From NCBI RefSeq assembly GCF_020567375.1, contig NZ_JAJBZM010000001.1:171396-235395 (forward strand): a stretch of 64,000 nucleotides of DNA. The letters run 5' to 3'. This stretch comes from Janibacter melonis (GTDB lineage: Bacteria; Actinomycetota; Actinomycetes; Actinomycetales; Dermatophilaceae). The notes under the pieces are model-generated. The model did no database searches. It was not told the DNA's origin and worked only from the letters and a program-made list of their open reading frames with translations. Every line of letters starts with the position of its first letter. The first letter of the stretch is position 1. Shown piece after piece: positions 1 to 64,000 of the stretch. The position numbers and the translations under genes were made by a program.

Positions 1-1082
1 AGGTAGAAGGGCACGTTCGCCCAGCGCCGCGTGTCGATGTCGAGGCGCACCGCGGCGTAGGTCTCGGTCGTCGAGGACTCGCCGACCCCGTCCTCGTCGC
101 GGTACCCGATGACGTGCTCGCCGCCCTGCCAGCCCTCGGCGTACTGCCCGCGGGCGGTGTGCTTGCCGAGGTCCTTGGGGATGCGCACCGCGGCGAGGAT
201 CTTCTCCTTCTCGGCCCGCAGCGCGTCAGCGGTGAAGCTCGTCGGCTCCTCCATCGCGGTGAGGGCGAGCAGCTGCAGGAGGTGGTTCTGGATGACGTCA
301 CGGGCCGCGCCGATGCCGTCGTAGTACCCCGCACGACCACCGATGCCGATGTCCTCGGCCATGGTGATCTGCACGTGGTCGACGTAGTGGCTGTTCCACA
401 CCGGCTCGAACATCTGGTTCGCGAAGCGCAGCGCCAGGAGGTTCTGGACCGTCTCCTTGCCGAGGTAGTGGTCGATCCGGAAGATCGAGTCGGCCGGGAA
501 GACCGACTCGACGACGTCGTTGAGCTCGCGCGCGCTCTTGAGGTCGTGCCCGAAGGGCTTCTCGATGACGACGCGTCGCCACGAGTCGCCCTCGCCGTGG
601 GTCAGACCGCTGCGCTCGAGCTGCTGGCAGACCGTCGAGAAGGAGCCCGGGGGGATGGAGAGGTAGAAGGCGTGGTTGCCGTCGGTGCCCCGCTGCTCGT
701 CGAGCTCGTGGACGGTCTCGGCGAGCAGGTCGAAGGCCGCGTCGTCGTCGAAGACGCCCGGCACGAAGCGGAAGCCCTCGGACAGGGCCCGCCACACCTC
801 CTCGCGGAAGGGGGTACGGGCGTGGGCTCGCACCGCCTCGTGGACGATCTTGCCGAAGTCCTGGTCCTCCCAGTCGCGACGGGCGAAGCCGACGAGGCTG
901 AAGCCGGGCGGCAGCAGACCGCGGTTGGCGAGGTCGTAGATCGCCGGCAGGAGCTTCTTGCGGGCGAGGTCGCCCGTGACGCCGAAGAGCACGAGGCTGC
1001 ACGGCCCGGCGATCTTCGGCAGGCGCTTGTCCCGTGGGTCGCGAAGGGGGTTGTCCGTCGCGGTCACCTTGGCGGGCTTCAT
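1..1082 (-). CDS. zwf: glucose-6-phosphate 1-dehydrogenase (3' end beyond window)
   Basis: First enzyme of the oxidative pentose phosphate pathway: oxidises glucose-6-phosphate to 6-phosphogluconolactone with NADP. About 360 N-terminal residues are visible of roughly 500 usual for the family. Near residue 32 there is a dinucleotide-binding turn (FGVTGDLARKKLLP), and further on the substrate and catalytic motif RIDHYLGKE. The ATG start overlaps the pgi stop as ATGA, so the two genes are translationally coupled. It closes the operon tkt-tal-pgi-zwf; opcA and pgl often follow zwf in actinobacteria and would lie outside the window. The reading frame runs off the left edge without any defect. Assignment is firm; only the C-terminus is unseen. 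Confidence 0.96.
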   Translation of the reverse strand, partial: MKPAKVTATDNPLRDPRDKRLPKIAGPCSLVLFGVTGDLARKKLLPAIYDLANRGLLPPGFSLVGFARRDWEDQDFGKIVHEAVRAHARTPFREEVWRALSEGFRFVPGVFDDDAAFDLLAETVHELDEQRGTDGNHAFYLSIPPGSFSTVCQQLERSGLTHGEGDSWRRVVIEKPFGHDLKSARELNDVVESVFPADSIFRIDHYLGKETVQNLLALRFANQMFEPVWNSHYVDHVQITMAEDIGIGGRAGYYDGIGAARDVIQNHLLQLLALTAMEEPTSFTADALRAEKEKILAAVRIPKDLGKHTARGQYAEGWQGGEHVIGYRDEDGVGESSTTETYAAVRLDIDTRRWANVPFY

Positions 1083-2848
1083 GCGTCGCCCTGCGAGACC
1101 GCCGAGGTCACGGCGGCGACACCGCCGTCACCGGTGAGGTGCAGGACGAGGACCGGACGCCCGTGGTCGACGAGGACCGAGGCGTCGCCCCCGGCCTGCG
1201 CGGCGACGAACTCGCCGAGGGTGAAGTCGCGGCCCGGGACCGGCAGGTCCTCGCGCGGTGTGTCGGTGACCTGGAGGAAGACCCCGGTCGCGGGCCCGCC
1301 CTTGTGGTACTGACCGGTCGAGTGCAGGAAGCGCGGGCCCCAGCCGAAGGTCGTCGGACGACCCGTGCGCTCGGCGAGGGTCGTCGCGACCTGCGCGAGC
1401 CCGGCGTGCTCCGCCCGGTCGAGGTAGGCCATGACGGCGACGTAGCCGTGCTCGGGGTCGAGCTGGGCGAGCAGCGCGTCGACCGCGTCGCTCACGGTGC
1501 TCGCGTCGCCGAGCCAGTCGCCGCCGAGTGCGCGCACCTCGACGTCTCCGTCGGTGACGTCGGGGGAGGCGGGGGCGTCCCCCTTCGCCTCGAGCAGGCC
1601 GCGGGCGGCCGCCTTGGCGGACTCGACGTCGGGCTGGTCGAAGGGGTTGATGCTCAGCAGACGGCCGGCGGCCGCGGTCGCGACCTCCCACAGGAGCAGC
1701 TGGGCGCCGAGGGTCCCGCCGACGTCGACGACGGACGGGGCGGAGCTGTCCGGCTCCTCCTCGTGGTCGGTGCCGACGAGGCGCACGAGCGTCGCGTCGT
1801 CCGGCAGGGCCCGGTCACCGGGCGAGGGCAGGACGACGGGCAGGATCCCGCGCCCCTGCTTGCCGGTGGACTCCGCGATGAGCTGCTCGGCCCAGTCGCC
1901 GAAGCCGGCGGCCTGCGTGCCGTGCTCGAGGAGGTAGAGCTTGTCGCGCAGCGGGTCGGTGGCGGCCATCGCCGCGCCGAGGCGCAGGCCGGGGTTGGCC
2001 TCGTCGTCCTCGGCGAGCAGGTCGGTCACCGACTCGGCGTCGGGGGGGGGGGCGGCGGGGGGGGGGCCCGCGCCACCCGCGGGGCCCAGGGCGCAGCCGG
2101 GGCGCGCCGCGTCTCGCCCCCCCGCCGCCCGGCGGCGCGGGGGGGGGGGGCCCCCGCCGACGCGGGGGCGCAGGTCGGACCCCGCGGGTGCGCGGGCGCG
2201 CCCCCCCCCCCCCTCGGCTCCGGCCAGACCGGAGGGCACGAGGCCGAAGGCGGTCAGCGCCGAGTAGCGCCCGCCGACCTGCGGGTCGGCCGAGACGACG
2301 CGGTAGCCCGCGTCGCGGGCCTCCTGCTCGAGCGGGCTGCCCGGGTCGGTGACGACGACGATGCGACGCGCCGCGTCGATGCCGGCGTCGGCGAAGGCCT
2401 GCTCGAAGACCCGGCGCTGGCTGTCGGTCTCGACGGTGGAGCCGGACTTGCTCGAGACGACGACGACCGTGCGCTCGAGGTCGGTCACGGCGGCGCGCAC
2501 GACGTCGGGGTGGCTCGAGTCGAGGACGACGAGCGGGACGCCCGCGGTGGCGCAGATGACCTCGGGCGCCAGCGAGCTGCCGCCCATGCCGCACAGGACG
2601 ACCCGGTCGACGCCGTCGGCGCGCAGCTCGTCGCGCAGCGCGGCGATCTCGCCGACGAGGGGGCGTGAGGAGCGGGCCAGGCCCACCCAGGACAGGCGCT
2701 TGGACGCCTCGTCCTGGGCCTCGGCGCCCCACAGGGTCGCGTCCTGCGCGAAGAGCCGGCTCGCGAAGCGCTCCTCGACGAGGGCAGGCACGGCGGAGGC
2801 GATCGCCTTCGCCGCCGCGCCCGCGGCGGAGACGGACAGGCTGCTCAC
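1079..2848 (-). CDS. pgi: glucose-6-phosphate isomerase, interrupted by a G/C-only block
   Basis: Interconverts glucose-6-phosphate and fructose-6-phosphate. Sugar-isomerase motifs are clear: [11 protein letters not shown] and [10 protein letters not shown] in the first 150 residues, and [18 protein letters not shown] in the middle. GTG start overlaps the tal stop (GTGA). The product would be 589 residues, somewhat longer than the roughly 550 I expect. The excess is explained by about 55 residues of Gly/Arg/Pro/Ala low complexity between SGLAGA and AESVTD, encoded by plus-strand 2041-2213, which is almost entirely G and C with runs of 10-13 identical bases. The frame stays open across it. Either the gene carries an odd in-frame insertion or, more likely, the assembly is wrong here. 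The protein on both sides looks fully normal, so I keep it as a CDS. Confidence 0.85.
2041..2213. other. anomalous near-pure G/C low-complexity block inside pgi
   Basis: About 173 bases with only around ten A or T. They contain G runs at 2042-2052, near 2057-2066 and at 2139-2150, and a run of 13 C at 2201-2213. It interrupts a well conserved stretch of pgi. Nothing comparable occurs elsewhere in the window. Most likely a consensus or polymerase artefact; a genuine GC-rich insertion is the alternative. Confidence 0.75.
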
Positions 2849-3972
2849 TTCGTGCCGGCCTTGTCGAGCTCGATGCGCACGCCGTCGAGCAGCTCGGCCC
2901 AGGACGCCTCGAACTTCTCGACGCCCTCGCGCTCGAGCTGGTCGGTGACCTCCGTGTAGTCGACGCCGAGCTCGGCGAGCCGGTCGAGGACCTGCTGCGC
3001 CTCCTCGTAGGTGCCGCTCACCTGGTCGCCGCGGACCTCGCCGTGGTCGAGGACCGCGTCGAGCGTCTTCTCCGGCATGGTGTTGACGGTGTTCGGGGCG
3101 GCGAGGTCGACGACGTACAGCGTGTCGCTGTAGTCGGGGTTCTTCACACCCGTCGAGGCCCACAGCGGACGCTGCTTGCGCCCGCCCTCGGCCTCGAGGC
3201 GCTCCCAGCGCGGGGTCGAGAAGACCTCCTCGTAGGCCTGGTAGGCGAGCCGGGCGTTCGCGACGCCGGCCTTGCCCCGCAGGGCGAGGGCCTCGTCGGT
3301 GCCGATCTTCTCGAGACGCCCGTCGATCTCGCTGTCGACGCGGGAGACGAAGAAGGAGGCGACCGAGTGGATCGTCGAGATGTCCTCGCCGGCCGCGAGG
3401 GCCTTCTCGAGACCCTCGAGGTAGGCGTTCATCACCGCGCGGTAGCGCTCGAGGCTGAAGATCAGGGTGACGTTGACGCTGATCCCCGCGCCGAGGGTGT
3501 CGGTGATCGCCGACAGGCCCTCCTGGGTCGCCGGGATCTTGATGAAGACCTGCGGGCGGTCGACGGTGTCGGACAGCGCCTGGGCGAGCTCGACCGTGCG
3601 CGCCGTGTCGCGGGCCGCGCGGGGGTCGACCTCGATCGACACCCGGCCGTCGACGCCGTCGGTGGACTCGTAGATCGGGCGGAAGACGTCGCACGCCTCG
3701 CGCACGTCGTCGGTCGTCAGCGCGAAGACCGCGTCGTCGACGTCCGTGCCGGACGCGGCGAGCTCGCGCAGCTGCTCGTCGTAGGCGTCGCCCTGGGCGA
3801 GCGCGGCCTGGAAGATCGAGGGGTTCGTCGTCACGCCGACGATGCCCTTGGTCTCGACGAGCTCGACGAGGTTGCCCGAGCGCAGCCGCTCGCGCGAGAG
3901 GTCGTCGAGCCAGACGCTGACGCCGACCTCCTCGAGGTCCTGGATGGGTGCGGGCTTGCTGGAGGTGCTCAT
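2845..3972 (-). CDS. tal: transaldolase
   Basis: Transfers the dihydroxyacetone unit between sugar phosphates in the non-oxidative pentose phosphate pathway. 375 residues, the usual size of the actinobacterial transaldolase. Seen: [10 protein letters not shown] near residue 47 (phosphate/aldol-site region), the strand [13 protein letters not shown] containing the Schiff-base lysine, and [17 protein letters not shown] towards the C-terminus. ATG start is 5 bases after the tkt stop, with GGAAAG inside the end of tkt as a possible ribosome site; its own stop overlaps the pgi GTG. Cotranscribed with tkt, with which it shares erythrose-4-phosphate and sedoheptulose-7-phosphate. Secure. Confidence 0.97.
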
Positions 3973-3977
3973 GTCGC

Positions 3978-6275
3978 TCACTTTCCGCTCTCGACGTCGG
4001 CCTTGGTGCTCGCCGGCTCCGGGGTGCCGACGTCCGTGCCGGTCCCGACGTCGCGCCGGGGCGCGGTGGCGTCGAGGTCGGGGACGACGGCCCGGTTGCG
4101 GGACGCCTTGAGGGAGTCCTTCGCGGCCTTGACGACCGCGGCGGGCGTGAAGCCGAACTTCTCGTACAGGGTCTGGTAGTCGGCGCTCGCGCCGAAGTGC
4201 TCGATGCTCACGCAGCGGCCGGAGTCGCCGACGAGGTCGTGCCAGCCCATGGCGACCGACGCCTCGACGCTGACGCGCGCGGTGACGGCCGGGGGGAGGA
4301 CCTCGTCGCGGTAGCGACGGGACTGCCGCTCGAACCACTCGCGGCAGGGCATCGACACGACCCGGGTCGCGGTGCCCGAGCGCTCGAGCTTCTCCTGGGC
4401 CTCCAGGGCGATGGAGACCTCGGAGCCGGTGGCGATGATGATGACCTCCGGGGTGCCCCCCTTCGCCTCGGACAGGACGTAGGCGCCCTTCGCGGCGCCG
4501 GCGGCCTTGCCGTAGCGCTCCCGGTCGAGGACCGGGAGGTTCTGGCGCGAGAGCGCGAGGGCCGCGGTCCGGTCGTTCTCGAGGACCTGGCCCCATACGA
4601 CCGCGGTCTCGTTGGCGTCGGCGGGGCGCACGACGTCGAGGCCGGGCATGGCGCGCAGCGTCGCGAGGTGCTCGATCGGCTGGTGGGTCGGGCCGTCCTC
4701 GCCGAGGCCGATGGAGTCGTGCGTCCACACGAAGGTCACGGGCAGCTGCTGCAGGGCCGCGAGCCGCACGGCGGGGCGCATGTAGTCGCTGAAGACGAGG
4801 AAGGTGCCGCCGTAGGGGCGGGTGAGCCCCTCGAGCGCGATCCCGTTGAGGATCATGCCCATGCCGTTCTCACGGATGCCGAAGTGCAGCGTGCGGCCGT
4901 AGGGCCCGCCGGACCACATGTCGGTCTGCTTGCTCTTGGGGACGAAGGAGGGCTGGCCGTCCATCGTCGTGTTGTTGCTGCCGGCGAGGTCGGCGGAGCC
5001 GCCCCACAGCTCGGGCACGAGGTCGGCGAGGGCGGTGAGCACCTTGCCGGACGCGGCGCGCGTGGCCATGCCCTTCTCGCTGTCGGCGGGGAAGGTCGGC
5101 AGCGCACGGCGCAGCCCCTTGGGCAGCTCGTGGGCGACGAGGCGGTCGAGCAGCTCGGCGCGCTCCGGCTGGGCCTTGCGCCACGCGGCGTAGGTCTTGT
5201 CCCACTCCTTGTGCGCCGCCTTGCCGCGCGCCCCGACCTTGCGGGCGTGGGCGATGACGGAGCGGTCGACGGCGAAGGACTTCGCCGGGTCGAAGCCGAG
5301 GACCTCCTTGGTCGCCGCGACCTCGTCGGCGCCGAGCGCCGAGCCGTGGGCCGAGCCGGTGTCCTGCTTGCCCGGGGCCGGCCACGCGATGATCGTGCGC
5401 AGCTCGACGAGCGTGGGCTTGCGCGAGCGACGGGACTTCTCCAGCGCCTTGAGCAGTGCGTCGACGTCCTCGACGTACGCCGAGCCGTCTCCGTCCTTGC
5501 GCCAGTCGACCGTGACCGTCTCCCAGCCGTAGGCCTCGTAGCGCTTCGGCACGTCCTCGCTGAAGGAGATGTCGGTGTCGTCCTCGATGGAGATCTGGTT
5601 GTTGTCGTAGATCACCGTGAGGTTGCCGAGCTCCTGGTGACCGGCGAGCGAGCTCGCCTCGGACGCCACGCCCTCCATGATGTCGCCGTCGGAGGCGATG
5701 ACCCAGATGTGGTGGTCGAAGGGGGACTCGCCCGCCTTCGCGTCGGGGTCGAGCAGGCCGCGCTGGCGGCGCTGCGCCATCGCCATGCCGACGGCGGTGG
5801 CCAGACCGGAGCCGAGCGGGCCGGTCGTCACCTCGACGCCCTTCGTGTGGTGGACCTCGGGGTGGCCCGGGGTCTGGCTGCCCCAGGTGCGCAGCGCCCT
5901 GAGGTCGTCGAGCTCGAGGCCGTACCCGCTGAGGTAGAGCTGGACGTACTGCGTGAGCGAGGAGTGGCCGCACGACAGGACGAAGCGGTCACGGCCGAGC
6001 CACGCCGGGTCGGCGGGGTCGTGGCGCATGACCTGCTGGTAGAGCAGGTAGGCGACGGGGGCCAGGCTCATCGCGGTGCCGGGGTGGCCGTCGCCCTTGT
6101 GCTGGACGGCGTCGGCGGCGAGCAGGCGCGCGGTGTCGACCGCGGCGATGTCGAGGTCGTCCCAGCCGGCCGTGCGCGCGACGGGCTTCTTCAGCTCCGG
6201 GCTGCGCCTGCTCACGCTCGTGACCTTCGTCGTGGTCTTCTTCGCCGCCTTCTTCGCGGTCTGCGAGGGGGTCAA
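3978..6275 (-). CDS. tkt: transketolase
   Basis: Thiamine-diphosphate enzyme moving two-carbon units in the pentose phosphate pathway. Motifs in order: [32 protein letters not shown], the metal/ThDP loop [13 protein letters not shown] followed by [11 protein letters not shown], the cofactor-activating glutamate in [10 protein letters not shown] (about residue 465), and [16 protein letters not shown] chose a TTG start because GAGAGAAGG lies just upstream; it gives 765 residues with a Lys/Ala/Thr-rich N-terminal tail absent from most homologues. A GTG about 20 codons downstream is an alternative. The C-terminus also has about 35 extra, disordered-looking residues. First gene of tkt-tal-pgi-zwf. 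Confidence 0.95.
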
Positions 6276-6313
6276 GGATGCCTTCTCTCTCGGGGGGCTG
6301 CCAGACCTGATCC

Positions 6314-6319
6314 AGCCTA
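6314..6319 (-). promoter_or_regulatory. putative -10 of the tkt-tal-pgi-zwf operon
   Basis: TAGGCT on the minus strand, giving a leader of about 30 bases that contains the GAGAGAAGG ribosome site before the TTG of tkt. No convincing -35 was found. Confidence 0.4.
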
Positions 6320-6413
6320 GACCGGGTGGTGACACAGGTCGCACGTGCCGTCCAGGGCCGTTCCCCGTCGTCTCGTCGTCGACCCGGCGGTCTCGAGCCC
6401 GACGCACGGGCGA

Positions 6414-6419
6414 TACCAT
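6414..6419 (+). promoter_or_regulatory. putative -10 of ctaB
   Basis: TACCAT, overlapping an ATG at 6418 that might otherwise be taken as the ctaB start. Transcription from here would leave a leader of about 28 bases with GAGG at 6445-6448 before the TTG at 6454. Confidence 0.35.
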
Positions 6420-6453
6420 GGAGGTTCTGCTCCCCACGCTCATCGAGGACCCC

Positions 6454-7404
6454 TTGACGACGATCGACCGGACGCACGCGCCCGTGCCCGTGACGTCATC
6501 TCGTCGACGCAAGGCAGCGGCCTACGTCGCGCTCACCAAGCCCCGGATCATCGAGCTGCTGCTCGTGACGACCGTGCCCGTGATGTTCCTCGCCCAGCGG
6601 GGCCTGCCGGACCTGTGGCTCGTCGTGGCCACGCTCGTCGGCGGCTCGCTGAGCGCCGGCGCGGCGAACACCTTCAACATGGTCTACGACCGCGACATCG
6701 ACGCGCAGATGGGTCGCACGGCGCACCGTCCGCTCGTCACCGGCGAGGTGACGCCGCGGGCGGCGATGGTCTTCGGGGTCCTGCTGACGATCGCCTCCAC
6801 CGCGTGGCTCGGCCTGCTCGTCAACCCGCTCTCCGCGGCGCTCTCGCTCGGCGCGATCCTCCTCTACGCCGTCGGCTACACGATGATCCTCAAGCGCCGC
6901 ACCGCGCAGAACATCGTGTGGGGCGGCATCGCCGGGTGCATGCCGACGCTCATCGGCTGGTCCGCCGTGACGAACAGCGTCCAGTGGCCGGCGATCATCC
7001 TCTTCCTCGTCATCTTCTTCTGGACGCCGCCGCACTACTGGCCGCTGTCCATGCGCTTCACCGAGGACTACGCCCGCGCCGGCGTGCCCATGCTCCCGGT
7101 CGTCGAGGGCAACGTCACCGTCGCGCGCCAGATCGTCGCGTACTCGTGGGTCATGGTCGCGACCTCGCTGGCCCTCGTGCCCGTCGCCGACATGGGATGG
7201 CTCTACCTCGGCGCCGCGCTGCTGTCCGGCGCGCTCTTCCTGCGCGAGGCGCACCGGCTGCTCTCCGCCGCGCGCGCCGGCCTCTCGCAGGCGAAGATGC
7301 GCCCGATGCGCCTCTTCCACTTCTCCATCACCTACGTCTCGCTGCTCTTCCTCGGCGTGGCGCTCGACCCCCTGCTGCACCTGCCGCTGCCCGGTCTGGC
7401 CTGA
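6454..7404 (+). CDS. ctaB: protoheme IX farnesyltransferase (heme O synthase)
   Basis: Integral membrane prenyltransferase that adds farnesyl to heme B, giving heme O for cytochrome oxidase. 316 residues, family-typical. The polyprenyltransferase signature NxxxDxxxD is present as [23 protein letters not shown], followed by [12 protein letters not shown] and [11 protein letters not shown]; several hydrophobic helices run throughout. The TTG start (giving MTTIDRT) is preferred because of GAGG 5 bases upstream and because residues before it do not look like the family; ATG 6418 is a less likely alternative. Divergent from tkt. The 3' end overlaps the convergent MFS gene by 77 bases. ctaA, the next enzyme in heme A synthesis, lies at 9388-10314. 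Confidence 0.95.
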
Positions 7405-8707
7405 GCCCACCGCGGCCCCGTCCCGGGTCCCGGTGACCCGGGTCGTCGAGCCGGCCGGACGGCAGGTCCCGCAGCCTCGCCCAGGGCGAGAGCAGGGTCG
7501 CCAGGGTCGCGACGACGTGCAGCCCCGCCATGAGCAGGATCGTCTGACGCAGCCCGACGGCACCGCCGAGGCCGCCCGCGACGAGGGCGCCGAGCGGCAT
7601 GGTGCCGAAGTTCACCACGGCCGCGGCGCCCGAGGTGCGACCGAGCAGGTCGGCCGGCACCCAGCGCTGGCGGAAGGCCCCGCGCACGACGTTGGCCCCG
7701 ACGAGACCCAGGCCCACGAGGGCGGAGCCGAGCGGCACCAGCCAGATCCCGTGCCCCGGGCCGGCCAGGCCGACGAGCAGCGCGGGCGGGCCACCGGCGA
7801 GCTGGAGCACGAGCATCGCCCGGGCGCTGCCCAGCAGGCGCGACACCCGGGCGGCGACCACCGCGCCGACGAGGCCCCCGGTCGCCCCGAGGGCGAGGAG
7901 CAGCCCGACCGAGCCCGGGGTGGCCTCCAGGTCGCGCAGCAGGAAGAGCACCAGCAGCGTCTGGTATCCGGTGAGCGCGAAGTTGCTCGCCCCGCCCTGG
8001 ACGGTGAACCACGCGAGATAGCGGTCGCCGAAGGTCACCCGCAGCCCCTCGCGCACCATCGGCCCGACCCGCTCGCGCTCCTGGTCCGGGGCGGCCCGCT
8101 CGGGCCGGCCGCCCCGGATCCGCCACAGGCAGAGCGCGGAGACGAGGAAGCTCACGACGTCGACGACGAGGGCGAGCGCGCCGCCGACGAGCTGGACGAG
8201 CAGACCGCCCGCCCCGGGGCCGGCGACCTGCATCGCCGACTCCGTGCCGTAGACCCGCCCGTTCGCCGCCTCGAGGTCCTGCGGGCGCACGAGCCGGGTG
8301 AGCAGCCCGGGGTAGGCGGTGCGGAAGACGACGTCCTTGACCCCGCTGCCGAGCGCGGCGAGCACGAGATGGGGCAGGCCGAGCACGCCGAGGGCCCAGG
8401 CGAGCGGGACGGAGGCGAGGACGAGCGCGCCGAGCAGGTCGGCGGCGATCATGAGGCGCCGGTTGTCGCCGCGGTCGACCCAGGCGCCGGCGGGCAGCCC
8501 GAGGACCAGCCAGGGCAGCCACACGGCAGCGGTGAGGACGCCCATCCAGCCCGCCGAGGCGCCCAGGGAGACGGCGAGGACGGGCAGGACGACTAGGGTC
8601 GTCATCGAGCCGAGGACGGAGACCGCCTCGCCGGACCAGAGCAGGGCGAAGTCCCGGTTGCGGCTCAGCGGGGGAGCGGGGGCAACCGGTGCGGGTGCGG
8701 TGGTCAT
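7328..8707 (-). CDS. MFS transporter, probable drug or metabolite exporter
   Basis: 459-residue major facilitator protein with about 12 hydrophobic segments. After a short cytoplasmic N-terminus comes [18 protein letters not shown] and then the loop 2-3 motif [14 protein letters not shown] (GxxxDRxxRR type). Sequence style matches MFS_3-type permeases (enterobactin exporter-like); the substrate cannot be told. ATG overlaps the stop of the ArsR gene (ATGA), so the pair is one operon and the regulator probably controls this exporter. The last ~30 residues are Arg/Ala/Gly-rich and are read antisense to ctaB; they look like run-on rather than conserved protein. Confidence 0.88.
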
Positions 8708-9300
8708 GGCCGGCTGGGGAAGCCGCGCGCGGCGACGTAGATCGACTCGCGCCGCACGTCGTCGTCGGGGGTCTCGCGGGTGCTCCACCGCTCGAGGACG
8801 TCCATGACCTCCTCGGCGACCTGCCGCAGCTCGTCGGGGCTCAGGCGCAGCCAGTTCTGCGTGGCGAAGGCGGCGTCGGTCCACTCGCCAGTGCCGTCGT
8901 CGGCGGCGAGCCACTCCTGGACCCGCTCGGAGGTCCGGCGCCACACGAGGGCCTCCGCGGCATCGGCGGCGGCCAGGGCCGCGGGGTCCGAGATCTCCGA
9001 CCGGGACCACCGGGTGCCGCGCCCGACGAGGCGCCACCAGCGCTCGCGCCGGTCGCGCGCGAGCTCCGGCGCCTCCTCGACGAGCCCCGCCTCGGCGAGG
9101 ACCTTGAGGTGGTGGCTCGCGCTGCCGACGGCCTGGTCGGTCGCCTCGGCGAGCCGGCTCGCCGTCGCGGGTCCGTCGGCCTTGAGGGCGTCGAGGATGC
9201 GGGAGCGAAGGGGGTGGGCCAGGGCGGACAGGGCGCGCGCCTCGGTGAGGGTGCGGATCCCCTCACGGGCACGCCGGGTCTGCGGGGTGGGCTCGTCCAT
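8704..9300 (-). CDS. ArsR-type winged-helix regulator
   Basis: 198 residues. Residues about 20-85 form an ArsR-like winged helix (ALAHPLRSRILDAL, recognition region SASHHLKVLAEAGLV); the C-terminal half is helical and Asp/Glu-rich without clear metal-binding cysteines, so it is more likely a ligand or protein-responsive member than an ArsR/SmtB metal sensor. It is translationally coupled to the MFS exporter behind it. The chosen ATG is preceded by an excellent promoter whose predicted transcript begins at or beside the start codon. An inverted repeat ACAAGA-n2-TCTTGT overlaps the -35, which suggests autorepression. Confidence 0.88.
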   Translation of the reverse strand: MDEPTPQTRRAREGIRTLTEARALSALAHPLRSRILDALKADGPATASRLAEATDQAVGSASHHLKVLAEAGLVEEAPELARDRRERWWRLVGRGTRWSRSEISDPAALAAADAAEALVWRRTSERVQEWLAADDGTGEWTDAAFATQNWLRLSPDELRQVAEEVMDVLERWSTRETPDDDVRRESIYVAARGFPSRP

Positions 9301-9307
9301 GTCACCG

Positions 9308-9346
9308 ACACTAGACCCACAAGAGTGGTTGCACAAGACATCTTGT
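9308..9346 (-). promoter_or_regulatory. promoter and operator of the ArsR-MFS operon
   Basis: Minus strand TTGTGC (9331-9336), 17-base spacer, TAGTGT (9308-9313), then 7 bases to the ATG at 9300: a leaderless arrangement. ACAAGA-CA-TCTTGT at 9333-9346 is an inverted repeat overlapping the -35. A further half-site CACAAGA lies in the spacer. Confidence 0.75.
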
Positions 9347-9387
9347 AGGTCTCCCCGGGTGCGACGGGGGTGGAGGTGCGGGTGGGG

Positions 9388-10314
9388 TCAGTCCTCGTCG
9401 ACGGCGGTGCGCGTGAGCACGACGGCGCGGGTCACGGCGACGACGAGGAGCGAGGCGCCGAGCATGTGCGCGAGCACGAGCGCCTCGGGCAGCTTCGTGA
9501 GGTACTGCACGTAGCCGATGAGCCCCTGGGCGAGGGTCACCGCCATGACGACGCCCCAGGCGCGGCTGGCCCGGCTCCTGCGCCCGGTGACCGCGGCCCC
9601 GAGCCACACGGCGGCCACGAGGCCGACGAGGAGCATGACGGAGTCGGCGTGGAGCCAGGAGATCGTCCGGGGGTCGAAGCCGGTGCGGGCCGGGGTGTCG
9701 GCGTCACCGGAGTGCGGGCCCGAGCCGGTGACGACCGTGCCGAGCGCGAGGACGACGACGAGCACGGCGACGACCGCGACCTGGGCCCGGTCGACGAGGG
9801 GGTGCACCTGCGCCGGCCCGGCCGGATGGGTCGAGCGCCACAGCATCCACGACGCGGTGGCGACGAGCACCATCGAGGCGAGGAAGTGGAAGGCGACGAT
9901 CCACGGGTTGAGCCCGGTGAGGACGGTGATCCCCCCGACGACCGCCTGGGCGGCGATGCCCGCGAGCACGACGAGCGCACCCGTGCGCAGGTCGCGACGC
10001 TCGCGCGCGTACCGGAAGAGCGCCCACAGCAGGCCGAGCGCGACGAACCCGAGCAGCCCCGTGAGGGTCCGGTTGCCGAACTCGATGAGCTTGTGGATGC
10101 CCTCCTCCTGCTCCACGGTCGGCACGTAGGAGCCGGGGACGCACTGCGGCCAGGTCGGGCACCCGAGGCCCGACCCGGTGAGCCGGACGAGCCCGCCGGT
10201 GACGACGATGCCGACCTGGCAGACGAGGTTGGCGACGAGCAGCACCCTCAGGAGGGGGTGGACGACCCCCTTCGCCGGAGAGGTCGGGGCGATCGGGGCG
10301 GTCTGCACGGGCAC
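9388..10314 (-). CDS. ctaA: heme A synthase (COX15/CtaA family)
   Basis: Oxidises the C8 methyl of heme O to formyl, giving heme A for the aa3 oxidase. 308 residues with about eight hydrophobic helices. Seen: VTGGLVRLTGSGLGCPTWPQC in the first extracytoplasmic loop (cysteine pair of the Gram-positive type), then HKLIEFGNRTLTG carrying the conserved His and Glu, and further heme-ligand histidines in VAFHFLASM, WLHADS and LAHMLGAS. GTG start lies 6 bases after TACCGT. Works with ctaB (6454-7404) and SURF1 (32296-33135); transcribed alone. Confidence 0.95.
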   Translation of the reverse strand: MPVQTAPIAPTSPAKGVVHPLLRVLLVANLVCQVGIVVTGGLVRLTGSGLGCPTWPQCVPGSYVPTVEQEEGIHKLIEFGNRTLTGLLGFVALGLLWALFRYARERRDLRTGALVVLAGIAAQAVVGGITVLTGLNPWIVAFHFLASMVLVATASWMLWRSTHPAGPAQVHPLVDRAQVAVVAVLVVVLALGTVVTGSGPHSGDADTPARTGFDPRTISWLHADSVMLLVGLVAAVWLGAAVTGRRSRASRAWGVVMAVTLAQGLIGYVQYLTKLPEALVLAHMLGASLLVVAVTRAVVLTRTAVDED

Positions 10315-10320
10315 CCCCCA

Positions 10321-10326
10321 ACGGTA
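10321..10326 (-). promoter_or_regulatory. putative -10 of ctaA (leaderless)
   Basis: Minus-strand TACCGT followed by exactly 6 bases and the GTG of ctaA. No clear -35. Confidence 0.5.
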
Positions 10327-10372
10327 GGCCGACGCGGGCCGCAGGACCGCATCGGGTCCGCCGACCGGGGGC

Positions 10373-10897
10373 TCACTCCCCGCCGTGCGGGAGACCCTGG
10401 CTCTGCTGCACGACGTCGCTCCACGCGACCTGGGCCCCGGTGTGGCCTGCGCGGACGACGAACCACAGCGCGGAGAGCGAGACGAGGACGAGGGCCACCC
10501 GGACGGCCAGCGCGACCGCGGGGCTGTCGACCACGGGCAGCCGGGGCACGCGGCCGGAGCGCGAGGGCAGGAGCCACAGCACGGCGAGGACGACGACCAC
10601 GGCGAAGACGGCGATGACGGTACGGGCGAGGTCGCCGGCCTGCGTGTGCGTCTCGAGCGCGGGGTCCTGCAGCCCCAGCGCCCGCAGCCGGCCCTCGAGC
10701 GCCTCGCCGCTCGAGGCGGCGACGACGGCGCTCAGCGCGGAGACGACCGCGAGGGAGAGGGTGGGCCAGGTGAGCGCCGAGCGCCACCGGGGCACGAGGG
10801 CGTAGGCCGCGGCCGCGAGGGCGGCCAGGGGGGCGAGCACGACGACCGCGTGGATGACGAGGACGTGGACGGGCAGACCGGCGACGGTGTCGAGCAT
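10373..10897 (-). CDS. DUF2231-like four-helix membrane protein
   Basis: 174 residues with four hydrophobic segments: around 10-35 (starting GLPVHVLVIHAVVVLAPLAA), 42-62, 90-110 and 127-150. The HVLVIHAVVVLAPLA opening, with histidines near the membrane face, is typical of DUF2231, a family of unknown function sometimes found near heme or copper proteins. GGAGG 6-8 bases before the ATG makes the start firm. It stands alone between ctaA and an ABC exporter. Possible role in redox or membrane physiology next to ctaA is inference only. Confidence 0.75.
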   Translation of the reverse strand: MLDTVAGLPVHVLVIHAVVVLAPLAALAAAAYALVPRWRSALTWPTLSLAVVSALSAVVAASSGEALEGRLRALGLQDPALETHTQAGDLARTVIAVFAVVVVLAVLWLLPSRSGRVPRLPVVDSPAVALAVRVALVLVSLSALWFVVRAGHTGAQVAWSDVVQQSQGLPHGGE

Positions 10898-11025
10898 GGG
10901 GGACCTCCGAGGAGCAGGGCCGTGGACGTCTCGAACCTAGGGCTGCCAGGCCGTGCCGACCCGGTGGACCCGCTGTGGAGGACCTGTGAGTCCTGACGCC
11001 CGTGACCGGGTGCCGACCGCCCGGC

Positions 11026-11793
11026 TCAGTCGTCCCAGCGGAAGGTGCGCACGGCGACCGCGCTCAGGCCGAGCGCCCAGCCGAGGAGCACGAGCCACGG
11101 CGCCCACGGCAGCCCGCCGTCGGCGGACACGCGCATCGCGTCGCCGAGCGCGCCCGAGGGGAGCCAGCGAGTCACGGCCGCCAGGCCGGGGGAGAAGACC
11201 TCGGAGGCGAGCAGCAGCCCGCCGGCACCCGCGAGGAGGACCCACACGAGGTTGGCGAGCGCGAGGACGGCCTCGGCCCGCAGCGTCCCTGCGAGCACGA
11301 GGGCGAGGGCGACGAAGGCCCAGGCCCCGAGGGCGACGCTGACCACGCCGGTGGGCAGGCCCGACCAGGCCGGCCGCCAGCCCATGGTCAGGGCGGCCGC
11401 CCCGACGACGACGAGCTGACCGACGAGCGCGGCGAGCACCGCGAGCGCCTTGCCCAGGAGCAGGCCGTCGCGGCCGAGCGGCGTCGTGCCGAGCAGCCGC
11501 AGGACGCCGTAGCGCCGGTCGAAGCCGGTCTGGATGGCCTGCCCGGTGAAGGCGGTGCTCACGACGACGAGGGCGAGGACCCCCGGGGCGACGGCGTCGA
11601 CGCGGGGCTCGGGCAGGTCGGGGTAGGGCGCGAGGACCAGCCCGACGAGCGCGAGGAGGGGCAGGACGAGCGAGACGAGGAGCTGCTCGCCGTTGCGCAG
11701 CAGCACGCCGGCCTCGTAGCCGGCCTGGGCGAGCACCCGGCGGGACGCCGGGGCGGGGGAGGGACGCGCGGACGGCGGCGGCGCGGTGCTCAT
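11026..11793 (-). CDS. ABC-2 type exporter permease
   Basis: 255 residues with six hydrophobic segments, the layout of ABC-2 type permeases: VLRNGEQLLVSLVLPLLALVG at the start, then a conserved GFDRRYGVLRLLGTTPLGR loop typical of the group. ATG overlaps the stop of the ATPase gene (ATGA), so the two form one exporter. Substrate unknown; drug, lipid or peptide export are all possible. The gene ends the operon; a weak 5-bp hairpin AGGAC/GTCCT lies at 10979-10994. Confidence 0.88.
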   Translation of the reverse strand: MSTAPPPSARPSPAPASRRVLAQAGYEAGVLLRNGEQLLVSLVLPLLALVGLVLAPYPDLPEPRVDAVAPGVLALVVVSTAFTGQAIQTGFDRRYGVLRLLGTTPLGRDGLLLGKALAVLAALVGQLVVVGAAALTMGWRPAWSGLPTGVVSVALGAWAFVALALVLAGTLRAEAVLALANLVWVLLAGAGGLLLASEVFSPGLAAVTRWLPSGALGDAMRVSADGGLPWAPWLVLLGWALGLSAVAVRTFRWDD

Positions 11794-12494
11794 GCGGCCT
11801 CCCCGCTCGTCAGGGCGAAGTAGCGCTCCTCGAGGGAGTCGCCGCCGACCTCGGCGAGCGTGCCGGCCGCGACGACGCGGCCCGCGTGCATGATGACGAC
11901 GCGGTCGGCGAGGCGCTCGGCCTCGGCGAAGGAGTGCGTCGTCACGAGGAGCGCCGCGCCCTCGTCGCTCACGCGGCGCAGGAGGGCGTGCACCTCGCGC
12001 TGGGCGTGGGGGTCGAGCCCGGCGGCCGGCTCGTCGAGGAAAGCCACCTCGGGGCGGCCGACGAGCGCGGCCGCGAGGGCGAGGCGCTGGCGCTGGCCCC
12101 CGCTGAGCCGGCGCACGGCGGTGCGCGCGAAGGGGGCGATGCCCAGGGACTCGACGAGCTCGTCGCGACGGCTGACGCTGCCGTGCAGCCGCTCGAGATG
12201 GGCGAGCAGGCGCTGCGGCGAGACCGACTGGGGCAGCCCGCCGTCCTGGAGCATGACGCCGACCCGCGCGCGGTGCGCGGCATCGGCGTGCCAGGGGTCG
12301 GTGCCGAGGACGCGGACCGTGCCGGAGTCGGGGCGCTGCAGGCCCTCGAGGCACTCGACGGTCGTCGTCTTGCCGGCGCCGTTCGGCCCGAGGACGCACG
12401 TGATCTCGCCGAGCTCGGCGGTGAGGGTGGCCCCGTCGACCGCGCGCACGGAGCCGAAGGACCGGTGGAGGTCGGTCACGGCTACGGCGGTCAC
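11790..12494 (-). CDS. ABC transporter ATP-binding protein (exporter pair)
   Basis: ATPase for the permease downstream. About 234 residues from the GTG at 12494. Walker A GPNGAGKTT, Q-loop VMLQDGGLPQ, signature LSGGQRQR, Walker B VAFLDEPAAGLD and H-loop THS all present. The frame is open upstream to 12524, but I prefer 12494 because TAGACT on the minus strand lies 8 bases before it and because the family usually begins just there. Divergent from sufR; the 113 bases between them hold both promoters. This neighbour arrangement, an ABC exporter pair divergent from suf, is common in actinobacteria as far as I recall. Confidence 0.9.
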   Translation of the reverse strand: MTAVAVTDLHRSFGSVRAVDGATLTAELGEITCVLGPNGAGKTTTVECLEGLQRPDSGTVRVLGTDPWHADAAHRARVGVMLQDGGLPQSVSPQRLLAHLERLHGSVSRRDELVESLGIAPFARTAVRRLSGGQRQRLALAAALVGRPEVAFLDEPAAGLDPHAQREVHALLRRVSDEGAALLVTTHSFAEAERLADRVVIMHAGRVVAAGTLAEVGGDSLEERYFALTSGEAA

Positions 12495-12502
12495 GGGAGG
12501 GC

Positions 12503-12508
12503 AGTCTA
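12503..12508 (-). promoter_or_regulatory. putative -10 of the ABC exporter operon
   Basis: Minus-strand TAGACT, 8 bases before the GTG at 12494; suggests a transcript starting at or beside the start codon. Confidence 0.45.
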
Positions 12509-12572
12509 CGGTCGTCGGGGGCACCCCTTCGCACCCCCTGCCCGGGCCGCGGACGGTAAGGGTCGCCTTCCT

Positions 12573-12601
12573 TTGTGACGCTCTCCCGATTTACGTAACA
12601 T
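12573..12601 (+). promoter_or_regulatory. suf operon promoter with palindrome over the -10
   Basis: TTGTGA (12573-12578), 17-base spacer, TAACAT (12596-12601), then 6 bases to the GTG of sufR, so the mRNA should begin at the start codon. The 8-base palindrome TTACGTAA (12591-12598) overlaps the -10 and is a candidate SufR operator. A weaker AAGG-n4-CCTT repeat lies just upstream at 12558-12569. Confidence 0.75.
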
Positions 12602-12607
12602 GGGTGT

Positions 12608-13354
12608 GTGGTTAATACGCGACGCGCGGCCCAGCCGCACGACCTCGGCCCTGCCGAGAGCGACGCGCGTACCCGCGACCGCGTCCTCGCGACCGTGAGC
12701 GAGCGAGGACCGATCACCGCGGCTCGTCTCGCCGCCGATCTCGGCCTCACCCCGCCCGGCGTGCGCCGGCACCTCGACCAGCTCGCCCTCGACGGTCTCG
12801 TCGAGGACCGCGACCCCGCGGCCAGCAAGCGCGGCCGCGGTCGGCCCGCCCGCGAGTGGGTCGTCACCGGCGCCGGGCACGACGTCCTGCCCGCGGGCTA
12901 CGAGACCCTCGCCGGCGACGCGGTCCGATTCCTCGCCGCCGCGGCCGGCCCGCAGGCCGTCGCCGACTTCGCCCGCGCCCGGATGACCCGGGTCGAGGAG
13001 CGCTACGAGGCAGACGTCACCGCGGCCGGTCCCGACCCCCGCGCTCGCACCGAGGCGCTCGTCTCCGCGCTGCGCCGCGAGGGCTTCGCCGCCTCCGCCC
13101 GTCCGGTGGGGGCCGGTGGTCTCGCCGGCGTCCAGCTGTGCCAGGGTCACTGCCCGGTGCAGCACGTCGCCGCCGAGTTCCCCGACTTCTGCGAGGCCGA
13201 GCGCGAGTCCTTCTCCCGACTGCTCGGCGTGCACGTCCAGCGGCTCGCCACGCTCGCGCAGGGCGACCACGTGTGCACGACCTTCGTGCCCACCCCCGAC
13301 ATCCCCCCGTCCACCAGCTCGTCCACCCACCCTGAAGAGAGGGGCTCACGATGA
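12608..13354 (+). CDS. sufR: SufR-type iron-sulfur responsive repressor
   Basis: Winged-helix regulator at the head of the suf operon; family members bind an iron-sulfur cluster and repress suf when clusters are plentiful. 248 residues. Helix-turn-helix at about 35-65 ([21 protein letters not shown]), then a long helical region. Four cysteines fit cluster binding: 178 and 182 ([10 protein letters not shown]), 195 (FPDFCEAE) and 223 (DHVCTTF). The GTG start coincides with the predicted transcription start, so the message is probably leaderless. Its TGA overlaps the ATG of sufB. Autoregulation is expected from the position of the gene. Confidence 0.93.
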
Positions 13355-14772
13355 CCACGAACATCGAAGACCTCAACCCCGGCCTCAAGGACATCGGCCG
13401 CTACGAGTACGGCTGGGCCGACTCCGACACCGCCGGCGCCTCCGCGCAGCGCGGTCTGAGCCAGGCCGTCGTCGACGACATCTCCGGGCGCAAGAACGAG
13501 CCCGAGTGGATGCAGGCCCTGCGCCGCAAGTCCCTCGGCCTGTTCGAGAAGAAGCCGATGCCGAGCTGGGGCAGCGACCTCACGGGCATCGACTTCCAGA
13601 ACATCAAGTACTTCGTGAAGTCGACGGAGAAGCAGGCCACGAGCTGGGAGGACCTGCCCGAGGACATCAAGGCGACCTACGACCGACTCGGCATCCCCGA
13701 GGCGGAGAAGCAGCGTCTCGTCGCCGGTGTCGCCGCGCAGTACGAGTCCGAGGTCGTCTACCACCAGATCCGCGAGGACCTGGAGGAGAAGGGCGTCATC
13801 TTCGTCGACACCGACAGCGGGCTGCGCGAGCACGAAGACCTCTTCCGCGAGTACTTCGGCACCGTCATCCCCGCCGGCGACAACAAGTTCGCCGCGCTCA
13901 ACACCGCGGTGTGGTCGGGCGGCTCCTTCATCTACGTGCCCCCGGGCGTCCACGTCGACATCCCGCTGCAGGCCTACTTCCGGATCAACACCGAGAACAT
14001 GGGTCAGTTCGAGCGCACGCTGATCATCGCCGACGAGGGCAGCTACGTGCACTACGTCGAGGGCTGCACCGCCCCGATCTACAAGACCGACAGCCTGCAC
14101 AGCGCCGTCGTCGAGATCGTCGTGAAGAAGAACGCCCGCGTGCGCTACACGACGATCCAGAACTGGAGCAACAACGTCTACAACCTCGTCACCAAGCGCG
14201 CGACGTGCGCCGAGGGCGCGACGATGGAGTGGATCGACGGCAACATCGGCTCCAAGGTGACGATGAAGTACCCGGCCGTCTTCCTCATGGGCGAGCACGC
14301 CCGGGGCGAGACCCTGTCCATCGCCTTCGCCGGCGAGGGCCAGCACCAGGACGCGGGCAGCAAGATGGTCCACGCCGCCCCGAACACCTCGAGCACGATC
14401 GTCAGCAAGTCCGTCGCCCGTGGCGGCGGCCGCACGAGCTACCGCGGTCTCGTCCAGGTCCTCGAGGGCGCGACGAACTCGAAGGCCTCCGTGGTCTGCG
14501 ACGCGCTGCTCGTCGACACGATCAGCCGGTCCGACACCTACCCCTACGTCGACGTCCGCGAGGACGACGTGCAGATGGGTCACGAGGCGACCGTCTCGAA
14601 GGTCTCCGACGACCAGCTCTTCTACCTCATGTCCCGCGGGATGAGCGAGGAGGAGGCGATGGCGATGATCGTGCGCGGCTTCGTCGAGCCCATCGCCAAG
14701 GAGCTGCCGATGGAGTACGCCCTCGAGCTCAACCGCCTCATCGAGCTGCAGATGGAAGGAGCAGTGGGTTGA
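13351..14772 (+). CDS. sufB: Fe-S assembly scaffold SufB
   Basis: Core scaffold subunit of the SufBC2D complex, on which new iron-sulfur clusters form in the cytoplasm. 473 residues with no sign of an intein, which is present in some actinobacterial SufB proteins. Seen: [19 protein letters not shown], the beta-helix stretch with [32 protein letters not shown], and the C-terminal [23 protein letters not shown] overlaps the sufR stop and the sufB stop overlaps the sufD TTG, so translation is coupled on both sides. Secure. Confidence 0.98.
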
Positions 14773-15974
14773 GCCTGCTGACGCAGAACCCGAGCACCCC
14801 CAACCCGAGGGCGCACAGCCACGGCGGCCCGGTCGTCCCCGACCAGTCGCGGGCGGAGCGCACGCGCTCCTTCGACCCCACGGACTTCGCGGTCCCCACG
14901 GGCCGCGAGGAAGACTGGCGCTTCACGCCGGTCGCCGACCTGCACTCGCTGCTCGGCGGCGAGACGACGGGCGGTGCGCTCTCCCGCGAGGAGTCGCTGC
15001 CCGAGGGCGTGACCACCTCGGTCATCACCTCCGAGCAGGCCCGTGAGCTCGGCGCGCCCGAGCCGGCCGACCGCGCCGCGGTCCTCGCCGCCAGCGGGTC
15101 CGACGGGGTCCTGCACCTGCAGGTCCCCGCCGATGCCGACGTCTCCGCGCCGGTGCACCTGCGCCTGTCCGGCGACGGCGGCACCGCCTACGGCCACGTC
15201 CTCGTCACCGTCGGCCGCTTCGCCCGCGCGACGGTCGTCGTCGAGCACACCGGCGACGCGCGCTACAGCGAGCTGCTGAGCGTCGTCACCGGCGACGGCT
15301 CCGACCTCACCCTCGTGAGCACCCAGGAGTGGGCCGACAGCGCCCAGCACCTGGCGCAGCACGACGTCGTCGTCGGCCGTGACGCCCGCGTGCGTCACAT
15401 CGCCGTCACCCTCGGCGGCGGTGTCGTGCGGCTGAGCACGAACGCGACCTACGCCGGCCCGGGTGCCAGCTTCGAGGGTCTGGGCGTCTACTTCGCCGAC
15501 AGCGGCCAGCACCTCGAGCACCGGCTCTTCGTCGACCACGAGGCGCCGCACTGCACGAGCAACGTCGAGTACAAGGGCGCCCTGCAGGGCGAGACCGCCC
15601 GCACCGTGTGGGTCGGCGACGTCCTCATCCGCGCGGCGGCCGAGGGCACCGACACCTACGAGCTCAACCGCAACCTCGTGCTCACCGACGGCGCGCGCGC
15701 CGACTCGGTCCCCAACCTCGAGATCGAGACCGGCGAGATCGCCGGCGCCGGCCACGCCTCGACGACCGGCCGGCTCGACGCGCAGCACCTCTTCTACCTC
15801 CAGTCCCGCGGGATCCCGGTGGAGGAGGCCCGTCAGCTCGTCGTGCGCGGCTTCTTCGCGAGCACCATCGGGCGGATCGGCGTCCCCGAGGTCACCGAGC
15901 GCATCATGGGTGCGATCGAGGCCGAGCTCGCCGGGGTCGACCTCAGCTCGCTCGCCCCCGCGGACGCGTCGTGA
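14769..15974 (+). CDS. sufD: Fe-S assembly protein SufD
   Basis: Partner of SufB in the SufBC2D scaffold. 401 residues from a TTG start that overlaps the sufB stop (TTGA) and has AAGGAG 8 bases before it. N-terminal helical part with [11 protein letters not shown]; beta-helix core; C-terminal [18 protein letters not shown] and [14 protein letters not shown], typical of SufD. Only a TTG is available at the place where homologues begin. Its stop overlaps the GTG of the Rieske gene. Confidence 0.96.
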
Positions 15975-16324
15975 GCGCCGTCGCCGAGCCGACGTACGGC
16001 GAGCCCGTCCACGTCTGCCACCGGGACGACCTGCCCGAGACCGGGGCCGCCCAGGCCGAGGTCGACGGCCGGCTCGTCGCGATGATCCGCACCGAGGACG
16101 GCGCGATCCACGCGATCGACGACACGTGCACCCACGCGGCCGTGTCGCTGTCCGAGGGCGAGCTCGAGGGCTGCCAGCTCGAGTGCTGGCTCCACGGCTC
16201 GACCTTCGACGTGCGCACCGGCCAGCCCTCCGGGCTGCCGGCGACGATCCCCGTCGCCGTCCACCAGGTCAGCGTCGACGAGACCGGTGCGGTCTACGTC
16301 GCCCTGGCCACCGGCCGCCGCTGA
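15971..16324 (+). CDS. Rieske-type ferredoxin inside the suf operon
   Basis: 117-residue protein that is essentially one Rieske domain. The 2Fe-2S ligands are CTH (CTHAAVSLSEG) and CWLH (LECWLHGSTFD), the CxH...CxxH pattern of non-heme-dioxygenase ferredoxins. GTG overlaps the sufD stop (GTGA) and the next gene is sufC, so it is an integral member of the operon. No dioxygenase is nearby. Such suf-linked Rieske proteins occur in other actinobacteria; the role, perhaps electron supply during cluster assembly, is inference. Confidence 0.92.
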   Translation: MSAVAEPTYGEPVHVCHRDDLPETGAAQAEVDGRLVAMIRTEDGAIHAIDDTCTHAAVSLSEGELEGCQLECWLHGSTFDVRTGQPSGLPATIPVAVHQVSVDETGAVYVALATGRR

Positions 16325-16374
16325 GCGGCCCACCGACATCCCCCTTCGCACGACACGAGAGAAGTGAGCACCGC

Positions 16375-18436
<2,062 letters not shown>

Positions 18437-18437
<1 letters not shown>

Positions 18438-18904
18438 TGGACCTCTACCAAGAGCTGATCCTCGAGCACAGCAAGCGCCCGCACGGCGCCGGGCTGCGCG
18501 AGGGGCACGACGCCGAGGTGCACCACGTCAACCCCACGTGCGGTGACGAGGTCACCCTGCGGGTGCACGTCGAGGGCGCCGGTGCCGACGCCCGGATCGC
18601 CGACATCTCCTACGAGGCGACCGGGTGCTCGATCTCGACCGCGTCGACCTCGATCCTGGCCACCGAGGTGACCGGGGAGGAGATCGCCGAGGCGATGCGC
18701 ACCCATGCCGCGATGCGGCACATGCTCACGAGCAAGGGGCAGGACCCCGGCGACGAGGAGGTCATCGGCGACGGCGTCGCCCTGGCCGGCGTCGCGAAGT
18801 ACCCCGCGCGCGTCAAGTGCGCGCTGCTGGGCTGGATGGCCCTCACCGACGCCCTCGCCCAGGCGGGCGTCGACGTCACCGCGACCGAAGGAGAGCAGGC
18901 ATGA
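18437..18904 (+). CDS. sufU: Fe-S assembly sulfur acceptor SufU
   Basis: Zinc-containing sulfurtransferase that accepts persulfide from SufS. 155 residues. Three zinc-ligand cysteines are seen: NPTCGDE (with the adjacent Asp), ATGCSISTAS, and VKCALLGW near the C-terminus. MDLYQELILEHSKRPHGAG is the usual start. The long insertion between the second and third cysteines is typical of Gram-positive SufU as opposed to IscU. Confidence 0.96.
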
Positions 18905-19227
18905 GCACGACGCAGACCCCCGCCAACGTGGCCGACGTCGAGGAGGCCCTGCGCGACGTCGTCGACCCCGAGCTCGGCATCAACGTCGTCGACCTCGGCC
19001 TCGTCTACGGCATCACCGTCGACCCGCAGAACCACGCCGTCGTCGACATGACGCTCACCTCGGCGGCCTGCCCGCTGACCGACGTCATCGAGGACCAGGT
19101 AGCCCAGGCCGTCGACGGGCTCGTCACCGGGCATCGCATCAACTGGGTGTGGATGCCGCCGTGGGGCCCGGACAAGATCACCGACGACGGCCGCGAGCAG
19201 CTGCGCGCCCTCGGCTTCAACATCTGA
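18901..19227 (+). CDS. sufT: Fe-S maturation factor SufT (MIP18/DUF59 family)
   Basis: 108 residues. MIP18-like fold with DVVDPELGINVVDLGLVYGI and the single conserved cysteine in TSAACPLTDVIEDQV, then VWMPPWGPDKI. Family members help deliver clusters to target enzymes. ATG overlaps the sufU stop. It is the last gene of the suf operon; the next gene starts 40 bases later and I see no strong terminator between. Confidence 0.95.
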   Translation: MSTTQTPANVADVEEALRDVVDPELGINVVDLGLVYGITVDPQNHAVVDMTLTSAACPLTDVIEDQVAQAVDGLVTGHRINWVWMPPWGPDKITDDGREQLRALGFNI

Positions 19228-19266
19228 GCGCTCGCCCCGCGCGCGTGGCGCTGGCAGGCTGAGCGG

Positions 19267-20418
19267 ATGAGCGAGCTCGCCGACGTCCTGCAGCGCCACG
19301 TCGACGACGGCGTCCTCGTCGGGGCGGTGGCGGCCGTCGGCCCCGCCGCCCCGACGCGCGACGGGGGAGCCCGGCCGGTCGGCGCCGGTCGGATGGCGCT
19401 CGACGGCCCGCCCATGCCGCCGGACGCGGTCATGAGGGTGCAGTCGATGACGAAGGTCGTCCTCGCGGCGGCCGTGCTGCGGCTCGTCGAGACCGACGGG
19501 CTGCGCCTCGAGGACGAGGTCGCCCGCTGGCTGCCCGAGCTCGCCGACCCCCAGGTGCTCGAGCACCCCGGTGCGACCCTGGACCGGACGGTCCCGGCCG
19601 AGCGCGCGATCACCGTGCGCCACCTCCTCACGTGCACGAGCGGCTACGGCATCGTCGACGAGACCAGCCCGCTCGGAGCGGCGATGGAGCGCTCCGAGCT
19701 CGCCGCCGGCCCTCGGCCGTGGGCGCTCGACGCGAGCACCTGGGTGGAGCGCCTCGGTGCGCTCCCGCTCGTCGGGCAGCCCGGCGAGGTCTGGCGCTAC
19801 CACCACTCCTTCGGGCTGCTCGGCGTGCTGCTGTCGCGGCGCGCCGGCCGTCCCCTCCACGAGCACCTCCGCGAGGTCCTCCTCGACCCGCTGGAGATGC
19901 CCGACACCGGCTCGTGGGTGCCGCAGGACCAGCTGCACCGGCTCCCCGCCGCCTACCGGTGGGACGACGCCCTCGTCGAGACCGACCCCCTCCACGGCGG
20001 CTCGTACGCGGGAGACCCCGGCCACGACGTGAGCCACGGCGAGCTCGTCTCCACGACCGCCGACGTCCTCGCGCTGCTGCGCATGCTCCACGACGGCCGA
20101 GACGCCCAGGGGCACCCCTTCGTCGGTGACGAGCTGCGCCGTCTCATGCGCACCGACGCCGTCCCCGACCGGGCCAAGACCCCCGAGAGCTTCCCGTACT
20201 CCGAGCGCTTCTGGGAGGGCACCGGCTGGGGGCTGGGCGTCGGCATCCGCACCGCCGGCCCCGGTGCGGGGCGCTTCGGCTGGACCGGTGGGCTGGGCAC
20301 CGACTGCTGGCTCGACCCCTCGGGCTGGTGCGGCGTCGCGCTCGTCCAGACCGAGATGTCGCCCCCCGTCATGGGGCTGCTGGGCGACGTCGACGCGATC
20401 GCCGACCCCCGTGCCTGA
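19267..20418 (+). CDS. serine hydrolase of the beta-lactamase/esterase family
   Basis: 383 residues, no signal peptide, so cytoplasmic. Class C beta-lactamase/carboxylesterase fold: nucleophile SxxK as SMTK (near residue 60), second motif YHHS in WRYHHSFGLLG, and a C-terminal WTGGLGTD that replaces the KTG box. These features fit a family VIII esterase or peptidase more than an antibiotic-degrading enzyme. Starts 40 bases after sufT; a CAGGCT at 19255-19260 sits 6 bases before the ATG and may be a -10. The next gene overlaps it by 8 bases. Confidence 0.85.
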   Translation: MSELADVLQRHVDDGVLVGAVAAVGPAAPTRDGGARPVGAGRMALDGPPMPPDAVMRVQSMTKVVLAAAVLRLVETDGLRLEDEVARWLPELADPQVLEHPGATLDRTVPAERAITVRHLLTCTSGYGIVDETSPLGAAMERSELAAGPRPWALDASTWVERLGALPLVGQPGEVWRYHHSFGLLGVLLSRRAGRPLHEHLREVLLDPLEMPDTGSWVPQDQLHRLPAAYRWDDALVETDPLHGGSYAGDPGHDVSHGELVSTTADVLALLRMLHDGRDAQGHPFVGDELRRLMRTDAVPDRAKTPESFPYSERFWEGTGWGLGVGIRTAGPGAGRFGWTGGLGTDCWLDPSGWCGVALVQTEMSPPVMGLLGDVDAIADPRA

Positions 20419-20962
20419 CCGCGTCGTCGAGGTCGACCCGCAGCGCTACCCGCGGTGGCGCGAGCGCTTCGAGGAGAGCAACGCCCAGCGGGCGCAGGAC
20501 GAGCACCAGGAGGTCGTCGCGGTCGAGGTCTTCGAGCACGACCCGCTCGCGCTGCTCCTCGTGCGCCGCGGCGGCTACGGCGTCGGCGTGGCCGTCGGTC
20601 CCGAGCTCGTCGCGCACAAGGTCGGCACCCGCTACGTGCAGTCCCGCACGAAGAAGGGCGGGTGGTCGCAGCAGCGCTACGCCCGCCGCCGGGGCAACCA
20701 GGCCGACGAGCTGGTCGGCGCCTGCGGCGACCACGCGGCCCGGGTCCTGGCCGCCCTGCCCGACGGGGCGAAGGGGGTCCGCGGTCTCGTCCTCGGGGGA
20801 GACCGGGCGCTGCTCGCCCAGCTCCTCGAGGACCCGCGGCTGCGCCCCCTTCGCGAGCTGCCACGTCGTGAGCTGCCCGACCTGCCCGACCCCCGCCTGA
20901 CCGTCCTGCAGGCCGCCCTGCGCCGGGCACGTCACGTGAGGATCACGATCCGCGACCCCTGA
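20411..20962 (+). CDS. acVLRF1-type peptidyl-tRNA hydrolase (Vms1/ANKZF1-like)
   Basis: 183 residues. The central KKGGWSQQRYARRRGNQ is the hallmark of the actinobacterial Vms1-like release factor domain; the glutamine in the GWSQQR turn plays the catalytic GGQ-like part in releasing nascent chains from obstructed ribosomes. RNase H-like/eRF1 domain 2 fold is expected. I chose GTG 20411, which overlaps the end of the preceding hydrolase by 8 bases, because the residues that follow match the family start; no ATG is available. Role in ribosome quality control is known for the family, not shown here. Confidence 0.85.
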   Translation: MPDRVVEVDPQRYPRWRERFEESNAQRAQDEHQEVVAVEVFEHDPLALLLVRRGGYGVGVAVGPELVAHKVGTRYVQSRTKKGGWSQQRYARRRGNQADELVGACGDHAARVLAALPDGAKGVRGLVLGGDRALLAQLLEDPRLRPLRELPRRELPDLPDPRLTVLQAALRRARHVRITIRDP

Positions 20963-21049
20963 CGACGAGGGCCACGGGGCACGCACTACCGTGCCCTGCG
21001 GAGCCGACGACCTGGGACGGTCGCGGCCGCAGCCAGGGGAGATCACGCA

Positions 21050-23119
21050 GTGCGCCGTCGGACCACCACCATGCTCGTCGCCGTGCTCGGCACCGCGCTG
21101 CTCGGCCTCGCGCCGGCGGCGCCCGGTCGGGCAGCCGGGCCGGACCCGCTGCCCGAGCCGTACATGACCCGAGGTGACGTCGCCCGCGGCGCGCTGAGCT
21201 CGACCCGCCAGCCGGTCGTCCGCGCGCGGACGGTCGCGCCCCGGCGCACCGCGACGTCGACGCGGACCGCCCGGGTCGTCACGTCCTCGGCGTGGTCGTG
21301 GTACATGGACCCCCGGGTGCTCGGCACGTCGACGGCGACCTACCTCTCGAGCGTGCGCAACAACGGCGACATCCAGGTGACGCGCGTCGCGCGCGGCAGC
21401 GCCGAGCTCTCCCACGCCGTCCTGCACGCCCGCTTCCAGCCCGACGACCACAACGCCCCGTCGCTCACCGAGCTGCCGGACGGCCGCATCGCCGCCTTCT
21501 GGAACGGTCACGCGGCGGTGCCGGCGCGCTACCGGGTCACCGAGCAGGCGGGGGACGTCACGACCTTCGGACCCACCCAGCGCCTCGTCGGCTCCGGGCT
21601 GGAGCGCGACCGGGTGACGTACACGGTGATGCTCCAGCTGAGCGAGGGCGCCTACCGCTACCACCTCTTCACCCGCCGGGCGGTGGACAACGCCTGGGTG
21701 ATGACCCGCAGCAAGGACCTCGTGCGGTGGACCCCCGCGGTGCGCCTCTTCGACCACCCCACCCGCGAGAACGCGCCCTACCCGAAGTTCGTCACCGACG
21801 GGCGGCGCACCATCCACGTCGCCGTCTCCGACACGATGGCGACGCCGACCCAGCTGAGCTCGATGTACCACCTCACGCTCGCCGACGGGGTCTTCCGTCG
21901 CAGCGACGGCTCGACGATCCGCACGCTGAGCGAGGTCGCCGGGTCCGGCGGCACGGCGCCGCGGCCGATCGACCCGCGCGAGGCCACGCTCGTCTACGAC
22001 GGGCGCAGCGCCGACGGCCGGGCCCGGATCTACGACATCGCCCTCGACGCCGCGGGGCGGCCGGCGCTCGTCCTCACGACGGGCGACGTCGCCACCGACA
22101 TGTGGACCTACAAGTGGTTCCGCCTCGGCGCCGGCGGCTGGGCCGCGACGACCCTCGACCGGGCCCCCGGCCCGCAGCCGTCCGGCATCACGATGCGCCA
22201 CGACGACCCCGGTCGGGTCTTCCTCGTCCAGGGACCCGGGTCGGTCGGGGAGCGCGAGCTCGTCGAGTACCGCACGGCGGACGAGGGCCAGACCTGGCAG
22301 CGACGACCGGTGACGTCCGGCTCGACCCAGGGCAACCGCACGCCGGCGACCCCCTGGGGAGCCCAGGACGGGCCGGTCGACGTCGCCTGGCTGGCCGGTC
22401 CGTACACGACCTTCAACAACGGCCTGTGGGACACCACGGTGACGATGTCGACGAGCGACCCCGCCCCGGTCGACCTCACCTCGACCTGGCCGATCGGGTG
22501 GGCCCGTGGGAAGGGGATCACGAGCACGATCACCGAGGGCGTCGGCGGCCGCGGCCTGCCCGGGGTGCGCGCCCGGCTCATGGCCCGGCTGCCGGGGCAG
22601 CCGGAGCGGGCGATGAGCAGCCGGCTCACCGGTGCCGACGGGAGCGTGCACCTCGCCGTCAACCGCTACTACCCTCGGGGCACCCGCGTGCGCGTCGACG
22701 TGCCGTCCGCCGGCGGCTGGGGGAGCGCGACGACGACGGCTGCGGCCGTCGAGACCGACACGACGGCGATCGACCTCGACTCGACGTGGCGCACCGGCTG
22801 GGACCGCGGGGTCGGCGTCTCCGCCTCCGTCACCGCCCGGCGCGACGGCTCGCCGCGCGCCGGCACCCCCGCCTGGCTCCTCGTGCGCAAGCCGGGCACG
22901 GACCAGCAGGAGTTCCGCACGGGCAGCCGGCTCACCGACGCGGCCGGGTCGGTCCACCTCCCGGTGAACCGGTACTACCCGAAGGGGACGCGCGTGCGCC
23001 TCCACGTGCCGGCCCAGGCGCCCTGGGGCTCGGCCACGAGCTCGTCGCACCGGACGGGCAGTGAGCCGAGACGTCACGCGCCGCGGCCCCGCGCCCTCAC
23101 GGGTTCTCGGGGTCGCTGA
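21050..23119 (+). CDS. secreted BNR-repeat-like protein with tandem C-terminal domains
   Basis: 689 residues. Signal peptide at 1-29 (Arg-rich start, hydrophobic LVAVLGTALLGLAPAA, cleavage near GRA-A). Residues about 75-460 look like a BNR_4-type beta-propeller: repeated Asp/Trp motifs such as SKDLVRWTPAV, YRTADEGQTWQR and DDHNAPSLTELPDGRIAAFW. Residues about 475-574 and 575-666 are two copies of a ~95-residue domain, each with STWxxGWxRG, SRLTxAxGSVHL and VNRYYPxGTRVR. GTG start with AGGGGAG 8 bases upstream. Probably a glycan-binding or glycan-cleaving exoprotein; the enzyme type is unknown. Its 3' end overlaps the convergent metallopeptidase by 23 bases. Confidence 0.8.
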   Translation: MRRRTTTMLVAVLGTALLGLAPAAPGRAAGPDPLPEPYMTRGDVARGALSSTRQPVVRARTVAPRRTATSTRTARVVTSSAWSWYMDPRVLGTSTATYLSSVRNNGDIQVTRVARGSAELSHAVLHARFQPDDHNAPSLTELPDGRIAAFWNGHAAVPARYRVTEQAGDVTTFGPTQRLVGSGLERDRVTYTVMLQLSEGAYRYHLFTRRAVDNAWVMTRSKDLVRWTPAVRLFDHPTRENAPYPKFVTDGRRTIHVAVSDTMATPTQLSSMYHLTLADGVFRRSDGSTIRTLSEVAGSGGTAPRPIDPREATLVYDGRSADGRARIYDIALDAAGRPALVLTTGDVATDMWTYKWFRLGAGGWAATTLDRAPGPQPSGITMRHDDPGRVFLVQGPGSVGERELVEYRTADEGQTWQRRPVTSGSTQGNRTPATPWGAQDGPVDVAWLAGPYTTFNNGLWDTTVTMSTSDPAPVDLTSTWPIGWARGKGITSTITEGVGGRGLPGVRARLMARLPGQPERAMSSRLTGADGSVHLAVNRYYPRGTRVRVDVPSAGGWGSATTTAAAVETDTTAIDLDSTWRTGWDRGVGVSASVTARRDGSPRAGTPAWLLVRKPGTDQQEFRTGSRLTDAAGSVHLPVNRYYPKGTRVRLHVPAQAPWGSATSSSHRTGSEPRRHAPRPRALTGSRGR

Positions 23120-24002
23120 CCTCGAAGGTGTCGCAGTCGTTGATGCTCTGGGCCTTCATCCCCTTGATGAACCAGCCCTGGCGGGCCTTGGCCGACCCGT
23201 GGGTCCAGTCCTCGGGGTTGACCTGGCCGCTCGACTTCTTCTGGATCTCGTCGTCGCCGACGGACTTCGCGGCGCCGAGCGCGTTGCGGATCTGCTCGTC
23301 CGTGGGCTCCTTCAGCAGCGTGACGCCGTTCGCGTCCTTCGTGCCGCTCGCGTCCTGGACCCACATGCCGGCGAAGCAGTCGGCCATGAGCTCGACGCGC
23401 ACCGCGCCGGAGTCGGCGCCGCGCGGGTCCTTCTGCGACTCCTCGAGGACGCCGTAGAGGTTCTGCACGTGGTGCCCGTACTCGTGGGCGAGGATATACA
23501 GCTCGGCGAGCGGGCCGTCCTGCGCGCCGAGCTGGCTCTCCATGATCGAGAAGAAGTCGGTGTCGATGTAGATGCCGCGGTCGAGGGGGCAGTAGAAGGG
23601 GCCGACCTGGTTGCTCGCGGTGCCGCACTGCGACTGGGTCGTGCCGGAGTAGACGTTGAGCGTCGCGGGCGGGAAGTCCTGGCCCTGCTTCTCCAGAGCC
23701 GCCTTGACCTGCGGCTGGTTGCTCCAGAAGTCGTAGAGGCTGTTCTCGCCGCCGACCATGCGGCACTTCGCGCTGCGGTTGGCGTCGGCGCCGGTCTTGC
23801 ACTCCTCGAAGCCCTGGCTCTGGCCGCCGCCCTGGGAGTCGGTGCCGCCGTCGCCCCCGGGCAGACCGCCGCCGAAGAAGAGCGAGAGCACGAGCACGAT
23901 GAGCCCGAGGAGCCCACCGCCGGCGACCACCGGACCGCGGCCGCCGCCCCCTCCGCCGCCCATCCGGGAGGTGTCGAGGGACGCGTTGTCGTTGAAGCTC
24001 AT
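23097..24002 (-). CDS. ypfJ: neutral zinc metallopeptidase (YpfJ family)
   Basis: 301 residues. A glycine-rich N-terminus, one transmembrane helix at about 25-45 (VVAGGGLLGLIVLVLSLFFG), then an extracytoplasmic peptidase domain with HEXXH as ILAHEYGHHVQNLYG and the downstream ELMADCFAGMW that supplies the third ligand. Two pairs of cysteines suggest disulfides. Family of membrane-tethered proteases with few known substrates. ATG preceded by GGAAGG. Convergent with, and overlapping, the BNR-like gene; divergent from the ABC-F ATPase. Confidence 0.93.
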   Translation of the reverse strand: MSFNDNASLDTSRMGGGGGGGRGPVVAGGGLLGLIVLVLSLFFGGGLPGGDGGTDSQGGGQSQGFEECKTGADANRSAKCRMVGGENSLYDFWSNQPQVKAALEKQGQDFPPATLNVYSGTTQSQCGTASNQVGPFYCPLDRGIYIDTDFFSIMESQLGAQDGPLAELYILAHEYGHHVQNLYGVLEESQKDPRGADSGAVRVELMADCFAGMWVQDASGTKDANGVTLLKEPTDEQIRNALGAAKSVGDDEIQKKSSGQVNPEDWTHGSAKARQGWFIKGMKAQSINDCDTFEVSDPENP

Positions 24003-24058
24003 CGAGGGTGCCCTTCCGAGGCTGCGGCCAGGCCGGTCGGCCCGCCGTGAGTGCCGCT

Positions 24059-24064
24059 TAGACT
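24059..24064 (+). promoter_or_regulatory. putative -10 of the ABC-F gene
   Basis: TAGACT within the 169-base divergent spacer, giving a leader of about 100 bases before the ATG at 24172. No strong -35 found. The leader carries CGAAGGGGG and CCCCCTTCG (about 24130-24153), which can pair as a hairpin; leader attenuation is common for ABC-F genes but not shown here. Confidence 0.35.
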
Positions 24065-24171
24065 AGACCTCGGTGGACCCGTGACGAGGCTTGCAGCCCC
24101 GCCGTCCGCCGACCCGCCCGCACCGCCGACGAAGGGGGCGCGGGTCCCCCTTCGCCCCCGCCAGGAGACCC

Positions 24172-25770
24172 ATGATCACCGCCACGTCCGTGGAGCTGCG
24201 CGCCGGCTCGCGCATCCTCCTCGAGGAGGCGAGCTTCCGGGTCGCCGCGGGCGACCGCGTCGGTCTCGTCGGGCGCAACGGCGCCGGCAAGACCACCCTG
24301 ACGAAGGTCATCGCGGGGCAGACGCAGGCGGCGGCGGGGACGATCCACTCCAGCGGCGAGGTCGGCTACCTGCCGCAGGACCCCCGCACCGGAGACCTGA
24401 GCATCACCGCGCGCCAGCGCATCCTCTCGGCCCGCGGGCTCGACACGATCGTCACCGAGCGCTCGCGCGCCGAGCAGCGGATGGCCAGCGCCGACACCGA
24501 GACGATGGAGAAGGCGATGCGCGCCTACGCCCGTCTCGACGCGGAGTTCGACGCCGCCGGCGGGTACGCCGCCGAGTCGGAGGCGAGCGCGATCGCCTCC
24601 GCCCTCAACATCGACGCGCACCGGATGGACCAGCCGCTGGAGACCCTCTCCGGTGGTCAGCGCCGTCGCGTCGAGCTCGCGCGGATCCTCTTCAGCGGGG
24701 CCGAGACGCTGCTGCTCGACGAGCCGACGAACCACCTCGACGCCGACTCCATCGCCTGGCTGCGCGACCACCTCAAGGGCTACAAGGGCGGGCTGATCAT
24801 CATCAGCCACGATGTCGAGCTGCTCGAGGTCGTCGTCAACCGCGTCTTCCACCTCGACGCCAACCGCTGCGAGCTCGACCAGTACAACATGGGCTGGAAG
24901 GCCTACATCCAGGCCCGCGAGACCGACGAGCGGCGCCGCAAGCGCGAGGTCGCCAACGCCCAGAAGAAGGCCGGCGCCCTCATGGAGCAGGCCGAGAAGA
25001 TGCGGGCCAAGGCGACGAAGGCCGTCGCCGCCCAGCAGATGATCCGGCGCGCCGAGCGGATGCTCGCCGGTGTCGAGGGGGAGCGGACCCAGGACAAGGT
25101 CGCCAAGCTGCGCTTCCCCGAGCCGGCGGCGTGCGGGCGCACCCCGCTGCGGGCGAGCGGGCTGTCGCGCAGCTACGGCAGCCAGGAGATCTTCACCGAC
25201 GTCGACCTCGCCATCGACCGGGGGAGCAAGGTCGTCGTGCTCGGACTCAACGGCGCGGGCAAAACGACCCTGCTGCGGATGCTCGCGGGCGTCGACGCGC
25301 CCGACACCGGACAGGTCGAGCCCGGGCACGGGCTCAAGCTCGGCTACTACGCCCAGGAGCACGAGAACCTCGACGTCGACCGCTCGGTGCTCGACAACAT
25401 GAAGTCGGCAGCGCCGGACCTCGGCGAGACCGATGTGCGCAAGGTGCTCGGCTCCTTCCTCTTCACCGGCGAGGACGTCGAGAAGCCGGCCGGTGTGCTC
25501 TCCGGCGGCGAGAAGACCCGGCTCTCGCTCGCGCTGCTCGTCGTCTCGAGCGCCAACGTCCTGCTCCTCGACGAGCCGACGAACAACCTGGACCCGGCGA
25601 GCCGGGCCGAGATCCTCGGCGCGCTCTCGACGTACAAGGGCGCGGTCGTCCTCGTGACTCACGACGAGGGGGCCGTCGACGCCCTCCAGCCCGAGCGGAT
25701 CCTGCTGCTCCCGGACGGCGTCGAGGACCTCTGGGGCGCGGACTACCGCGACCTCGTGGGCCTCGCCTGA
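24172..25770 (+). CDS. ABC-F family ATPase (ribosome-acting, translation factor or resistance type)
   Basis: 532 residues, two ABC domains and no membrane segments. First domain: GRNGAGKTTL, LSGGQRRR, LLLDEPTNHLD; linker of about 80 charged residues (roughly 250-330, many Lys/Arg/Ala, the P-site tRNA-interaction motif); second domain: GLNGAGKTTLLRML, LSGGEKTRLSL, LLLDEPTNNLD. ABC-F proteins act on the ribosome E site. The ATG has AGGAG 5 bases upstream. Whether it is a housekeeping member (Uup/Ets-like) or gives antibiotic protection cannot be told from sequence alone. Confidence 0.93.
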   Translation: MITATSVELRAGSRILLEEASFRVAAGDRVGLVGRNGAGKTTLTKVIAGQTQAAAGTIHSSGEVGYLPQDPRTGDLSITARQRILSARGLDTIVTERSRAEQRMASADTETMEKAMRAYARLDAEFDAAGGYAAESEASAIASALNIDAHRMDQPLETLSGGQRRRVELARILFSGAETLLLDEPTNHLDADSIAWLRDHLKGYKGGLIIISHDVELLEVVVNRVFHLDANRCELDQYNMGWKAYIQARETDERRRKREVANAQKKAGALMEQAEKMRAKATKAVAAQQMIRRAERMLAGVEGERTQDKVAKLRFPEPAACGRTPLRASGLSRSYGSQEIFTDVDLAIDRGSKVVVLGLNGAGKTTLLRMLAGVDAPDTGQVEPGHGLKLGYYAQEHENLDVDRSVLDNMKSAAPDLGETDVRKVLGSFLFTGEDVEKPAGVLSGGEKTRLSLALLVVSSANVLLLDEPTNNLDPASRAEILGALSTYKGAVVLVTHDEGAVDALQPERILLLPDGVEDLWGADYRDLVGLA

Positions 25771-25805
25771 CGTCCGGCCAGAGGTCGTCCAGCGGCCGTC
25801 CAGCG

Positions 25806-25847
25806 CATAAGACGCGATTATGGGTGGCATAACACGAGGTTTATCCT
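25806..25847 (+). promoter_or_regulatory. promoter with two ATAA/TTAT palindromes before the sulfite reductase
   Basis: CATAA-n7-TTATG at 25806-25822 and ATAA-n8-TTAT at 25829-25844, two AT-rich inverted repeats in otherwise G/C-rich DNA. They cover a likely promoter TTATGG (25818-25823), 18-base spacer, TATCCT (25842-25847), which ends 6 bases before the GTG. Likely operator of the sulfur operon regulator. Confidence 0.65.
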
Positions 25848-25853
25848 GAGGCG

Positions 25854-27518
25854 GTGACTGTGACGCGACCCGAGCGACCGACCCGCACGAAGGCCACCGG
25901 TGCCTGGGCCGACGGGGACCGCACCCCGCTCAACCACAACGAGGAGTTCAAGCAGGCGGACGACGGCCTCAACGTCCGCCAGCGGATCCTCGACACGTAC
26001 AGCCGCGAGGGCTTCGCCTCGATCGCGCCGGACGACCTCACCGGGCGGATGCGCTGGTGGGGCCTGTACACCCAGCGCAAGCAGGGCCTCGACGGCACCC
26101 ACACGGGTGAGGACGGGCTCGACGACGAGTACTTCATGATGCGCATCCGCTCCGACGGCGGCGCCCTGTCGGTCGAGCAGCTGCGAGCCGTCGCCGACAT
26201 CAGCACCGACTTCGCCCGCGACACCGCCGACATCTCCGACCGGCAGAACATCCAGCTGCACTGGATCCGGGTCGAGGACGTGCCCGCGATCTGGGAGCGC
26301 CTCGAGACCGTCGGCCTCGGCTCGACCCAGGCGTGCGGCGACGTGCCCCGCGTCGTCCTCGGCTCGCCCGTCGCGGGCATCGCCGCCGACGAGGTGGTCG
26401 ACGGCACCCCCGCGGTCGAGGAGATCCTCTCGCGCTACCTCGGCAGCCCGGAGTACTCGAACCTGCCGCGCAAGTTCAAGACCGCGATCTCCGGCAGCCC
26501 GAGCCTCGACGTCGCGCACGAGATCAACGACGTGTCCTTCGTCGGGGTGGAGCACCCCGAGCTCGGCCCCGGTTTCGACCTGTGGGTCGGCGGCGGGCTG
26601 TCGACGAACCCGATGTTCTCGCAGCGGCTGGGCACCTTCGTCACCCTCGAGGAGGTCCCGGAGGTCTGGGCCGGCGTCTGCGGCATCTTCCGCGACCACG
26701 GCTACCGCCGGCTGCGCAACCGCGCCCGGCTGAAGTTCCTCATGGCCGACTGGGGCCCCGAGCGCTTCCGCGAGGTCCTCGAGCAGGACTACCTCGGCCG
26801 TGCGCTGCCCGACGGCCCGGCCCCCGAGGTGCCCGGCGACCTGCGCCGCGACCACGTCGGCGTCCACGAGCAGCAGGACGGTCGGGTCTGGGTCGGCGTC
26901 GCGCCGGTCGGCGGCCGCGTGAGCGGCACGACCCTGCACGCCGTCGCGGACGCCGCCGAGGCGGCCGGCTCGGGCCGGGTGCGCCTCACCCCGCACCAGA
27001 AGCTGCTCGTCCTCGACGTCGACCCGGCTGCCTCCGACGAGCTCGTCGCGACCCTCGACGGGCTCGGCCTGCCCGCGCGGCCCAGCGAGTGGCGGCGGGG
27101 CGTCATGGCGTGCACGGGCATCGAGTTCTGCAAGCTCGCGCTCACCGAGACCAAGGCACGCGCCCGGTGGACCGTCGAGCAGCTCGAGGAGCGTCTGCCC
27201 GAGATGGAGGTGCCCTTCTCGATCCACCTCAACGGGTGCCCCAACTCGTGCGCCCGCAGCCAGGTCGCCGACATCGGCCTCAAGGGCATGGTGGCGAAGG
27301 GGGAGGACGGCGAGGTCGTCGAGCTCTACCAGGTCCACCTCGGCGGAGCGCTCGGCGTCGAGCCCGCGCTGGCCCGCAAGACCCGCGCCCTCAAGGTGCG
27401 CGCCGACGAGCTGCCCGACTACGTCGAGCGGGTCTCGCGCACCTACCTCGCGCAGCGCGAGCCGGGCGAGTCCTTCGCCCTGTGGGCGCGCCGCGCCGAC
27501 GAGGACGACATCCGGTGA
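25854..27518 (+). CDS. sir: ferredoxin-dependent sulfite reductase (siroheme)
   Basis: Reduces sulfite to sulfide using ferredoxin. 554 residues with two ferredoxin-like and two siroheme-binding half domains. Cluster/siroheme cysteines: CTGIEFCKLA and NGCPNSCAR (Cx5C...Cx3C). Tyr72 in WWGLYTQRKQG and Cys161 in STQACGD correspond to the Tyr-Cys pair cross-linked in the mycobacterial SirA/NirA enzyme, which points to sulfite rather than nitrite. The neighbourhood (cysH, siroheme genes) supports this. GTG start, with GAGG close by and the predicted transcription start at or beside it. Its stop overlaps the next GTG. Confidence 0.95.
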   Translation: MTVTRPERPTRTKATGAWADGDRTPLNHNEEFKQADDGLNVRQRILDTYSREGFASIAPDDLTGRMRWWGLYTQRKQGLDGTHTGEDGLDDEYFMMRIRSDGGALSVEQLRAVADISTDFARDTADISDRQNIQLHWIRVEDVPAIWERLETVGLGSTQACGDVPRVVLGSPVAGIAADEVVDGTPAVEEILSRYLGSPEYSNLPRKFKTAISGSPSLDVAHEINDVSFVGVEHPELGPGFDLWVGGGLSTNPMFSQRLGTFVTLEEVPEVWAGVCGIFRDHGYRRLRNRARLKFLMADWGPERFREVLEQDYLGRALPDGPAPEVPGDLRRDHVGVHEQQDGRVWVGVAPVGGRVSGTTLHAVADAAEAAGSGRVRLTPHQKLLVLDVDPAASDELVATLDGLGLPARPSEWRRGVMACTGIEFCKLALTETKARARWTVEQLEERLPEMEVPFSIHLNGCPNSCARSQVADIGLKGMVAKGEDGEVVELYQVHLGGALGVEPALARKTRALKVRADELPDYVERVSRTYLAQREPGESFALWARRADEDDIR

Positions 27519-27697
27519 GCCGGGTCACCCCCGTCTACCACTGCCCGTTCTGCGCCGAGCAGGACCTGCGTCCCGCGCCCGAGCCCTCGGGCGCCTGGGT
27601 CTGCGGGTCGTGCGTGCGCGTCTTCTCCGTCACCCTCCACGGCAGCGACCGCGACCTCGCGGCGCCGCTCAGCTCGACCCCCGAGGAGCCGTCATGA
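27515..27697 (+). CDS. small zinc-ribbon/CysX-like protein between sir and cysH
   Basis: 60 residues from a GTG that overlaps the sir stop (GTGA); its own stop overlaps the cysH ATG. Two CxxC pairs are present: HCPFC near residue 11 and VCGSC near residue 31, a rubredoxin- or zinc-ribbon-like arrangement. The position equals that of cysX in the Corynebacterium glutamicum cysIXHDNYZ cluster, proposed there to carry electrons to the reductase. Whether this one binds zinc, iron or a cluster is unknown. The coupling on both sides makes it a real gene. Confidence 0.8.
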   Translation: MSRVTPVYHCPFCAEQDLRPAPEPSGAWVCGSCVRVFSVTLHGSDRDLAAPLSSTPEEPS

Positions 27698-28440
27698 CCG
27701 AGCCCGTCCGCACCCCCGAGCCGCCCGCCCGCAGTGCCGCCGACGAGGCGCAGCACCGCTTCGCCGCGCTCGAGGCCGAGCGCGGGGACACCTACGAGGG
27801 CCGCGTCGAGCTCGCCCGCGAGACCCTGCGCTGGGCGCACGAGACGTACGGCGCAGGTCTGACGACTGCGTCGTCGATGGGCGACGAGGTGCTCGTGCAC
27901 CTCCTCGGCACGACCCTCACGGGCGCCGACGTCTTCTTCCTCGACACCGGGTACCACTTCGCCGAGACCCTCGGCACCCGCGACGCCTACGAGGCGATGC
28001 TCCCGGTGCAGATCCGCACGATCCTGCCGCGGCTCACCGTCGCCGAGCAGGACGCGGAGCACGGCCCGCGGCTGCACGACCGCGACCCCAACGCGTGCTG
28101 CGCGATGCGGAAGGTCGAGCCGATGAACCGCGCCCTCGAGGGCTACGACGCCTGGGTGACCGGCATGCGCCGTGAGGACGCCCCGACCCGCTCCGACATC
28201 GAGCTCGTCGGCTGGGACGACCGCCGCGGCATGGCCAAGCTCAACCCCATCGCCGGGTGGACCCAGGACGACGTCGACCGCTACGTCGACGAGCACGGGG
28301 TCTTCCTCAACCCCCTTCGTCAGAGCGGCTACGCCTCGATCGGCTGCGCGCCGTGCACCCGACCGGTCGCCGAGGGCGAGGACGCCCGCGCCGGGCGCTG
28401 GTCGGGCACCGACAAGGTCGAGTGCGGCCTGCACACGTGA
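27694..28440 (+). CDS. cysH: adenylyl-sulfate (APS) reductase
   Basis: Reduces APS to sulfite with thioredoxin. 248 residues. SSMGDEVLVHLL forms the pyrophosphate loop; DPNACCAMRKVEP and the later IGCAPCTRP give the CC...CxxC set that binds a 4Fe-4S cluster, marking an APS rather than PAPS reductase; the catalytic C-terminal ECGLHT is intact. ATG overlaps the upstream stop; AGGAG precedes it. APS would come from an ATP sulfurylase (cysDN or sat) not present in the window. Confidence 0.96.
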   Translation: MTEPVRTPEPPARSAADEAQHRFAALEAERGDTYEGRVELARETLRWAHETYGAGLTTASSMGDEVLVHLLGTTLTGADVFFLDTGYHFAETLGTRDAYEAMLPVQIRTILPRLTVAEQDAEHGPRLHDRDPNACCAMRKVEPMNRALEGYDAWVTGMRREDAPTRSDIELVGWDDRRGMAKLNPIAGWTQDDVDRYVDEHGVFLNPLRQSGYASIGCAPCTRPVAEGEDARAGRWSGTDKVECGLHT

Positions 28441-29540
28441 GCGCGGGCGGCTACCGCCTCGGCCTGGACCTCACCGACCGGCTCGTCCTCGTCGTCGGGG
28501 GCGGGCCGGCTGCGGTGCGCGAGGCCGAGGGCTGCCTGGTGGCGGGCGCCCGGGTGCTCCTCCTCGCGCCCGAGGTCGACCCCGGGCTCGCCGGACGGGC
28601 CGGGCTCACCTGGCGTGCTGCCCCCTTCGAACCCGCCGACCTCTCCGGGCCGGACCGCGTCTGGCTCGTCCACGCGGCGACCGGCGACCCGGCGACCGAC
28701 GGCGCCGTGGCCCGGGCTGCCGAGGAGGCGGGCGTGTGGTGCGTGCGCGCCGAGCACCAGCCCCGGGCGGCTCGTAATCACGGGGACGGGCGGGTCGGGC
28801 GGGTCGCCCTCGTCGGCGGCGGTCCGGGCGCACCGGACCTCATCACCGTGCGCGGCGCCCGTCTGCTCGCGCAGGCCGACGTCGTCGTCACCGACCGGCT
28901 CGGGCCGGTCGACCTCCTCGACGACCTGCCGGCCCACGTCGAGGTCGTCGACGTCGGCAAGCACCGCGACCGCCACCCCGTCCCGCAGGACCGGATCAAC
29001 GAGATCCTCGTCGACCGTGCCCGCCGCGGGCTCGACGTCGTGCGGCTCAAGGGGGGCGACCCCTTCGTCCTCGGCCGCGGGGGAGAGGAGGCGCTGCACT
29101 GCGCCGCCCACGGCATCGCCGTCGAGGTCGTCCCCGGGATCACGAGCGCGATCTCCGTCCCCGCCGCCGTCGGCATCCCGGTGACCCATCGCGGCATCAC
29201 GACCTCCTTCGTCGTCGCGTCGGCGCACGAGGGGGCCGGCCCGTCGCTCGACGGGCTGCGCGACGCGCCGCAGGACGCGACCCTCGTCCTGCTCATGGGG
29301 GTCACCGCGCTGGGCCGGACCGCCGCCGACCTCGTCGCCGCGGGACGCGCCCCCGGCACGCCCGTCGCGATCGTCGAGCGCGGGTGGATGTCCGGCCAGC
29401 GGGTCACCCGCACCACCCTGTCGCGGGCGGCCGCGGACGCCGAGGCCGAAGGGGTGCGAGCCCCCGCCGTCGTCGTCGTCGGCGAGGTGGTCACCGTGCC
29501 GGAGCATGTGGCGCGGCTCCTGGCAGGCTCGACGGCATGA
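28437..29540 (+). CDS. cobA: uroporphyrinogen-III C-methyltransferase with N-terminal NAD-binding domain
   Basis: 367 residues. The first ~110 residues form a Rossmann domain (LVLVVGGGPAAVREAEGCL) like the precorrin-2 dehydrogenase part of CysG/Met8, but the following ferrochelatase half is missing. Residues about 120-367 are a complete SUMT: VALVGGGPGAPDLITVRGA, VVTDRL, RLKGGDPFVLGRGGEE and PGITSAISVPA. It makes precorrin-2 and probably oxidises it to sirohydrochlorin; SirB downstream would insert iron. Overlaps at both ends (GTGA, ATGA) fix it in the sulfur operon. Confidence 0.92.
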   Translation: MSAGGYRLGLDLTDRLVLVVGGGPAAVREAEGCLVAGARVLLLAPEVDPGLAGRAGLTWRAAPFEPADLSGPDRVWLVHAATGDPATDGAVARAAEEAGVWCVRAEHQPRAARNHGDGRVGRVALVGGGPGAPDLITVRGARLLAQADVVVTDRLGPVDLLDDLPAHVEVVDVGKHRDRHPVPQDRINEILVDRARRGLDVVRLKGGDPFVLGRGGEEALHCAAHGIAVEVVPGITSAISVPAAVGIPVTHRGITTSFVVASAHEGAGPSLDGLRDAPQDATLVLLMGVTALGRTAADLVAAGRAPGTPVAIVERGWMSGQRVTRTTLSRAAADAEAEGVRAPAVVVVGEVVTVPEHVARLLAGSTA

Positions 29541-30220
29541 CCACCGTCCTGCTCGCCCACGGCTCGCCCGACCCGCGTCACCGCCAGGGGATCGAGGCGG
29601 TCGCCGACGGCCTGCGCTCGGCGCGGCCCGGCACGCCGGTCCGCCTGGCCTACCTCGAGACCGACGAGCCGTCCGCGGCCGCGCTCGGCCGCGAGCTCAC
29701 CGGCGAGGTCGTCGTCGTGCCGATGCTCATCACCCCGGCCTACCACGCGCGCACCGACGTGCCCCGGGCGGCGCGTGAGCTCGCCACCGGGGGTGCCCAG
29801 GTCCGGGTCACCGACCCCCTCGCACCGCACCCCCTGCTCCTCGACGCGGTCGTCGAGCGGCTCGCCTCGGCGGGGCACGCTCCCGACCCGGGCACCGACG
29901 TCCTGCTCGTCGCCGGCGGCAGCTCCGACGGCACCGCGAGGCGGTCCCTCGACGAGCTGCTCGTCGACCACCCGCGGCCCGGCTGGGGCCGGTGGCGGGG
30001 CACGACGTTGCGCGAGCCGGAGGTCGTCGCGGAGGCGGTCGGTCAGGCCGCGCAGGCCGGTCACCGGCTCGTCGTCCTCGCCTTCACCCTCGCCGAGGGC
30101 GTCCTGCACGACGCCGCCGAGCGCCTCGCCGGCGAGCACGGGGCCGACTTCGTGCGCGGGGGCCTGGGCCGGACCCGCTCGGTCGTCGAGCTCGTCGCGC
30201 TGCGCGCCACCCCGGCTTGA
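29537..30220 (+). CDS. sirB: sirohydrochlorin chelatase (CbiX/SirB family)
   Basis: 227 residues. Chelatase signature LLAHGSPDPRHRQG supplies one metal-site histidine and PAYHARTDVP the second. Two CbiX-like halves are recognisable. In this operon, with sulfite reductase and the siroheme methyltransferase, it most likely inserts ferrous iron into sirohydrochlorin, giving siroheme for sir. Cobalt chelation is the other family activity, but no cobalamin genes lie nearby. Last gene of the operon, followed at once by a hairpin. Confidence 0.92.
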   Translation: MTTVLLAHGSPDPRHRQGIEAVADGLRSARPGTPVRLAYLETDEPSAAALGRELTGEVVVVPMLITPAYHARTDVPRAARELATGGAQVRVTDPLAPHPLLLDAVVERLASAGHAPDPGTDVLLVAGGSSDGTARRSLDELLVDHPRPGWGRWRGTTLREPEVVAEAVGQAAQAGHRLVVLAFTLAEGVLHDAAERLAGEHGADFVRGGLGRTRSVVELVALRATPA

Positions 30221-30240
30221 CCTCACCTGCACCTGAGGTC
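30219..30240 (+). terminator. hairpin at the end of the sulfur operon
   Basis: GACCTCA, 8-base loop, TGAGGTC: a perfect 7-bp stem that begins in the sirB stop codon. No T run follows, as is usual in high-GC actinobacteria. Confidence 0.55.
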
Positions 30241-30284
30241 GCACGCTGGTCGGCGTCGTCGGTGGTGAGAGGGATGATGAGCGG

Positions 30285-32162
30285 GTGAGCATGACGAGCT
30301 GGCAGCTGATGCGCTCGATGACCCAGGACGCGGGCGCGACACGATCGCCGCTCCCGCCCGGCACGGGTCGTCGGGTGCTCTCGTACGCGCGGGGCATGAG
30401 CGGCACCATCGCCGCCTTCCTCGTGCTCGTCGCGCTGTCCTCGAGCACGGTGGTCGCGGCTCCGCTCATCCTCGGGCGTCTCGTCGACGACGGCATCACC
30501 CCCCAGCGGCGCGACGTCGTCGTCGGGCTCGCCCTGCTCGTCGCGCTCGTCGCCGTCGTCGAGGCGGTGACGACGATCGCCCAGCGCTGGTACTCCGCGC
30601 GGATCGGCGAGGGGCTCATCTACCGGCTGCGCACCCAGGTCTTCGAGCACGTGCTCGCCCAGCCCATCGCCTTCTTCACCCGGGCGCAGACCGGGGCGCT
30701 CGTCACCCGGCTCAACACCGACGTCATCGGCGCGCAGAGCGCCTTCACCTCCGTGCTGTCGAGCGTCGTGAGCAACGTCATCTCGCTCGTGCTCATCATC
30801 GGCGCGATGGCGCTCCTGTCGTGGCAGCTCACCCTCGCCTCGCTCGCGCTCGTGCCCTTCTTCATCCTGCCGGCGCGGTGGATGGGCCGGCGGCTGGCCG
30901 TGCTCACCGCCGAGCAGATGGGGCACAACGCCGACCTCGGCACCCAGATGACCGAGCGCTTCAACGTCGGCGGGGCCCTGCTCGTGAAGATCTTCGGCCA
31001 CCCCGAGCACGAGCTCGCCGAGTACGACAGCCGGGCGTCCCGGGTGCGCGACATCGGCGTCGTCATCGCCGTCAACCGCGCGCTCTTCTTCGTCCTGCTC
31101 ACCTTCATCGCCGCGCTGGCGACGGCGATGGTCTACGGGGTCGGCGGGATCATGGCGGTCGACGGCACGCTGTCGGTCGGCACGCTCCTCGCGCTCGCCG
31201 CCCTGCTCGGACGCCTCTACGGCCCGCTGACGGCGATCTCCAACGTGCGCGTCGACATCCTCACGACCCTCGTCTCCTTCGCCCGCCTCTTCGAGGTGCT
31301 CGACCTGCGTCCGAGCATCCAGGAGCGCGAGGGCGCGCGGGACCTCCCGCAGGGTGACGCCCTCGACGTCGAGCTCGACGACGTCCACTTCGCCTACCCC
31401 TCCGCCGACGAGGTCTCGCTCGCCTCGCTCGAGGCCCGGGCGACCGGGGACCGTGCCGGGTCCGGCGAGATCCTGCGCGGCGTGAGCCTCGACGCCCCGG
31501 CCGGCACCCTCACCGCCCTCGTCGGGCCGAGCGGGGCGGGCAAGACGACGCTCACGGCGCTCGTCGCCCGCCTCTACGACCCGACGGCGGGCGCGGTCCG
31601 GGTCGGCGGGGTCGACCTGCGCGACGCCACGCTGCGCTCGCTGCACGACAGCGTCGCCGTCGTCACCCAGGACGCCCACCTCTTCCACGACACCATCCGC
31701 GGCAATCTGCTCTTCGTGCGGCCCGAGGCCACCGACGAGCAGATGGAGCAGGCGCTGCGGGCCGCGCAGATCTGGCACCTCGTCGAGTCGCTGCCGTCGG
31801 GGCTCGACACGGTCGTCGGCGACCGCGGGCACCGCCTCTCCGGCGGCGAGAAGCAGCGCCTGGCGATCGCCCGCCTGCTGCTCAAGGCGCCGGCGGTCGT
31901 CGTCCTCGACGAGGCCACGGCCCACCTCGACAGCGAGTCCGAGGCGGCGGTCCAGCGGGCGCTCGAGATCGCCCTGGCCGGGCGCACGTCGATCGTCATC
32001 GCCCACCGGCTGAGCACGATCCGCGGCGCCGACCAGATCCTCGTCGTCGACGGCGGCGAGATCGCCGAGCGCGGCACGCACCACGAGCTGCTCGCCCGGG
32101 GCGGGCTGTACGCCGACCTCTACCGCACCCAGTTCGCCGAGGCCGACGCCCCTGTCGGCTGA
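30285..32162 (+). CDS. ABC transporter, fused permease and ATPase (exporter)
   Basis: 625 residues. Six-helix transmembrane domain in the first ~330 residues (ABC_membrane type: QPIAFFTRAQTGALVTRLNTD), then an ATPase: GPSGAGKTTL, VTQDAHLFHDTIRGN, LSGGEKQRLAIA, VVVLDEATAHLD and H-loop IAHRLST. Acts as a homodimer or with an unseen partner. There is an extra acidic/Ala stretch of about 18 residues between the A-loop and Walker A. GTG start; GATGAT lies 6 bases before it and GAGAGGG a little upstream. Lipid or drug export is likely but unproven. Confidence 0.92.
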   Translation: MSMTSWQLMRSMTQDAGATRSPLPPGTGRRVLSYARGMSGTIAAFLVLVALSSSTVVAAPLILGRLVDDGITPQRRDVVVGLALLVALVAVVEAVTTIAQRWYSARIGEGLIYRLRTQVFEHVLAQPIAFFTRAQTGALVTRLNTDVIGAQSAFTSVLSSVVSNVISLVLIIGAMALLSWQLTLASLALVPFFILPARWMGRRLAVLTAEQMGHNADLGTQMTERFNVGGALLVKIFGHPEHELAEYDSRASRVRDIGVVIAVNRALFFVLLTFIAALATAMVYGVGGIMAVDGTLSVGTLLALAALLGRLYGPLTAISNVRVDILTTLVSFARLFEVLDLRPSIQEREGARDLPQGDALDVELDDVHFAYPSADEVSLASLEARATGDRAGSGEILRGVSLDAPAGTLTALVGPSGAGKTTLTALVARLYDPTAGAVRVGGVDLRDATLRSLHDSVAVVTQDAHLFHDTIRGNLLFVRPEATDEQMEQALRAAQIWHLVESLPSGLDTVVGDRGHRLSGGEKQRLAIARLLLKAPAVVVLDEATAHLDSESEAAVQRALEIALAGRTSIVIAHRLSTIRGADQILVVDGGEIAERGTHHELLARGGLYADLYRTQFAEADAPVG

Positions 32163-32235
32163 CGGGACGCCCGCCTGCCCGGCACCCCCTTCGCCGCAGC
32201 TCCGGCACGCCCGGAGGTCCTCGTGAGCCCGGGTC

Positions 32236-32273
32236 GAGGTATCCGGGAGTGCTGGGACTCGTCCGGATACCTC
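32236..32273. terminator. bidirectional hairpin between ABC exporter and SURF1 genes
   Basis: GAGGTATCCGG and CCGGATACCTC form a perfect 11-bp stem; the loop holds a second small stem GAGT/ACTC. It is symmetrical and lies between convergent genes, so it can stop transcription from both sides. Confidence 0.8.
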
Positions 32274-32295
32274 TACCCGCGCCGAGGCTGAGCGC

Positions 32296-33135
32296 TCAGC
32301 CGTCCTCCTCGTCCCAGATCCGCACCTTCGCGCGGCGGGGCGGGGGAGCGGGGGCGGTCTCGTCGGGCACCTGCGCGTCCTCGAGCGCCGCCACGGCGTC
32401 GCGCTCCTCGCGCCGCACGAAGAACCAGATGAGGACGAAGACCGCGGGGATGACGAGCCACCACTGGATCGCGTAGGCCATGTGCGGGCCCGTGCCCGTG
32501 TCGGGGGCGTCGAGGTCGAGGGGCGTCGGGTCCGCAGCGGGCTGCTCCTGCTGCCGCACGACGTACCCGCCGAGCAGGGCCTGGTCGCCCCACTCCTGCG
32601 ATGCCTCGGCGAGGTTGATGCTCGACAGCTGGCCGGGGATCGGGTCGCGGTCGAGGGATCGCTCGCCCTGACGCACCCACCCCGTCACCTCGACCTGCCC
32701 CGAGGGCGGGGCCGGCACGTCGGGACGCACCTCGGCCCCCTCGTCGGAGTTGGGGATCCAGCCGCGGTCGACGACGAGCACCGAGCCGTCGTCGAGCTCG
32801 AGCCGGGAGAGCACCTCGTAGCCGTACACGCCGTCCCGGGGCCGGTTGCGGGCGAGCAGGTCGCCGTCGAGGTACTCGCCGCGGGCCTGCACCCGGGTCC
32901 ACTCGCGCTCGAGGGGCATCGGTGAGGTAGCGAGCACCTCGCCCACCGGCTGTGCGGGTGCTGCATAGTGGCGCTCGATGCGGTCGGCCCGGGCGGCCTT
33001 GTCCTCGTAGCGGCCCCACTGCCACTGCCCGAGGTAGTAGCAGGCGACGGCCACGAGGACCGCGACGAGCCACCACCGCAGCCACGGCGGGGTGACGGCC
33101 CGGCGCAGCACGGCCCGGTGCTCGGCGACGCTCAT
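32296..33135 (-). CDS. SURF1 family cytochrome oxidase assembly protein
   Basis: 279 residues with a transmembrane helix at each end (about 15-35 and 225-245) and a periplasmic domain between, the SURF1 layout. Typical motifs: YYLGQWQWGRYEDK, LVDRGWIPN-like VVDRGWIPNSDEG, GWVRQGE and PHMAYAIQWWLV. Assists heme A insertion into the aa3 oxidase, in line with ctaA and ctaB earlier in the window. The C-terminal ~35 residues are charged and Pro-rich. ATG overlaps the stop of the small gene before it. Confidence 0.93.
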   Translation of the reverse strand: MSVAEHRAVLRRAVTPPWLRWWLVAVLVAVACYYLGQWQWGRYEDKAARADRIERHYAAPAQPVGEVLATSPMPLEREWTRVQARGEYLDGDLLARNRPRDGVYGYEVLSRLELDDGSVLVVDRGWIPNSDEGAEVRPDVPAPPSGQVEVTGWVRQGERSLDRDPIPGQLSSINLAEASQEWGDQALLGGYVVRQQEQPAADPTPLDLDAPDTGTGPHMAYAIQWWLVIPAVFVLIWFFVRREERDAVAALEDAQVPDETAPAPPPRRAKVRIWDEEDG

Positions 33136-33362
33136 GCCCACGGGTGCCCCTCGGGCGGGATCGCGTCGAGCTCGGCGAGCCGGACGGGGAAGCCACGTAC
33201 CGAGAGGTGCTCGTGCAGCGTGCTCGTGTGCTCCTCGCAGGCCAGCCAGACCTTGCGCCGCGTCTCGTCGTGCAGGCGGGGGTTGCGCCACACGACGGCG
33301 CGCACCGCCGTCCGGCGACACCCCTTCGCGCTGCAGACGAGCGGCTCGTCCGCGAGGCTCAT
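33132..33362 (-). CDS. small conserved protein with CxxxxC and CxxH pairs
   Basis: 76 residues between DUF3099 and SURF1 genes, coupled to both by ATGA overlaps. VCSAKGCRRTA near the N-terminus and ACEEHTSTLHEHL in the middle suggest a small metal-binding module (two Cys, then Cys/His). I recognise the arrangement upstream of actinobacterial SURF1 genes but no function is known to me; some databases give it misleading enzyme names. A link with oxidase assembly is inference from context. Confidence 0.75.
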   Translation of the reverse strand: MSLADEPLVCSAKGCRRTAVRAVVWRNPRLHDETRRKVWLACEEHTSTLHEHLSVRGFPVRLAELDAIPPEGHPWA

Positions 33363-33637
33363 CGGGTGATCTGTGCCCGGTCGACCGGTCCCGCCGAGGA
33401 CATCGGGGTGCCACGACGCGGGCCGACGGCGTTGGCGATGACGACGGCGACGTAGGGCAGCAGCACGGCGAGGACGACGCAGGTCCATCGCAGCCAGCCC
33501 TCGAAGAGGTAGGCCATGACGAAGCACGCGGTGCGCAGCGCCATCGTCAGCAGGTAGTTGCGGGTGCGGCGACGCCGGTCCACCGAGGCGGGCGGGGCCG
33601 CGCTCGTGACCGAGGCGACGTCGGGGGCGTGGGGCAC
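33359..33637 (-). CDS. DUF3099-like two-helix membrane protein
   Basis: 92 residues: a polar N-terminus, RRRRTRNYLLTMALRTACFVMAYL forming a first helix with a basic cap, a second helix WTCVVLAVLLPYVAVVIANAV, and a short tail. Fits DUF3099, an uncharacterised actinobacterial family. GTG start lies exactly 6 bases after TACGCT. First gene of the DUF3099, small-protein, SURF1 operon. Confidence 0.8.
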   Translation of the reverse strand: MPHAPDVASVTSAAPPASVDRRRRTRNYLLTMALRTACFVMAYLFEGWLRWTCVVLAVLLPYVAVVIANAVGPRRGTPMSSAGPVDRAQITR

Positions 33638-33643
33638 CTCGTC

Positions 33644-33649
33644 AGCGTA
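33644..33649 (-). promoter_or_regulatory. -10 of the DUF3099-SURF1 operon (leaderless)
   Basis: Minus-strand TACGCT followed by 6 bases and the GTG at 33637. Confidence 0.5.
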
Positions 33650-33684
33650 CGCCGCGATCCTGGGCGTCCACGGCGCGAGGCGGC

Positions 33685-33714
33685 TTCACCTACCAGGCGG
33701 TAGTGCTCTAGCGT
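33685..33714 (+). promoter_or_regulatory. fabG-fabI promoter with inverted repeat
   Basis: TTCACC (33685-33690), 18-base spacer, TAGCGT (33709-33714). The spacer holds CTACC-AGGC-GGTAG (33690-33703), a perfect 5-bp inverted repeat of the size bound by TetR-like regulators. Leader about 65 bases. Confidence 0.5.
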
Positions 33715-33724
33715 CGGGCAGTGA

Positions 33725-34510
<786 letters not shown>

Positions 34511-34569
34511 CCCGCGCCACCCGACCCACCCCCTTCGTCACCGACCCACCCCCCTGCGAAAGGCGCACC

Positions 34570-35325
34570 ATGCTCACCGGCAAGACCTTCCTCATCACCG
34601 GCGTCCTCATGGAGTCCTCCATCGCCTTCCACGTCGCGAAGATCGCGCAGGAGCAGGGGGCGAAGGTCATCCTCACGAGCTTCGGGCGCACGATGCGCAT
34701 CACCCAGACCATCGCGCGGCGCCTGCCCGAGACCGCACCGGTCATCGAGCTCGACGTCACCGACCAGGAGCACCTCGACAGCCTCGCCGAGCGTCTGGGC
34801 GAGCACTGCGAGCAGCTCGACGGGGTGCTGCACTCGATCGGCTTCGCGCCCGAAGGTGCCTTCAACTTCCTCGAGGCCGGGTGGGAGGACGTGAGCACGG
34901 CGCTGCACGTCTCCGCCTACTCGCTCAAGGCGCTCGCCGTCGCGGCGCTGCCGCGGATGAGCGCGGGCGGCTCGGTCGTCGGGCTCACCTTCGACGCCTC
35001 CTTCGCCTGGCCGGTCTACGACTGGATGGGCGTCGCGAAGGCGGCCTTCGAGTCGACCAACCGCTACCTCGCGCGTGACCTCGGCCCGAAGGGCGTGCGC
35101 TGCAACCTCGTCGCCGCCGGCCCGATCCGCACGACCGCCGCGAAGTCGATCCCCGGCTTCGAGCAGTTCGAGGAGAGCTGGGACAGCCGTGCGCCGCTCG
35201 GCTGGGACGTCGGCGACCCGGTGCCCACCGCCCGTGCGTGCGCCGCGCTGCTCTCCGACTGGTTCCCCGCGACGACCGGCGAGATCCTCCACGTCGACGG
35301 CGGCGTCCACGCGATGGGCCTGTAG
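34570..35325 (+). CDS. fabI: enoyl-ACP reductase (InhA/FabI type)
   Basis: NADH-dependent enoyl reductase completing each cycle of fatty acid elongation. 251 residues. N-terminal GKTFLITGVLMESSIAFHVA; SIGFAPE; FDASFAWPVYDWMGVAKAAFES with the YxxMxxxK catalytic set; TTGEILHVDGGVHAMG at the C-terminus. The sequence resembles mycobacterial InhA more than enterobacterial FabI. AAAGG before the ATG. Ends just before a cluster of three hairpins shared with the convergent serB. Confidence 0.96.
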   Translation: MLTGKTFLITGVLMESSIAFHVAKIAQEQGAKVILTSFGRTMRITQTIARRLPETAPVIELDVTDQEHLDSLAERLGEHCEQLDGVLHSIGFAPEGAFNFLEAGWEDVSTALHVSAYSLKALAVAALPRMSAGGSVVGLTFDASFAWPVYDWMGVAKAAFESTNRYLARDLGPKGVRCNLVAAGPIRTTAAKSIPGFEQFEESWDSRAPLGWDVGDPVPTARACAALLSDWFPATTGEILHVDGGVHAMGL

Positions 35326-35346
35326 CCCCCGCGCGAGACCTCAGCT

Positions 35347-35429
35347 TTCCCGCCCAGGGCGGGAACATGCGACCTCGGGAAGGAAATGTTCTTTCCCGAG
35401 GTCGAGCTTTCCCGCCCTGGGCGGGAAAG
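35347..35429. terminator. cluster of three perfect hairpins between fabI and serB
   Basis: Hairpin A (35347-35365): TTCCCGCCC-A-GGGCGGGAA. Hairpin B (35371-35403): GACCTCGGGAA, 11-base loop, TTCCCGAGGTC. Hairpin C (35407-35429): CTTTCCCGCCC-T-GGGCGGGAAAG. A and C are near-identical copies. They occupy almost the whole convergent spacer and would act in both directions. Confidence 0.8.
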
Positions 35430-35439
35430 TGGAGCCCCG

Positions 35440-36126
35440 TCAGCGAAGGGGGAGCGAGCCCTCGTCGTCGGGGGACCGCTCTGCGGTGAGGCCCAGGGCG
35501 TCCAGGACGAGGGCGAGGTCGGGCTCGTCGACCCGCACGTCAGCGGCGTCGCGCAGCGCCGGCTTGGCGCAGAAGGCCACACCGGTGCCTGCCGCCGCGA
35601 TCATGTCGAGGTCGTTGGCCCCGTCGCCCACGGCGACCGTGCGCTCGAGCGGCACGCCCGAGGCGGCCGCGAGCTCGCGCAGGAAGTCGGCCTTGGCCTC
35701 CCGGTCGACGACCGGGCCGTCGACGCGGCCGGTGAGACGGCCCCCTTCGGCCTCGAGGCGGTTGGCCCGCACGTGCTCGATGCCCAGCGCCGCGGCGAGC
35801 GGCTCGACAACCTCGACGAAGCCCCCGGAGACCAGCCCGACCGGCCAGCCGCGCTCGCGGAAGGCGCCGACGAGAGTGCGGGCACCCGGGGTGAGCGGCA
35901 CAGCGGCGCGGACGTCGTTGAGGACCGAGACCGGCAGGCCGGCGAGGGTCGCGACCCGGGCGTGCAGGCTCTGCGCGAAGTCGAGCTCGCCGCGCATCGC
36001 TGCCTCGGTCACCGCGGCGACCTCGTCACGCGTGCCGGCGTGCTCGGCGACGAGCTCGATGACCTCGGCCTGGATGAGGGTGGAGTCGACGTCCATGACG
36101 AGCAGCATCGGGGCGGTGGTGTCCAC
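35440..36126 (-). CDS. serB: phosphoserine phosphatase
   Basis: Last step of serine synthesis. 228 residues, HAD fold: DMDVDSTLI-type motif I as MDVDSTLIQAEVI, motif II LVSGGF, lysine in DREAKADFL, motif III/IV VGDGANDLDMIAAAGTGVAF. It has no N-terminal ACT domains, unlike many actinobacterial SerB2 proteins. GTG start; TAGCGT stands 8 bases before it. Convergent with fabI; same strand as glgC but 59 bases apart. Confidence 0.94.
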   Translation of the reverse strand: MDTTAPMLLVMDVDSTLIQAEVIELVAEHAGTRDEVAAVTEAAMRGELDFAQSLHARVATLAGLPVSVLNDVRAAVPLTPGARTLVGAFRERGWPVGLVSGGFVEVVEPLAAALGIEHVRANRLEAEGGRLTGRVDGPVVDREAKADFLRELAAASGVPLERTVAVGDGANDLDMIAAAGTGVAFCAKPALRDAADVRVDEPDLALVLDALGLTAERSPDDEGSLPLR

Positions 36127-36134
36127 GAGCGGCG

Positions 36135-36140
36135 ACGCTA
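36135..36140 (-). promoter_or_regulatory. putative -10 of serB (near leaderless)
   Basis: Minus-strand TAGCGT, 8 bases before the GTG at 36126. Confidence 0.45.
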
Positions 36141-36185
36141 GCCGAGCCGTCGCGCCGGCCGACCACCCGTCCGCGGCGCGGACCG

Positions 36186-37436
36186 TCAGGGCGTGACGAC
36201 CTGGCCCTTGCCGACGACCGTCAGCCCGCTCTCGGTGACGACGAAGCCGCGGGCCTCGTCGTGCTCGCGGTCGACGCCGATCTTCGTGCCCTCGGGGATC
36301 GTCACGTCCTTGTCGACGATGACCCGCTGGAGCTGCACGTGCCGGCCGACGTCGACCCGGTCGAGCAGCACCGAGTCCTCGACGGTCGTGTAGCTGTGCA
36401 GGTGCACCTGCGGCGACAGGATCGAGTTGTTGACCCGGGCCCCGGAGACGACGACGCCGGGGGCGACGCAGCTGTTGAGCGCCTCGCCGAAGCGGCCCTG
36501 GTCGCCGTGGACGAACTTCGCCGGCGGGTGGGGCTGCTGGTGGGTGTAGATCGGCCAGTCGTAGTTGTAGAGGTTGAAGATCGGGTGGATCGAGGTGAGG
36601 TCCATGTGGGCCTCGTAGTAGCTGTCCAGCGTCCCGACGTCACGCCAGTACGCGCGGTCGCGCTCGGTCGCACCGGGCACCTCGTTGGCGTTGAAGTCGT
36701 AGGCGTAGGCGTCCTGGCGGCTGACGAAGTCGGGGACGATGTCGCCGCCCATGTCGTGCTTGCTGCCCTCGACGGTGTCGTCGCGTGTCACCGCGTCGAC
36801 GAGCGCGTCGGTGGTGAAGACGTAGTTGCCCATGGACGCGTAGACCTCGCCGGGGGAGTCCGGCAAGCCGATCGCGTCGGTCGGCTTCTCCCGGAAGGCC
36901 GAGATGCGCGTCGGGTCCGCTGCGTCGACCTCGATGACGCCGAACTGGTCGCTGAGCCCGATGGGCTGACGGATGGCCGCGACGGTGCACCCGGCGCCGC
37001 TCTCGAGGTGCTGGTCGACCATCTGCGAGAAGTCCATGCGGTAGACGTGGTCGGCGCCGACGACGACGACGATGTCGGGCCGCTCGTCGCGGATCGCGTT
37101 GAGCGACTGGTAGATCGCGTTGGCGCTGCCCGTGTACCAGGACTTGTCGAGACGCTGCTGCGCCGGGATCGCCGCGACGTAGCTGCCCAGCATCGTCGAC
37201 ATCCGCCAGGCCTGGGAGACGTGCCGGTCGAGGCTGTGCGACTTGTACTGCGTGAGCACGACCACCTGCCGGTAGCCGGAGTTGATGACGTTGCTCAGGG
37301 CGTAGTCGATGAGGCGGTAGTTGCCGCCGAAGGGGACGGCGGGCTTGGCCCGGTCGGCGGTGAGCGGCATGAGCCGCTTGCCCTCCCCGCCGGCGAGGAC
37401 GATGACGAGGACCTTCGGTGCTCCGCGGCGAGACAT
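36186..37436 (-). CDS. glgC: glucose-1-phosphate adenylyltransferase
   Basis: Makes ADP-glucose, the donor for glycogen and maltosyl-phosphate synthesis. 416 residues. [25 protein letters not shown] nucleotidyltransferase loop (residues about 14-38), [24 protein letters not shown], and a C-terminal left-handed beta-helix with repeated hexads ([19 protein letters not shown]). ATG with AAGGGAG 6 bases upstream. Divergent from glgM with 66 bases between, the mycobacterial Rv1212c/Rv1213 arrangement. Confidence 0.97.
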
Positions 37437-37467
37437 ACCGGCTCCCTTGTCTGGGTGTGGGCTCGGG

Positions 37468-37496
37468 TGACGAACCTATCGCCTTCGCCCTACGGT
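37468..37496 (+). promoter_or_regulatory. glgM promoter (leaderless), overlapping the glgC promoter region
   Basis: TGACGA (37468-37473), 17-base spacer, TACGGT (37491-37496), 6 bases to the GTG of glgM. On the other strand TAGGTT at 37474-37479 may be the glgC -10, so the two divergent promoters occupy the same stretch. Confidence 0.65.
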
Positions 37497-37502
37497 GGGC
37501 AC

Positions 37503-38693
37503 GTGCGCGTCGACATCTTGAGCAAGGAGTACCCGCCGGCGATCTACGGGGGAGCCGGTGTGCACGTCGCCGAGCTCACCCGCGCCCTGCGGGGGCGGGG
37601 TGACCTCGATGTCCAGGTGCGCTGCTTCGGCGACCCGAGGGACGAAGGGGGGACCACCGGCTACCCGGACCTCGCCGAGCTCTCGGGGGCGAACCCCGCG
37701 CTGCAGACGATGGGCGTCGACCTCACGATGGCCCAGGACTGCGCCGGCGCCGACCTCGTGCACTCGCACACCTGGTACGCCAACCTCGGCGGTCATCTCG
37801 CGAGCCTGCTCCACGGGGTGCCCCACGTCGTGAGCGCCCACAGCCTCGAGCCCCTGCGGCCGTGGAAGGCCGAGCAGCTCGGGGGCGGCTACGCCCTCAG
37901 CTCGTGGGTCGAGCGCACCGCCTACGAGTCCGCCGCCGCGATCATCGCCGTGAGCCACGGGATGCGGGCCGACATCCTGCGCTCCTACCCCCAGGTCGAG
38001 CCCGACCGGGTGCGGGTCGTGCACAACGGCATCGACGCCGAGCAGTGGCAGCCCCGCGCCGACGAGGCGGTGCTCGCCCGGCACGGGATCGACCCGGCGC
38101 GCCCGAGCGTCGTCTTCGTCGGGCGGATCACCCGGCAGAAGGGCCTGCCCCACCTGCTGCGCGCCGCCCGGCTGCTGCCGCCCGAGGTCCAGCTCGTCCT
38201 GTGCGCCGGCGCGCCCGACACCCCCGAGATCCAGGCCGAGGTCGAGGGCCTCATCGCCGAGCTGCGCGAGGTGCGCGACGGCGTCGTCTGGATCGCCGAG
38301 ATGCTCCCGCGTCACGAGGTCGTCGCCGTCCTCACCTCCGGCACCGTCTTCGTCTGCCCGTCGGTGTACGAGCCCCTCGGGATCGTCAACCTCGAGGCGA
38401 TGGCCTGCGGCCTGCCCGTCGTCGGCACCGCGACCGGTGGCATCCCCGAGGTCGTCGCCGACGGCACGACCGGCTGGCTCGTGCCCATCGAGCAGGTCCA
38501 GGACGGCACCGGCACCCCGGTCGACCCGGACGGCTTCGTGCGCGACCTCGCGGCGGCTCTCACCGACGCGGTGAGCGACCCCGAGCGCGCGCGTCAGCGC
38601 GGCGAGGCGGGCCGTCGGCGTGCGGTCGAGGAGTTCTCCTGGGGCAGCATCGCCGAGCGCACCCTCGAGGTGTACGGCTCGGTCCTGCGCTAG
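37503..38693 (+). CDS. glgM: GlgM/GlgA-type glycosyltransferase (ADP-glucose dependent)
   Basis: 396-residue GT-B enzyme of family GT4. N-terminal VDILSKEYPPAIYGGAGVHVAEL binds the donor; VHSHTWYANLGG; C-terminal GRITRQKGLPHLL and the glycosyltransferase E-motif region PSVYEPLGIVNLEAMACGLPVV. The mycobacterial orthologue in the same divergent pair makes maltose-1-phosphate from ADP-glucose and glucose-1-phosphate, so this is more likely GlgM than a classical glycogen synthase. GTG start placed at the predicted transcription start. Convergent with the next gene, only 13 bases apart. Confidence 0.93.
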   Translation: MRVDILSKEYPPAIYGGAGVHVAELTRALRGRGDLDVQVRCFGDPRDEGGTTGYPDLAELSGANPALQTMGVDLTMAQDCAGADLVHSHTWYANLGGHLASLLHGVPHVVSAHSLEPLRPWKAEQLGGGYALSSWVERTAYESAAAIIAVSHGMRADILRSYPQVEPDRVRVVHNGIDAEQWQPRADEAVLARHGIDPARPSVVFVGRITRQKGLPHLLRAARLLPPEVQLVLCAGAPDTPEIQAEVEGLIAELREVRDGVVWIAEMLPRHEVVAVLTSGTVFVCPSVYEPLGIVNLEAMACGLPVVGTATGGIPEVVADGTTGWLVPIEQVQDGTGTPVDPDGFVRDLAAALTDAVSDPERARQRGEAGRRRAVEEFSWGSIAERTLEVYGSVLR

Positions 38694-38706
38694 GTCCGCT
38701 CAGGCG

Positions 38707-39453
38707 TCAGCGGGCGGGGACCCAGCCGGCGAGCTGGGCGCACGCGGCGTTCGTCGCGTCCGCTAGGAGCCGGTCGGCACCGCGCGCCAGCGCGAGCAGC
38801 GTCGCGTCTCGGTCGGCCGCGGTCCGCGCGTCGATCGCACCGGAGTGCTCCGTGCCGATCCGGGCGGCCGCACCCACGGTGCCCGCGAGCGTGATGACCC
38901 GGTAGGCACGGTCGTCGAGCGCGTCGGGCAGGCCCCACGCGCCGCCGAGCCGGTTGTCGGCGATCTCGCGTGCGAGGGAGTCGGCGAAGGGCTGCCCGCC
39001 CACCCGCTCGAGGTCGTCGCGGGCGGTCGTCACGAGCTCCATGAGGTCGCGCTCGAGCTGGCGGTGCGAGAGGGCCTCGACCCGGTGCACCGGCACCGGC
39101 TCGGCGTCGAAGGCGTGCCAGTCGACCCGTCGGCCGGACGACCCGTACGTCGAGTGCTCGGGGACGAGCACGCCGCCGATGCCCGCGACGAAGAGCGCCT
39201 CGCCGGCCTCGACGGCGGCGTCGCGCGCCTCGTCGTCGGTGCGGGGGAGCGAGGCGACGTGACCGGCGCTCGGCAGCGCGACGAGGACCGCGCCCTCGCC
39301 GAGGTCGCGCCACAGGGTGAGCCGGTCGAGCAGCCCGGCGACGTGGTCGACGTCGGGCAGGGCCCGAGGGGCGACGCCGGCGAGGTCGCCGCCGCTGCCG
39401 ATGACGACCGTCGCCCAGAGGGCGACGCGCACACTGCCGGGGAGCTCGAACAC
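38707..39453 (-). CDS. uncharacterised conserved actinobacterial protein
   Basis: 248 residues, no signal peptide or membrane helix, no motif I recognise. Opens with FELPGSVRVALWATVVIGSGG, contains VSGVLVPEHSTYG-like IGGVLVPEHSTYGSSG and ends with RTAADRDATLLALARGADRLL and LAGWVPAR; rich in Asp, Ala and Leu and probably mostly helical. GTG start lies 6 bases after TACGAT on the minus strand. Divergent from an ABC ATPase gene, with 30 bases between start codons, so regulation may be shared. Function unknown. Confidence 0.75.
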   Translation of the reverse strand: MFELPGSVRVALWATVVIGSGGDLAGVAPRALPDVDHVAGLLDRLTLWRDLGEGAVLVALPSAGHVASLPRTDDEARDAAVEAGEALFVAGIGGVLVPEHSTYGSSGRRVDWHAFDAEPVPVHRVEALSHRQLERDLMELVTTARDDLERVGGQPFADSLAREIADNRLGGAWGLPDALDDRAYRVITLAGTVGAAARIGTEHSGAIDARTAADRDATLLALARGADRLLADATNAACAQLAGWVPAR

Positions 39454-39459
39454 CTGGGC

Positions 39460-39477
39460 ATCGTAGGCAGATAGGGT
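39460..39477. promoter_or_regulatory. divergent leaderless promoters
   Basis: Minus-strand TACGAT (39460-39465) stands 6 bases before the GTG at 39453; plus-strand TAGGGT (39472-39477) stands 6 bases before the ATG at 39484. The two -10 boxes are only 6 bases apart, so the two polymerases would exclude each other. Confidence 0.6.
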
Positions 39478-39483
39478 CAGGTC

Positions 39484-40269
39484 ATGAGTGATGTCCTCGC
39501 CTTCGCCGGAGTAGGGGTGCGCCGTGGGCGCACCGATCTGCTCGACGGGGTCGACTGGGAGGTCGAGGAGGGCCAGCGCTGGGTCGTCCTCGGACCCAAC
39601 GGCGCCGGCAAGACCACGCTGCTCCAGCTCGCCGCCGGCCGCATCCACCCGACGACCGGTGTCGCCGGTGTCCTCGGCGAGGTCCTCGGCGCGGTCGACG
39701 TCTTCGAGCTGCGGCCCCGCATCGGTCTCGCGTCGTCAGCGCTCGCCTCCGCGATCCCGCCCCAGGAGCTCGTCCGTGACGTCGTCGTCACGGCGTCGTG
39801 GGGCGTCACCGGGCGCTGGCGCGAGGAGTACCACGAGCTCGACCACGAGCGCGCGACCGAGCTGCTCGACGCGCTCGGGGCGGCCCACCTCGCGCAGCGC
39901 ACCTTCGGCACCCTGTCGGAGGGGGAGCGCAAGCGGGTCCAGATCGCCCGCGCGCTCATGACCGACCCCGAGCTCATGCTCCTCGACGAGCCCGCCGCGG
40001 GCCTCGACCTCGGTGGTCGTGAGGATCTCGTCGCCCGGCTCGGCGCCATCGCCGAGGACCTCGCGTCGCCGGCCCTCGTCATGGTGACCCACCACGTCGA
40101 GGAGATCCCGCCGCACTTCACCGACATCCTCCTGCTGCGCGAGGGCCAGGTCGTCGCCCAGGGCCCGATCGAGATCACCCTCACCGCGCAGAACCTCACC
40201 GACACCTTCGGCCTGCCGCTCGAGCTCGAGCAGCACGGCGAGCGATGGGCCGCCCGAGCACGACGATGA
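39484..40269 (+). CDS. ABC transporter ATP-binding protein without permease
   Basis: 261 residues, one ABC domain: GPNGAGKTTLLQ, LSEGERKRVQIARAL (signature variant LSEGE), LMLLDEPAAGLD, VTHHVEE. The short form with LSEGE and the C-terminal tail resembles the ModF/YlmA-like group often encoded without a permease in actinobacteria. No partner permease adjoins it: next is nfeD, 39 bases on. Could serve an unlinked transporter or act as a soluble ATPase. Confidence 0.88.
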   Translation: MSDVLAFAGVGVRRGRTDLLDGVDWEVEEGQRWVVLGPNGAGKTTLLQLAAGRIHPTTGVAGVLGEVLGAVDVFELRPRIGLASSALASAIPPQELVRDVVVTASWGVTGRWREEYHELDHERATELLDALGAAHLAQRTFGTLSEGERKRVQIARALMTDPELMLLDEPAAGLDLGGREDLVARLGAIAEDLASPALVMVTHHVEEIPPHFTDILLLREGQVVAQGPIEITLTAQNLTDTFGLPLELEQHGERWAARARR

Positions 40270-40308
40270 CCGCGCCGGACCTGGCCGGGCACACGAGAGG
40301 ACGCTGAC

Positions 40309-40761
40309 ATGGAGTGGTTGAGCGACAACCTGTGGCTGGCCTGGATCGCGCTGGCGATGATCTTCGTCGCCGTCGAGGCGGCCACCGCCGACTTCGTCTT
40401 CATCATGCTCGCCGGGGGCGCCCTCGCCGGCGCGCTCGCCGCCGGCTCCGGGGTGGTCTTCTCCCTCCAGGTCGTCCTCGCGGTCCTCGTCGCCATGCTG
40501 CTCATCGGGCTCGTCCGGCCCCTCGTCAAGCGCCAGTTCGCGACGTCCGAGGCCTCCGGGTCCATCGGGTCCGCGGCGCTGCAGGGGAGGCTCGCCCGGG
40601 TCATCGAGACCGTGACCGAGACCGACGGCCGCGTCAAGCTCGCCGGCGAGGTGTGGAGCGCGCGGGTCCCCGACGGCGCTCCCGCCTGCGAGCCCGGCGA
40701 GGAGGTCCGAGTCCTGCAGATCGACGGCGCCACCGTCGTCGTCACCAACCAGCCCGCCTGA
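40309..40761 (+). CDS. nfeD: NfeD-like membrane protein
   Basis: 150 residues. Two to three hydrophobic segments in the first ~75 residues, then a soluble OB-fold-like domain (about 85-148) with GSAALQGRLARVIETV and VRVLQIDGATVVVTN. This is the NfeD1b form, lacking the serine protease domain. Always paired with an SPFH/stomatin protein, here the next gene. The pair is thought to organise membrane microdomains; the partner ABC ATPase before it may belong to the same operon. Confidence 0.9.
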   Translation: MEWLSDNLWLAWIALAMIFVAVEAATADFVFIMLAGGALAGALAAGSGVVFSLQVVLAVLVAMLLIGLVRPLVKRQFATSEASGSIGSAALQGRLARVIETVTETDGRVKLAGEVWSARVPDGAPACEPGEEVRVLQIDGATVVVTNQPA

Positions 40762-40822
40762 CGGGCACCGCAGGGGGACCCGGTCACCGCCGGGGCCACC
40801 CACCCCACCCAAAGGACACGAC

Positions 40823-42085
40823 ATGGAGAGCATCCCCATCCTCGTCTTCCTGGCCGCGCTCGTCGCCTTCGCGCTGGTCATCCTCTTCAAGACCGTGCGC
40901 ATCGTGCCGCAGCAGACGGCGCTCATCATCGAGCGGCTGGGTCGCTACTCGCGCACCCTCGAGGGCGGCATCCACATCCTCGTGCCCTTCGTCGACAAGG
41001 TCCGCGCGAACATCGACCTGCGCGAGCAGGTCGTCAGCTTCCCGCCGCAGCCGGTCATCACGAGCGACAACCTCGTCGTCAACATCGACACCGTCATCTA
41101 CTACACGGTCATCGACGCCAAGAGCGCGGTGTACGAGATCGCCAACTTCATCCAGGGCATCGAGCAGCTGACGGTGACCACCCTGCGCAACGTCATCGGC
41201 TCGCTCGACCTCGAGCAGACGCTCACGTCGCGCGACCAGATCAACGGCCAGCTCCGTGGCGCCCTCGACGAGGCGACCGGGCGCTGGGGCATCCGCGTCA
41301 ACCGCGTCGAGCTCAAGGCGATCGACCCGCCGATGTCGATCCAGGAGTCGATGGAGAAGCAGATGAAGGCCGAGCGCGACCGCCGCGCGGCCATCCTCAA
41401 CGCCGAGGGCACGAAGCAGTCGGCGATCCTCACCGCCGAGGGCGAGAAGCAGAGCCAGATCCTGCGCGCCGAGGGCTCGGCCCAGGCCCGCATCCTCGAG
41501 GCCCAGGGACAGGCCCGCGCCATCCAGCAGGTCTTCGACGCGATCCACCGCGGCAAGCCGACGCAGAAGCTGCTCGCCTACCAGTACCTCCAGGTCCTGC
41601 CGCAGATCGCGCGCGGCGACAGCAACAAGATGTGGATCATCCCCTCGGAGGTCACCGACGCCCTCAAGGCGATGGGCGGCATGCTCGGCGGCGGCGCGGC
41701 CCCCGGCAGCGACGGCGGGCTGGACGACGAGCCCTTCGTCGAGGTCGACGGACCCGAGGACAACGCCTTCGCCGAGACCGCGCTCGAGGACCCGGCCGAG
41801 GCCCTCAAGGAGGCCCGCGGCCAGGCCGGGCAGGCCAGCCGCGAGGCGAGTGAGCACGCGACGCCCGCCAGCCGGGTGCAGCCCTCGAGCGGTCAGGGCC
41901 AGGGCGTGCGGCTGCCGCAGCCCCGTCCGGCGAGCGAGGACGCGACGGGCGCAGGTGCACCGGCCGAGAGCGACGCGACGGCGCCGGCGAGCCCGCCGCC
42001 CCCGGTCGCCCCGGAGCCCCCGGAGTCCGAGGGCCCGCCCGCCGGACCGGCCGGGCCCCCGGCGCCGGGGCGTCCCCCGCTCTGA
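40823..42085 (+). CDS. SPFH/band 7 (stomatin-like) membrane protein
   Basis: 420 residues. N-terminal helix (ILVFLAALVAFALVILF), then the SPFH domain: IVPQQTALIIERLGRYSRTLEGGIH, VDKVRANIDLREQ, RNVIGSLDLEQTLTSR; a heptad-like helical stretch of repeated AEGEKQS/AEG units around 190-230; and FDAIHRGKPTQKLLAYQYLQ. The last ~130 residues are Pro/Ala/Glu-rich, presumably disordered, and longer than in most paraslipins. Forms oligomers with NfeD at the cytoplasmic membrane. 61 bases after nfeD. Confidence 0.93.
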   Translation: MESIPILVFLAALVAFALVILFKTVRIVPQQTALIIERLGRYSRTLEGGIHILVPFVDKVRANIDLREQVVSFPPQPVITSDNLVVNIDTVIYYTVIDAKSAVYEIANFIQGIEQLTVTTLRNVIGSLDLEQTLTSRDQINGQLRGALDEATGRWGIRVNRVELKAIDPPMSIQESMEKQMKAERDRRAAILNAEGTKQSAILTAEGEKQSQILRAEGSAQARILEAQGQARAIQQVFDAIHRGKPTQKLLAYQYLQVLPQIARGDSNKMWIIPSEVTDALKAMGGMLGGGAAPGSDGGLDDEPFVEVDGPEDNAFAETALEDPAEALKEARGQAGQASREASEHATPASRVQPSSGQGQGVRLPQPRPASEDATGAGAPAESDATAPASPPPPVAPEPPESEGPPAGPAGPPAPGRPPL

Positions 42086-42114
42086 GCGACACCCCTTCGC
42101 CCCACCCCGTGCCG

Positions 42115-42153
42115 ACGACACCCGGGCAGCCACCTAGGCTGTCCGGGTGTCGT
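42115..42153. terminator. 39-base hairpin spanning the promoter and start of the next gene
   Basis: ACGACACCCGG pairs with CCGGGTGTCGT (11 bp), with one mismatch and then CAGCC/GGCTG (5 bp) around the loop ACCTA. For the nfeD-SPFH transcript it is a terminator. The same bases hold TAGGCT (42135-42140) and the GTG (42147) of the TSUP gene. Confidence 0.75.
42135..42140 (+). promoter_or_regulatory. -10 of first TSUP gene (leaderless)
   Basis: TAGGCT followed by 6 bases and GTG 42147; lies inside the stem of the preceding hairpin. No good -35. Confidence 0.5.
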
Positions 42154-42917
42154 GGTGGGAGGTGCTGCTCGTCGTCCTCGCGGGCGTCTGGGCCGGGGGG
42201 ATCAACACCGTCGTCGGCTCCGGGACGCTCGTGACCTTCCCGACGCTGCTCGCCATGGGCGTGCCGCCCGTCACCGCCAACGTCTCGAACTCCATCGGCC
42301 TCGTCGCCGGGGGCATCACCGGCACGTGGGGCTACCTGCCCGAGCTGCGCGGGGCGAAGCGGCTCGTCCTGCGCCTCGTGCCGATGTCGCTCCTCGGTGC
42401 CGTCATCGGGGCCCTGCTGCTGCTGTGGCTGCCCGCGGAGGCCTTCGAGACCATCGTGCCGGTCCTCATCGGGATCGGCCTGCTGCTCGTGATCTTCGGC
42501 CCGCGCATGCAGCGCTGGGCCGCCCGCCAGCACCACGACGGCGTCGAGCCGCGCTGGCAGGTCGTCGCCCTCATGTCCGGGGTCCTCGTCGCCGGTGTGT
42601 ACGGCGGCTACTTCGGTGCGGCCCAGGGTGTCATCCTCATCGGCCTGCTCAGCTCGCTGAGCCCCGAGCCGCTGCAGCGGCTCAACGGCGTGAAGAACGC
42701 CCTGGGCACGGTCGTCAACGCCGTCGGCTCGCTCGTCTTCGTCGTCGTCTCGCCCGAGCTCGTCTCGTGGACGATCGTCCTCGCGGTGGGCTGCGGCGCC
42801 CTCGTCGGGGGGCTCGTCGGGGCGCGGGTCGGACGGCGCCTGCCGCCCGTCGTGCTGCGCTCGGTCATCGTCGTCATCGGGGTCGTCGGCATCGTCAAGA
42901 TGGTCTTCTTCCCGTGA
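42147..42917 (+). CDS. TSUP family permease (TauE/SafE type)
   Basis: 256 residues with about eight hydrophobic helices. Opening WAGGINTVVGSGTLVTFPTLLAMGVPPVTAN carries the TSUP glycine-rich hairpin; the second half repeats the theme in YGGYFGAAQGVILIGLL. Family members export sulfite or organosulfonates or move other small anions. It lies far from the sulfur operon, so the substrate is open. GTG start fixed by the -10 box. The second TSUP gene follows after 13 bases. Confidence 0.92.
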   Translation: MSWWEVLLVVLAGVWAGGINTVVGSGTLVTFPTLLAMGVPPVTANVSNSIGLVAGGITGTWGYLPELRGAKRLVLRLVPMSLLGAVIGALLLLWLPAEAFETIVPVLIGIGLLLVIFGPRMQRWAARQHHDGVEPRWQVVALMSGVLVAGVYGGYFGAAQGVILIGLLSSLSPEPLQRLNGVKNALGTVVNAVGSLVFVVVSPELVSWTIVLAVGCGALVGGLVGARVGRRLPPVVLRSVIVVIGVVGIVKMVFFP

Positions 42918-42930
42918 CGACCGCCCCCTC

Positions 42931-43644
42931 GTGACGACGACGCTCCTGCTCGGCGTCGTCGTGCTCGTGGGCTCCTTCGTCCAGGCCAGCCTCGGCTTCG
43001 GGATCGCGGTGGTCGCCGCCCCCTTCGTCGTCCTGCTCGAGCCCGAGCTCATGCCGGCCTCGCTCCTCGTGCTCGGTCTCGTCCTGCCGCTCCTGCAGCT
43101 GCTCTCGGGCCCGCGCGACGTCGACCGACGACTGCTCGGCTGGGCCCTGGGCGGGCGGCTCGCGCTCACCCCGGTCGGGGCCTGGCTCGTCCATGTCCTG
43201 CCCACGCGCGGCATCGCCGTCGCCGTCGGCCTGCTCGTGCTCGTCTCGACGGTGCTGAGCATCCGCACGGTCGAGACGACCGCCCGGCCCTCGACCGCGC
43301 TCGGGGCCGGGGCCATCACCGGTGTCTCCGGCACGGCCGCCTCGATCGGCGGGCCCTTCCTCGCGATCGTCCTCCAGCACGAGGACCCCGTACGGATCCG
43401 CTCGACGCTGTCGGCCTTCTTCGTCGTCGGCTCGTCGGCCTCCCTGCTCTCGCTCGCCGTGAGCGGCCAGGTGACTCGCGAGCAGATGACGACCTCGGCC
43501 GTGTGGGTCCCCTTCGTCGTCGCGGGCATGCTGCTCGCCCGGCCGGTCCAGGACCGCCTGCCGCGCACGGCGATGCGCCACGGAGTCCTCGCGCTGTGCG
43601 TCGTCTCCAGCGTCGTCGTCACCGGCCGCGCGCTGCTCACCTAG
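42931..43644 (+). CDS. second TSUP family permease
   Basis: 237 residues, seven to eight hydrophobic helices: FVQASLGFGIAVVAAPFVVL at the start and GVSGTAASIGGPFLAIVLQ in the middle are the paired TSUP repeats. Sequence clearly differs from the gene before it, so the two are not a recent duplication; they may form a heteromeric or two-substrate pair. GTG start. Its TAG stop is part of the -10 box of the next gene. Confidence 0.9.
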   Translation: MTTTLLLGVVVLVGSFVQASLGFGIAVVAAPFVVLLEPELMPASLLVLGLVLPLLQLLSGPRDVDRRLLGWALGGRLALTPVGAWLVHVLPTRGIAVAVGLLVLVSTVLSIRTVETTARPSTALGAGAITGVSGTAASIGGPFLAIVLQHEDPVRIRSTLSAFFVVGSSASLLSLAVSGQVTREQMTTSAVWVPFVVAGMLLARPVQDRLPRTAMRHGVLALCVVSSVVVTGRALLT

Positions 43645-43647
43645 GCT
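43642..43647 (+). promoter_or_regulatory. -10 of TrmH-type gene, inside the upstream stop codon
   Basis: TAGGCT: its first three bases are the stop codon of the TSUP gene; 6 bases later comes GTG 43654. Leaderless arrangement. Confidence 0.55.
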
Positions 43648-43653
43648 CGCGCC

Positions 43654-44460
43654 GTGCCCGAGACGATCACCGACCCCGCCGACCCGCGCCTGCGCGACTA
43701 CGTCGGCCTCACCGACGTCGCGCTGCGCCGCGTCCTCGAGCCCGAGGGCGGTCTCTACCTCGCCGAGTCCGAGAAGGTCATCCGGCGTGCGCTCGCAGCA
43801 GGCCACCGCCCGCGCTCGCTGCTCATGTCGCCGCGCTGGCTCGACGACCTCGCCGACGTCGTCGCCGCGTGCGAGGAGGACGGGGTGCCGGTGTACGTCG
43901 GCGAGCCCGAGGTCGTCGAGGGCATCACCGGCTTCAACCTCCATCGCGGCGCGCTCGCCTCGATGCACCGGCCCGACCTGCCCTCCGTCGCCGAGGTCTG
44001 CCGCGACGCCCGCCGGGTGCTCGTCCTCGAGGACCTCGTCGACCACACGAACGTCGGAGCCGTCTTCCGCTCCGCCGCCGCCCTCGGGGTCGACGCGGTG
44101 CTCGTCACCCCGCGCTGCGCCGACCCGCTCTACCGGCGCTCGGTGCGCGTGTCGATGGGGACCGTCTTCCAGGTGCCGTGGACCCGGCTCGACCAGTGGC
44201 CGGCGGACGTCGGCGCTCTGCAGGAGCTGGGGCTCGTCGTCGCCGCGCTCGCGCTCGCCGACGACGCCGTCTCGCTCGACGACCTCGCCGCCGACCCGCC
44301 GGACCGGCTGGCGCTCGTCGTCGGCACCGAGGGCGACGGGCTCTCGCGGCGCACGCTCGCGCAGGCCGACCTCACCGTGACGATCCCGATGCGCGGGGGA
44401 GTGGACTCGCTCAACGCCGCGGCGGCCAGCGCCGTCGCCGCGTGGGCCCTGCGCACCTGA
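43654..44460 (+). CDS. TrmH/SpoU-type RNA 2'-O-methyltransferase
   Basis: 268 residues. N-terminal substrate-binding part (ESEKVIRRALAAGHRPRSLLMS), then the SPOUT knot with motif 1 DHTNVGAVFRSAAALG, motif 2 LVVGTEGDGLSRRTL and motif 3 IPMRGGVDSLNAAAASAVAAWA. Methylates a ribose in rRNA or tRNA; the exact target is not evident. Located after the TSUP pair but with its own promoter. Followed by the intergenic repeat element. Confidence 0.92.
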   Translation: MPETITDPADPRLRDYVGLTDVALRRVLEPEGGLYLAESEKVIRRALAAGHRPRSLLMSPRWLDDLADVVAACEEDGVPVYVGEPEVVEGITGFNLHRGALASMHRPDLPSVAEVCRDARRVLVLEDLVDHTNVGAVFRSAAALGVDAVLVTPRCADPLYRRSVRVSMGTVFQVPWTRLDQWPADVGALQELGLVVAALALADDAVSLDDLAADPPDRLALVVGTEGDGLSRRTLAQADLTVTIPMRGGVDSLNAAAASAVAAWALRT

Positions 44461-44501
44461 GCGAGCCGACCCCCCTTCGCCCCGCCGTGCACGCCCCCTC
44501 G

Positions 44502-44592
44502 CTCCGACAAAACCCTGCCAGCAGGGTCTTGACGAGCCAGGACCCCTTCGACAGGGTCCTGGCTCGTCGAAGGGCAGCCAGCAGGGTTTCGA
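44502..44592. repeat. intergenic repeat element, copy 1 (convergent gene ends)
   Basis: Begins TCCGACAA, then ACCCTGC-CA-GCAGGGT (44512-44527), a perfect 15-bp hairpin GACGAGCCAGGACCC/GGGTCCTGGCTCGTC (44531-44568), and GCAGGGTTTCG (44581-44591), whose first nine bases pair with AAACCCTGC at 44510-44518. A diverged second copy, in the same orientation, is at 54265-54353. Probably also a bidirectional terminator. Confidence 0.8.
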
Positions 44593-44601
44593 AGGGGGAG
44601 G

Positions 44602-45162
44602 TCAGGCGGGGGTCTGGTAGGTCCCGGTGACGACGGCGCGGGCGATGGTCGCGCCGAGGTAGTTGAAGGCGGCGACCGTGCACGTCACGGAGTCGTCGAC
44701 GGGCAGGGCGTCGGGCTCGACGTCGAGGGCGTGGACGGCGAAGACGTAGCGGTGGGGGCGGTCGCCGGCCGGCGGGGCGGCACCGCCGAAGGCCTTCGTG
44801 CCGTAGTCGGTCGCCGTCATGAAGGCGCCGTCGGGCAAGCCCGCGCCGCCCTCGGCGCCCGCGTCCTCGGCGAGCTCGGTGACATCGGCCGGGATGCCGA
44901 GCACGGTCCAGTGCCAGAAGCCCGCGGGCGTCGGCGCGTCGGGGTCGAAGCAGGAGACGGCGTAGCTCTTCGTGCCCTCCGGGGCGCCGGACCACGCGAG
45001 GTGCGGGCTGCGGTTGCCGCCCTCGAAGCCCCAGTCGTCGAAGACCTGCGCCTCGGGCAGCGCCTGCCCGTCGGCGAAGGTGTCGCTGCGCACCTCGAAG
45101 GGCGGCACCTGCGGCAGGAGGTCGTAGGGCTCGGGAGCGGTGGGGCGGGAGTCGAGATCCAT
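44602..45162 (-). CDS. YbhB/YbcL-type PEBP-like protein
   Basis: 186 residues of the Raf-kinase-inhibitor-like (phosphatidylethanolamine-binding) family. Seen: [47 protein letters not shown], whose DPDAP and GFWHW parts form the ligand pocket, and [11 protein letters not shown]. Cytoplasmic, no signal peptide. Biological role of the bacterial members is unclear. The ATG is 7 bases after TAGGGT on the minus strand. Convergent with the methyltransferase gene across the repeat element. Confidence 0.92.
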
Positions 45163-45169
45163 GCGCCCG

Positions 45170-45175
45170 ACCCTA
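45170..45175 (-). promoter_or_regulatory. -10 of PEBP-like gene (leaderless)
   Basis: Minus-strand TAGGGT, 7 bases before the ATG at 45162. Confidence 0.5.
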
Positions 45176-45212
45176 GGACGCGAGCGACGCGTCGGGGCCG
45201 GTCGCGGGCACC

Positions 45213-45593
45213 TCAGCGCACGAGCTCGTCGAGCAGCCGCTCGAGCTCGGCGGCGGGGTCCTGCGTGAGGCCGCCGTGCACCGGTCCCGGACGCACGACG
45301 GTCGAGCGGGGGGCGCTGATCCACCCGAAGCGCCGCCCGTCGCCGTCGAGATCGGGCCGCCCGCCGCCGGTGCGGCCGAGGGCGACGTCGCAGACGACCT
45401 CGAGCGCCGCGTGCACCGCGGCGACGTCGAGATCGGGCCACAGGGCACGCAGCCGCTCCTCGTCGAGGGCGAAGGCGGCGCGCAGGTAGTCGTGCCCCTG
45501 GCTGCGCAGCACGACGCCGACGTTGACGAACTCCTCGCGCTCGGCCCGCGGCACGCAGCGCAGCACGACGTACTGGTAGGTCTGCAGGGTCAT
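45213..45593 (-). CDS. DUF3037 family protein, partner of the HipA-like kinase
   Basis: 126 residues. Opens with [31 protein letters not shown], the DUF3037 hallmark; the rest is Asp/Arg-rich with [21 protein letters not shown]. No catalytic motif seen. ATG overlaps the stop of the HipA-like kinase gene, and as far as I recall the two families usually travel together, so they probably act as a pair. Function unknown. Confidence 0.85.
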
Positions 45594-46363
45594 CGGGAGG
45601 CCCCCGGCAACCAGGCGTCGGGGGAGGCGAGGCGGGCGACGAGGTGGTCCACGTACTCGTCACGGATGGCCTGCGTCGTCGGCAGGTGCTCACCGGGGGT
45701 GAGCCACTCGTCGGGCACGAGGTCGACGATCTCGACGAGTCGGTCCTGCGTGAGCACGGCGCAGGCCCGCTCGTGCACCTCGCCGAGGTCACCGACGAGG
45801 TCGCGCAGGACGTGGGTCGACGCGTCGAAGGGCTGGGCGGCGAAGCGATCCGCGCTCGGTGCCTTACGTGCCCACGCGTGGTGGAACCACAGCGCCGCAC
45901 CGTGGTCGATGGCCCACACCTGGCCACCCCACCGCAGGAGGTTGGGGTTCGCCCACGTGCGGTCGACGTTCGAGGTGCAGGCGTCCAGCCACAGGACGAG
46001 CGCGGCGACCTCGGGGTCCGCGGGCTGCGAGCCGTCGTAGCCGAAGGCACCCGGCAGGTAGTCCATGCCGAGGTTGAGCCCGACCGACGCGGTGAGCAGG
46101 TCCTGGACCTCCTCGTCGGCCTCGAAGCGGGCGATCTCGCCGGACAGGTCGACCTCGACGAGCTCGGGGACGGCGACGCCGAGCGCCCGCCCCATCTCGC
46201 CGACGAGCACCTCGGCGACGAGCACCGGCAGGCCCTGACCGGCGCCACGCATCTTCACGACGTACATGCCGAGGTCGTCGGCCTCGACGAGGCCGGGCAT
46301 GGATCCCCCTTCGCGCAGGGGGACGGCGTACCGGGTGGCACGGACGTGGCGAAGGGGGGTCAC
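45590..46363 (-). CDS. HipA-like kinase domain protein
   Basis: 257 residues. A reduced HipA/PI3K-like kinase: [10 protein letters not shown] with a nucleotide-binding lysine near residue 37; the catalytic segment [20 protein letters not shown] (Asp, then Asn and Asp-Arg, near residues 125-145); and the metal-binding [14 protein letters not shown]. It lacks the N-terminal subdomain of true HipA toxins and no HipB-like helix-turn-helix gene adjoins it, so it is not a classical toxin-antitoxin pair. GTG start 6 bases after TAGGCT. First gene of the two-gene operon with DUF3037. Confidence 0.85.
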
Positions 46364-46369
46364 GGCGGC

Positions 46370-46375
46370 AGCCTA
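46370..46375 (-). promoter_or_regulatory. -10 of the HipA-like/DUF3037 operon (leaderless)
   Basis: Minus-strand TAGGCT followed by 6 bases and the GTG at 46363. Confidence 0.55.
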
Positions 46376-46428
46376 CGGCCCGCGCCGAGGACCTCCGGCG
46401 GCTCGAGCACGCCTACGGCCAACCCGAT

Positions 46429-46457
46429 TTCGGTCCGCGTCGCACCCGGTGTAGAGT
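46429..46457 (+). promoter_or_regulatory. putative tRNA-Leu promoter
   Basis: TTCGGT (46429-46434), 17-base spacer, TAGAGT (46452-46457), about 47 bases before the mature tRNA 5' end; a usual distance for a processed tRNA leader. Confidence 0.5.
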
Positions 46458-46504
46458 CCTCGACGTTGCCCCGGTGGTCCCCCAGACCGCCGGATGCACC
46501 ACTC

Positions 46505-46590
46505 GTCCGGGTGGCGGAATTGGCAGACGCGCTAGCTTGAGGTGCTAGTGCCCGTATTAGGGCATGGGGGTTCAAGTCCCCCCTCGGACA
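46505..46590 (+). tRNA. tRNA-Leu (anticodon GAG)
   Basis: Class II tRNA of 86 bases. Acceptor stem GTCCGGG/CTCGGAC with one G-T pair and discriminator A; D arm with GGCGGAATTGGCAGAC; anticodon stem CTAGC/GCTAG around loop TTGAGGT, anticodon GAG at 34-36, reading CUC and CUU; long variable arm TGCCCGTATTAGGGCA; T arm GGGGGTTCAAGTCCCCC. CCA is not encoded. Confidence 0.97.
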
Positions 46591-46593
46591 CAG

Positions 46594-46646
46594 GTCGACC
46601 AGGAGTGGTCGACGAAGGGCGGACCCGGTCGGGTCCGCCCTTCGTC
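46594..46646 (+). terminator. strong double hairpin after tRNA-Leu
   Basis: First stem GTCGACCA/TGGTCGAC with loop GGAG (46594-46613). Second stem of 16 perfect base pairs, GACGAAGGGCGGACCC/GGGTCCGCCCTTCGTC with loop GGTC (46611-46646). The two share three bases, so only one can be complete at a time. It also lies at the 3' end of the convergent esterase gene. Confidence 0.85.
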
Positions 46647-46659
46647 GTCCCCGCGCCGG

Positions 46660-47796
46660 TCAGCCGACGGCGTCGAGGACCTCGGTGAGGTAGCGCGCCG
46701 CCCGGTCCGAGCCGATGATCCCCGGCGCCATCTTGTTCATGACGTACGAGACGGTGAGGGAGCGCTCGGGGAACATCACCGTCATCGACCCGCCCCAGCC
46801 GCCCCAGAAGCAGACCCGGCCGTCGGGAATGTAGGGCACGGTCTGCGGCTCGGGCAGCGCGAAGCCGATGCCGAAGCGCAGCGGGACGCCGAGGACGAGG
46901 TCGACGCCGCGGGACTGCTCGCGGAAGATCTGCTCGATCGTCCCCGGCGAGAGCAGCCGCACGTCGCCGACAGCACCCCCGCGCGAGATCACCGAGAAGG
47001 TGCGGGCGAGCGCCCGGGCGTTCGTGTGGGCGTTGAGCGCGCCGAGCTCGGCCCGGCGCCAGGGGACGGTGTTCGCCGCGGCCGCGCTGGCGACCGGTCC
47101 GGTGAAGGTGCGCACCATGGGGGAGTCGGCGGGGACCTGGCTGAGGTCCATCGGCAGCGGGGGAGGCGGCACGATCTCGGCGACGCGGTCGTCGTCGCGC
47201 TCCGTGGCGCCGATCTGCAGGTCGACGCCGAGCGGCCCCGCGATCTCCTCGGCGACGAGCTGAGTCAGCGTGCGTCCGCTGGCCCGGCGGATGATCTCGC
47301 CGAGGAGGTGCCCCTGGTTCTGGGCGTGGTAGCCCGAGGCCGTCCCGGGCTCCCACCACGGGGCCTGGGCCGCCAGCCGTGCCGTCGCCGTCTCGCGGTC
47401 GTACATGTCCGTGAGGACGAAGGGCTGGTCCCAGCCCGAGACGCCCGACGTGTGCGACATGACGTGGCGCACGAGCACGCCCTCCTTGCCGTTCGCGGCG
47501 AACTCGGGCCAGTACGTCGCGACCGGCGCGTCGAGGTCGACGAGACCGCGCTCGACGAGCAGGAGGACGGCGAGCGCCGTGACCTCCTTCGTCGTCGACC
47601 AGACGTTGACGATCGTGTCGCGCTCCCACGGGCGGGTGCAGGCGACGTCGGCGTGCCCGCCCCAGATGTCGGCGAGGGTCTCGCCGTCGAGGTCGACGCT
47701 GATCGCGGCGCCGAGCTCCTCGCCCGAGTCGACCATGGCTGCGAGGGCGTCGCGCAGGCCCGTCAGGCGTGGGTCGGTGTGCCCGTGGATGGTCAT
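46660..47796 (-). CDS. serine hydrolase, beta-lactamase-like family VIII esterase type
   Basis: 378 residues, cytoplasmic. Nucleophile SxxK as [11 protein letters not shown] (near residue 68), second motif YHAQN in [14 protein letters not shown], and C-terminal WGGWGGS in place of [13 protein letters not shown] is typical of EstB-like esterases. GGAGA lies about 5 bases before the ATG. Distinct from the hydrolase at 19267-20418, though of the same superfamily. Substrate unknown. Confidence 0.9.
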
Positions 47797-47931
47797 GAGA
47801 TCTCCTTGTCGACAGCGGGTTCGCGCGCCGCCGGGGCCGCTCGTGCGGACGGCTGCGTCGCCTGCTCGCGACGCTAGCGCCTCGCTACCCGTCGGTCACA
47901 AGCTTCCGGCGGGCTCGTCCCGCCCGGCCCC

Positions 47932-47937
47932 TAGGGT
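47932..47937 (+). promoter_or_regulatory. -10 of M20 peptidase gene (leaderless)
   Basis: TAGGGT followed by 6 bases and ATG 47944. A 6-bp hairpin GGCGGG/CCCGCC lies just upstream at 47908-47924. Confidence 0.55.
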
Positions 47938-47943
47938 GGGTCC

Positions 47944-49266
47944 ATGGAGATCAGCGCGCCGCAGGACGAGGTGGTCCGGCTCTGCCAGGACCTCATCCGG
48001 ATCGACACGACGAACTACGGGCCCGACGGGGAGGGCCCGGGGGAGCGCGAGGCCGCCGACTACGTCGTGGAGCAGCTGCGCGAGGTGGGCTACGAGCCCC
48101 AGCTCTTCGAGTCGCAGCCCGGCCGCGCGAGCGTCGTGCTGCGCATCCCCGGCGCCGACCGGGAGCGCGGGGCGCTGTGCATCCACGGCCATCTCGACGT
48201 CGTGCCGGCGAACGCCCAGGACTGGTCGGTCGACCCCTTCGAAGGGGTCATCAAGGACGGCTGCGTCTGGGGCCGCGGCGCCGTCGACATGAAGGACATG
48301 GACGCGATGATCCTCGCGTGCGTGCGCCACCTCGCGCGCACCGGCACGGTGCCGCCGCGCGACCTCGTCGTCGTCTTCTTCGCCGACGAGGAGGCCGGGG
48401 GAGTCCACGGCAGCCAGTGGCTCGTCGAGCACCACCCCGAGCTCTTCGAGGGCGTGACCGAGGCGATCAGCGAGGTCGGCGGCTACAGCGTCACCGTGCC
48501 GACGCCCGAGGGCGGCGACCGCCGCGCCTACCTGCTGCAGACCGCCGAGAAGGGCATCGTCTGGCTCCGGCTGCGCGCCTCGGGCCGGGCCGGCCACGGC
48601 TCGGTGCCCAACGACGACAACGCCGTGCTCCACCTCGCCCAGGCCCTCTCGCGCATCGCCGAGCACAAGTGGCCGCGCGAGTACATCGCCTCCGTGCGCG
48701 GCCTGCTCGACGGGCTCTCCGAGATCACCGGCACCGGGTACAGCGACGAGGACCTCGAGGAGCTCGTCGAGCACCTCGGCGGGGCCGCGGGCTTCGTGCG
48801 CGGGTCGCTCCAGGACACGGCCAACCCGACGATGCTCACCGCCGGGTACAAGCACAACGTCATCCCCCAGGAGGCCGTCGCCGCCGTCGACTGCCGCTTC
48901 CTGCCCGGGCACGAGGAGTCGCTCATGGCGACGATCGCCGAGCTCGCCGGCGACCGGGTCGTCGTCGAGGTCGAGCACCGCGACATCGCCCTGGACTCCC
49001 CCTTCGAGGGACCGCTCGTCGACGCGATGAAGGCCGCCCTGCTCGCCGAGGACCCCGAGGCGGCGATCCTGCCCTACTGCCTGTCCGGCGGCACGGACAA
49101 CAAGGCGCTGTCGACGATGGGCATCACCGGCTACGGCTTCGCGCCGCTGCGCCTGCCCGCCGATCTCGACTTCGCGCCGATGTTCCACGGCATCGACGAG
49201 CGCGTGCCCACCGAGTCCCTGGAGTTCGGGGCGAAGGTCCTGCTGCGGCTCATCGAGACCTGCTGA
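47944..49266 (+). CDS. M20/M28-type metallopeptidase or amidohydrolase
   Basis: 440 residues. Dizinc site: IHGHLDVVP (His and the catalytic Asp), GRGAVDMKDMDA (bridging Asp), FADEEAGGVHG (catalytic Glu and ligand), and the late FHGIDERVP histidine. A dimerisation insert starts near GRAGHGSVPND. Sequence is of the dipeptidase/ArgE/DapE group; the broad actinobacterial M20 member is usually annotated as a dipeptidase, substrate uncertain. Its last 17 bases overlap the convergent DUF5703 gene. Confidence 0.92.
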   Translation: MEISAPQDEVVRLCQDLIRIDTTNYGPDGEGPGEREAADYVVEQLREVGYEPQLFESQPGRASVVLRIPGADRERGALCIHGHLDVVPANAQDWSVDPFEGVIKDGCVWGRGAVDMKDMDAMILACVRHLARTGTVPPRDLVVVFFADEEAGGVHGSQWLVEHHPELFEGVTEAISEVGGYSVTVPTPEGGDRRAYLLQTAEKGIVWLRLRASGRAGHGSVPNDDNAVLHLAQALSRIAEHKWPREYIASVRGLLDGLSEITGTGYSDEDLEELVEHLGGAAGFVRGSLQDTANPTMLTAGYKHNVIPQEAVAAVDCRFLPGHEESLMATIAELAGDRVVVEVEHRDIALDSPFEGPLVDAMKAALLAEDPEAAILPYCLSGGTDNKALSTMGITGYGFAPLRLPADLDFAPMFHGIDERVPTESLEFGAKVLLRLIETC

Positions 49267-49462
49267 GCCCCAGCGGGTCGTCGCGGCGCGGGACACGGAT
49301 GATCTTGCGCCGCAGCCACGAGCGCTGCTGACCGCCGACGTAGCGCACCGTGCGGTGCAGCTCCCAGCGGCCGTACTCGGCGTGCTCGGCAAGCGCAGCG
49401 CGGATCTGCCCACGGGTGGTCTCGCGGGGGAAGCTGAGGACCTGGAACTCGTACTCGACCAT
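49250..49462 (-). CDS. DUF5703 family small protein
   Basis: 70 residues: VEYEFQVLSFPRETTRGQIRAAL followed by HAEYGRWELHRTVRYVGG and RSWLRRKIIRV. This matches the small actinobacterial DUF5703 family, basic and probably a compact alpha/beta fold; function unknown. The 3' end overlaps the M20 gene by 17 bases. No ribosome site or -10 was convincing. Divergent from the acidic protein gene at 49500. Confidence 0.8.
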   Translation of the reverse strand: MVEYEFQVLSFPRETTRGQIRAALAEHAEYGRWELHRTVRYVGGQQRSWLRRKIIRVPRRDDPLGLSRSR

Positions 49463-49487
49463 CGTGCGCCATTCTCACCCCTGACGG

Positions 49488-49493
49488 TACGGT
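49488..49493 (+). promoter_or_regulatory. -10 of acidic protein gene (leaderless)
   Basis: TACGGT followed by 6 bases and ATG 49500. Confidence 0.55.
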
Positions 49494-49499
49494 CGTGCC

Positions 49500-49832
49500 A
49501 TGACCGCCGACCCGCGCGCCGCGCTGACCAAGCTCATCGCCACCTTTGAGCGGCACCTCGAGGCGTCCTCCGGTCGTAACGGCGAGGACGACCCGCGCGT
49601 GGTCGCCGCGTACGAGGACCTCGCCGACGCCTTCGAGGCCTACGACGACGCCCTCAACGAGGCCTACGGCGAGATGACCCCGCTCATCGTCGTCGACGAC
49701 GCCGACCTCGACGACAGCGGCGACGAGGAGTACGACGACGACGAGGACGACGAGGGCTACTCCGGTCTCGACGACGAGGAGTACGACGACGAGGACAAGG
49801 CCGGCGACGAGCAGGCCCCCGGCCGTCGCTGA
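49500..49832 (+). CDS. small acidic protein of unknown function
   Basis: 110 residues. A helical N-terminal half (ALTKLIATFERHLEASS, YEDLADAFEAYDDALNEAYGE) and a C-terminal half made almost entirely of Asp, Glu, Tyr and Gly. Similar proteins are annotated in some actinobacteria as primosomal protein, which I cannot support. The acidic tail could mimic nucleic acid or bind basic partners; that is speculation. Convergent with corA, 9 bases apart. Confidence 0.75.
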   Translation: MTADPRAALTKLIATFERHLEASSGRNGEDDPRVVAAYEDLADAFEAYDDALNEAYGEMTPLIVVDDADLDDSGDEEYDDDEDDEGYSGLDDEEYDDEDKAGDEQAPGRR

Positions 49833-49841
49833 CCCGGCGAC

Positions 49842-50903
49842 CTACAGCCAGCCGGAGCGCTTGAAGAGCCGGTAGAGCACGAGGCAGGCCGCCACCATGA
49901 CGGCGAGCACGACGTAGTAGCCGTAGTAGACCTCGTGCCCGCTCACCCGCACGCTCGCCGTGAGCTCGGGCATCCGCTCGAAGTTCATGCCGTAGACGCC
50001 GGCGATCATCGTCGGCAGGGCGGCGATCGCCACCCACGCCGAGATGCGGCGCATGTCCTCGTTCTGCTTCATCGAGACCCTGTTCTGCTCCACCCCGACC
50101 TGCGCGAGGTGGGCGCTCAGCACGTCGGTGAGGAGCCGGTCCATCGACTCGAGGCTCTCCAGCGCCTGGGTGAGGTGGTCGGACACGTCGCGGAAGAGCA
50201 GGCGCAGCTCGCCGTGGGCCACCGGCGAGGACGGCGAGGTGAGGAAGCCCATCGGCCGCGCGAGCGGCAGGGCGGCCCGCTTGAACTCGAGGACCTCGCG
50301 CTTGAGGGTGTAGATCTCCTCCGAGGTCAGCCCTGAGCTCGGCTCGAAGACCGCGGTCTCGATGCCCTCGAGATCGACCTGCAGCTCGTCCTCGATGGCG
50401 AGGTACTCGTCGACGACGGTGTCGAGCACGGCGTGGAAGACACCCCACGGGCCGTGCCGCAGCGGGGCCGGGTCCTCCTCGAGACGGTGACGCAGGTCCG
50501 CGAGCGGGCTCGCCTCGCCCCGCCGCACCGTGAGCACGAAGTCGGGCCCGACGAAGACCATGAGCTCGCCGGTCTCGACGTCGGAGGTCTCGTCGAGGTA
50601 GCGCAGCGGCTTGAGGACGGCGAACCACGTGTCGCCGTAGCGCTCGACCTTCGCGCGCTGGTCCCCGGCGACGGCGTCCTCGATCGCGAGGTGGTGCAGC
50701 TCGAGCTCGTCGCCGACGACCCGCTGGAAGGTCTGCGGGCTCGGGTCCTTCAGCCCGATCCACACGAAGTCCGCCGAGCCCTCCGGACGACCGGGTGCCT
50801 CGGCCCGCAGCCGGGCGATCTCTGTGCTGATGTCCTCGCACGGGAGGCGCACCCCGTCGCGATATCGGGCCTGGTCGACGATCACCGCGTCATCATCGCG
50901 CAC
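49842..50903 (-). CDS. corA: CorA-type magnesium transporter
   Basis: 353 residues. Large cytoplasmic N-terminal domain, long coiled helix (about 170-290), then two C-terminal transmembrane helices with the selectivity motif YGMNF after the first, and a basic RLFKRSGWL end. Pentameric channel for Mg2+ and possibly Co2+. The start is uncertain: GTG 50903 gives the full frame, but GTG 50885 (VIVDQARY) matches the usual family start. Divergent from the phosphatase gene with 13 bases between. Confidence 0.93.
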   Translation of the reverse strand: MRDDDAVIVDQARYRDGVRLPCEDISTEIARLRAEAPGRPEGSADFVWIGLKDPSPQTFQRVVGDELELHHLAIEDAVAGDQRAKVERYGDTWFAVLKPLRYLDETSDVETGELMVFVGPDFVLTVRRGEASPLADLRHRLEEDPAPLRHGPWGVFHAVLDTVVDEYLAIEDELQVDLEGIETAVFEPSSGLTSEEIYTLKREVLEFKRAALPLARPMGFLTSPSSPVAHGELRLLFRDVSDHLTQALESLESMDRLLTDVLSAHLAQVGVEQNRVSMKQNEDMRRISAWVAIAALPTMIAGVYGMNFERMPELTASVRVSGHEVYYGYYVVLAVMVAACLVLYRLFKRSGWL

Positions 50904-50904
50904 G

Positions 50905-50910
50905 TAGCCT
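50905..50910 (+). promoter_or_regulatory. -10 of phosphatase-to-mshC cluster (leaderless)
   Basis: TAGCCT followed by 6 bases and GTG 50917. Confidence 0.5.
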
Positions 50911-50916
50911 GACGTC

Positions 50917-51624
50917 GTGGCCTACTGCCTGCTGCTCCGACATGCCCGATCCAGCGCCAACGCCGCCGGCCTCCTCGCCGGCTGGTCCGCGGGCGTCTCC
51001 CTCGACGACACCGGCCGCGCCCAGGCGCAGGAGGTGGTCGACCGGCTCGGCGAGCTGCCGCTCGTGCGCGTCGTCACCAGCCCCCTCGACCGCTGCCTCG
51101 AGACCGTCGAGCCCCTGCGGGCCCGCCTCGGGCTCGACCTCGAGGTCGAGCCCGACATCGGAGAGGCGCACTACGGGGGGTGGACGGGGCGCCCGCTCGT
51201 CGAGCTCGCGAAGGAGCCGTTGTGGCGCACCGTGCAGAGCACCCCGAGCCAGGCCGTCTTCCCGCCCTCGGACGAGCACGCCCACGAGTCGATCGCGACG
51301 ATGGCCCAGCGCGCCGTCGCCGCGATCCGCCGGGTCGACGCGCAGGTCGAGGAGGAGCACGGGGCGCACGCGATGTGGCTCGCCGTGAGCCACGGCGACA
51401 TCATCAAGTCGGTCGTCGCCGACGCCTCGGCGACACCGCTCGACGACTTCCAGCGCTTCGTCGTCGACCCCGCGTCGGTGAGCGTCCTGCGCTACACGCC
51501 CGAGCGCCCCTTCGTCCTGCGGGTCAACGACAGCGGGCCGCTGCGACCGGTGCCGCAGCCCTCGACGACCACCCCCGAGACGACCCCGCCGGGAGACGCC
51601 GTCGTCGGCGGGGGAGCGGGCTAG
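50917..51624 (+). CDS. histidine phosphatase (MSMEG_4193-like)
   Basis: 235 residues. Phosphoglycerate-mutase-like fold: LLLRHARSSAN with the RH nucleophile near residue 8, VTSPLDRCLETVEPL, the acid/base GEAHYGGWTGR, and VSHGDIIKSVV with the second histidine. The C-terminal ~30 residues are Pro/Thr/Gly-rich. Belongs to a set (this gene, DUF3090, SCO1664-like) that I recall as conserved beside mshC in actinobacteria. Natural substrate unknown. Confidence 0.9.
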   Translation: MAYCLLLRHARSSANAAGLLAGWSAGVSLDDTGRAQAQEVVDRLGELPLVRVVTSPLDRCLETVEPLRARLGLDLEVEPDIGEAHYGGWTGRPLVELAKEPLWRTVQSTPSQAVFPPSDEHAHESIATMAQRAVAAIRRVDAQVEEEHGAHAMWLAVSHGDIIKSVVADASATPLDDFQRFVVDPASVSVLRYTPERPFVLRVNDSGPLRPVPQPSTTTPETTPPGDAVVGGGAG

Positions 51625-51627
51625 GGT
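51622..51627 (+). promoter_or_regulatory. -10 of DUF3090 gene (leaderless)
   Basis: TAGGGT beginning at the TAG stop of the phosphatase gene, followed by 6 bases and ATG 51634. Confidence 0.5.
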
Positions 51628-51633
51628 CGGGTC

Positions 51634-52179
51634 ATGAGCGTCTTCGAGTACGACCCGCCGGAGCGATTCGTCGTCGGCACCGTCGGCCCTCCCGGGGACC
51701 GGACGTTCTACCTCCAGGCCAGCGACGGTCATCGCCGTCACCAGATCGCCGTCGAGAAGGTCCACGTCGGCGTCCTCGCGGAGCGGATCGAGACCCTCCT
51801 CGACGAGGTGGGCGGGCTCGAAGGGGGAGTGGCCGCGGCCGTCGGGTCGGCCGACAACGCGCCCCTCGACACCCCGATCACCGAGGACTTCCGCGTCCTC
51901 GCGCTCTCCCTCGCCTGGGACGAGGAGCGCCGGGTCGTCGTCATCGAGTGCCACGACCACGACCCCGACGAGCTCGCCGAGGAGGGCGACCCGCAGGGCG
52001 AGCCGCTCGTCGGCGGCCCGAGCACCCTGCGCGTGGTCCTCTCGCCCGCGAAGGCCCGCGCCTTCGCCCGCCGGTGCGAGACCGTCGTGTCCGCCGGGCG
52101 CCCGTCCTGCCCCTTCTGCGGTGGCCCGCTCGACCCCGAGGGGCACATCTGCCCCCGCGCGAACGGCTACCGGCGCTGA
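51634..52179 (+). CDS. DUF3090 family protein with C-terminal zinc ribbon
   Basis: 181 residues. Conserved opening FEYDPPERFVVGTVGPPGDRTFYLQA; LALAWD-like LALSLAWDEERRVVVIE; C-terminal SCPFCGGPLDPEGHICPRANGYRR, a CxxC plus His/Cys zinc ribbon. Actinobacterial family of unknown function encoded next to the SCO1664-like kinase homologue and mshC. Its stop codon overlaps the presumed CTG start of the next gene. Confidence 0.88.
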   Translation: MSVFEYDPPERFVVGTVGPPGDRTFYLQASDGHRRHQIAVEKVHVGVLAERIETLLDEVGGLEGGVAAAVGSADNAPLDTPITEDFRVLALSLAWDEERRVVVIECHDHDPDELAEEGDPQGEPLVGGPSTLRVVLSPAKARAFARRCETVVSAGRPSCPFCGGPLDPEGHICPRANGYRR

Positions 52180-52988
52180 CCGAGCGGCTGGCCCCGCAGC
52201 CCTGCGAGATCGAGACCCACCTCGCCGAGGGCGAGCTGACGATGCTCGGTGCCCACCCCGAGGCGAGCAACCTCGCGATCGTCTGCGAGGTCGAGCACGA
52301 GGGCGGCACGCTCACCGCGATCTACAAGCCGGTGCAGGGCGAGCGGCCCCTGTGGGACTACCCCGACGGGCACCTCGCCCATCGCGAGCGGGCGGCCTAC
52401 CTCGTCGCCCGGCTCGGCGGATTCGACTGCGTCCCGGCGACCGTCCTGCGGGCCGGGCCCCTCGGCGAGGGCTCCGTGCAGCGATGGGTCGGCACCCTCG
52501 ACGAGCCCGCCGACAGCCCCGTCGCCGTCACCCGTCCGGGCCAGATCCCACCGGGCTACCTGCGGGTGCTCTCGGGCGAGGACGAGCGCGGCACGGGCGT
52601 CGTGCTCAGCCACCCCGACGACCCGGTGCTGAGGTCGCTGTCGGTGCTCGACGCCGTCATCAACAACAGCGACCGCAAGGGCAGCCACGTGCTCCTCGAG
52701 GGCGACGGCGTCTACGGCATCGACAACGGCGTGAGCCTGTCCGTCGAGCCCAAGCTGCGCACCGTCCTGTGGGGGTGGGCGGGGGACCCCCTCACGGACG
52801 CGGACCGGGCCCGTGTGGAGCGCCTCGTCGAGGCGATCGAAGGCTCGCCGGAGGCCGGTGAGCTCGACGAGCTGCTCACCGTGACCGAGGTCGACGCGCT
52901 CGTCGCGCGGTGCGAGCGGCTGCTGCGGGCGGGTCGTCATCCCCGGCCCGGGCACGGCTGGCCGAGCGTGCCGTGGCCGCCCGTCTGA
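52176..52988 (+). CDS. SCO1664-like protein, PI3/4-kinase-like fold, CTG start
   Basis: 270 residues if it starts at CTG 52176, which overlaps the DUF3090 stop as CTGA. No ATG, GTG or TTG lies in frame between well inside DUF3090 and ATG 52242, and the conserved stretch HLAEGELTMLGAHPEASN begins before that ATG, so a CTG start (or a base error) is implied. Kinase-like features: AIYKPVQGERPLWDYP (nucleotide Lys), VINNSDRKGSHVL (catalytic-loop-like) and GIDNGVS (metal-binding). Distant resemblance to phosphatidylinositol kinases; function unknown. Confidence 0.82.
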   Translation: MTERLAPQPCEIETHLAEGELTMLGAHPEASNLAIVCEVEHEGGTLTAIYKPVQGERPLWDYPDGHLAHRERAAYLVARLGGFDCVPATVLRAGPLGEGSVQRWVGTLDEPADSPVAVTRPGQIPPGYLRVLSGEDERGTGVVLSHPDDPVLRSLSVLDAVINNSDRKGSHVLLEGDGVYGIDNGVSLSVEPKLRTVLWGWAGDPLTDADRARVERLVEAIEGSPEAGELDELLTVTEVDALVARCERLLRAGRHPRPGHGWPSVPWPPV

Positions 52989-52995
52989 GCCACCT

Positions 52996-53001
52996 TAGGA
53001 T
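52996..53001 (+). promoter_or_regulatory. -10 of mshC (leaderless)
   Basis: TAGGAT followed by 6 bases and GTG 53008. Confidence 0.55.
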
Positions 53002-53007
53002 GGGCGC

Positions 53008-54258
53008 GTGAAGTCCTGGTCCGCGCCCGCCGTCCCCACTCTCCCAGGCAGCGGTCCCACCCCGCGGCTGCACGACACCCTCACGGACGCCGTGGCCGAG
53101 GTGCGTCCCGAGCAGGGCCGGCTCAGCCTCTACGTCTGCGGCGTCACCCCCTACGACACGACCCACATGGGGCACGCCGCCACCTACGTCACCTTCGACG
53201 TGCTCCACCGCGCCGCCCTCGACAGCGGGCTCGGCGTCGACTACGTGCAGAACGTCACCGACGTCGACGACCCGCTCCTCGAGCGCGCCGAGCGCGACGG
53301 CGTGGACTGGCGCGACCTCGCGACGAGCCAGATCGAGCTCTTCTCGCAGGACATGGCCGCGCTGCGCGTCATCCCGCCGAAGGCCTACGTCGGCGTCGTC
53401 GAGGCGATGCCGCGCATCGTCGCCGTCGTCGAGCGGCTCGTCGACGCCGGGGTGACCTACACCCTCACCGAGGACGCCACCGGCGCCCAGGACACCTATC
53501 TCGACGTCACCGCCGTCGGCGGTGTCGAGCAGGTGAGCCCGCTGCCCGAGGCGACGATGCTCGAGTACTCCGCCGAGCGCGGGGGAGACCCCGACCGCGC
53601 CGGCAAGCGCCACCGTCTCGACCCGATGCTGTGGCGCGGCGAGCGTGACGGCGAGCCCGCGTGGGAGAGCGCCGTCCTCGGCCGGGGACGCCCCGGCTGG
53701 CACATCGAGTGCACGGCGATCGCCCTCGACCACCTCGGCGAGACCGTCGGCGTGCAGGGCGGCGGGTCCGACCTCGAGTTCCCGCACCACCCGATGACCG
53801 CGCTCCAGGCGGTCGCCGCGACGCGGCGGTCCCCCTTCGCCACCCACACGACCCACCAGGCGATGGTGGGTCTCGACGGCGAGAAGATGAGCAAGTCCAA
53901 GGGCAACCTCGTGCGGGTCTCCGACCTGCGCCGTGAGGGCGTCGACCCGGCGGCGATCCGGCTCGTGCTGCTCGCCCACCACTACCGCACCGAGTGGTCG
54001 TGGACCGAGGACTCCCTGCGCCACGCCCAGCGCCGCCTCGACCGCTGGCGCCGCGCGACCTCGCTGCCGAGCGGCCCGGGTGTCGGGACGCTCGCCGACG
54101 AGGTGCGCACCGCGCTCGCCGACGACCTCGACACCGCGGCCGCGCTCGACGCGGTCGACCGCTGGTGCGAGCAGGCGGAGTCCGGCGAGGGCGCCGACGA
54201 GGACGCCCCGGCGCTCGTCGTCGACGTCGTCGACGCCCTGCTGGGCGTCGAGCTGTAG
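53008..54258 (+). CDS. mshC: cysteine:GlcN-Ins ligase of mycothiol synthesis
   Basis: 416 residues. ATP-dependent ligase joining cysteine to glucosaminyl-inositol, paralogous to cysteinyl-tRNA synthetase. Zinc-site cysteine in LYVCGVTPYD (about residue 44), HIGH equivalent THMGHAA, further ligands in GWHIECTAIALDH, and KMSKSKGN at about residue 293. It lacks the anticodon-binding domain of CysS, and the 416-residue length fits MshC. Shows the organism makes mycothiol. GTG start is at the predicted transcription start. Followed by repeat copy 2. Confidence 0.95.
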   Translation: MKSWSAPAVPTLPGSGPTPRLHDTLTDAVAEVRPEQGRLSLYVCGVTPYDTTHMGHAATYVTFDVLHRAALDSGLGVDYVQNVTDVDDPLLERAERDGVDWRDLATSQIELFSQDMAALRVIPPKAYVGVVEAMPRIVAVVERLVDAGVTYTLTEDATGAQDTYLDVTAVGGVEQVSPLPEATMLEYSAERGGDPDRAGKRHRLDPMLWRGERDGEPAWESAVLGRGRPGWHIECTAIALDHLGETVGVQGGGSDLEFPHHPMTALQAVAATRRSPFATHTTHQAMVGLDGEKMSKSKGNLVRVSDLRREGVDPAAIRLVLLAHHYRTEWSWTEDSLRHAQRRLDRWRRATSLPSGPGVGTLADEVRTALADDLDTAAALDAVDRWCEQAESGEGADEDAPALVVDVVDALLGVEL

Positions 54259-54264
54259 ACCTCC

Positions 54265-54353
54265 TCCGACAAGACCCTGCCAGCAGCCCTTCGACGTGCC
54301 AGGACCCTGTCGAGACGGTCCTGCCACATCAAGAGGCAGCCAGCAGGGTTTCG
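54265..54353. repeat. intergenic repeat element, copy 2 (convergent gene ends)
   Basis: TCCGACAAGACCCTGCCAGCAG, CCAGGACCCTG, GGTCCTG and GGCAGCCAGCAGGGTTTCG align in order with copy 1 at 44502-44592. The central stem is partly degenerate (GTGCCAGGACC/GGTCCTGCCAC, with one mismatch). Like copy 1 it lies between convergent genes (mshC and the immunity-like gene). Confidence 0.78.
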
Positions 54354-54400
54354 TCAGTAGGTGGGGCGAGGAGGAGCGGGCGAAGGGGGGAGCACACAGG

Positions 54401-54925
54401 TCAGCGGCGGGGGCCGGCGTCGCCGAAGGCGCCCCAGCAGATCGCGTCGCGCCGCGCCTGGTCCTCGAGGACGAGGTCACGGACGGCGGCGGGCAGCTGC
54501 TCGCGCTGCCAGTCGCGCTCGCCGACCCCCGCCGACGGGTCCTGCGGGTGAGCGTGATGCACGGCGCGGATCGCGTAGGCCGCGGCACCGAGGTCGTGCT
54601 CCGCTACGTGTGGCACGCAGGCAGCCTGGCCGGCTGCGTAGGCCGCGAGCCGGGCCGGACCGGTGAGCGGTCGTGCGGCGCCCATGGCGTGACCGCCGAC
54701 GGCCCGGGCACGCATCATGGGCAGCTCGCCACCGGCCCAGGACCGGACCGCCTCGACGGCCGCCCGGGGCCGCGGGTCGCCGGGCACCTCCTCCTCGACG
54801 AGCCCGAGCACGTGCTCGGCGCACAGCGCCGCCCACAGCGCGAGCAGCCGGTGGTCCGCGTCGGTGAGGGTGCCGCCGCGCCGCACCGACACCAGACGCG
54901 GGTCGCGCACTTCCGGGAGGATCAT
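54401..54925 (-). CDS. putative immunity-like helical protein
   Basis: 174 residues. LTDADHRLLALWAALCAEHVLGLVEE, PRPRAAVEAVRSWAGGEL and repeated AAxAAG segments, ending ERDWQREQLPAAVRDLV, match a helical family commonly annotated as putative immunity protein. No polymorphic toxin lies in the window, so an immunity role is doubtful. ATG start, 17 bases after the PAC2 stop; same operon. GC usage is like its neighbours, no sign of recent transfer. Confidence 0.7.
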   Translation of the reverse strand: MILPEVRDPRLVSVRRGGTLTDADHRLLALWAALCAEHVLGLVEEEVPGDPRPRAAVEAVRSWAGGELPMMRARAVGGHAMGAARPLTGPARLAAYAAGQAACVPHVAEHDLGAAAYAIRAVHHAHPQDPSAGVGERDWQREQLPAAVRDLVLEDQARRDAICWGAFGDAGPRR

Positions 54926-54942
54926 CGCGGTCCGGGCGCCGC

Positions 54943-55800
54943 TCAGCCCGCGGCAGGCGGGTCGTCGCGGCGACGCCGCAGGTAGCGCTCGAACTCCTTG
55001 GCGATCGCGTCGCCGCTCGCCTCGGGCAGCTGGGCGGTGTCCTGCGCCTGCTCGAGCTGCTCGACGTACTCGCGGATGTCCTCGTCGGCCTCGGCCGCCT
55101 CGTCGACACCGCGCTCCCAGGCCCGGGCCTCCTCCTCGAGCGTGCCGTGGGGCAGGGAGACGTCGAGGAGGCGCTCGAGGGCTCGCAGCACCGCGTACGT
55201 CGCCTTCGGCGAGGGCACGTGCCCGGCGTAGTGGGGGATGCCCGCCCACAACGAGATCGAGGCCATGTCCTCGCGCCGGGCGGCGTCGGCCACGACGCCG
55301 ATGATGCCGGTGGGGCCCTCGTAGGTGCTCGCCTCGAGGTCGTAGCGGTGGATCGTGCGCTCGTCGTCGCTCGTCGCGCTCACCGGGATGGGCCGGGTGT
55401 GCGGCACGTCGGCGAGCAGCGCGCCGATGGAGACGACCGTGCGCACGCCGAGGTCGGAGGCGAGGTCGACGATCTCCTCGCAGAAGGTCCGCCAGCGGAA
55501 GGACGGCTCGATGCCCAGGACGAGGACGACGTCGCGGTCGAGCTCGTCGGGGGAGGCGAGCAGGACCCGGGTCGTGCGCCAGTCGACGCGGCGCTGCCCC
55601 GGTCGGCCCATGACGACCGGGCGGGTGACCTGGAAGTCGTAGTAGTCCTCCGGGTCGAGGGCGGCCACCGGGTCGGCGTCCCACGCCTCGGCGAGGTGGA
55701 GGAGGGTCGAGGTCGCCGCCTCACCGGCGTCGTTCCACCCCTCGAAGGCGAGGATCATCACCGGGTCGTGCAGCTCGGGGATGTCCTGCAGCTCGATCAC
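54943..55800 (-). CDS. PAC2 family protein
   Basis: 285 residues. PAC2 (proteasome assembly chaperone 2-like) fold: LAFEGWNDAGEAATSTLLHL, VLLLGIEPSFRW-like VLVLGIEPSFRWRTFCEEI, STYEGPTGIIGVV and LWAGIPHYAGHVPSPKAT. Conserved beside mshC and metH in actinobacteria, role unknown; a link with the proteasome is only by homology. GTG start with AGGAG 5 bases upstream. A TAGGCT at about 55836-55841 (-) may be its -10, with a leader of about 35 bases. Confidence 0.92.
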   Translation of the reverse strand: MIELQDIPELHDPVMILAFEGWNDAGEAATSTLLHLAEAWDADPVAALDPEDYYDFQVTRPVVMGRPGQRRVDWRTTRVLLASPDELDRDVVLVLGIEPSFRWRTFCEEIVDLASDLGVRTVVSIGALLADVPHTRPIPVSATSDDERTIHRYDLEASTYEGPTGIIGVVADAARREDMASISLWAGIPHYAGHVPSPKATYAVLRALERLLDVSLPHGTLEEEARAWERGVDEAAEADEDIREYVEQLEQAQDTAQLPEASGDAIAKEFERYLRRRRDDPPAAG

Positions 55801-55875
55801 GTCGGCTCCTGCTCGCTCGTCCTACCGGTCACCCGCCAGCCTATGTCGCCGTGCTCGTCGTCGGACGGCGCTCGT

Positions 55876-55881
55876 TACAGT
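55876..55881 (+). promoter_or_regulatory. putative -10 of HAD phosphatase gene
   Basis: TACAGT, 8 bases before GTG 55890; near leaderless. Confidence 0.45.
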
Positions 55882-55889
55882 GTCGAGGC

Positions 55890-56561
55890 GTGAGCATCAT
55901 CCCCGCCGCGGTCCTGTGGGACATGGACGGCACCCTCGTCGACACCGAGCCCTACTGGATCCGCGCCGAGCACGAGCTCGTCGAGCGCTTCGGCGGGCGG
56001 TGGAGCGACGAGCTGGCCCACGAGCTCGTCGGCAACCCGCTCCTCGTGAGCGCGGACTTCATCATCGAGCGCTCCTCGGTGACGCTCTCCCCGCACGAGG
56101 TCGTCGAGGAGCTCATGAGCTCGGTCATCGCCCAGGTGCACGACCACGTCCCGTGGCGGCCGGGCGCGCAGGAGCTGCTCGCCGAGGCCGTCGCCGCCGG
56201 GGTGCCCAACGCGCTCGTGACGATGTCATGGCGCCCCCTCGTCACCGCAGTCCTCGACACCCTCGAGCCCGGGTGCTTCGCCGCCGTCGTCACCGGTGAC
56301 GAGGTGACCCACGGCAAGCCGCACCCCGAGCCCTACGAGCGGGCCGCGGCGCTGCTCGGCGTCGACCCGGCCGATGCCGTCGCCGTCGAGGACAGCCCGA
56401 CCGGGGTGCGCTCGGCGACCGCCGCCGGCGTGCCGACGATCGCGGTCCCGCACGTCGTGCCCGTCCCGCCGGTCGAGGGCTCGGTGCAGCTCGAGACGCT
56501 CGAAGGGGTGTCGCTGGCCGACCTCGTGACGCGGGCTCGGTCCCCCTTCGCCTCCGCCTAG
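55890..56561 (+). CDS. HAD family phosphatase, beta-phosphoglucomutase-like
   Basis: 223 residues. Motif I LWDMDGTLVDTEPYW, motif II region LVTMSW (Thr/Ser), lysine in THGKPHPEPY and motif IV VEDSPTGVRSATAAGV. Cap domain between residues 20 and 90 (subtype I). Small-molecule phosphatase or phosphomutase; substrate not evident. GTG start chosen from the nearby -10 and because the family begins there. Divergent from PAC2. Confidence 0.9.
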   Translation: MSIIPAAVLWDMDGTLVDTEPYWIRAEHELVERFGGRWSDELAHELVGNPLLVSADFIIERSSVTLSPHEVVEELMSSVIAQVHDHVPWRPGAQELLAEAVAAGVPNALVTMSWRPLVTAVLDTLEPGCFAAVVTGDEVTHGKPHPEPYERAAALLGVDPADAVAVEDSPTGVRSATAAGVPTIAVPHVVPVPPVEGSVQLETLEGVSLADLVTRARSPFASA

Positions 56562-56589
56562 ACCGGTGCGCCCGCGGGGCGCCCGGTCC

Positions 56590-56595
56590 TACGAT
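56590..56595 (+). promoter_or_regulatory. -10 of hydrolase-LuxR gene (leaderless)
   Basis: TACGAT, 5 bases before GTG 56601. Confidence 0.5.
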
Positions 56596-56600
56596 GGGGT

Positions 56601-57698
56601 GTGGCTGCGAACGCGCCCGCGCCCCGTCAGCAGATCCGCTTCTGCCGCTCCGTCGACGGGACCCAGATCGCCTACGCCGTGCACGGGTCAGGCCCGCCGC
56701 TCGTCGTGGACTCCTGCTGGCTCAGCCACCTCCAGCACGACTGGTCCTCGCCGGTGTGGCGTCACCACCTGCTCGAATGGGGCCGTGAGCACATGGTCGT
56801 GCGCTTCGACGAGCGCGGGCACGGGCTCTCCGACCGCGACGTCACCGACCACGGCCTCGAGGTGCGGGTCGCCGACCTCGAGGCGGTCGTCGACGACGCC
56901 GGGCTCGAGCACTTCGACCTGCTCGCCATGGCGCAGGGCGGGCCGGTCGCCATCAGCTACACCGCCCGCCACCCGCAGCGGGTCTCGCGGCTCGTCTTCT
57001 ACGGCAGCTACTCGGGGCAGCAGTCGAAGGACCCGACCGAGGCGGCGATGGACGACACCCTCGACGCCCTCATCGCGGTGGGGTGGGCGCGGCCCGACTC
57101 GACCTTCCGCCGGGTTTTCACCTCGTTGATGATCCCCGGCGCGAGCGAGGAGCAGCGGGTCTGGCTCGACGAGCTGCAGCGCACCTCGACGAGCGCCGAG
57201 ACCGCCCGGGAGTCGCGCCGCCAGCGACTCGTCGCCGACGCGTCGCACCTGCTCGCGCAGCTCGACGTGCCGACCCTCGTCATCCACTCGCGGGGTGACC
57301 GGATGAACGACTTCTCCGAGGCCCGCTACCTCGCCGCCCACGTCGCCGGCGCCCGGCTGGTGGCGCTCGAGAGCGAGAACCACATCGTCCTCGAGGACGA
57401 TGACGCCTGGCCGGTCTACCGGGCAGAGCTGAGGCGCTTCCTCGCCGAGCCCGTGCCGGTCCGCGGGGGCACGGCACCCGGTGGAGGCCGCTCGGAGGGG
57501 CTCGAGGACCTCTCGCCCCGCGAGCGAGAGATCCTCGCTCTCGCCGCGCAGGGCCGCGACAACGACGAGATCGCCCGCTCCCTCGTGCTGAGCACCCGCA
57601 CCGTCGAGCGTCACCTGAGCAACGTCTACGCCAAGCTCGACCTGCACGGGAAGTCGGCCCGCACGGCGGCCGTCGCCCGCCTGCTCACCGCCCGCTGA
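56601..57698 (+). CDS. alpha/beta-hydrolase-like domain fused to LuxR-type HTH regulator
   Basis: 365 residues. Residues 15-285 form an alpha/beta-hydrolase fold: FDERGHGLSD, a nucleophile elbow LLAMAQGGPVA, the acid strand VIHSRGDRMND and the histidine region LESENHIVLE. The elbow reads A-M-A-Q-G instead of G-x-S-x-G, so the catalytic serine is alanine (Ala111) and the domain should not hydrolyse. Residues 300-365 are a LuxR/GerE helix-turn-helix (LSPREREILALAAQGRDNDEIARSL). Best read as a ligand-sensing transcription regulator; it probably controls the methyltransferase gene that follows. Confidence 0.9.
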   Translation: MAANAPAPRQQIRFCRSVDGTQIAYAVHGSGPPLVVDSCWLSHLQHDWSSPVWRHHLLEWGREHMVVRFDERGHGLSDRDVTDHGLEVRVADLEAVVDDAGLEHFDLLAMAQGGPVAISYTARHPQRVSRLVFYGSYSGQQSKDPTEAAMDDTLDALIAVGWARPDSTFRRVFTSLMIPGASEEQRVWLDELQRTSTSAETARESRRQRLVADASHLLAQLDVPTLVIHSRGDRMNDFSEARYLAAHVAGARLVALESENHIVLEDDDAWPVYRAELRRFLAEPVPVRGGTAPGGGRSEGLEDLSPREREILALAAQGRDNDEIARSLVLSTRTVERHLSNVYAKLDLHGKSARTAAVARLLTAR

Positions 57699-57775
57699 GA
57701 CCCCCTTCGCCGCTGCGCGCACCCCCGCCACGGCAGACGGCCGAGGTCGTCCGCGTCCCCGCGGGCTACGTGCAC

Positions 57776-57826
57776 GCACCGATGCGGCGCGCCCCGGTGC
57801 GCTCCTAGCGTCGACCTGTCAGGTCG
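57776..57826. promoter_or_regulatory. putative promoter and operators before the methyltransferase
   Basis: GCACCG...CGGTGC inverted repeat just upstream, TAGCGT (57806-57811) as -10, then a perfect 15-base palindrome CGACCTG-T-CAGGTCG (57812-57826) at the expected transcription start. Leader about 30 bases with GAAGGAGAG before ATG 57848. Confidence 0.5.
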
Positions 57827-57847
57827 GCACGCACGAAGGAGAGCGAC

Positions 57848-58711
57848 ATGAGCACCATCGCACCCGACGGGCCCGCACCCGTCGACCCGCCCGCCGAGGA
57901 CGCGGACACCGCCCTCAAGGCACGCCACCGCGCCATGTGGGCGCTCGGCGACTACCCCGCCGTCGCGCGAGAGGTCGTCGCCCCTCTGGGGCCGGTCCTC
58001 GTCGAGGCCGCGGGGGTCCACGCCGGGCAGCGGGTCCACGACGTCGCCGCGGGTCCCGGCACCGTGGCCATCCCGGCCGCCCGCACCGGCGCCGAGGTCG
58101 TCGCGACGGATCTCACGCCGGAGCTGCTCGATGCGGGCCGGGCGGCCGCCGAGGCCGAGGGGCTCGACATCCGGTGGGTCGTCGCGGACGCGGAGCACCT
58201 GCCGTGCGACACCGGCGAGTTCGACGTCGCCCTGTCGTGCGTCGGCGTGATGTTCGCCCCGCACCACCAGGCGGTCGCCGACCAGCTGGCACGGGTCGTG
58301 CGGCCCGGGGGGACCATCGGGCTGATCAGCTGGACGCCCGAGGGCTTCATCGGGCAGATGTTCGCCACGATGCGGCCCTACGCGCCCCCGCCGCCGGCCG
58401 GCTCCCAGCCGCCGCCGCTGTGGGGGCACCTCGACCACGTCCGTGACCTGCTCGGCGACCGGGCGGAGATCACCACGGCGGTCCAGCAGGACCTCGTCGT
58501 CGACCGTTTCGCCGGCCCGCAGGACTTCCTCGACCTCTTCAAGAGCAGCTACGGGCCGACCATCGCGGTCTACCGGGCGCTGGGGGAGGGGTCCGAGCGG
58601 GCCGCGGCGCTCGACGCAGAGCTGATCGGTCTCGCCGAGCGCTTCGACGTCGGCGACGGCACGACGGTGCTGCCGTGGGAGTACCTGCTCGTCACCGCGA
58701 CCCGCCGCTGA
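57848..58711 (+). CDS. class I SAM-dependent methyltransferase
   Basis: 287 residues. Motif I VHDVAAGPGTVAIPAA, acidic end of strand 2 VVATDLTPELLD, motif with DAEHLPCDTGEFDVALSCVGVMF and LARVVRPGGTIGLISWTPEG. UbiE/type 11 small-molecule methyltransferase; the substrate is unknown. Strong GAAGGAG ribosome site. Situated directly after the hydrolase-LuxR regulator, with a palindrome at its promoter. Convergent with the RecB-type gene, 7 bases apart. Confidence 0.9.
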   Translation: MSTIAPDGPAPVDPPAEDADTALKARHRAMWALGDYPAVAREVVAPLGPVLVEAAGVHAGQRVHDVAAGPGTVAIPAARTGAEVVATDLTPELLDAGRAAAEAEGLDIRWVVADAEHLPCDTGEFDVALSCVGVMFAPHHQAVADQLARVVRPGGTIGLISWTPEGFIGQMFATMRPYAPPPPAGSQPPPLWGHLDHVRDLLGDRAEITTAVQQDLVVDRFAGPQDFLDLFKSSYGPTIAVYRALGEGSERAAALDAELIGLAERFDVGDGTTVLPWEYLLVTATRR

Positions 58712-58718
58712 GCCGGAC

Positions 58719-59567
58719 CTAGAGGTCCACCGCGTCGAGGACGAGGTCGCCCGACCCGGCGGTGACGCCGTCACGAGGTGGCAGCGGGGGCGGCGTGCCG
58801 CCGAAGGCGGGGCACAGCGCTCGGAAGTCGCACCACGAGCACAGCCGCGACGGGCTCGGTCGCCAGTCACCGCTCTCGTGGGCGCGCTGGATCGCGGCCG
58901 AGACCGCCCGCACGTTGCGCTCGAGCGCGAGCAGGTCCGCCTCGTCGGGGGAGTAGCGGATGACCTGGGCGTCGCGCAGGTAGACGAGCTGGAGCAGGTC
59001 GGGCACCCGGCCCGTGCTGCGCCAGATGATGAGCGCGTAGAAGCGCATCTGGAAGAGCGCCCGGCCCTCGAAGCGCTCCGAGGGGGACCGCCCGGTCTTG
59101 TAGTCGACGACCCGCACCTCGCCGGTCGGTGCGACGTCGAGCCGGTCGATGATGCCGCGCAGCCGCAGCCCGTCGACCTCCACCTCGACCCGGCTCTCGC
59201 GCTCGTGCGGCTCCAGCCGGGTCGGGTCCTCGAGGGTGAACCACCGGTGGACGAGCGCCTCCGCCTGGGCGTACCAGGCCTGCTCGTCGGGCCCGTCGTC
59301 GGTGCCCACGAGCGTCGCGAGCTCAGGACGCTCGGCGAGCATCGCCGCCCAGCGGCCGGGCACGAGGGCCACGGCGGCGTCCGGGGTGCGCTCGGGCGCG
59401 GGCAGGTCGAAGAGCGCCTCGAGCACCGCGTGCACGAGCGTGCCCCGGGCCGCCGCGGCCGACGGTGCCTCGTCGAGCCGGTCGACGGCCCGGAAGCGGT
59501 ACCTCAGCGGGCACGCCTTGAAGTCCGCCGCCCGCGACGGCGAGAGCGAGGGCAGGGGCGTCGTGAT
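58719..59567 (-). CDS. RecB-family PD-(D/E)xK nuclease with Fe-S cluster motif; no usual start codon
   Basis: About 282 residues. LSPSRAADFKACPLRYRF at the N-terminus, then GIIDRLDVAPTG and VRVVDYKTGRSP (PD-(D/E)xK catalytic Asp and Asp-x-Lys), and C-terminal LCSWCDFRALCP; with the first cysteine in KACP this makes the four-cysteine cluster of AddB/Cas4-like nucleases. The conserved start lies before the first GTG (59435). In frame after the metH stop there are only ATC (59567) and CTG (59555), so initiation is non-standard or a base is wrong. GAGGA lies inside the end of metH. Confidence 0.8.
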   Translation of the reverse strand: MTTPLPSLSPSRAADFKACPLRYRFRAVDRLDEAPSAAAARGTLVHAVLEALFDLPAPERTPDAAVALVPGRWAAMLAERPELATLVGTDDGPDEQAWYAQAEALVHRWFTLEDPTRLEPHERESRVEVEVDGLRLRGIIDRLDVAPTGEVRVVDYKTGRSPSERFEGRALFQMRFYALIIWRSTGRVPDLLQLVYLRDAQVIRYSPDEADLLALERNVRAVSAAIQRAHESGDWRPSPSRLCSWCDFRALCPAFGGTPPPLPPRDGVTAGSGDLVLDAVDL

Positions 59568-59573
59568 CGCCGA

Positions 59574-63338
<3,765 letters not shown>

Positions 63339-63345
63339 TATCGCC

Positions 63346-63351
63346 TAGGGT
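63346..63351 (+). promoter_or_regulatory. -10 of M50 protease gene (leaderless)
   Basis: TAGGGT, 7 bases before ATG 63359; it lies in the 20-base spacer shared with metH. Confidence 0.5.
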
Positions 63352-63358
63352 GCCTCGC

Positions 63359-64000
63359 ATGGCCGCATCCCCTGATCGACCGTCCGGCCTTCGAGTCGCG
63401 TCGGTCGGCGGCGTGCCGGTCTACGTCGGCTCGTCGTGGCTGATCCTCGCCGTCGTCGTCATCGCCCTCGTCGGTCCGGGCATCGCCGCGGACCGCCCCG
63501 ACCTCGGGGCCCTCGCCTACGGCGTCGGCGCCCTCTACGCCGTCGGCCTGCTCGTCGCCGTCCTCGTCCACGAGGCCGCCCACGCGGTCGTCGCCCGCGG
63601 CGTCGGGCACCGCGTCCACGCCGTCGTCGCCGACATCTGGGGCGGGCACACGACGTACGACCCCTCCCGGGGCACCCCCGGGAGCGCGGCCGCCATCGCC
63701 GTCGTCGGGCCGCTGAGCAACCTCGTCCTCGGTCTGCTCGCCTGGGGGGTCCACCCCTTCGCGCCCGAAGGGGTGCCCTCGGGCCTGCTCGGGGCGTTCG
63801 CCTTCGTCAACGTCCTCCTCGCCGCCTTCAACCTCCTGCCCGGTCTGCCGCTCGACGGCGGGCAGCTCGTCGAGGCCGCTGTGTGGCGGCTCACCGGCAG
63901 CCGTCCGCGCGGCCGGGTCGTCGCCGGATGGTGCGGGCGGGCCGTCGTCGTCGTGGTCGTCGTGTGGGCGATCGGCCTGCCGCTGCTCTCCGGGGCCAGG
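63359..64000 (+). CDS. site-2 protease family (M50) membrane metalloprotease, 3' end beyond window
   Basis: First 214 residues are visible. Transmembrane helices near 28-45 and 60-80; the zinc motif HEXXH is VLVHEAAHAVVAR at about residue 75; IAVVGPLSNLVLG and NLLPGLPLDGGQLVE supply the NxxPxxPLDGG third-ligand motif. This is the Rip3-like group that often carries CBS domains after the protease core; those would be outside the window. Cleaves membrane proteins such as anti-sigma factors in known cases. Divergent from metH. Confidence 0.93.
   Translation, partial: MAASPDRPSGLRVASVGGVPVYVGSSWLILAVVVIALVGPGIAADRPDLGALAYGVGALYAVGLLVAVLVHEAAHAVVARGVGHRVHAVVADIWGGHTTYDPSRGTPGSAAAIAVVGPLSNLVLGLLAWGVHPFAPEGVPSGLLGAFAFVNVLLAAFNLLPGLPLDGGQLVEAAVWRLTGSRPRGRVVAGWCGRAVVVVVVVWAIGLPLLSGAR

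Follow-up and report, generated by a model that had tools for sequence, protein, structure and literature searches.

The two repeats that lie between convergent genes in the window (the 64,000-nucleotide stretch of Janibacter melonis DNA analysed here) belong, with a probability of roughly two in three, to a selfish system of two components, in which they are the dispersed non-autonomous part and a gene encoding an AbiEi-DUF559 protein is the partner. Such a gene, of 302 amino acids, lies between two full copies of the element at G000:C1:1094341-1095249 (G000 is the window's own genome), ~0.87 Mb outside the window. Judged from sequence, the pairing of repeat and nuclease gene seems to represent a type of small selfish DNA that has not been described before.

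Results

The repeat is an 86-bp element with cores at 44507-44592 (copy 1) and 54269-54354 (copy 2), neither assigned to a strand; the first-pass annotation had reported two copies at these places, each between convergent genes, and both statements were borne out. Copy 1 begins 46 bp past the stop of a SpoU-type methylase gene (43654..44460, + strand; PF00588, 1.2e-33) and ends 9 bp short of the stop of a phosphatidylethanolamine-binding protein (PEBP) family gene (44602..45162, - strand; PF01161, 1.1e-35). Copy 2 lies 10 bp past the stop of a class-I tRNA-synthetase-like gene (53008..54258, + strand; PF01406, 7.6e-77), presumably mshC-like, and 46 bp short of the stop of an Imm5-like gene (54401..54925, - strand; PF21805, 1.5e-38). 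Pfam annotation of element neighbours covers these four window genes. The single 15-bp central stem described earlier has to be corrected to three palindromes nested in an overall 86-bp palindrome. In copy 1 these occupy 44507-44532, 44534-44565 and 44567-44592, with centres 30 bp apart and the middle one centred on TCGA at 44548-44551; copy 2 has the same geometry (54269-54294, 54296-54327 and 54329-54354; TCGA at 54310-54313). A covariance model of 92 columns, which includes three flanking columns on each side, placed the copies at G000:C1:215899-215990 and G000:C1:225661-225752, the palindromes being centred at columns 16.5, 46.5 (TCGA) and 76.5. Both window copies fold far better than shuffled sequences on either strand (z -6.0 to -7.8). 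The hairpin is stable, and the outer words finish in TTTYG without a longer U run. Among the copies of this genome the central TCGA is best conserved, followed by the terminal words (0.96 and 0.95).

The proposal of a REP- or MITE-like dispersed family was supported by searching the whole genome and its relatives, where many more than two copies exist. The 14-mer CCAGCAGGGTTTCG, with at most one mismatch, occurs 28 times in the genome, versus once for the reversed pattern. The covariance model found 17 full-length places, copy 1 being one of them, every one spanning 92 columns and all between genes called with a home-made caller. Two congeners have at least 16 and 1 full-length places, and at least 12 of 186 genomes of the bacterial family carry full-length matches; these counts are lower bounds, at most 113 (congeners) and 23 (family) first-look candidates per genome having been scored. 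In relatives the words of the element differ between species and the geometry is constant. Rfam, at the gathering threshold, gave a single match in the window, a tRNA, and none to the element. Plasmid and phage collections gave no DNA match to copy 1. In a contig scan with a loose pattern, the records among the matches listed were spread over unrelated phyla, and we took them for chance matches.

To describe the position of the elements relative to genes, we used 68 of 74 elements, the other 6 being ambiguous, with genes in the fetched loci called by a home-made codon-usage caller. Convergent, tandem and divergent gaps held 26, 35 and 7 elements, respectively, against 15, 95 and 60 in a background of gaps that lack an element and are 100 bp or longer; the 17 elements of the window's own genome are split 8, 6 and 3. 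In tandem gaps, 28 of the 35 elements are closer to the 3' end of the upstream gene. The association with convergent gene ends seen in the window therefore holds as an enrichment, but these gap counts, together with the tandem gaps, indicate that the elements prefer gene 3' ends rather than convergence as such.

The first-pass annotation had noted that the arms of the two copies differ but largely still pair, and had proposed selection for structure. Copy by copy, this was not upheld: among 15 copies of the genome, 80.0% of cells were paired versus 80.5% in shuffles, and 11 pairs were changed on both sides versus 12.5, so that paired changes are not above chance. Across subfamilies, in contrast, palindromy was retained (72.0% Watson-Crick versus 62.3% in shuffles, 34 sequences). 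Within subfamilies, these pairing tests reject the idea that selection acts on a single global RNA hairpin. Pairing within the element also lends no support to template switching inside it as a source of word variants.

The 302-aa protein consists of an AbiEi-like part and a DUF559/Vsr-like nuclease part, DUF559 being listed in Pfam as a protein of unknown function. One element lies 57 bp before its gene and another 53 bp after it; both are full-length, and they are the only two elements of this genome less than 2 kb apart. Residues 10-184 match PADLOC AbiEi models (best 1.3e-10). A profile of 22 proteins matched the endonuclease-like structure 3hrl (1.9e-6) and 3r3p, a 'Mobile intron protein' that we take to be I-Bth0305I (3.4e-5), with Vsr itself (1cw0) at just 0.26. 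E209, D235 and E246 (numbered as in the 302-aa protein) are invariant. By similarity, the domain is predicted to be an EDxHD/Vsr-type nuclease. One gene was called between the two elements; no AbiEii nucleotidyltransferase gene follows AbiEi there, and the neighbouring genes lie beyond the elements. The profile of the RAYT/Y1 transposase (PF01797) gave no match in this genome, with control matches in 5 of 14. The repeat had been described as not tied to any transposase seen in the window; this stands as far as RAYT in this genome is concerned. There is, however, a DUF559 nuclease gene beyond the window to which the family is tied. Proteins encoded on plasmids gave no match, and viral contigs contained one distant relative.

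The search for DUF559 genes gave 40 matches in 14 of 14 genomes, 30 of them with loci, of which 25 entered a flank test (5 were dropped for the length of the called gene). Words specific to the gene and common to both flanks exceeded the 95th percentile of 210 control genes for 23 of the 25 and the 99th for 16. The two highest-scoring control genes were themselves a DUF559-like gene and the DUF559 gene of G002; a further control, L191, which by reading is not DUF559, scored 23.0. Four DUF559 genes of relatives are flanked left and right by 86-type words, although in one case the match is weak. The flank words of L264, L252, L267 and L269 match one group of dispersed elements far better than the others: those of the window's genome (50), G002-A (62), G080 (44.5) and G085 (45), respectively. 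L269 sits in G084, yet its flanks fit the G085 elements better than the fetched G084 elements (22.5). The flanks of L266 match G002-B weakly (16.5). A second test used 28 of 30 family loci, 6 of them from the first set, together with 21 of 29 phylum loci; loci were dropped for length or a missing gene call or flank. The phylum sample comprised 60 genomes, of which 29 contained DUF559. With a re-paired-flank control that is weaker than the control genes of the first test, 15 of the 22 new family loci passed and 10 of the 21 phylum genes were bracketed; L255 passed the first test and, as L313 with another gene start, failed the second. Excess flank sharing was thus absent from 2/25, 8/28 and 11/21 genes in the three sets.

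Gene and elements also tend to occur together. In the search for the clade-1 gene 12 candidates per genome were scored; full-length elements occur in 5 of the 6 genomes bearing that gene and in 7 of the remaining 180, for which a Fisher test that does not correct for phylogeny gives p 2.6e-6. At E <1e-140, no clade-1 gene was found in seven of the 12 element-bearing genomes, one of which is G081, from which 8 elements were fetched; G092 has the gene and no element match.

In a midpoint-rooted protein tree, the DUF559 proteins with 86-type flanks group together, split from the rest at 88/99 support that was not starred; these proteins, and L255, are 47-51% identical to the 302-aa protein, whereas none of the remaining 16 in set A4 exceeds 38%. 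The second DUF559 gene of the genome, L278, falls inside this group on a very long branch, and its flanks differ. Eight proteins flanked by CGTACCCGC form one clade (100/99). Two further clades of DUF559 proteins are each accompanied by a dispersed repeat different from the 86-bp element. One of these systems comprises 45 inverted pairs of 104-107 bp, hand-picked from the match listing and taking up 90 of 141 matches; the control with the reversed pattern gave 0-1 per genome. Its repeats bracket six genes, 1058-1062 bp start to start. The third system has 22 and 12 matches in two genomes, the control giving 0 in both.

Site comparisons showed elements present in some genomes and absent from others at matching sites. 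In G080, which belongs to another genus, neighbours matching those of the 302-aa protein's locus enclose one element and no gene. In G080 and G084 a DUF559 gene lies inside a split element of the same plan, unlike the full-length flanking copies described above. Near the site of the G080 gene, G082 has one complete element and nine other relatives have none; the G082 element adjoins a terminator-like hairpin that, by reading, is present at the same site in nine element-free relatives. By reading, the DUF559 genes of the window's genome, G002 (L266), G082, G084 and G092 all adjoin the same dap-like genes; this suggests that they have long resided there and have not been hopping. No target-site duplication was found, direct repeats of 3-8 bp at the 68 elements being within the range of re-paired flanks. 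The flanks are C-rich on the left and G-rich on the right. The idea that elements had inserted into the loops of hairpins already in place was rejected, locus-specific inverted repeats of 8 bp occurring at 13 of 68 elements versus 12.6 re-paired. Integron attC sites, suggested by the post-stop position and the conserved ends, were set aside because the copies are scattered singly.

Discussion

We infer that the elements are mobilised by the nuclease. The AbiEi-like part would bind the palindromic words, a proposal modelled on a characterised AbiEi whose binding sites are long inverted repeats (PMC3985639). The Vsr/EDxHD-type part would nick or cut the element, and repair or replication would then copy it to new sites and homogenise the existing copies, which would explain species-specific words at shared positions and their free mixing beyond ~9 bp. 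We propose that elements persist mainly just past stop codons because insertions there would be least harmful.

The same protein could instead be a regulator that binds its own flanks for self-control, the elements being operators and the dispersed copies its regulon. AbiEi represses its own expression by binding to long inverted repeats in the promoter (PMC3985639), and the words track the protein clade; the dispersed copies nevertheless avoid divergent gaps (7/68 versus 60/170 in the background), 28 of 35 in tandem gaps lie closer to the upstream 3' end, and copies are also found downstream of the DUF559 gene itself, so that we regard this explanation as unlikely. The 3'-end bias and the strong hairpins on both strands would fit a role as bidirectional terminators, which the first reading of the window had suggested, or in stabilising the 3' ends of mRNAs, the elements having spread and been retained for this role. 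Such a role looks distinctly improbable, given that copies within the genome do not covary, that the G082 element adjoins a terminator-like hairpin also read in nine element-free relatives, and that the copies bracketing DUF559 genes would be left unexplained.

A further alternative takes the elements for MITEs of a lost ordinary insertion sequence, with DUF559 genes as passengers between copies. The terminal words, the most conserved in the genome's copies besides the central TCGA, and the seven genomes with elements and no clade-1 gene are in its favour. We give it very little weight: no target-site duplication accompanies the elements, and further DUF559 clades are bracketed in the same way by other repeats, as are 10 of 21 phylum-wide genes, which disfavours passenger capture because chance would not repeatedly pick one gene family.

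The selfish two-component system that we favour has the architecture of REPIN-RAYT with an unrelated enzyme. In REP/REPIN-RAYT systems, as PMC2817692 and PMC3116915 describe them, the repeats are short palindromes outside genes, there is a repeat type per resident gene, the gene is flanked by its own repeats, and repeats and protein change together. Similarly, the palindromes here are dispersed and extragenic, the 302-aa protein's gene lies between two full copies, and 23 of the 25 DUF559 genes of the first flank test stand above the 95th percentile of the controls. Unlike those systems, the enzyme is an AbiEi-DUF559 nuclease and not a Y1 transposase, and the element is a triple palindrome of one fixed length, 86 bp, the repeats of the other two systems measuring 104-107 or 56 bp. 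No constant GT(A/G)G (GTRG-type) head was seen either: conservation is low in the columns just beyond the core (0.49-0.75 across 6 groups), and 7 of 15 copies have T-A at columns 3/90. The match to 3r3p likens the nuclease domain to that of the EDxHD/Vsr-like homing endonuclease I-Bth0305I. The latter is described as a dimer on a target of nearly 60 bp (PMC3943268), and our protein differs from it in its AbiEi-like N-terminal part and in its many dispersed gene-less repeats. The differences in gene and element presence would be consistent with homing-type cutting of a long target and copying of the nuclease's own gene. The AbiEi match recalls the antitoxins of type IV AbiE; unlike there, the AbiEi part is fused to a nuclease domain and no second gene was called between the elements. 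Searches that placed ISfinder and most subscription journals outside their scope found no DUF559 paper about repeats, among titles and the openings of abstracts, and none joining REPIN, RAYT and Actinobacteria.

More tentatively, and with somewhat less than even confidence, AbiEi-DUF559 proteins across Actinomycetota may be selfish endonucleases, each with its own fast-changing dispersed palindromes: the winged helix would bind, the EDxHD/Vsr-type domain would cut or nick, and cut-and-repair would spread the repeats and rewrite every copy in a genome to the current word, as a counterpart of REPIN-RAYT that evolved independently from a homing-type nuclease. One group of DUF559 genes thereby gains a testable role, and the pairs of protein and word form a natural series for the study of rapid change in DNA specificity. 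If true, populations of REP-like repeats are built by a second class of enzyme, unrelated to the first, and this may account for dispersed palindromes at gene ends in genomes that are free of RAYT.

A dispersed palindromic element in Janibacter melonis

The two intergenic repeats of the window, both located between convergent genes, are 86-bp elements at 44507-44592 (copy 1) and 54269-54354 (copy 2); in genome coordinates the window runs from G000:C1:171396 to 235395. A 14-mer common to both has 28 matches at up to one mismatch in the 3.49-Mb, five-contig genome, versus 1 for the reversed pattern. A covariance model (R1), built from 15 intact copies that were extracted first and are identical in length throughout, detected full-length elements at 17 places in this genome, 16 in the congener G002 and one in the congener G001, and at none in 35 other genomes. 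The repeat family proposed in the first-pass annotation is thus borne out. At L178:5061-5136 (G000:C2, about 331060) an element is truncated by a long poly-C/poly-G stretch, an apparent assembly error. L177:5021-5084 holds a diverged 64-column counterpart at the site matching a G002-B-type element (L192:4963-5054, in G002), and this match suggests that the genome may carry a second, decayed subfamily. Short motifs, CCCCTTCG / CGAAGGGG, are found repeatedly at the ends of genes, both in relatives and in the window (44470-44479, 44590-44599, 54380-54389 and elsewhere between genes); in another genus of the family, g53, a terminator-like segment of the same kind reaches at least 40 matches per genome.

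A gene arrangement could be assigned to 68 of 74 elements, of which 26 are convergent, 35 tandem and 7 divergent; at the same loci, the gaps of 100 bp or more that lack an element number 15, 95 and 60, respectively. The suggested preference for convergent gene ends is borne out in part: what the elements favour is the 3' end of a gene rather than convergence itself. For elements in tandem pairs the median distance is 24 bp to the stop of the upstream gene and 74 bp to the following start.

The gap-free alignment showed a palindrome around a central TCGA and two further palindromes 30 columns to either side, with centres at columns 16.5, 46.5 and 76.5 of 92 (the 86 bp plus three flanking columns on each side). 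Among the Janibacter melonis copies TCGA is completely conserved, the outer words score 0.96 and 0.95, the inner words 0.74-0.88, and the three columns beyond the 86 bp are low (0.61, 0.69). G002 has two subfamilies of eight copies each, very unlike in words and identical in geometry and length. Pairing over all 34 sequences exceeded expectation (72.0 vs 62.3% shuffled), whereas it equalled shuffled expectation in the Janibacter melonis set, with 15 copies and again with 17, and rose above it in neither G002 subfamily. Palindromy is thus a property of the word sets, and compensated changes do not maintain it in single copies; the selection for structure suggested from copies 1 and 2 is not supported within a genome, while between subfamilies the palindromic design is preserved. 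Linkage between variable columns decays with distance, r2 being 0.49 at 1-3 bp and 0.067 at 9-16 bp, near the independent-column value of 0.062; words mix freely from copy to copy in this genome.

Spread among relatives

Among 186 genomes of the family, 17 have matches to a model built from all 34 sequences (R2), full-length in 12 (three of Janibacter melonis' own genus, six of g53, two of g8 and one of g12) and just short or weak in five. Forty places fetched outside the own genus span exactly 92 columns in 34 cases and 87 to 94 in six, with species-specific words. Elements at matching positions are closer to their genome-mates than to their positional counterparts: L164 and its counterpart L220 in G080 (another genus), alignable on both flanks, share an identity of 0.56; the value is 0.57 for pairs that do not match in position, and 0.84 and 0.82 for copies from one genome. 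For closer g53 species this pattern is less clear-cut (0.78, 0.70 and 0.83 at one site). Occupancy varies, one site being filled in G084 and G085 and empty in G080.

DUF559 genes bracketed by shared words

The sole gene between two Janibacter melonis elements (L173 5142-6050, G000:C1:1094341-1095249) lies on the same contig as copy 2, about 0.87 Mb distant, and encodes a 302-aa protein with a Pfam DUF559 match (3.2e-5). The Pfam matches to AbiEi_4 (7.4e-4) and MTES_1575 (7e-4) are under the curated cut-offs; residues 10-184 match PADLOC AbiEi models (1.3e-10). Among PDB chains, a 22-protein profile matched 3hrl at 1.9e-6 and 3r3p (named 'Mobile intron protein') at 3.4e-5, but Vsr (1cw0) only at 0.26. 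Between the matching neighbour genes of G080, which we take to be dapE- and dapD-like from their sequence, there is one element and no gene.

DUF559 matches (40) were present in all 14 genomes searched, and the flanks of 30 loci were examined. Using flanks of 220-260 bp, with the common CCCTTCG/CGAAGGG motif masked, and 210 control genes, we found that words common to both flanks exceeded the control 95th percentile for 23 of 25 DUF559 genes, all except L272 and L273, and the 99th for 16. The highest control, L244, is family-like by its C-terminal motif and tree position, and its protein gave no match in the Pfam search; the second-highest is the G002 DUF559 gene itself, and the third, L191 (score 23.0), is not DUF559 by reading. 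Against re-paired flanks, 20 of 28 genes of a further family set exceeded the 95th percentile (15 of 22 outside the first set) and eight had no shared flanks. Of 21 genes sampled across the phylum, 10 exceeded it (8 the 99th), and 11 had no shared flanks. Some DUF559 genes (L331 in G081, L324 in G052, L334 in G093) are bracketed by tandem short-repeat arrays, not single palindromes, and one from a distant family of the phylum (L365, G252) lies between two direct copies of a stretch that is 144 bp or longer and has inverted ends.

Four genes have flanks that fit one dispersed-element group far above all others. Flank-to-element scores were 62 for L252 with G002-A, 50 for L264 with the Janibacter melonis elements, 44.5 for L267 with G080, and, for L269, 45 with G085 versus 22.5 with its own genome, G084. 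L255 was moderate with G084 (22), L266 weak with G002-B (16.5), and the remaining 19 tested genes scored at most 13. In the protein tree the genes with 86-type words on both flanks group together with L255, plus L278 on a very long branch, and eight CGTACCCGC-type genes form one clade (support 100/99). The CGTACCCGC-type word has 141 matches in 12 genomes (reversed pattern, 0-1 per genome), 90 of them in 45 inverted pairs at constant distance, exactly 106 bp in 31 and 104, 105 or 107 bp in the rest; six genomes have a DUF559 match enclosed by two of these pairs, which lie 1058-1062 bp apart. A third clade (L253, L280) likewise has its own dispersed word, with 22 matches in G002 and 12 in G001 at up to two mismatches, 16 and 5 at up to one, and none for the reversed control. 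It forms four 56-bp pairs in G002, and has two matches in Janibacter melonis, each with two mismatches.

Insertion-like events and proposed mechanism

The DUF559 genes of G080 and G084, which occupy different loci and have different words, each lie inside an element of this plan that is split in two: columns 1/4-75 come before the gene and 15/18-89/92 after it. The G080 site was compared with ten relatives at the right flank of the gene only: G082 alone has a complete element there, immediately after a called gene end, and the nine others lack one. By reading, all ten have the terminator-like hairpin that stands beside it.

The data establish a repeat family that brackets a specific gene, a correspondence between words and proteins, and differences in the presence or absence of elements. 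AbiEi is reported to repress its own operon by binding long inverted repeats (PMC3985639), and an EDxHD enzyme to form a dimer on a target nearly 60 bp long (PMC3943268). In REP/REPIN-RAYT systems the resident gene is reported to have repeats of its own type on either flank, and repeats and protein to change together (PMC2817692, PMC3116915). The DUF559 protein would bind its own palindromes and nick or cut them, and repair or replication could then spread and homogenise them. Against such a two-component selfish system, 7 of the 12 genomes carrying full-length elements lack a gene of the 86-type clade at E < 1e-140, and G092 has the gene and no element match; the element-bearing genomes may have lost the gene. 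The test of co-occurrence between gene and elements takes no account of phylogeny. Target-site duplications were not found at the elements. By reading, the clade gene occupies one constant locus in several species, and its own mobility is therefore modest.

No paper connecting DUF559 with repeats was found in the literature searched, ISfinder being outside the search; the claim of novelty rests on these searches and on the enzyme class. The architecture of REPIN-RAYT is present here, but a search of the Janibacter melonis genome found no Y1 enzyme, and the elements show no conserved head. The system of palindromes and DUF559 gene would work like REPIN-RAYT, yet is not a member of it.
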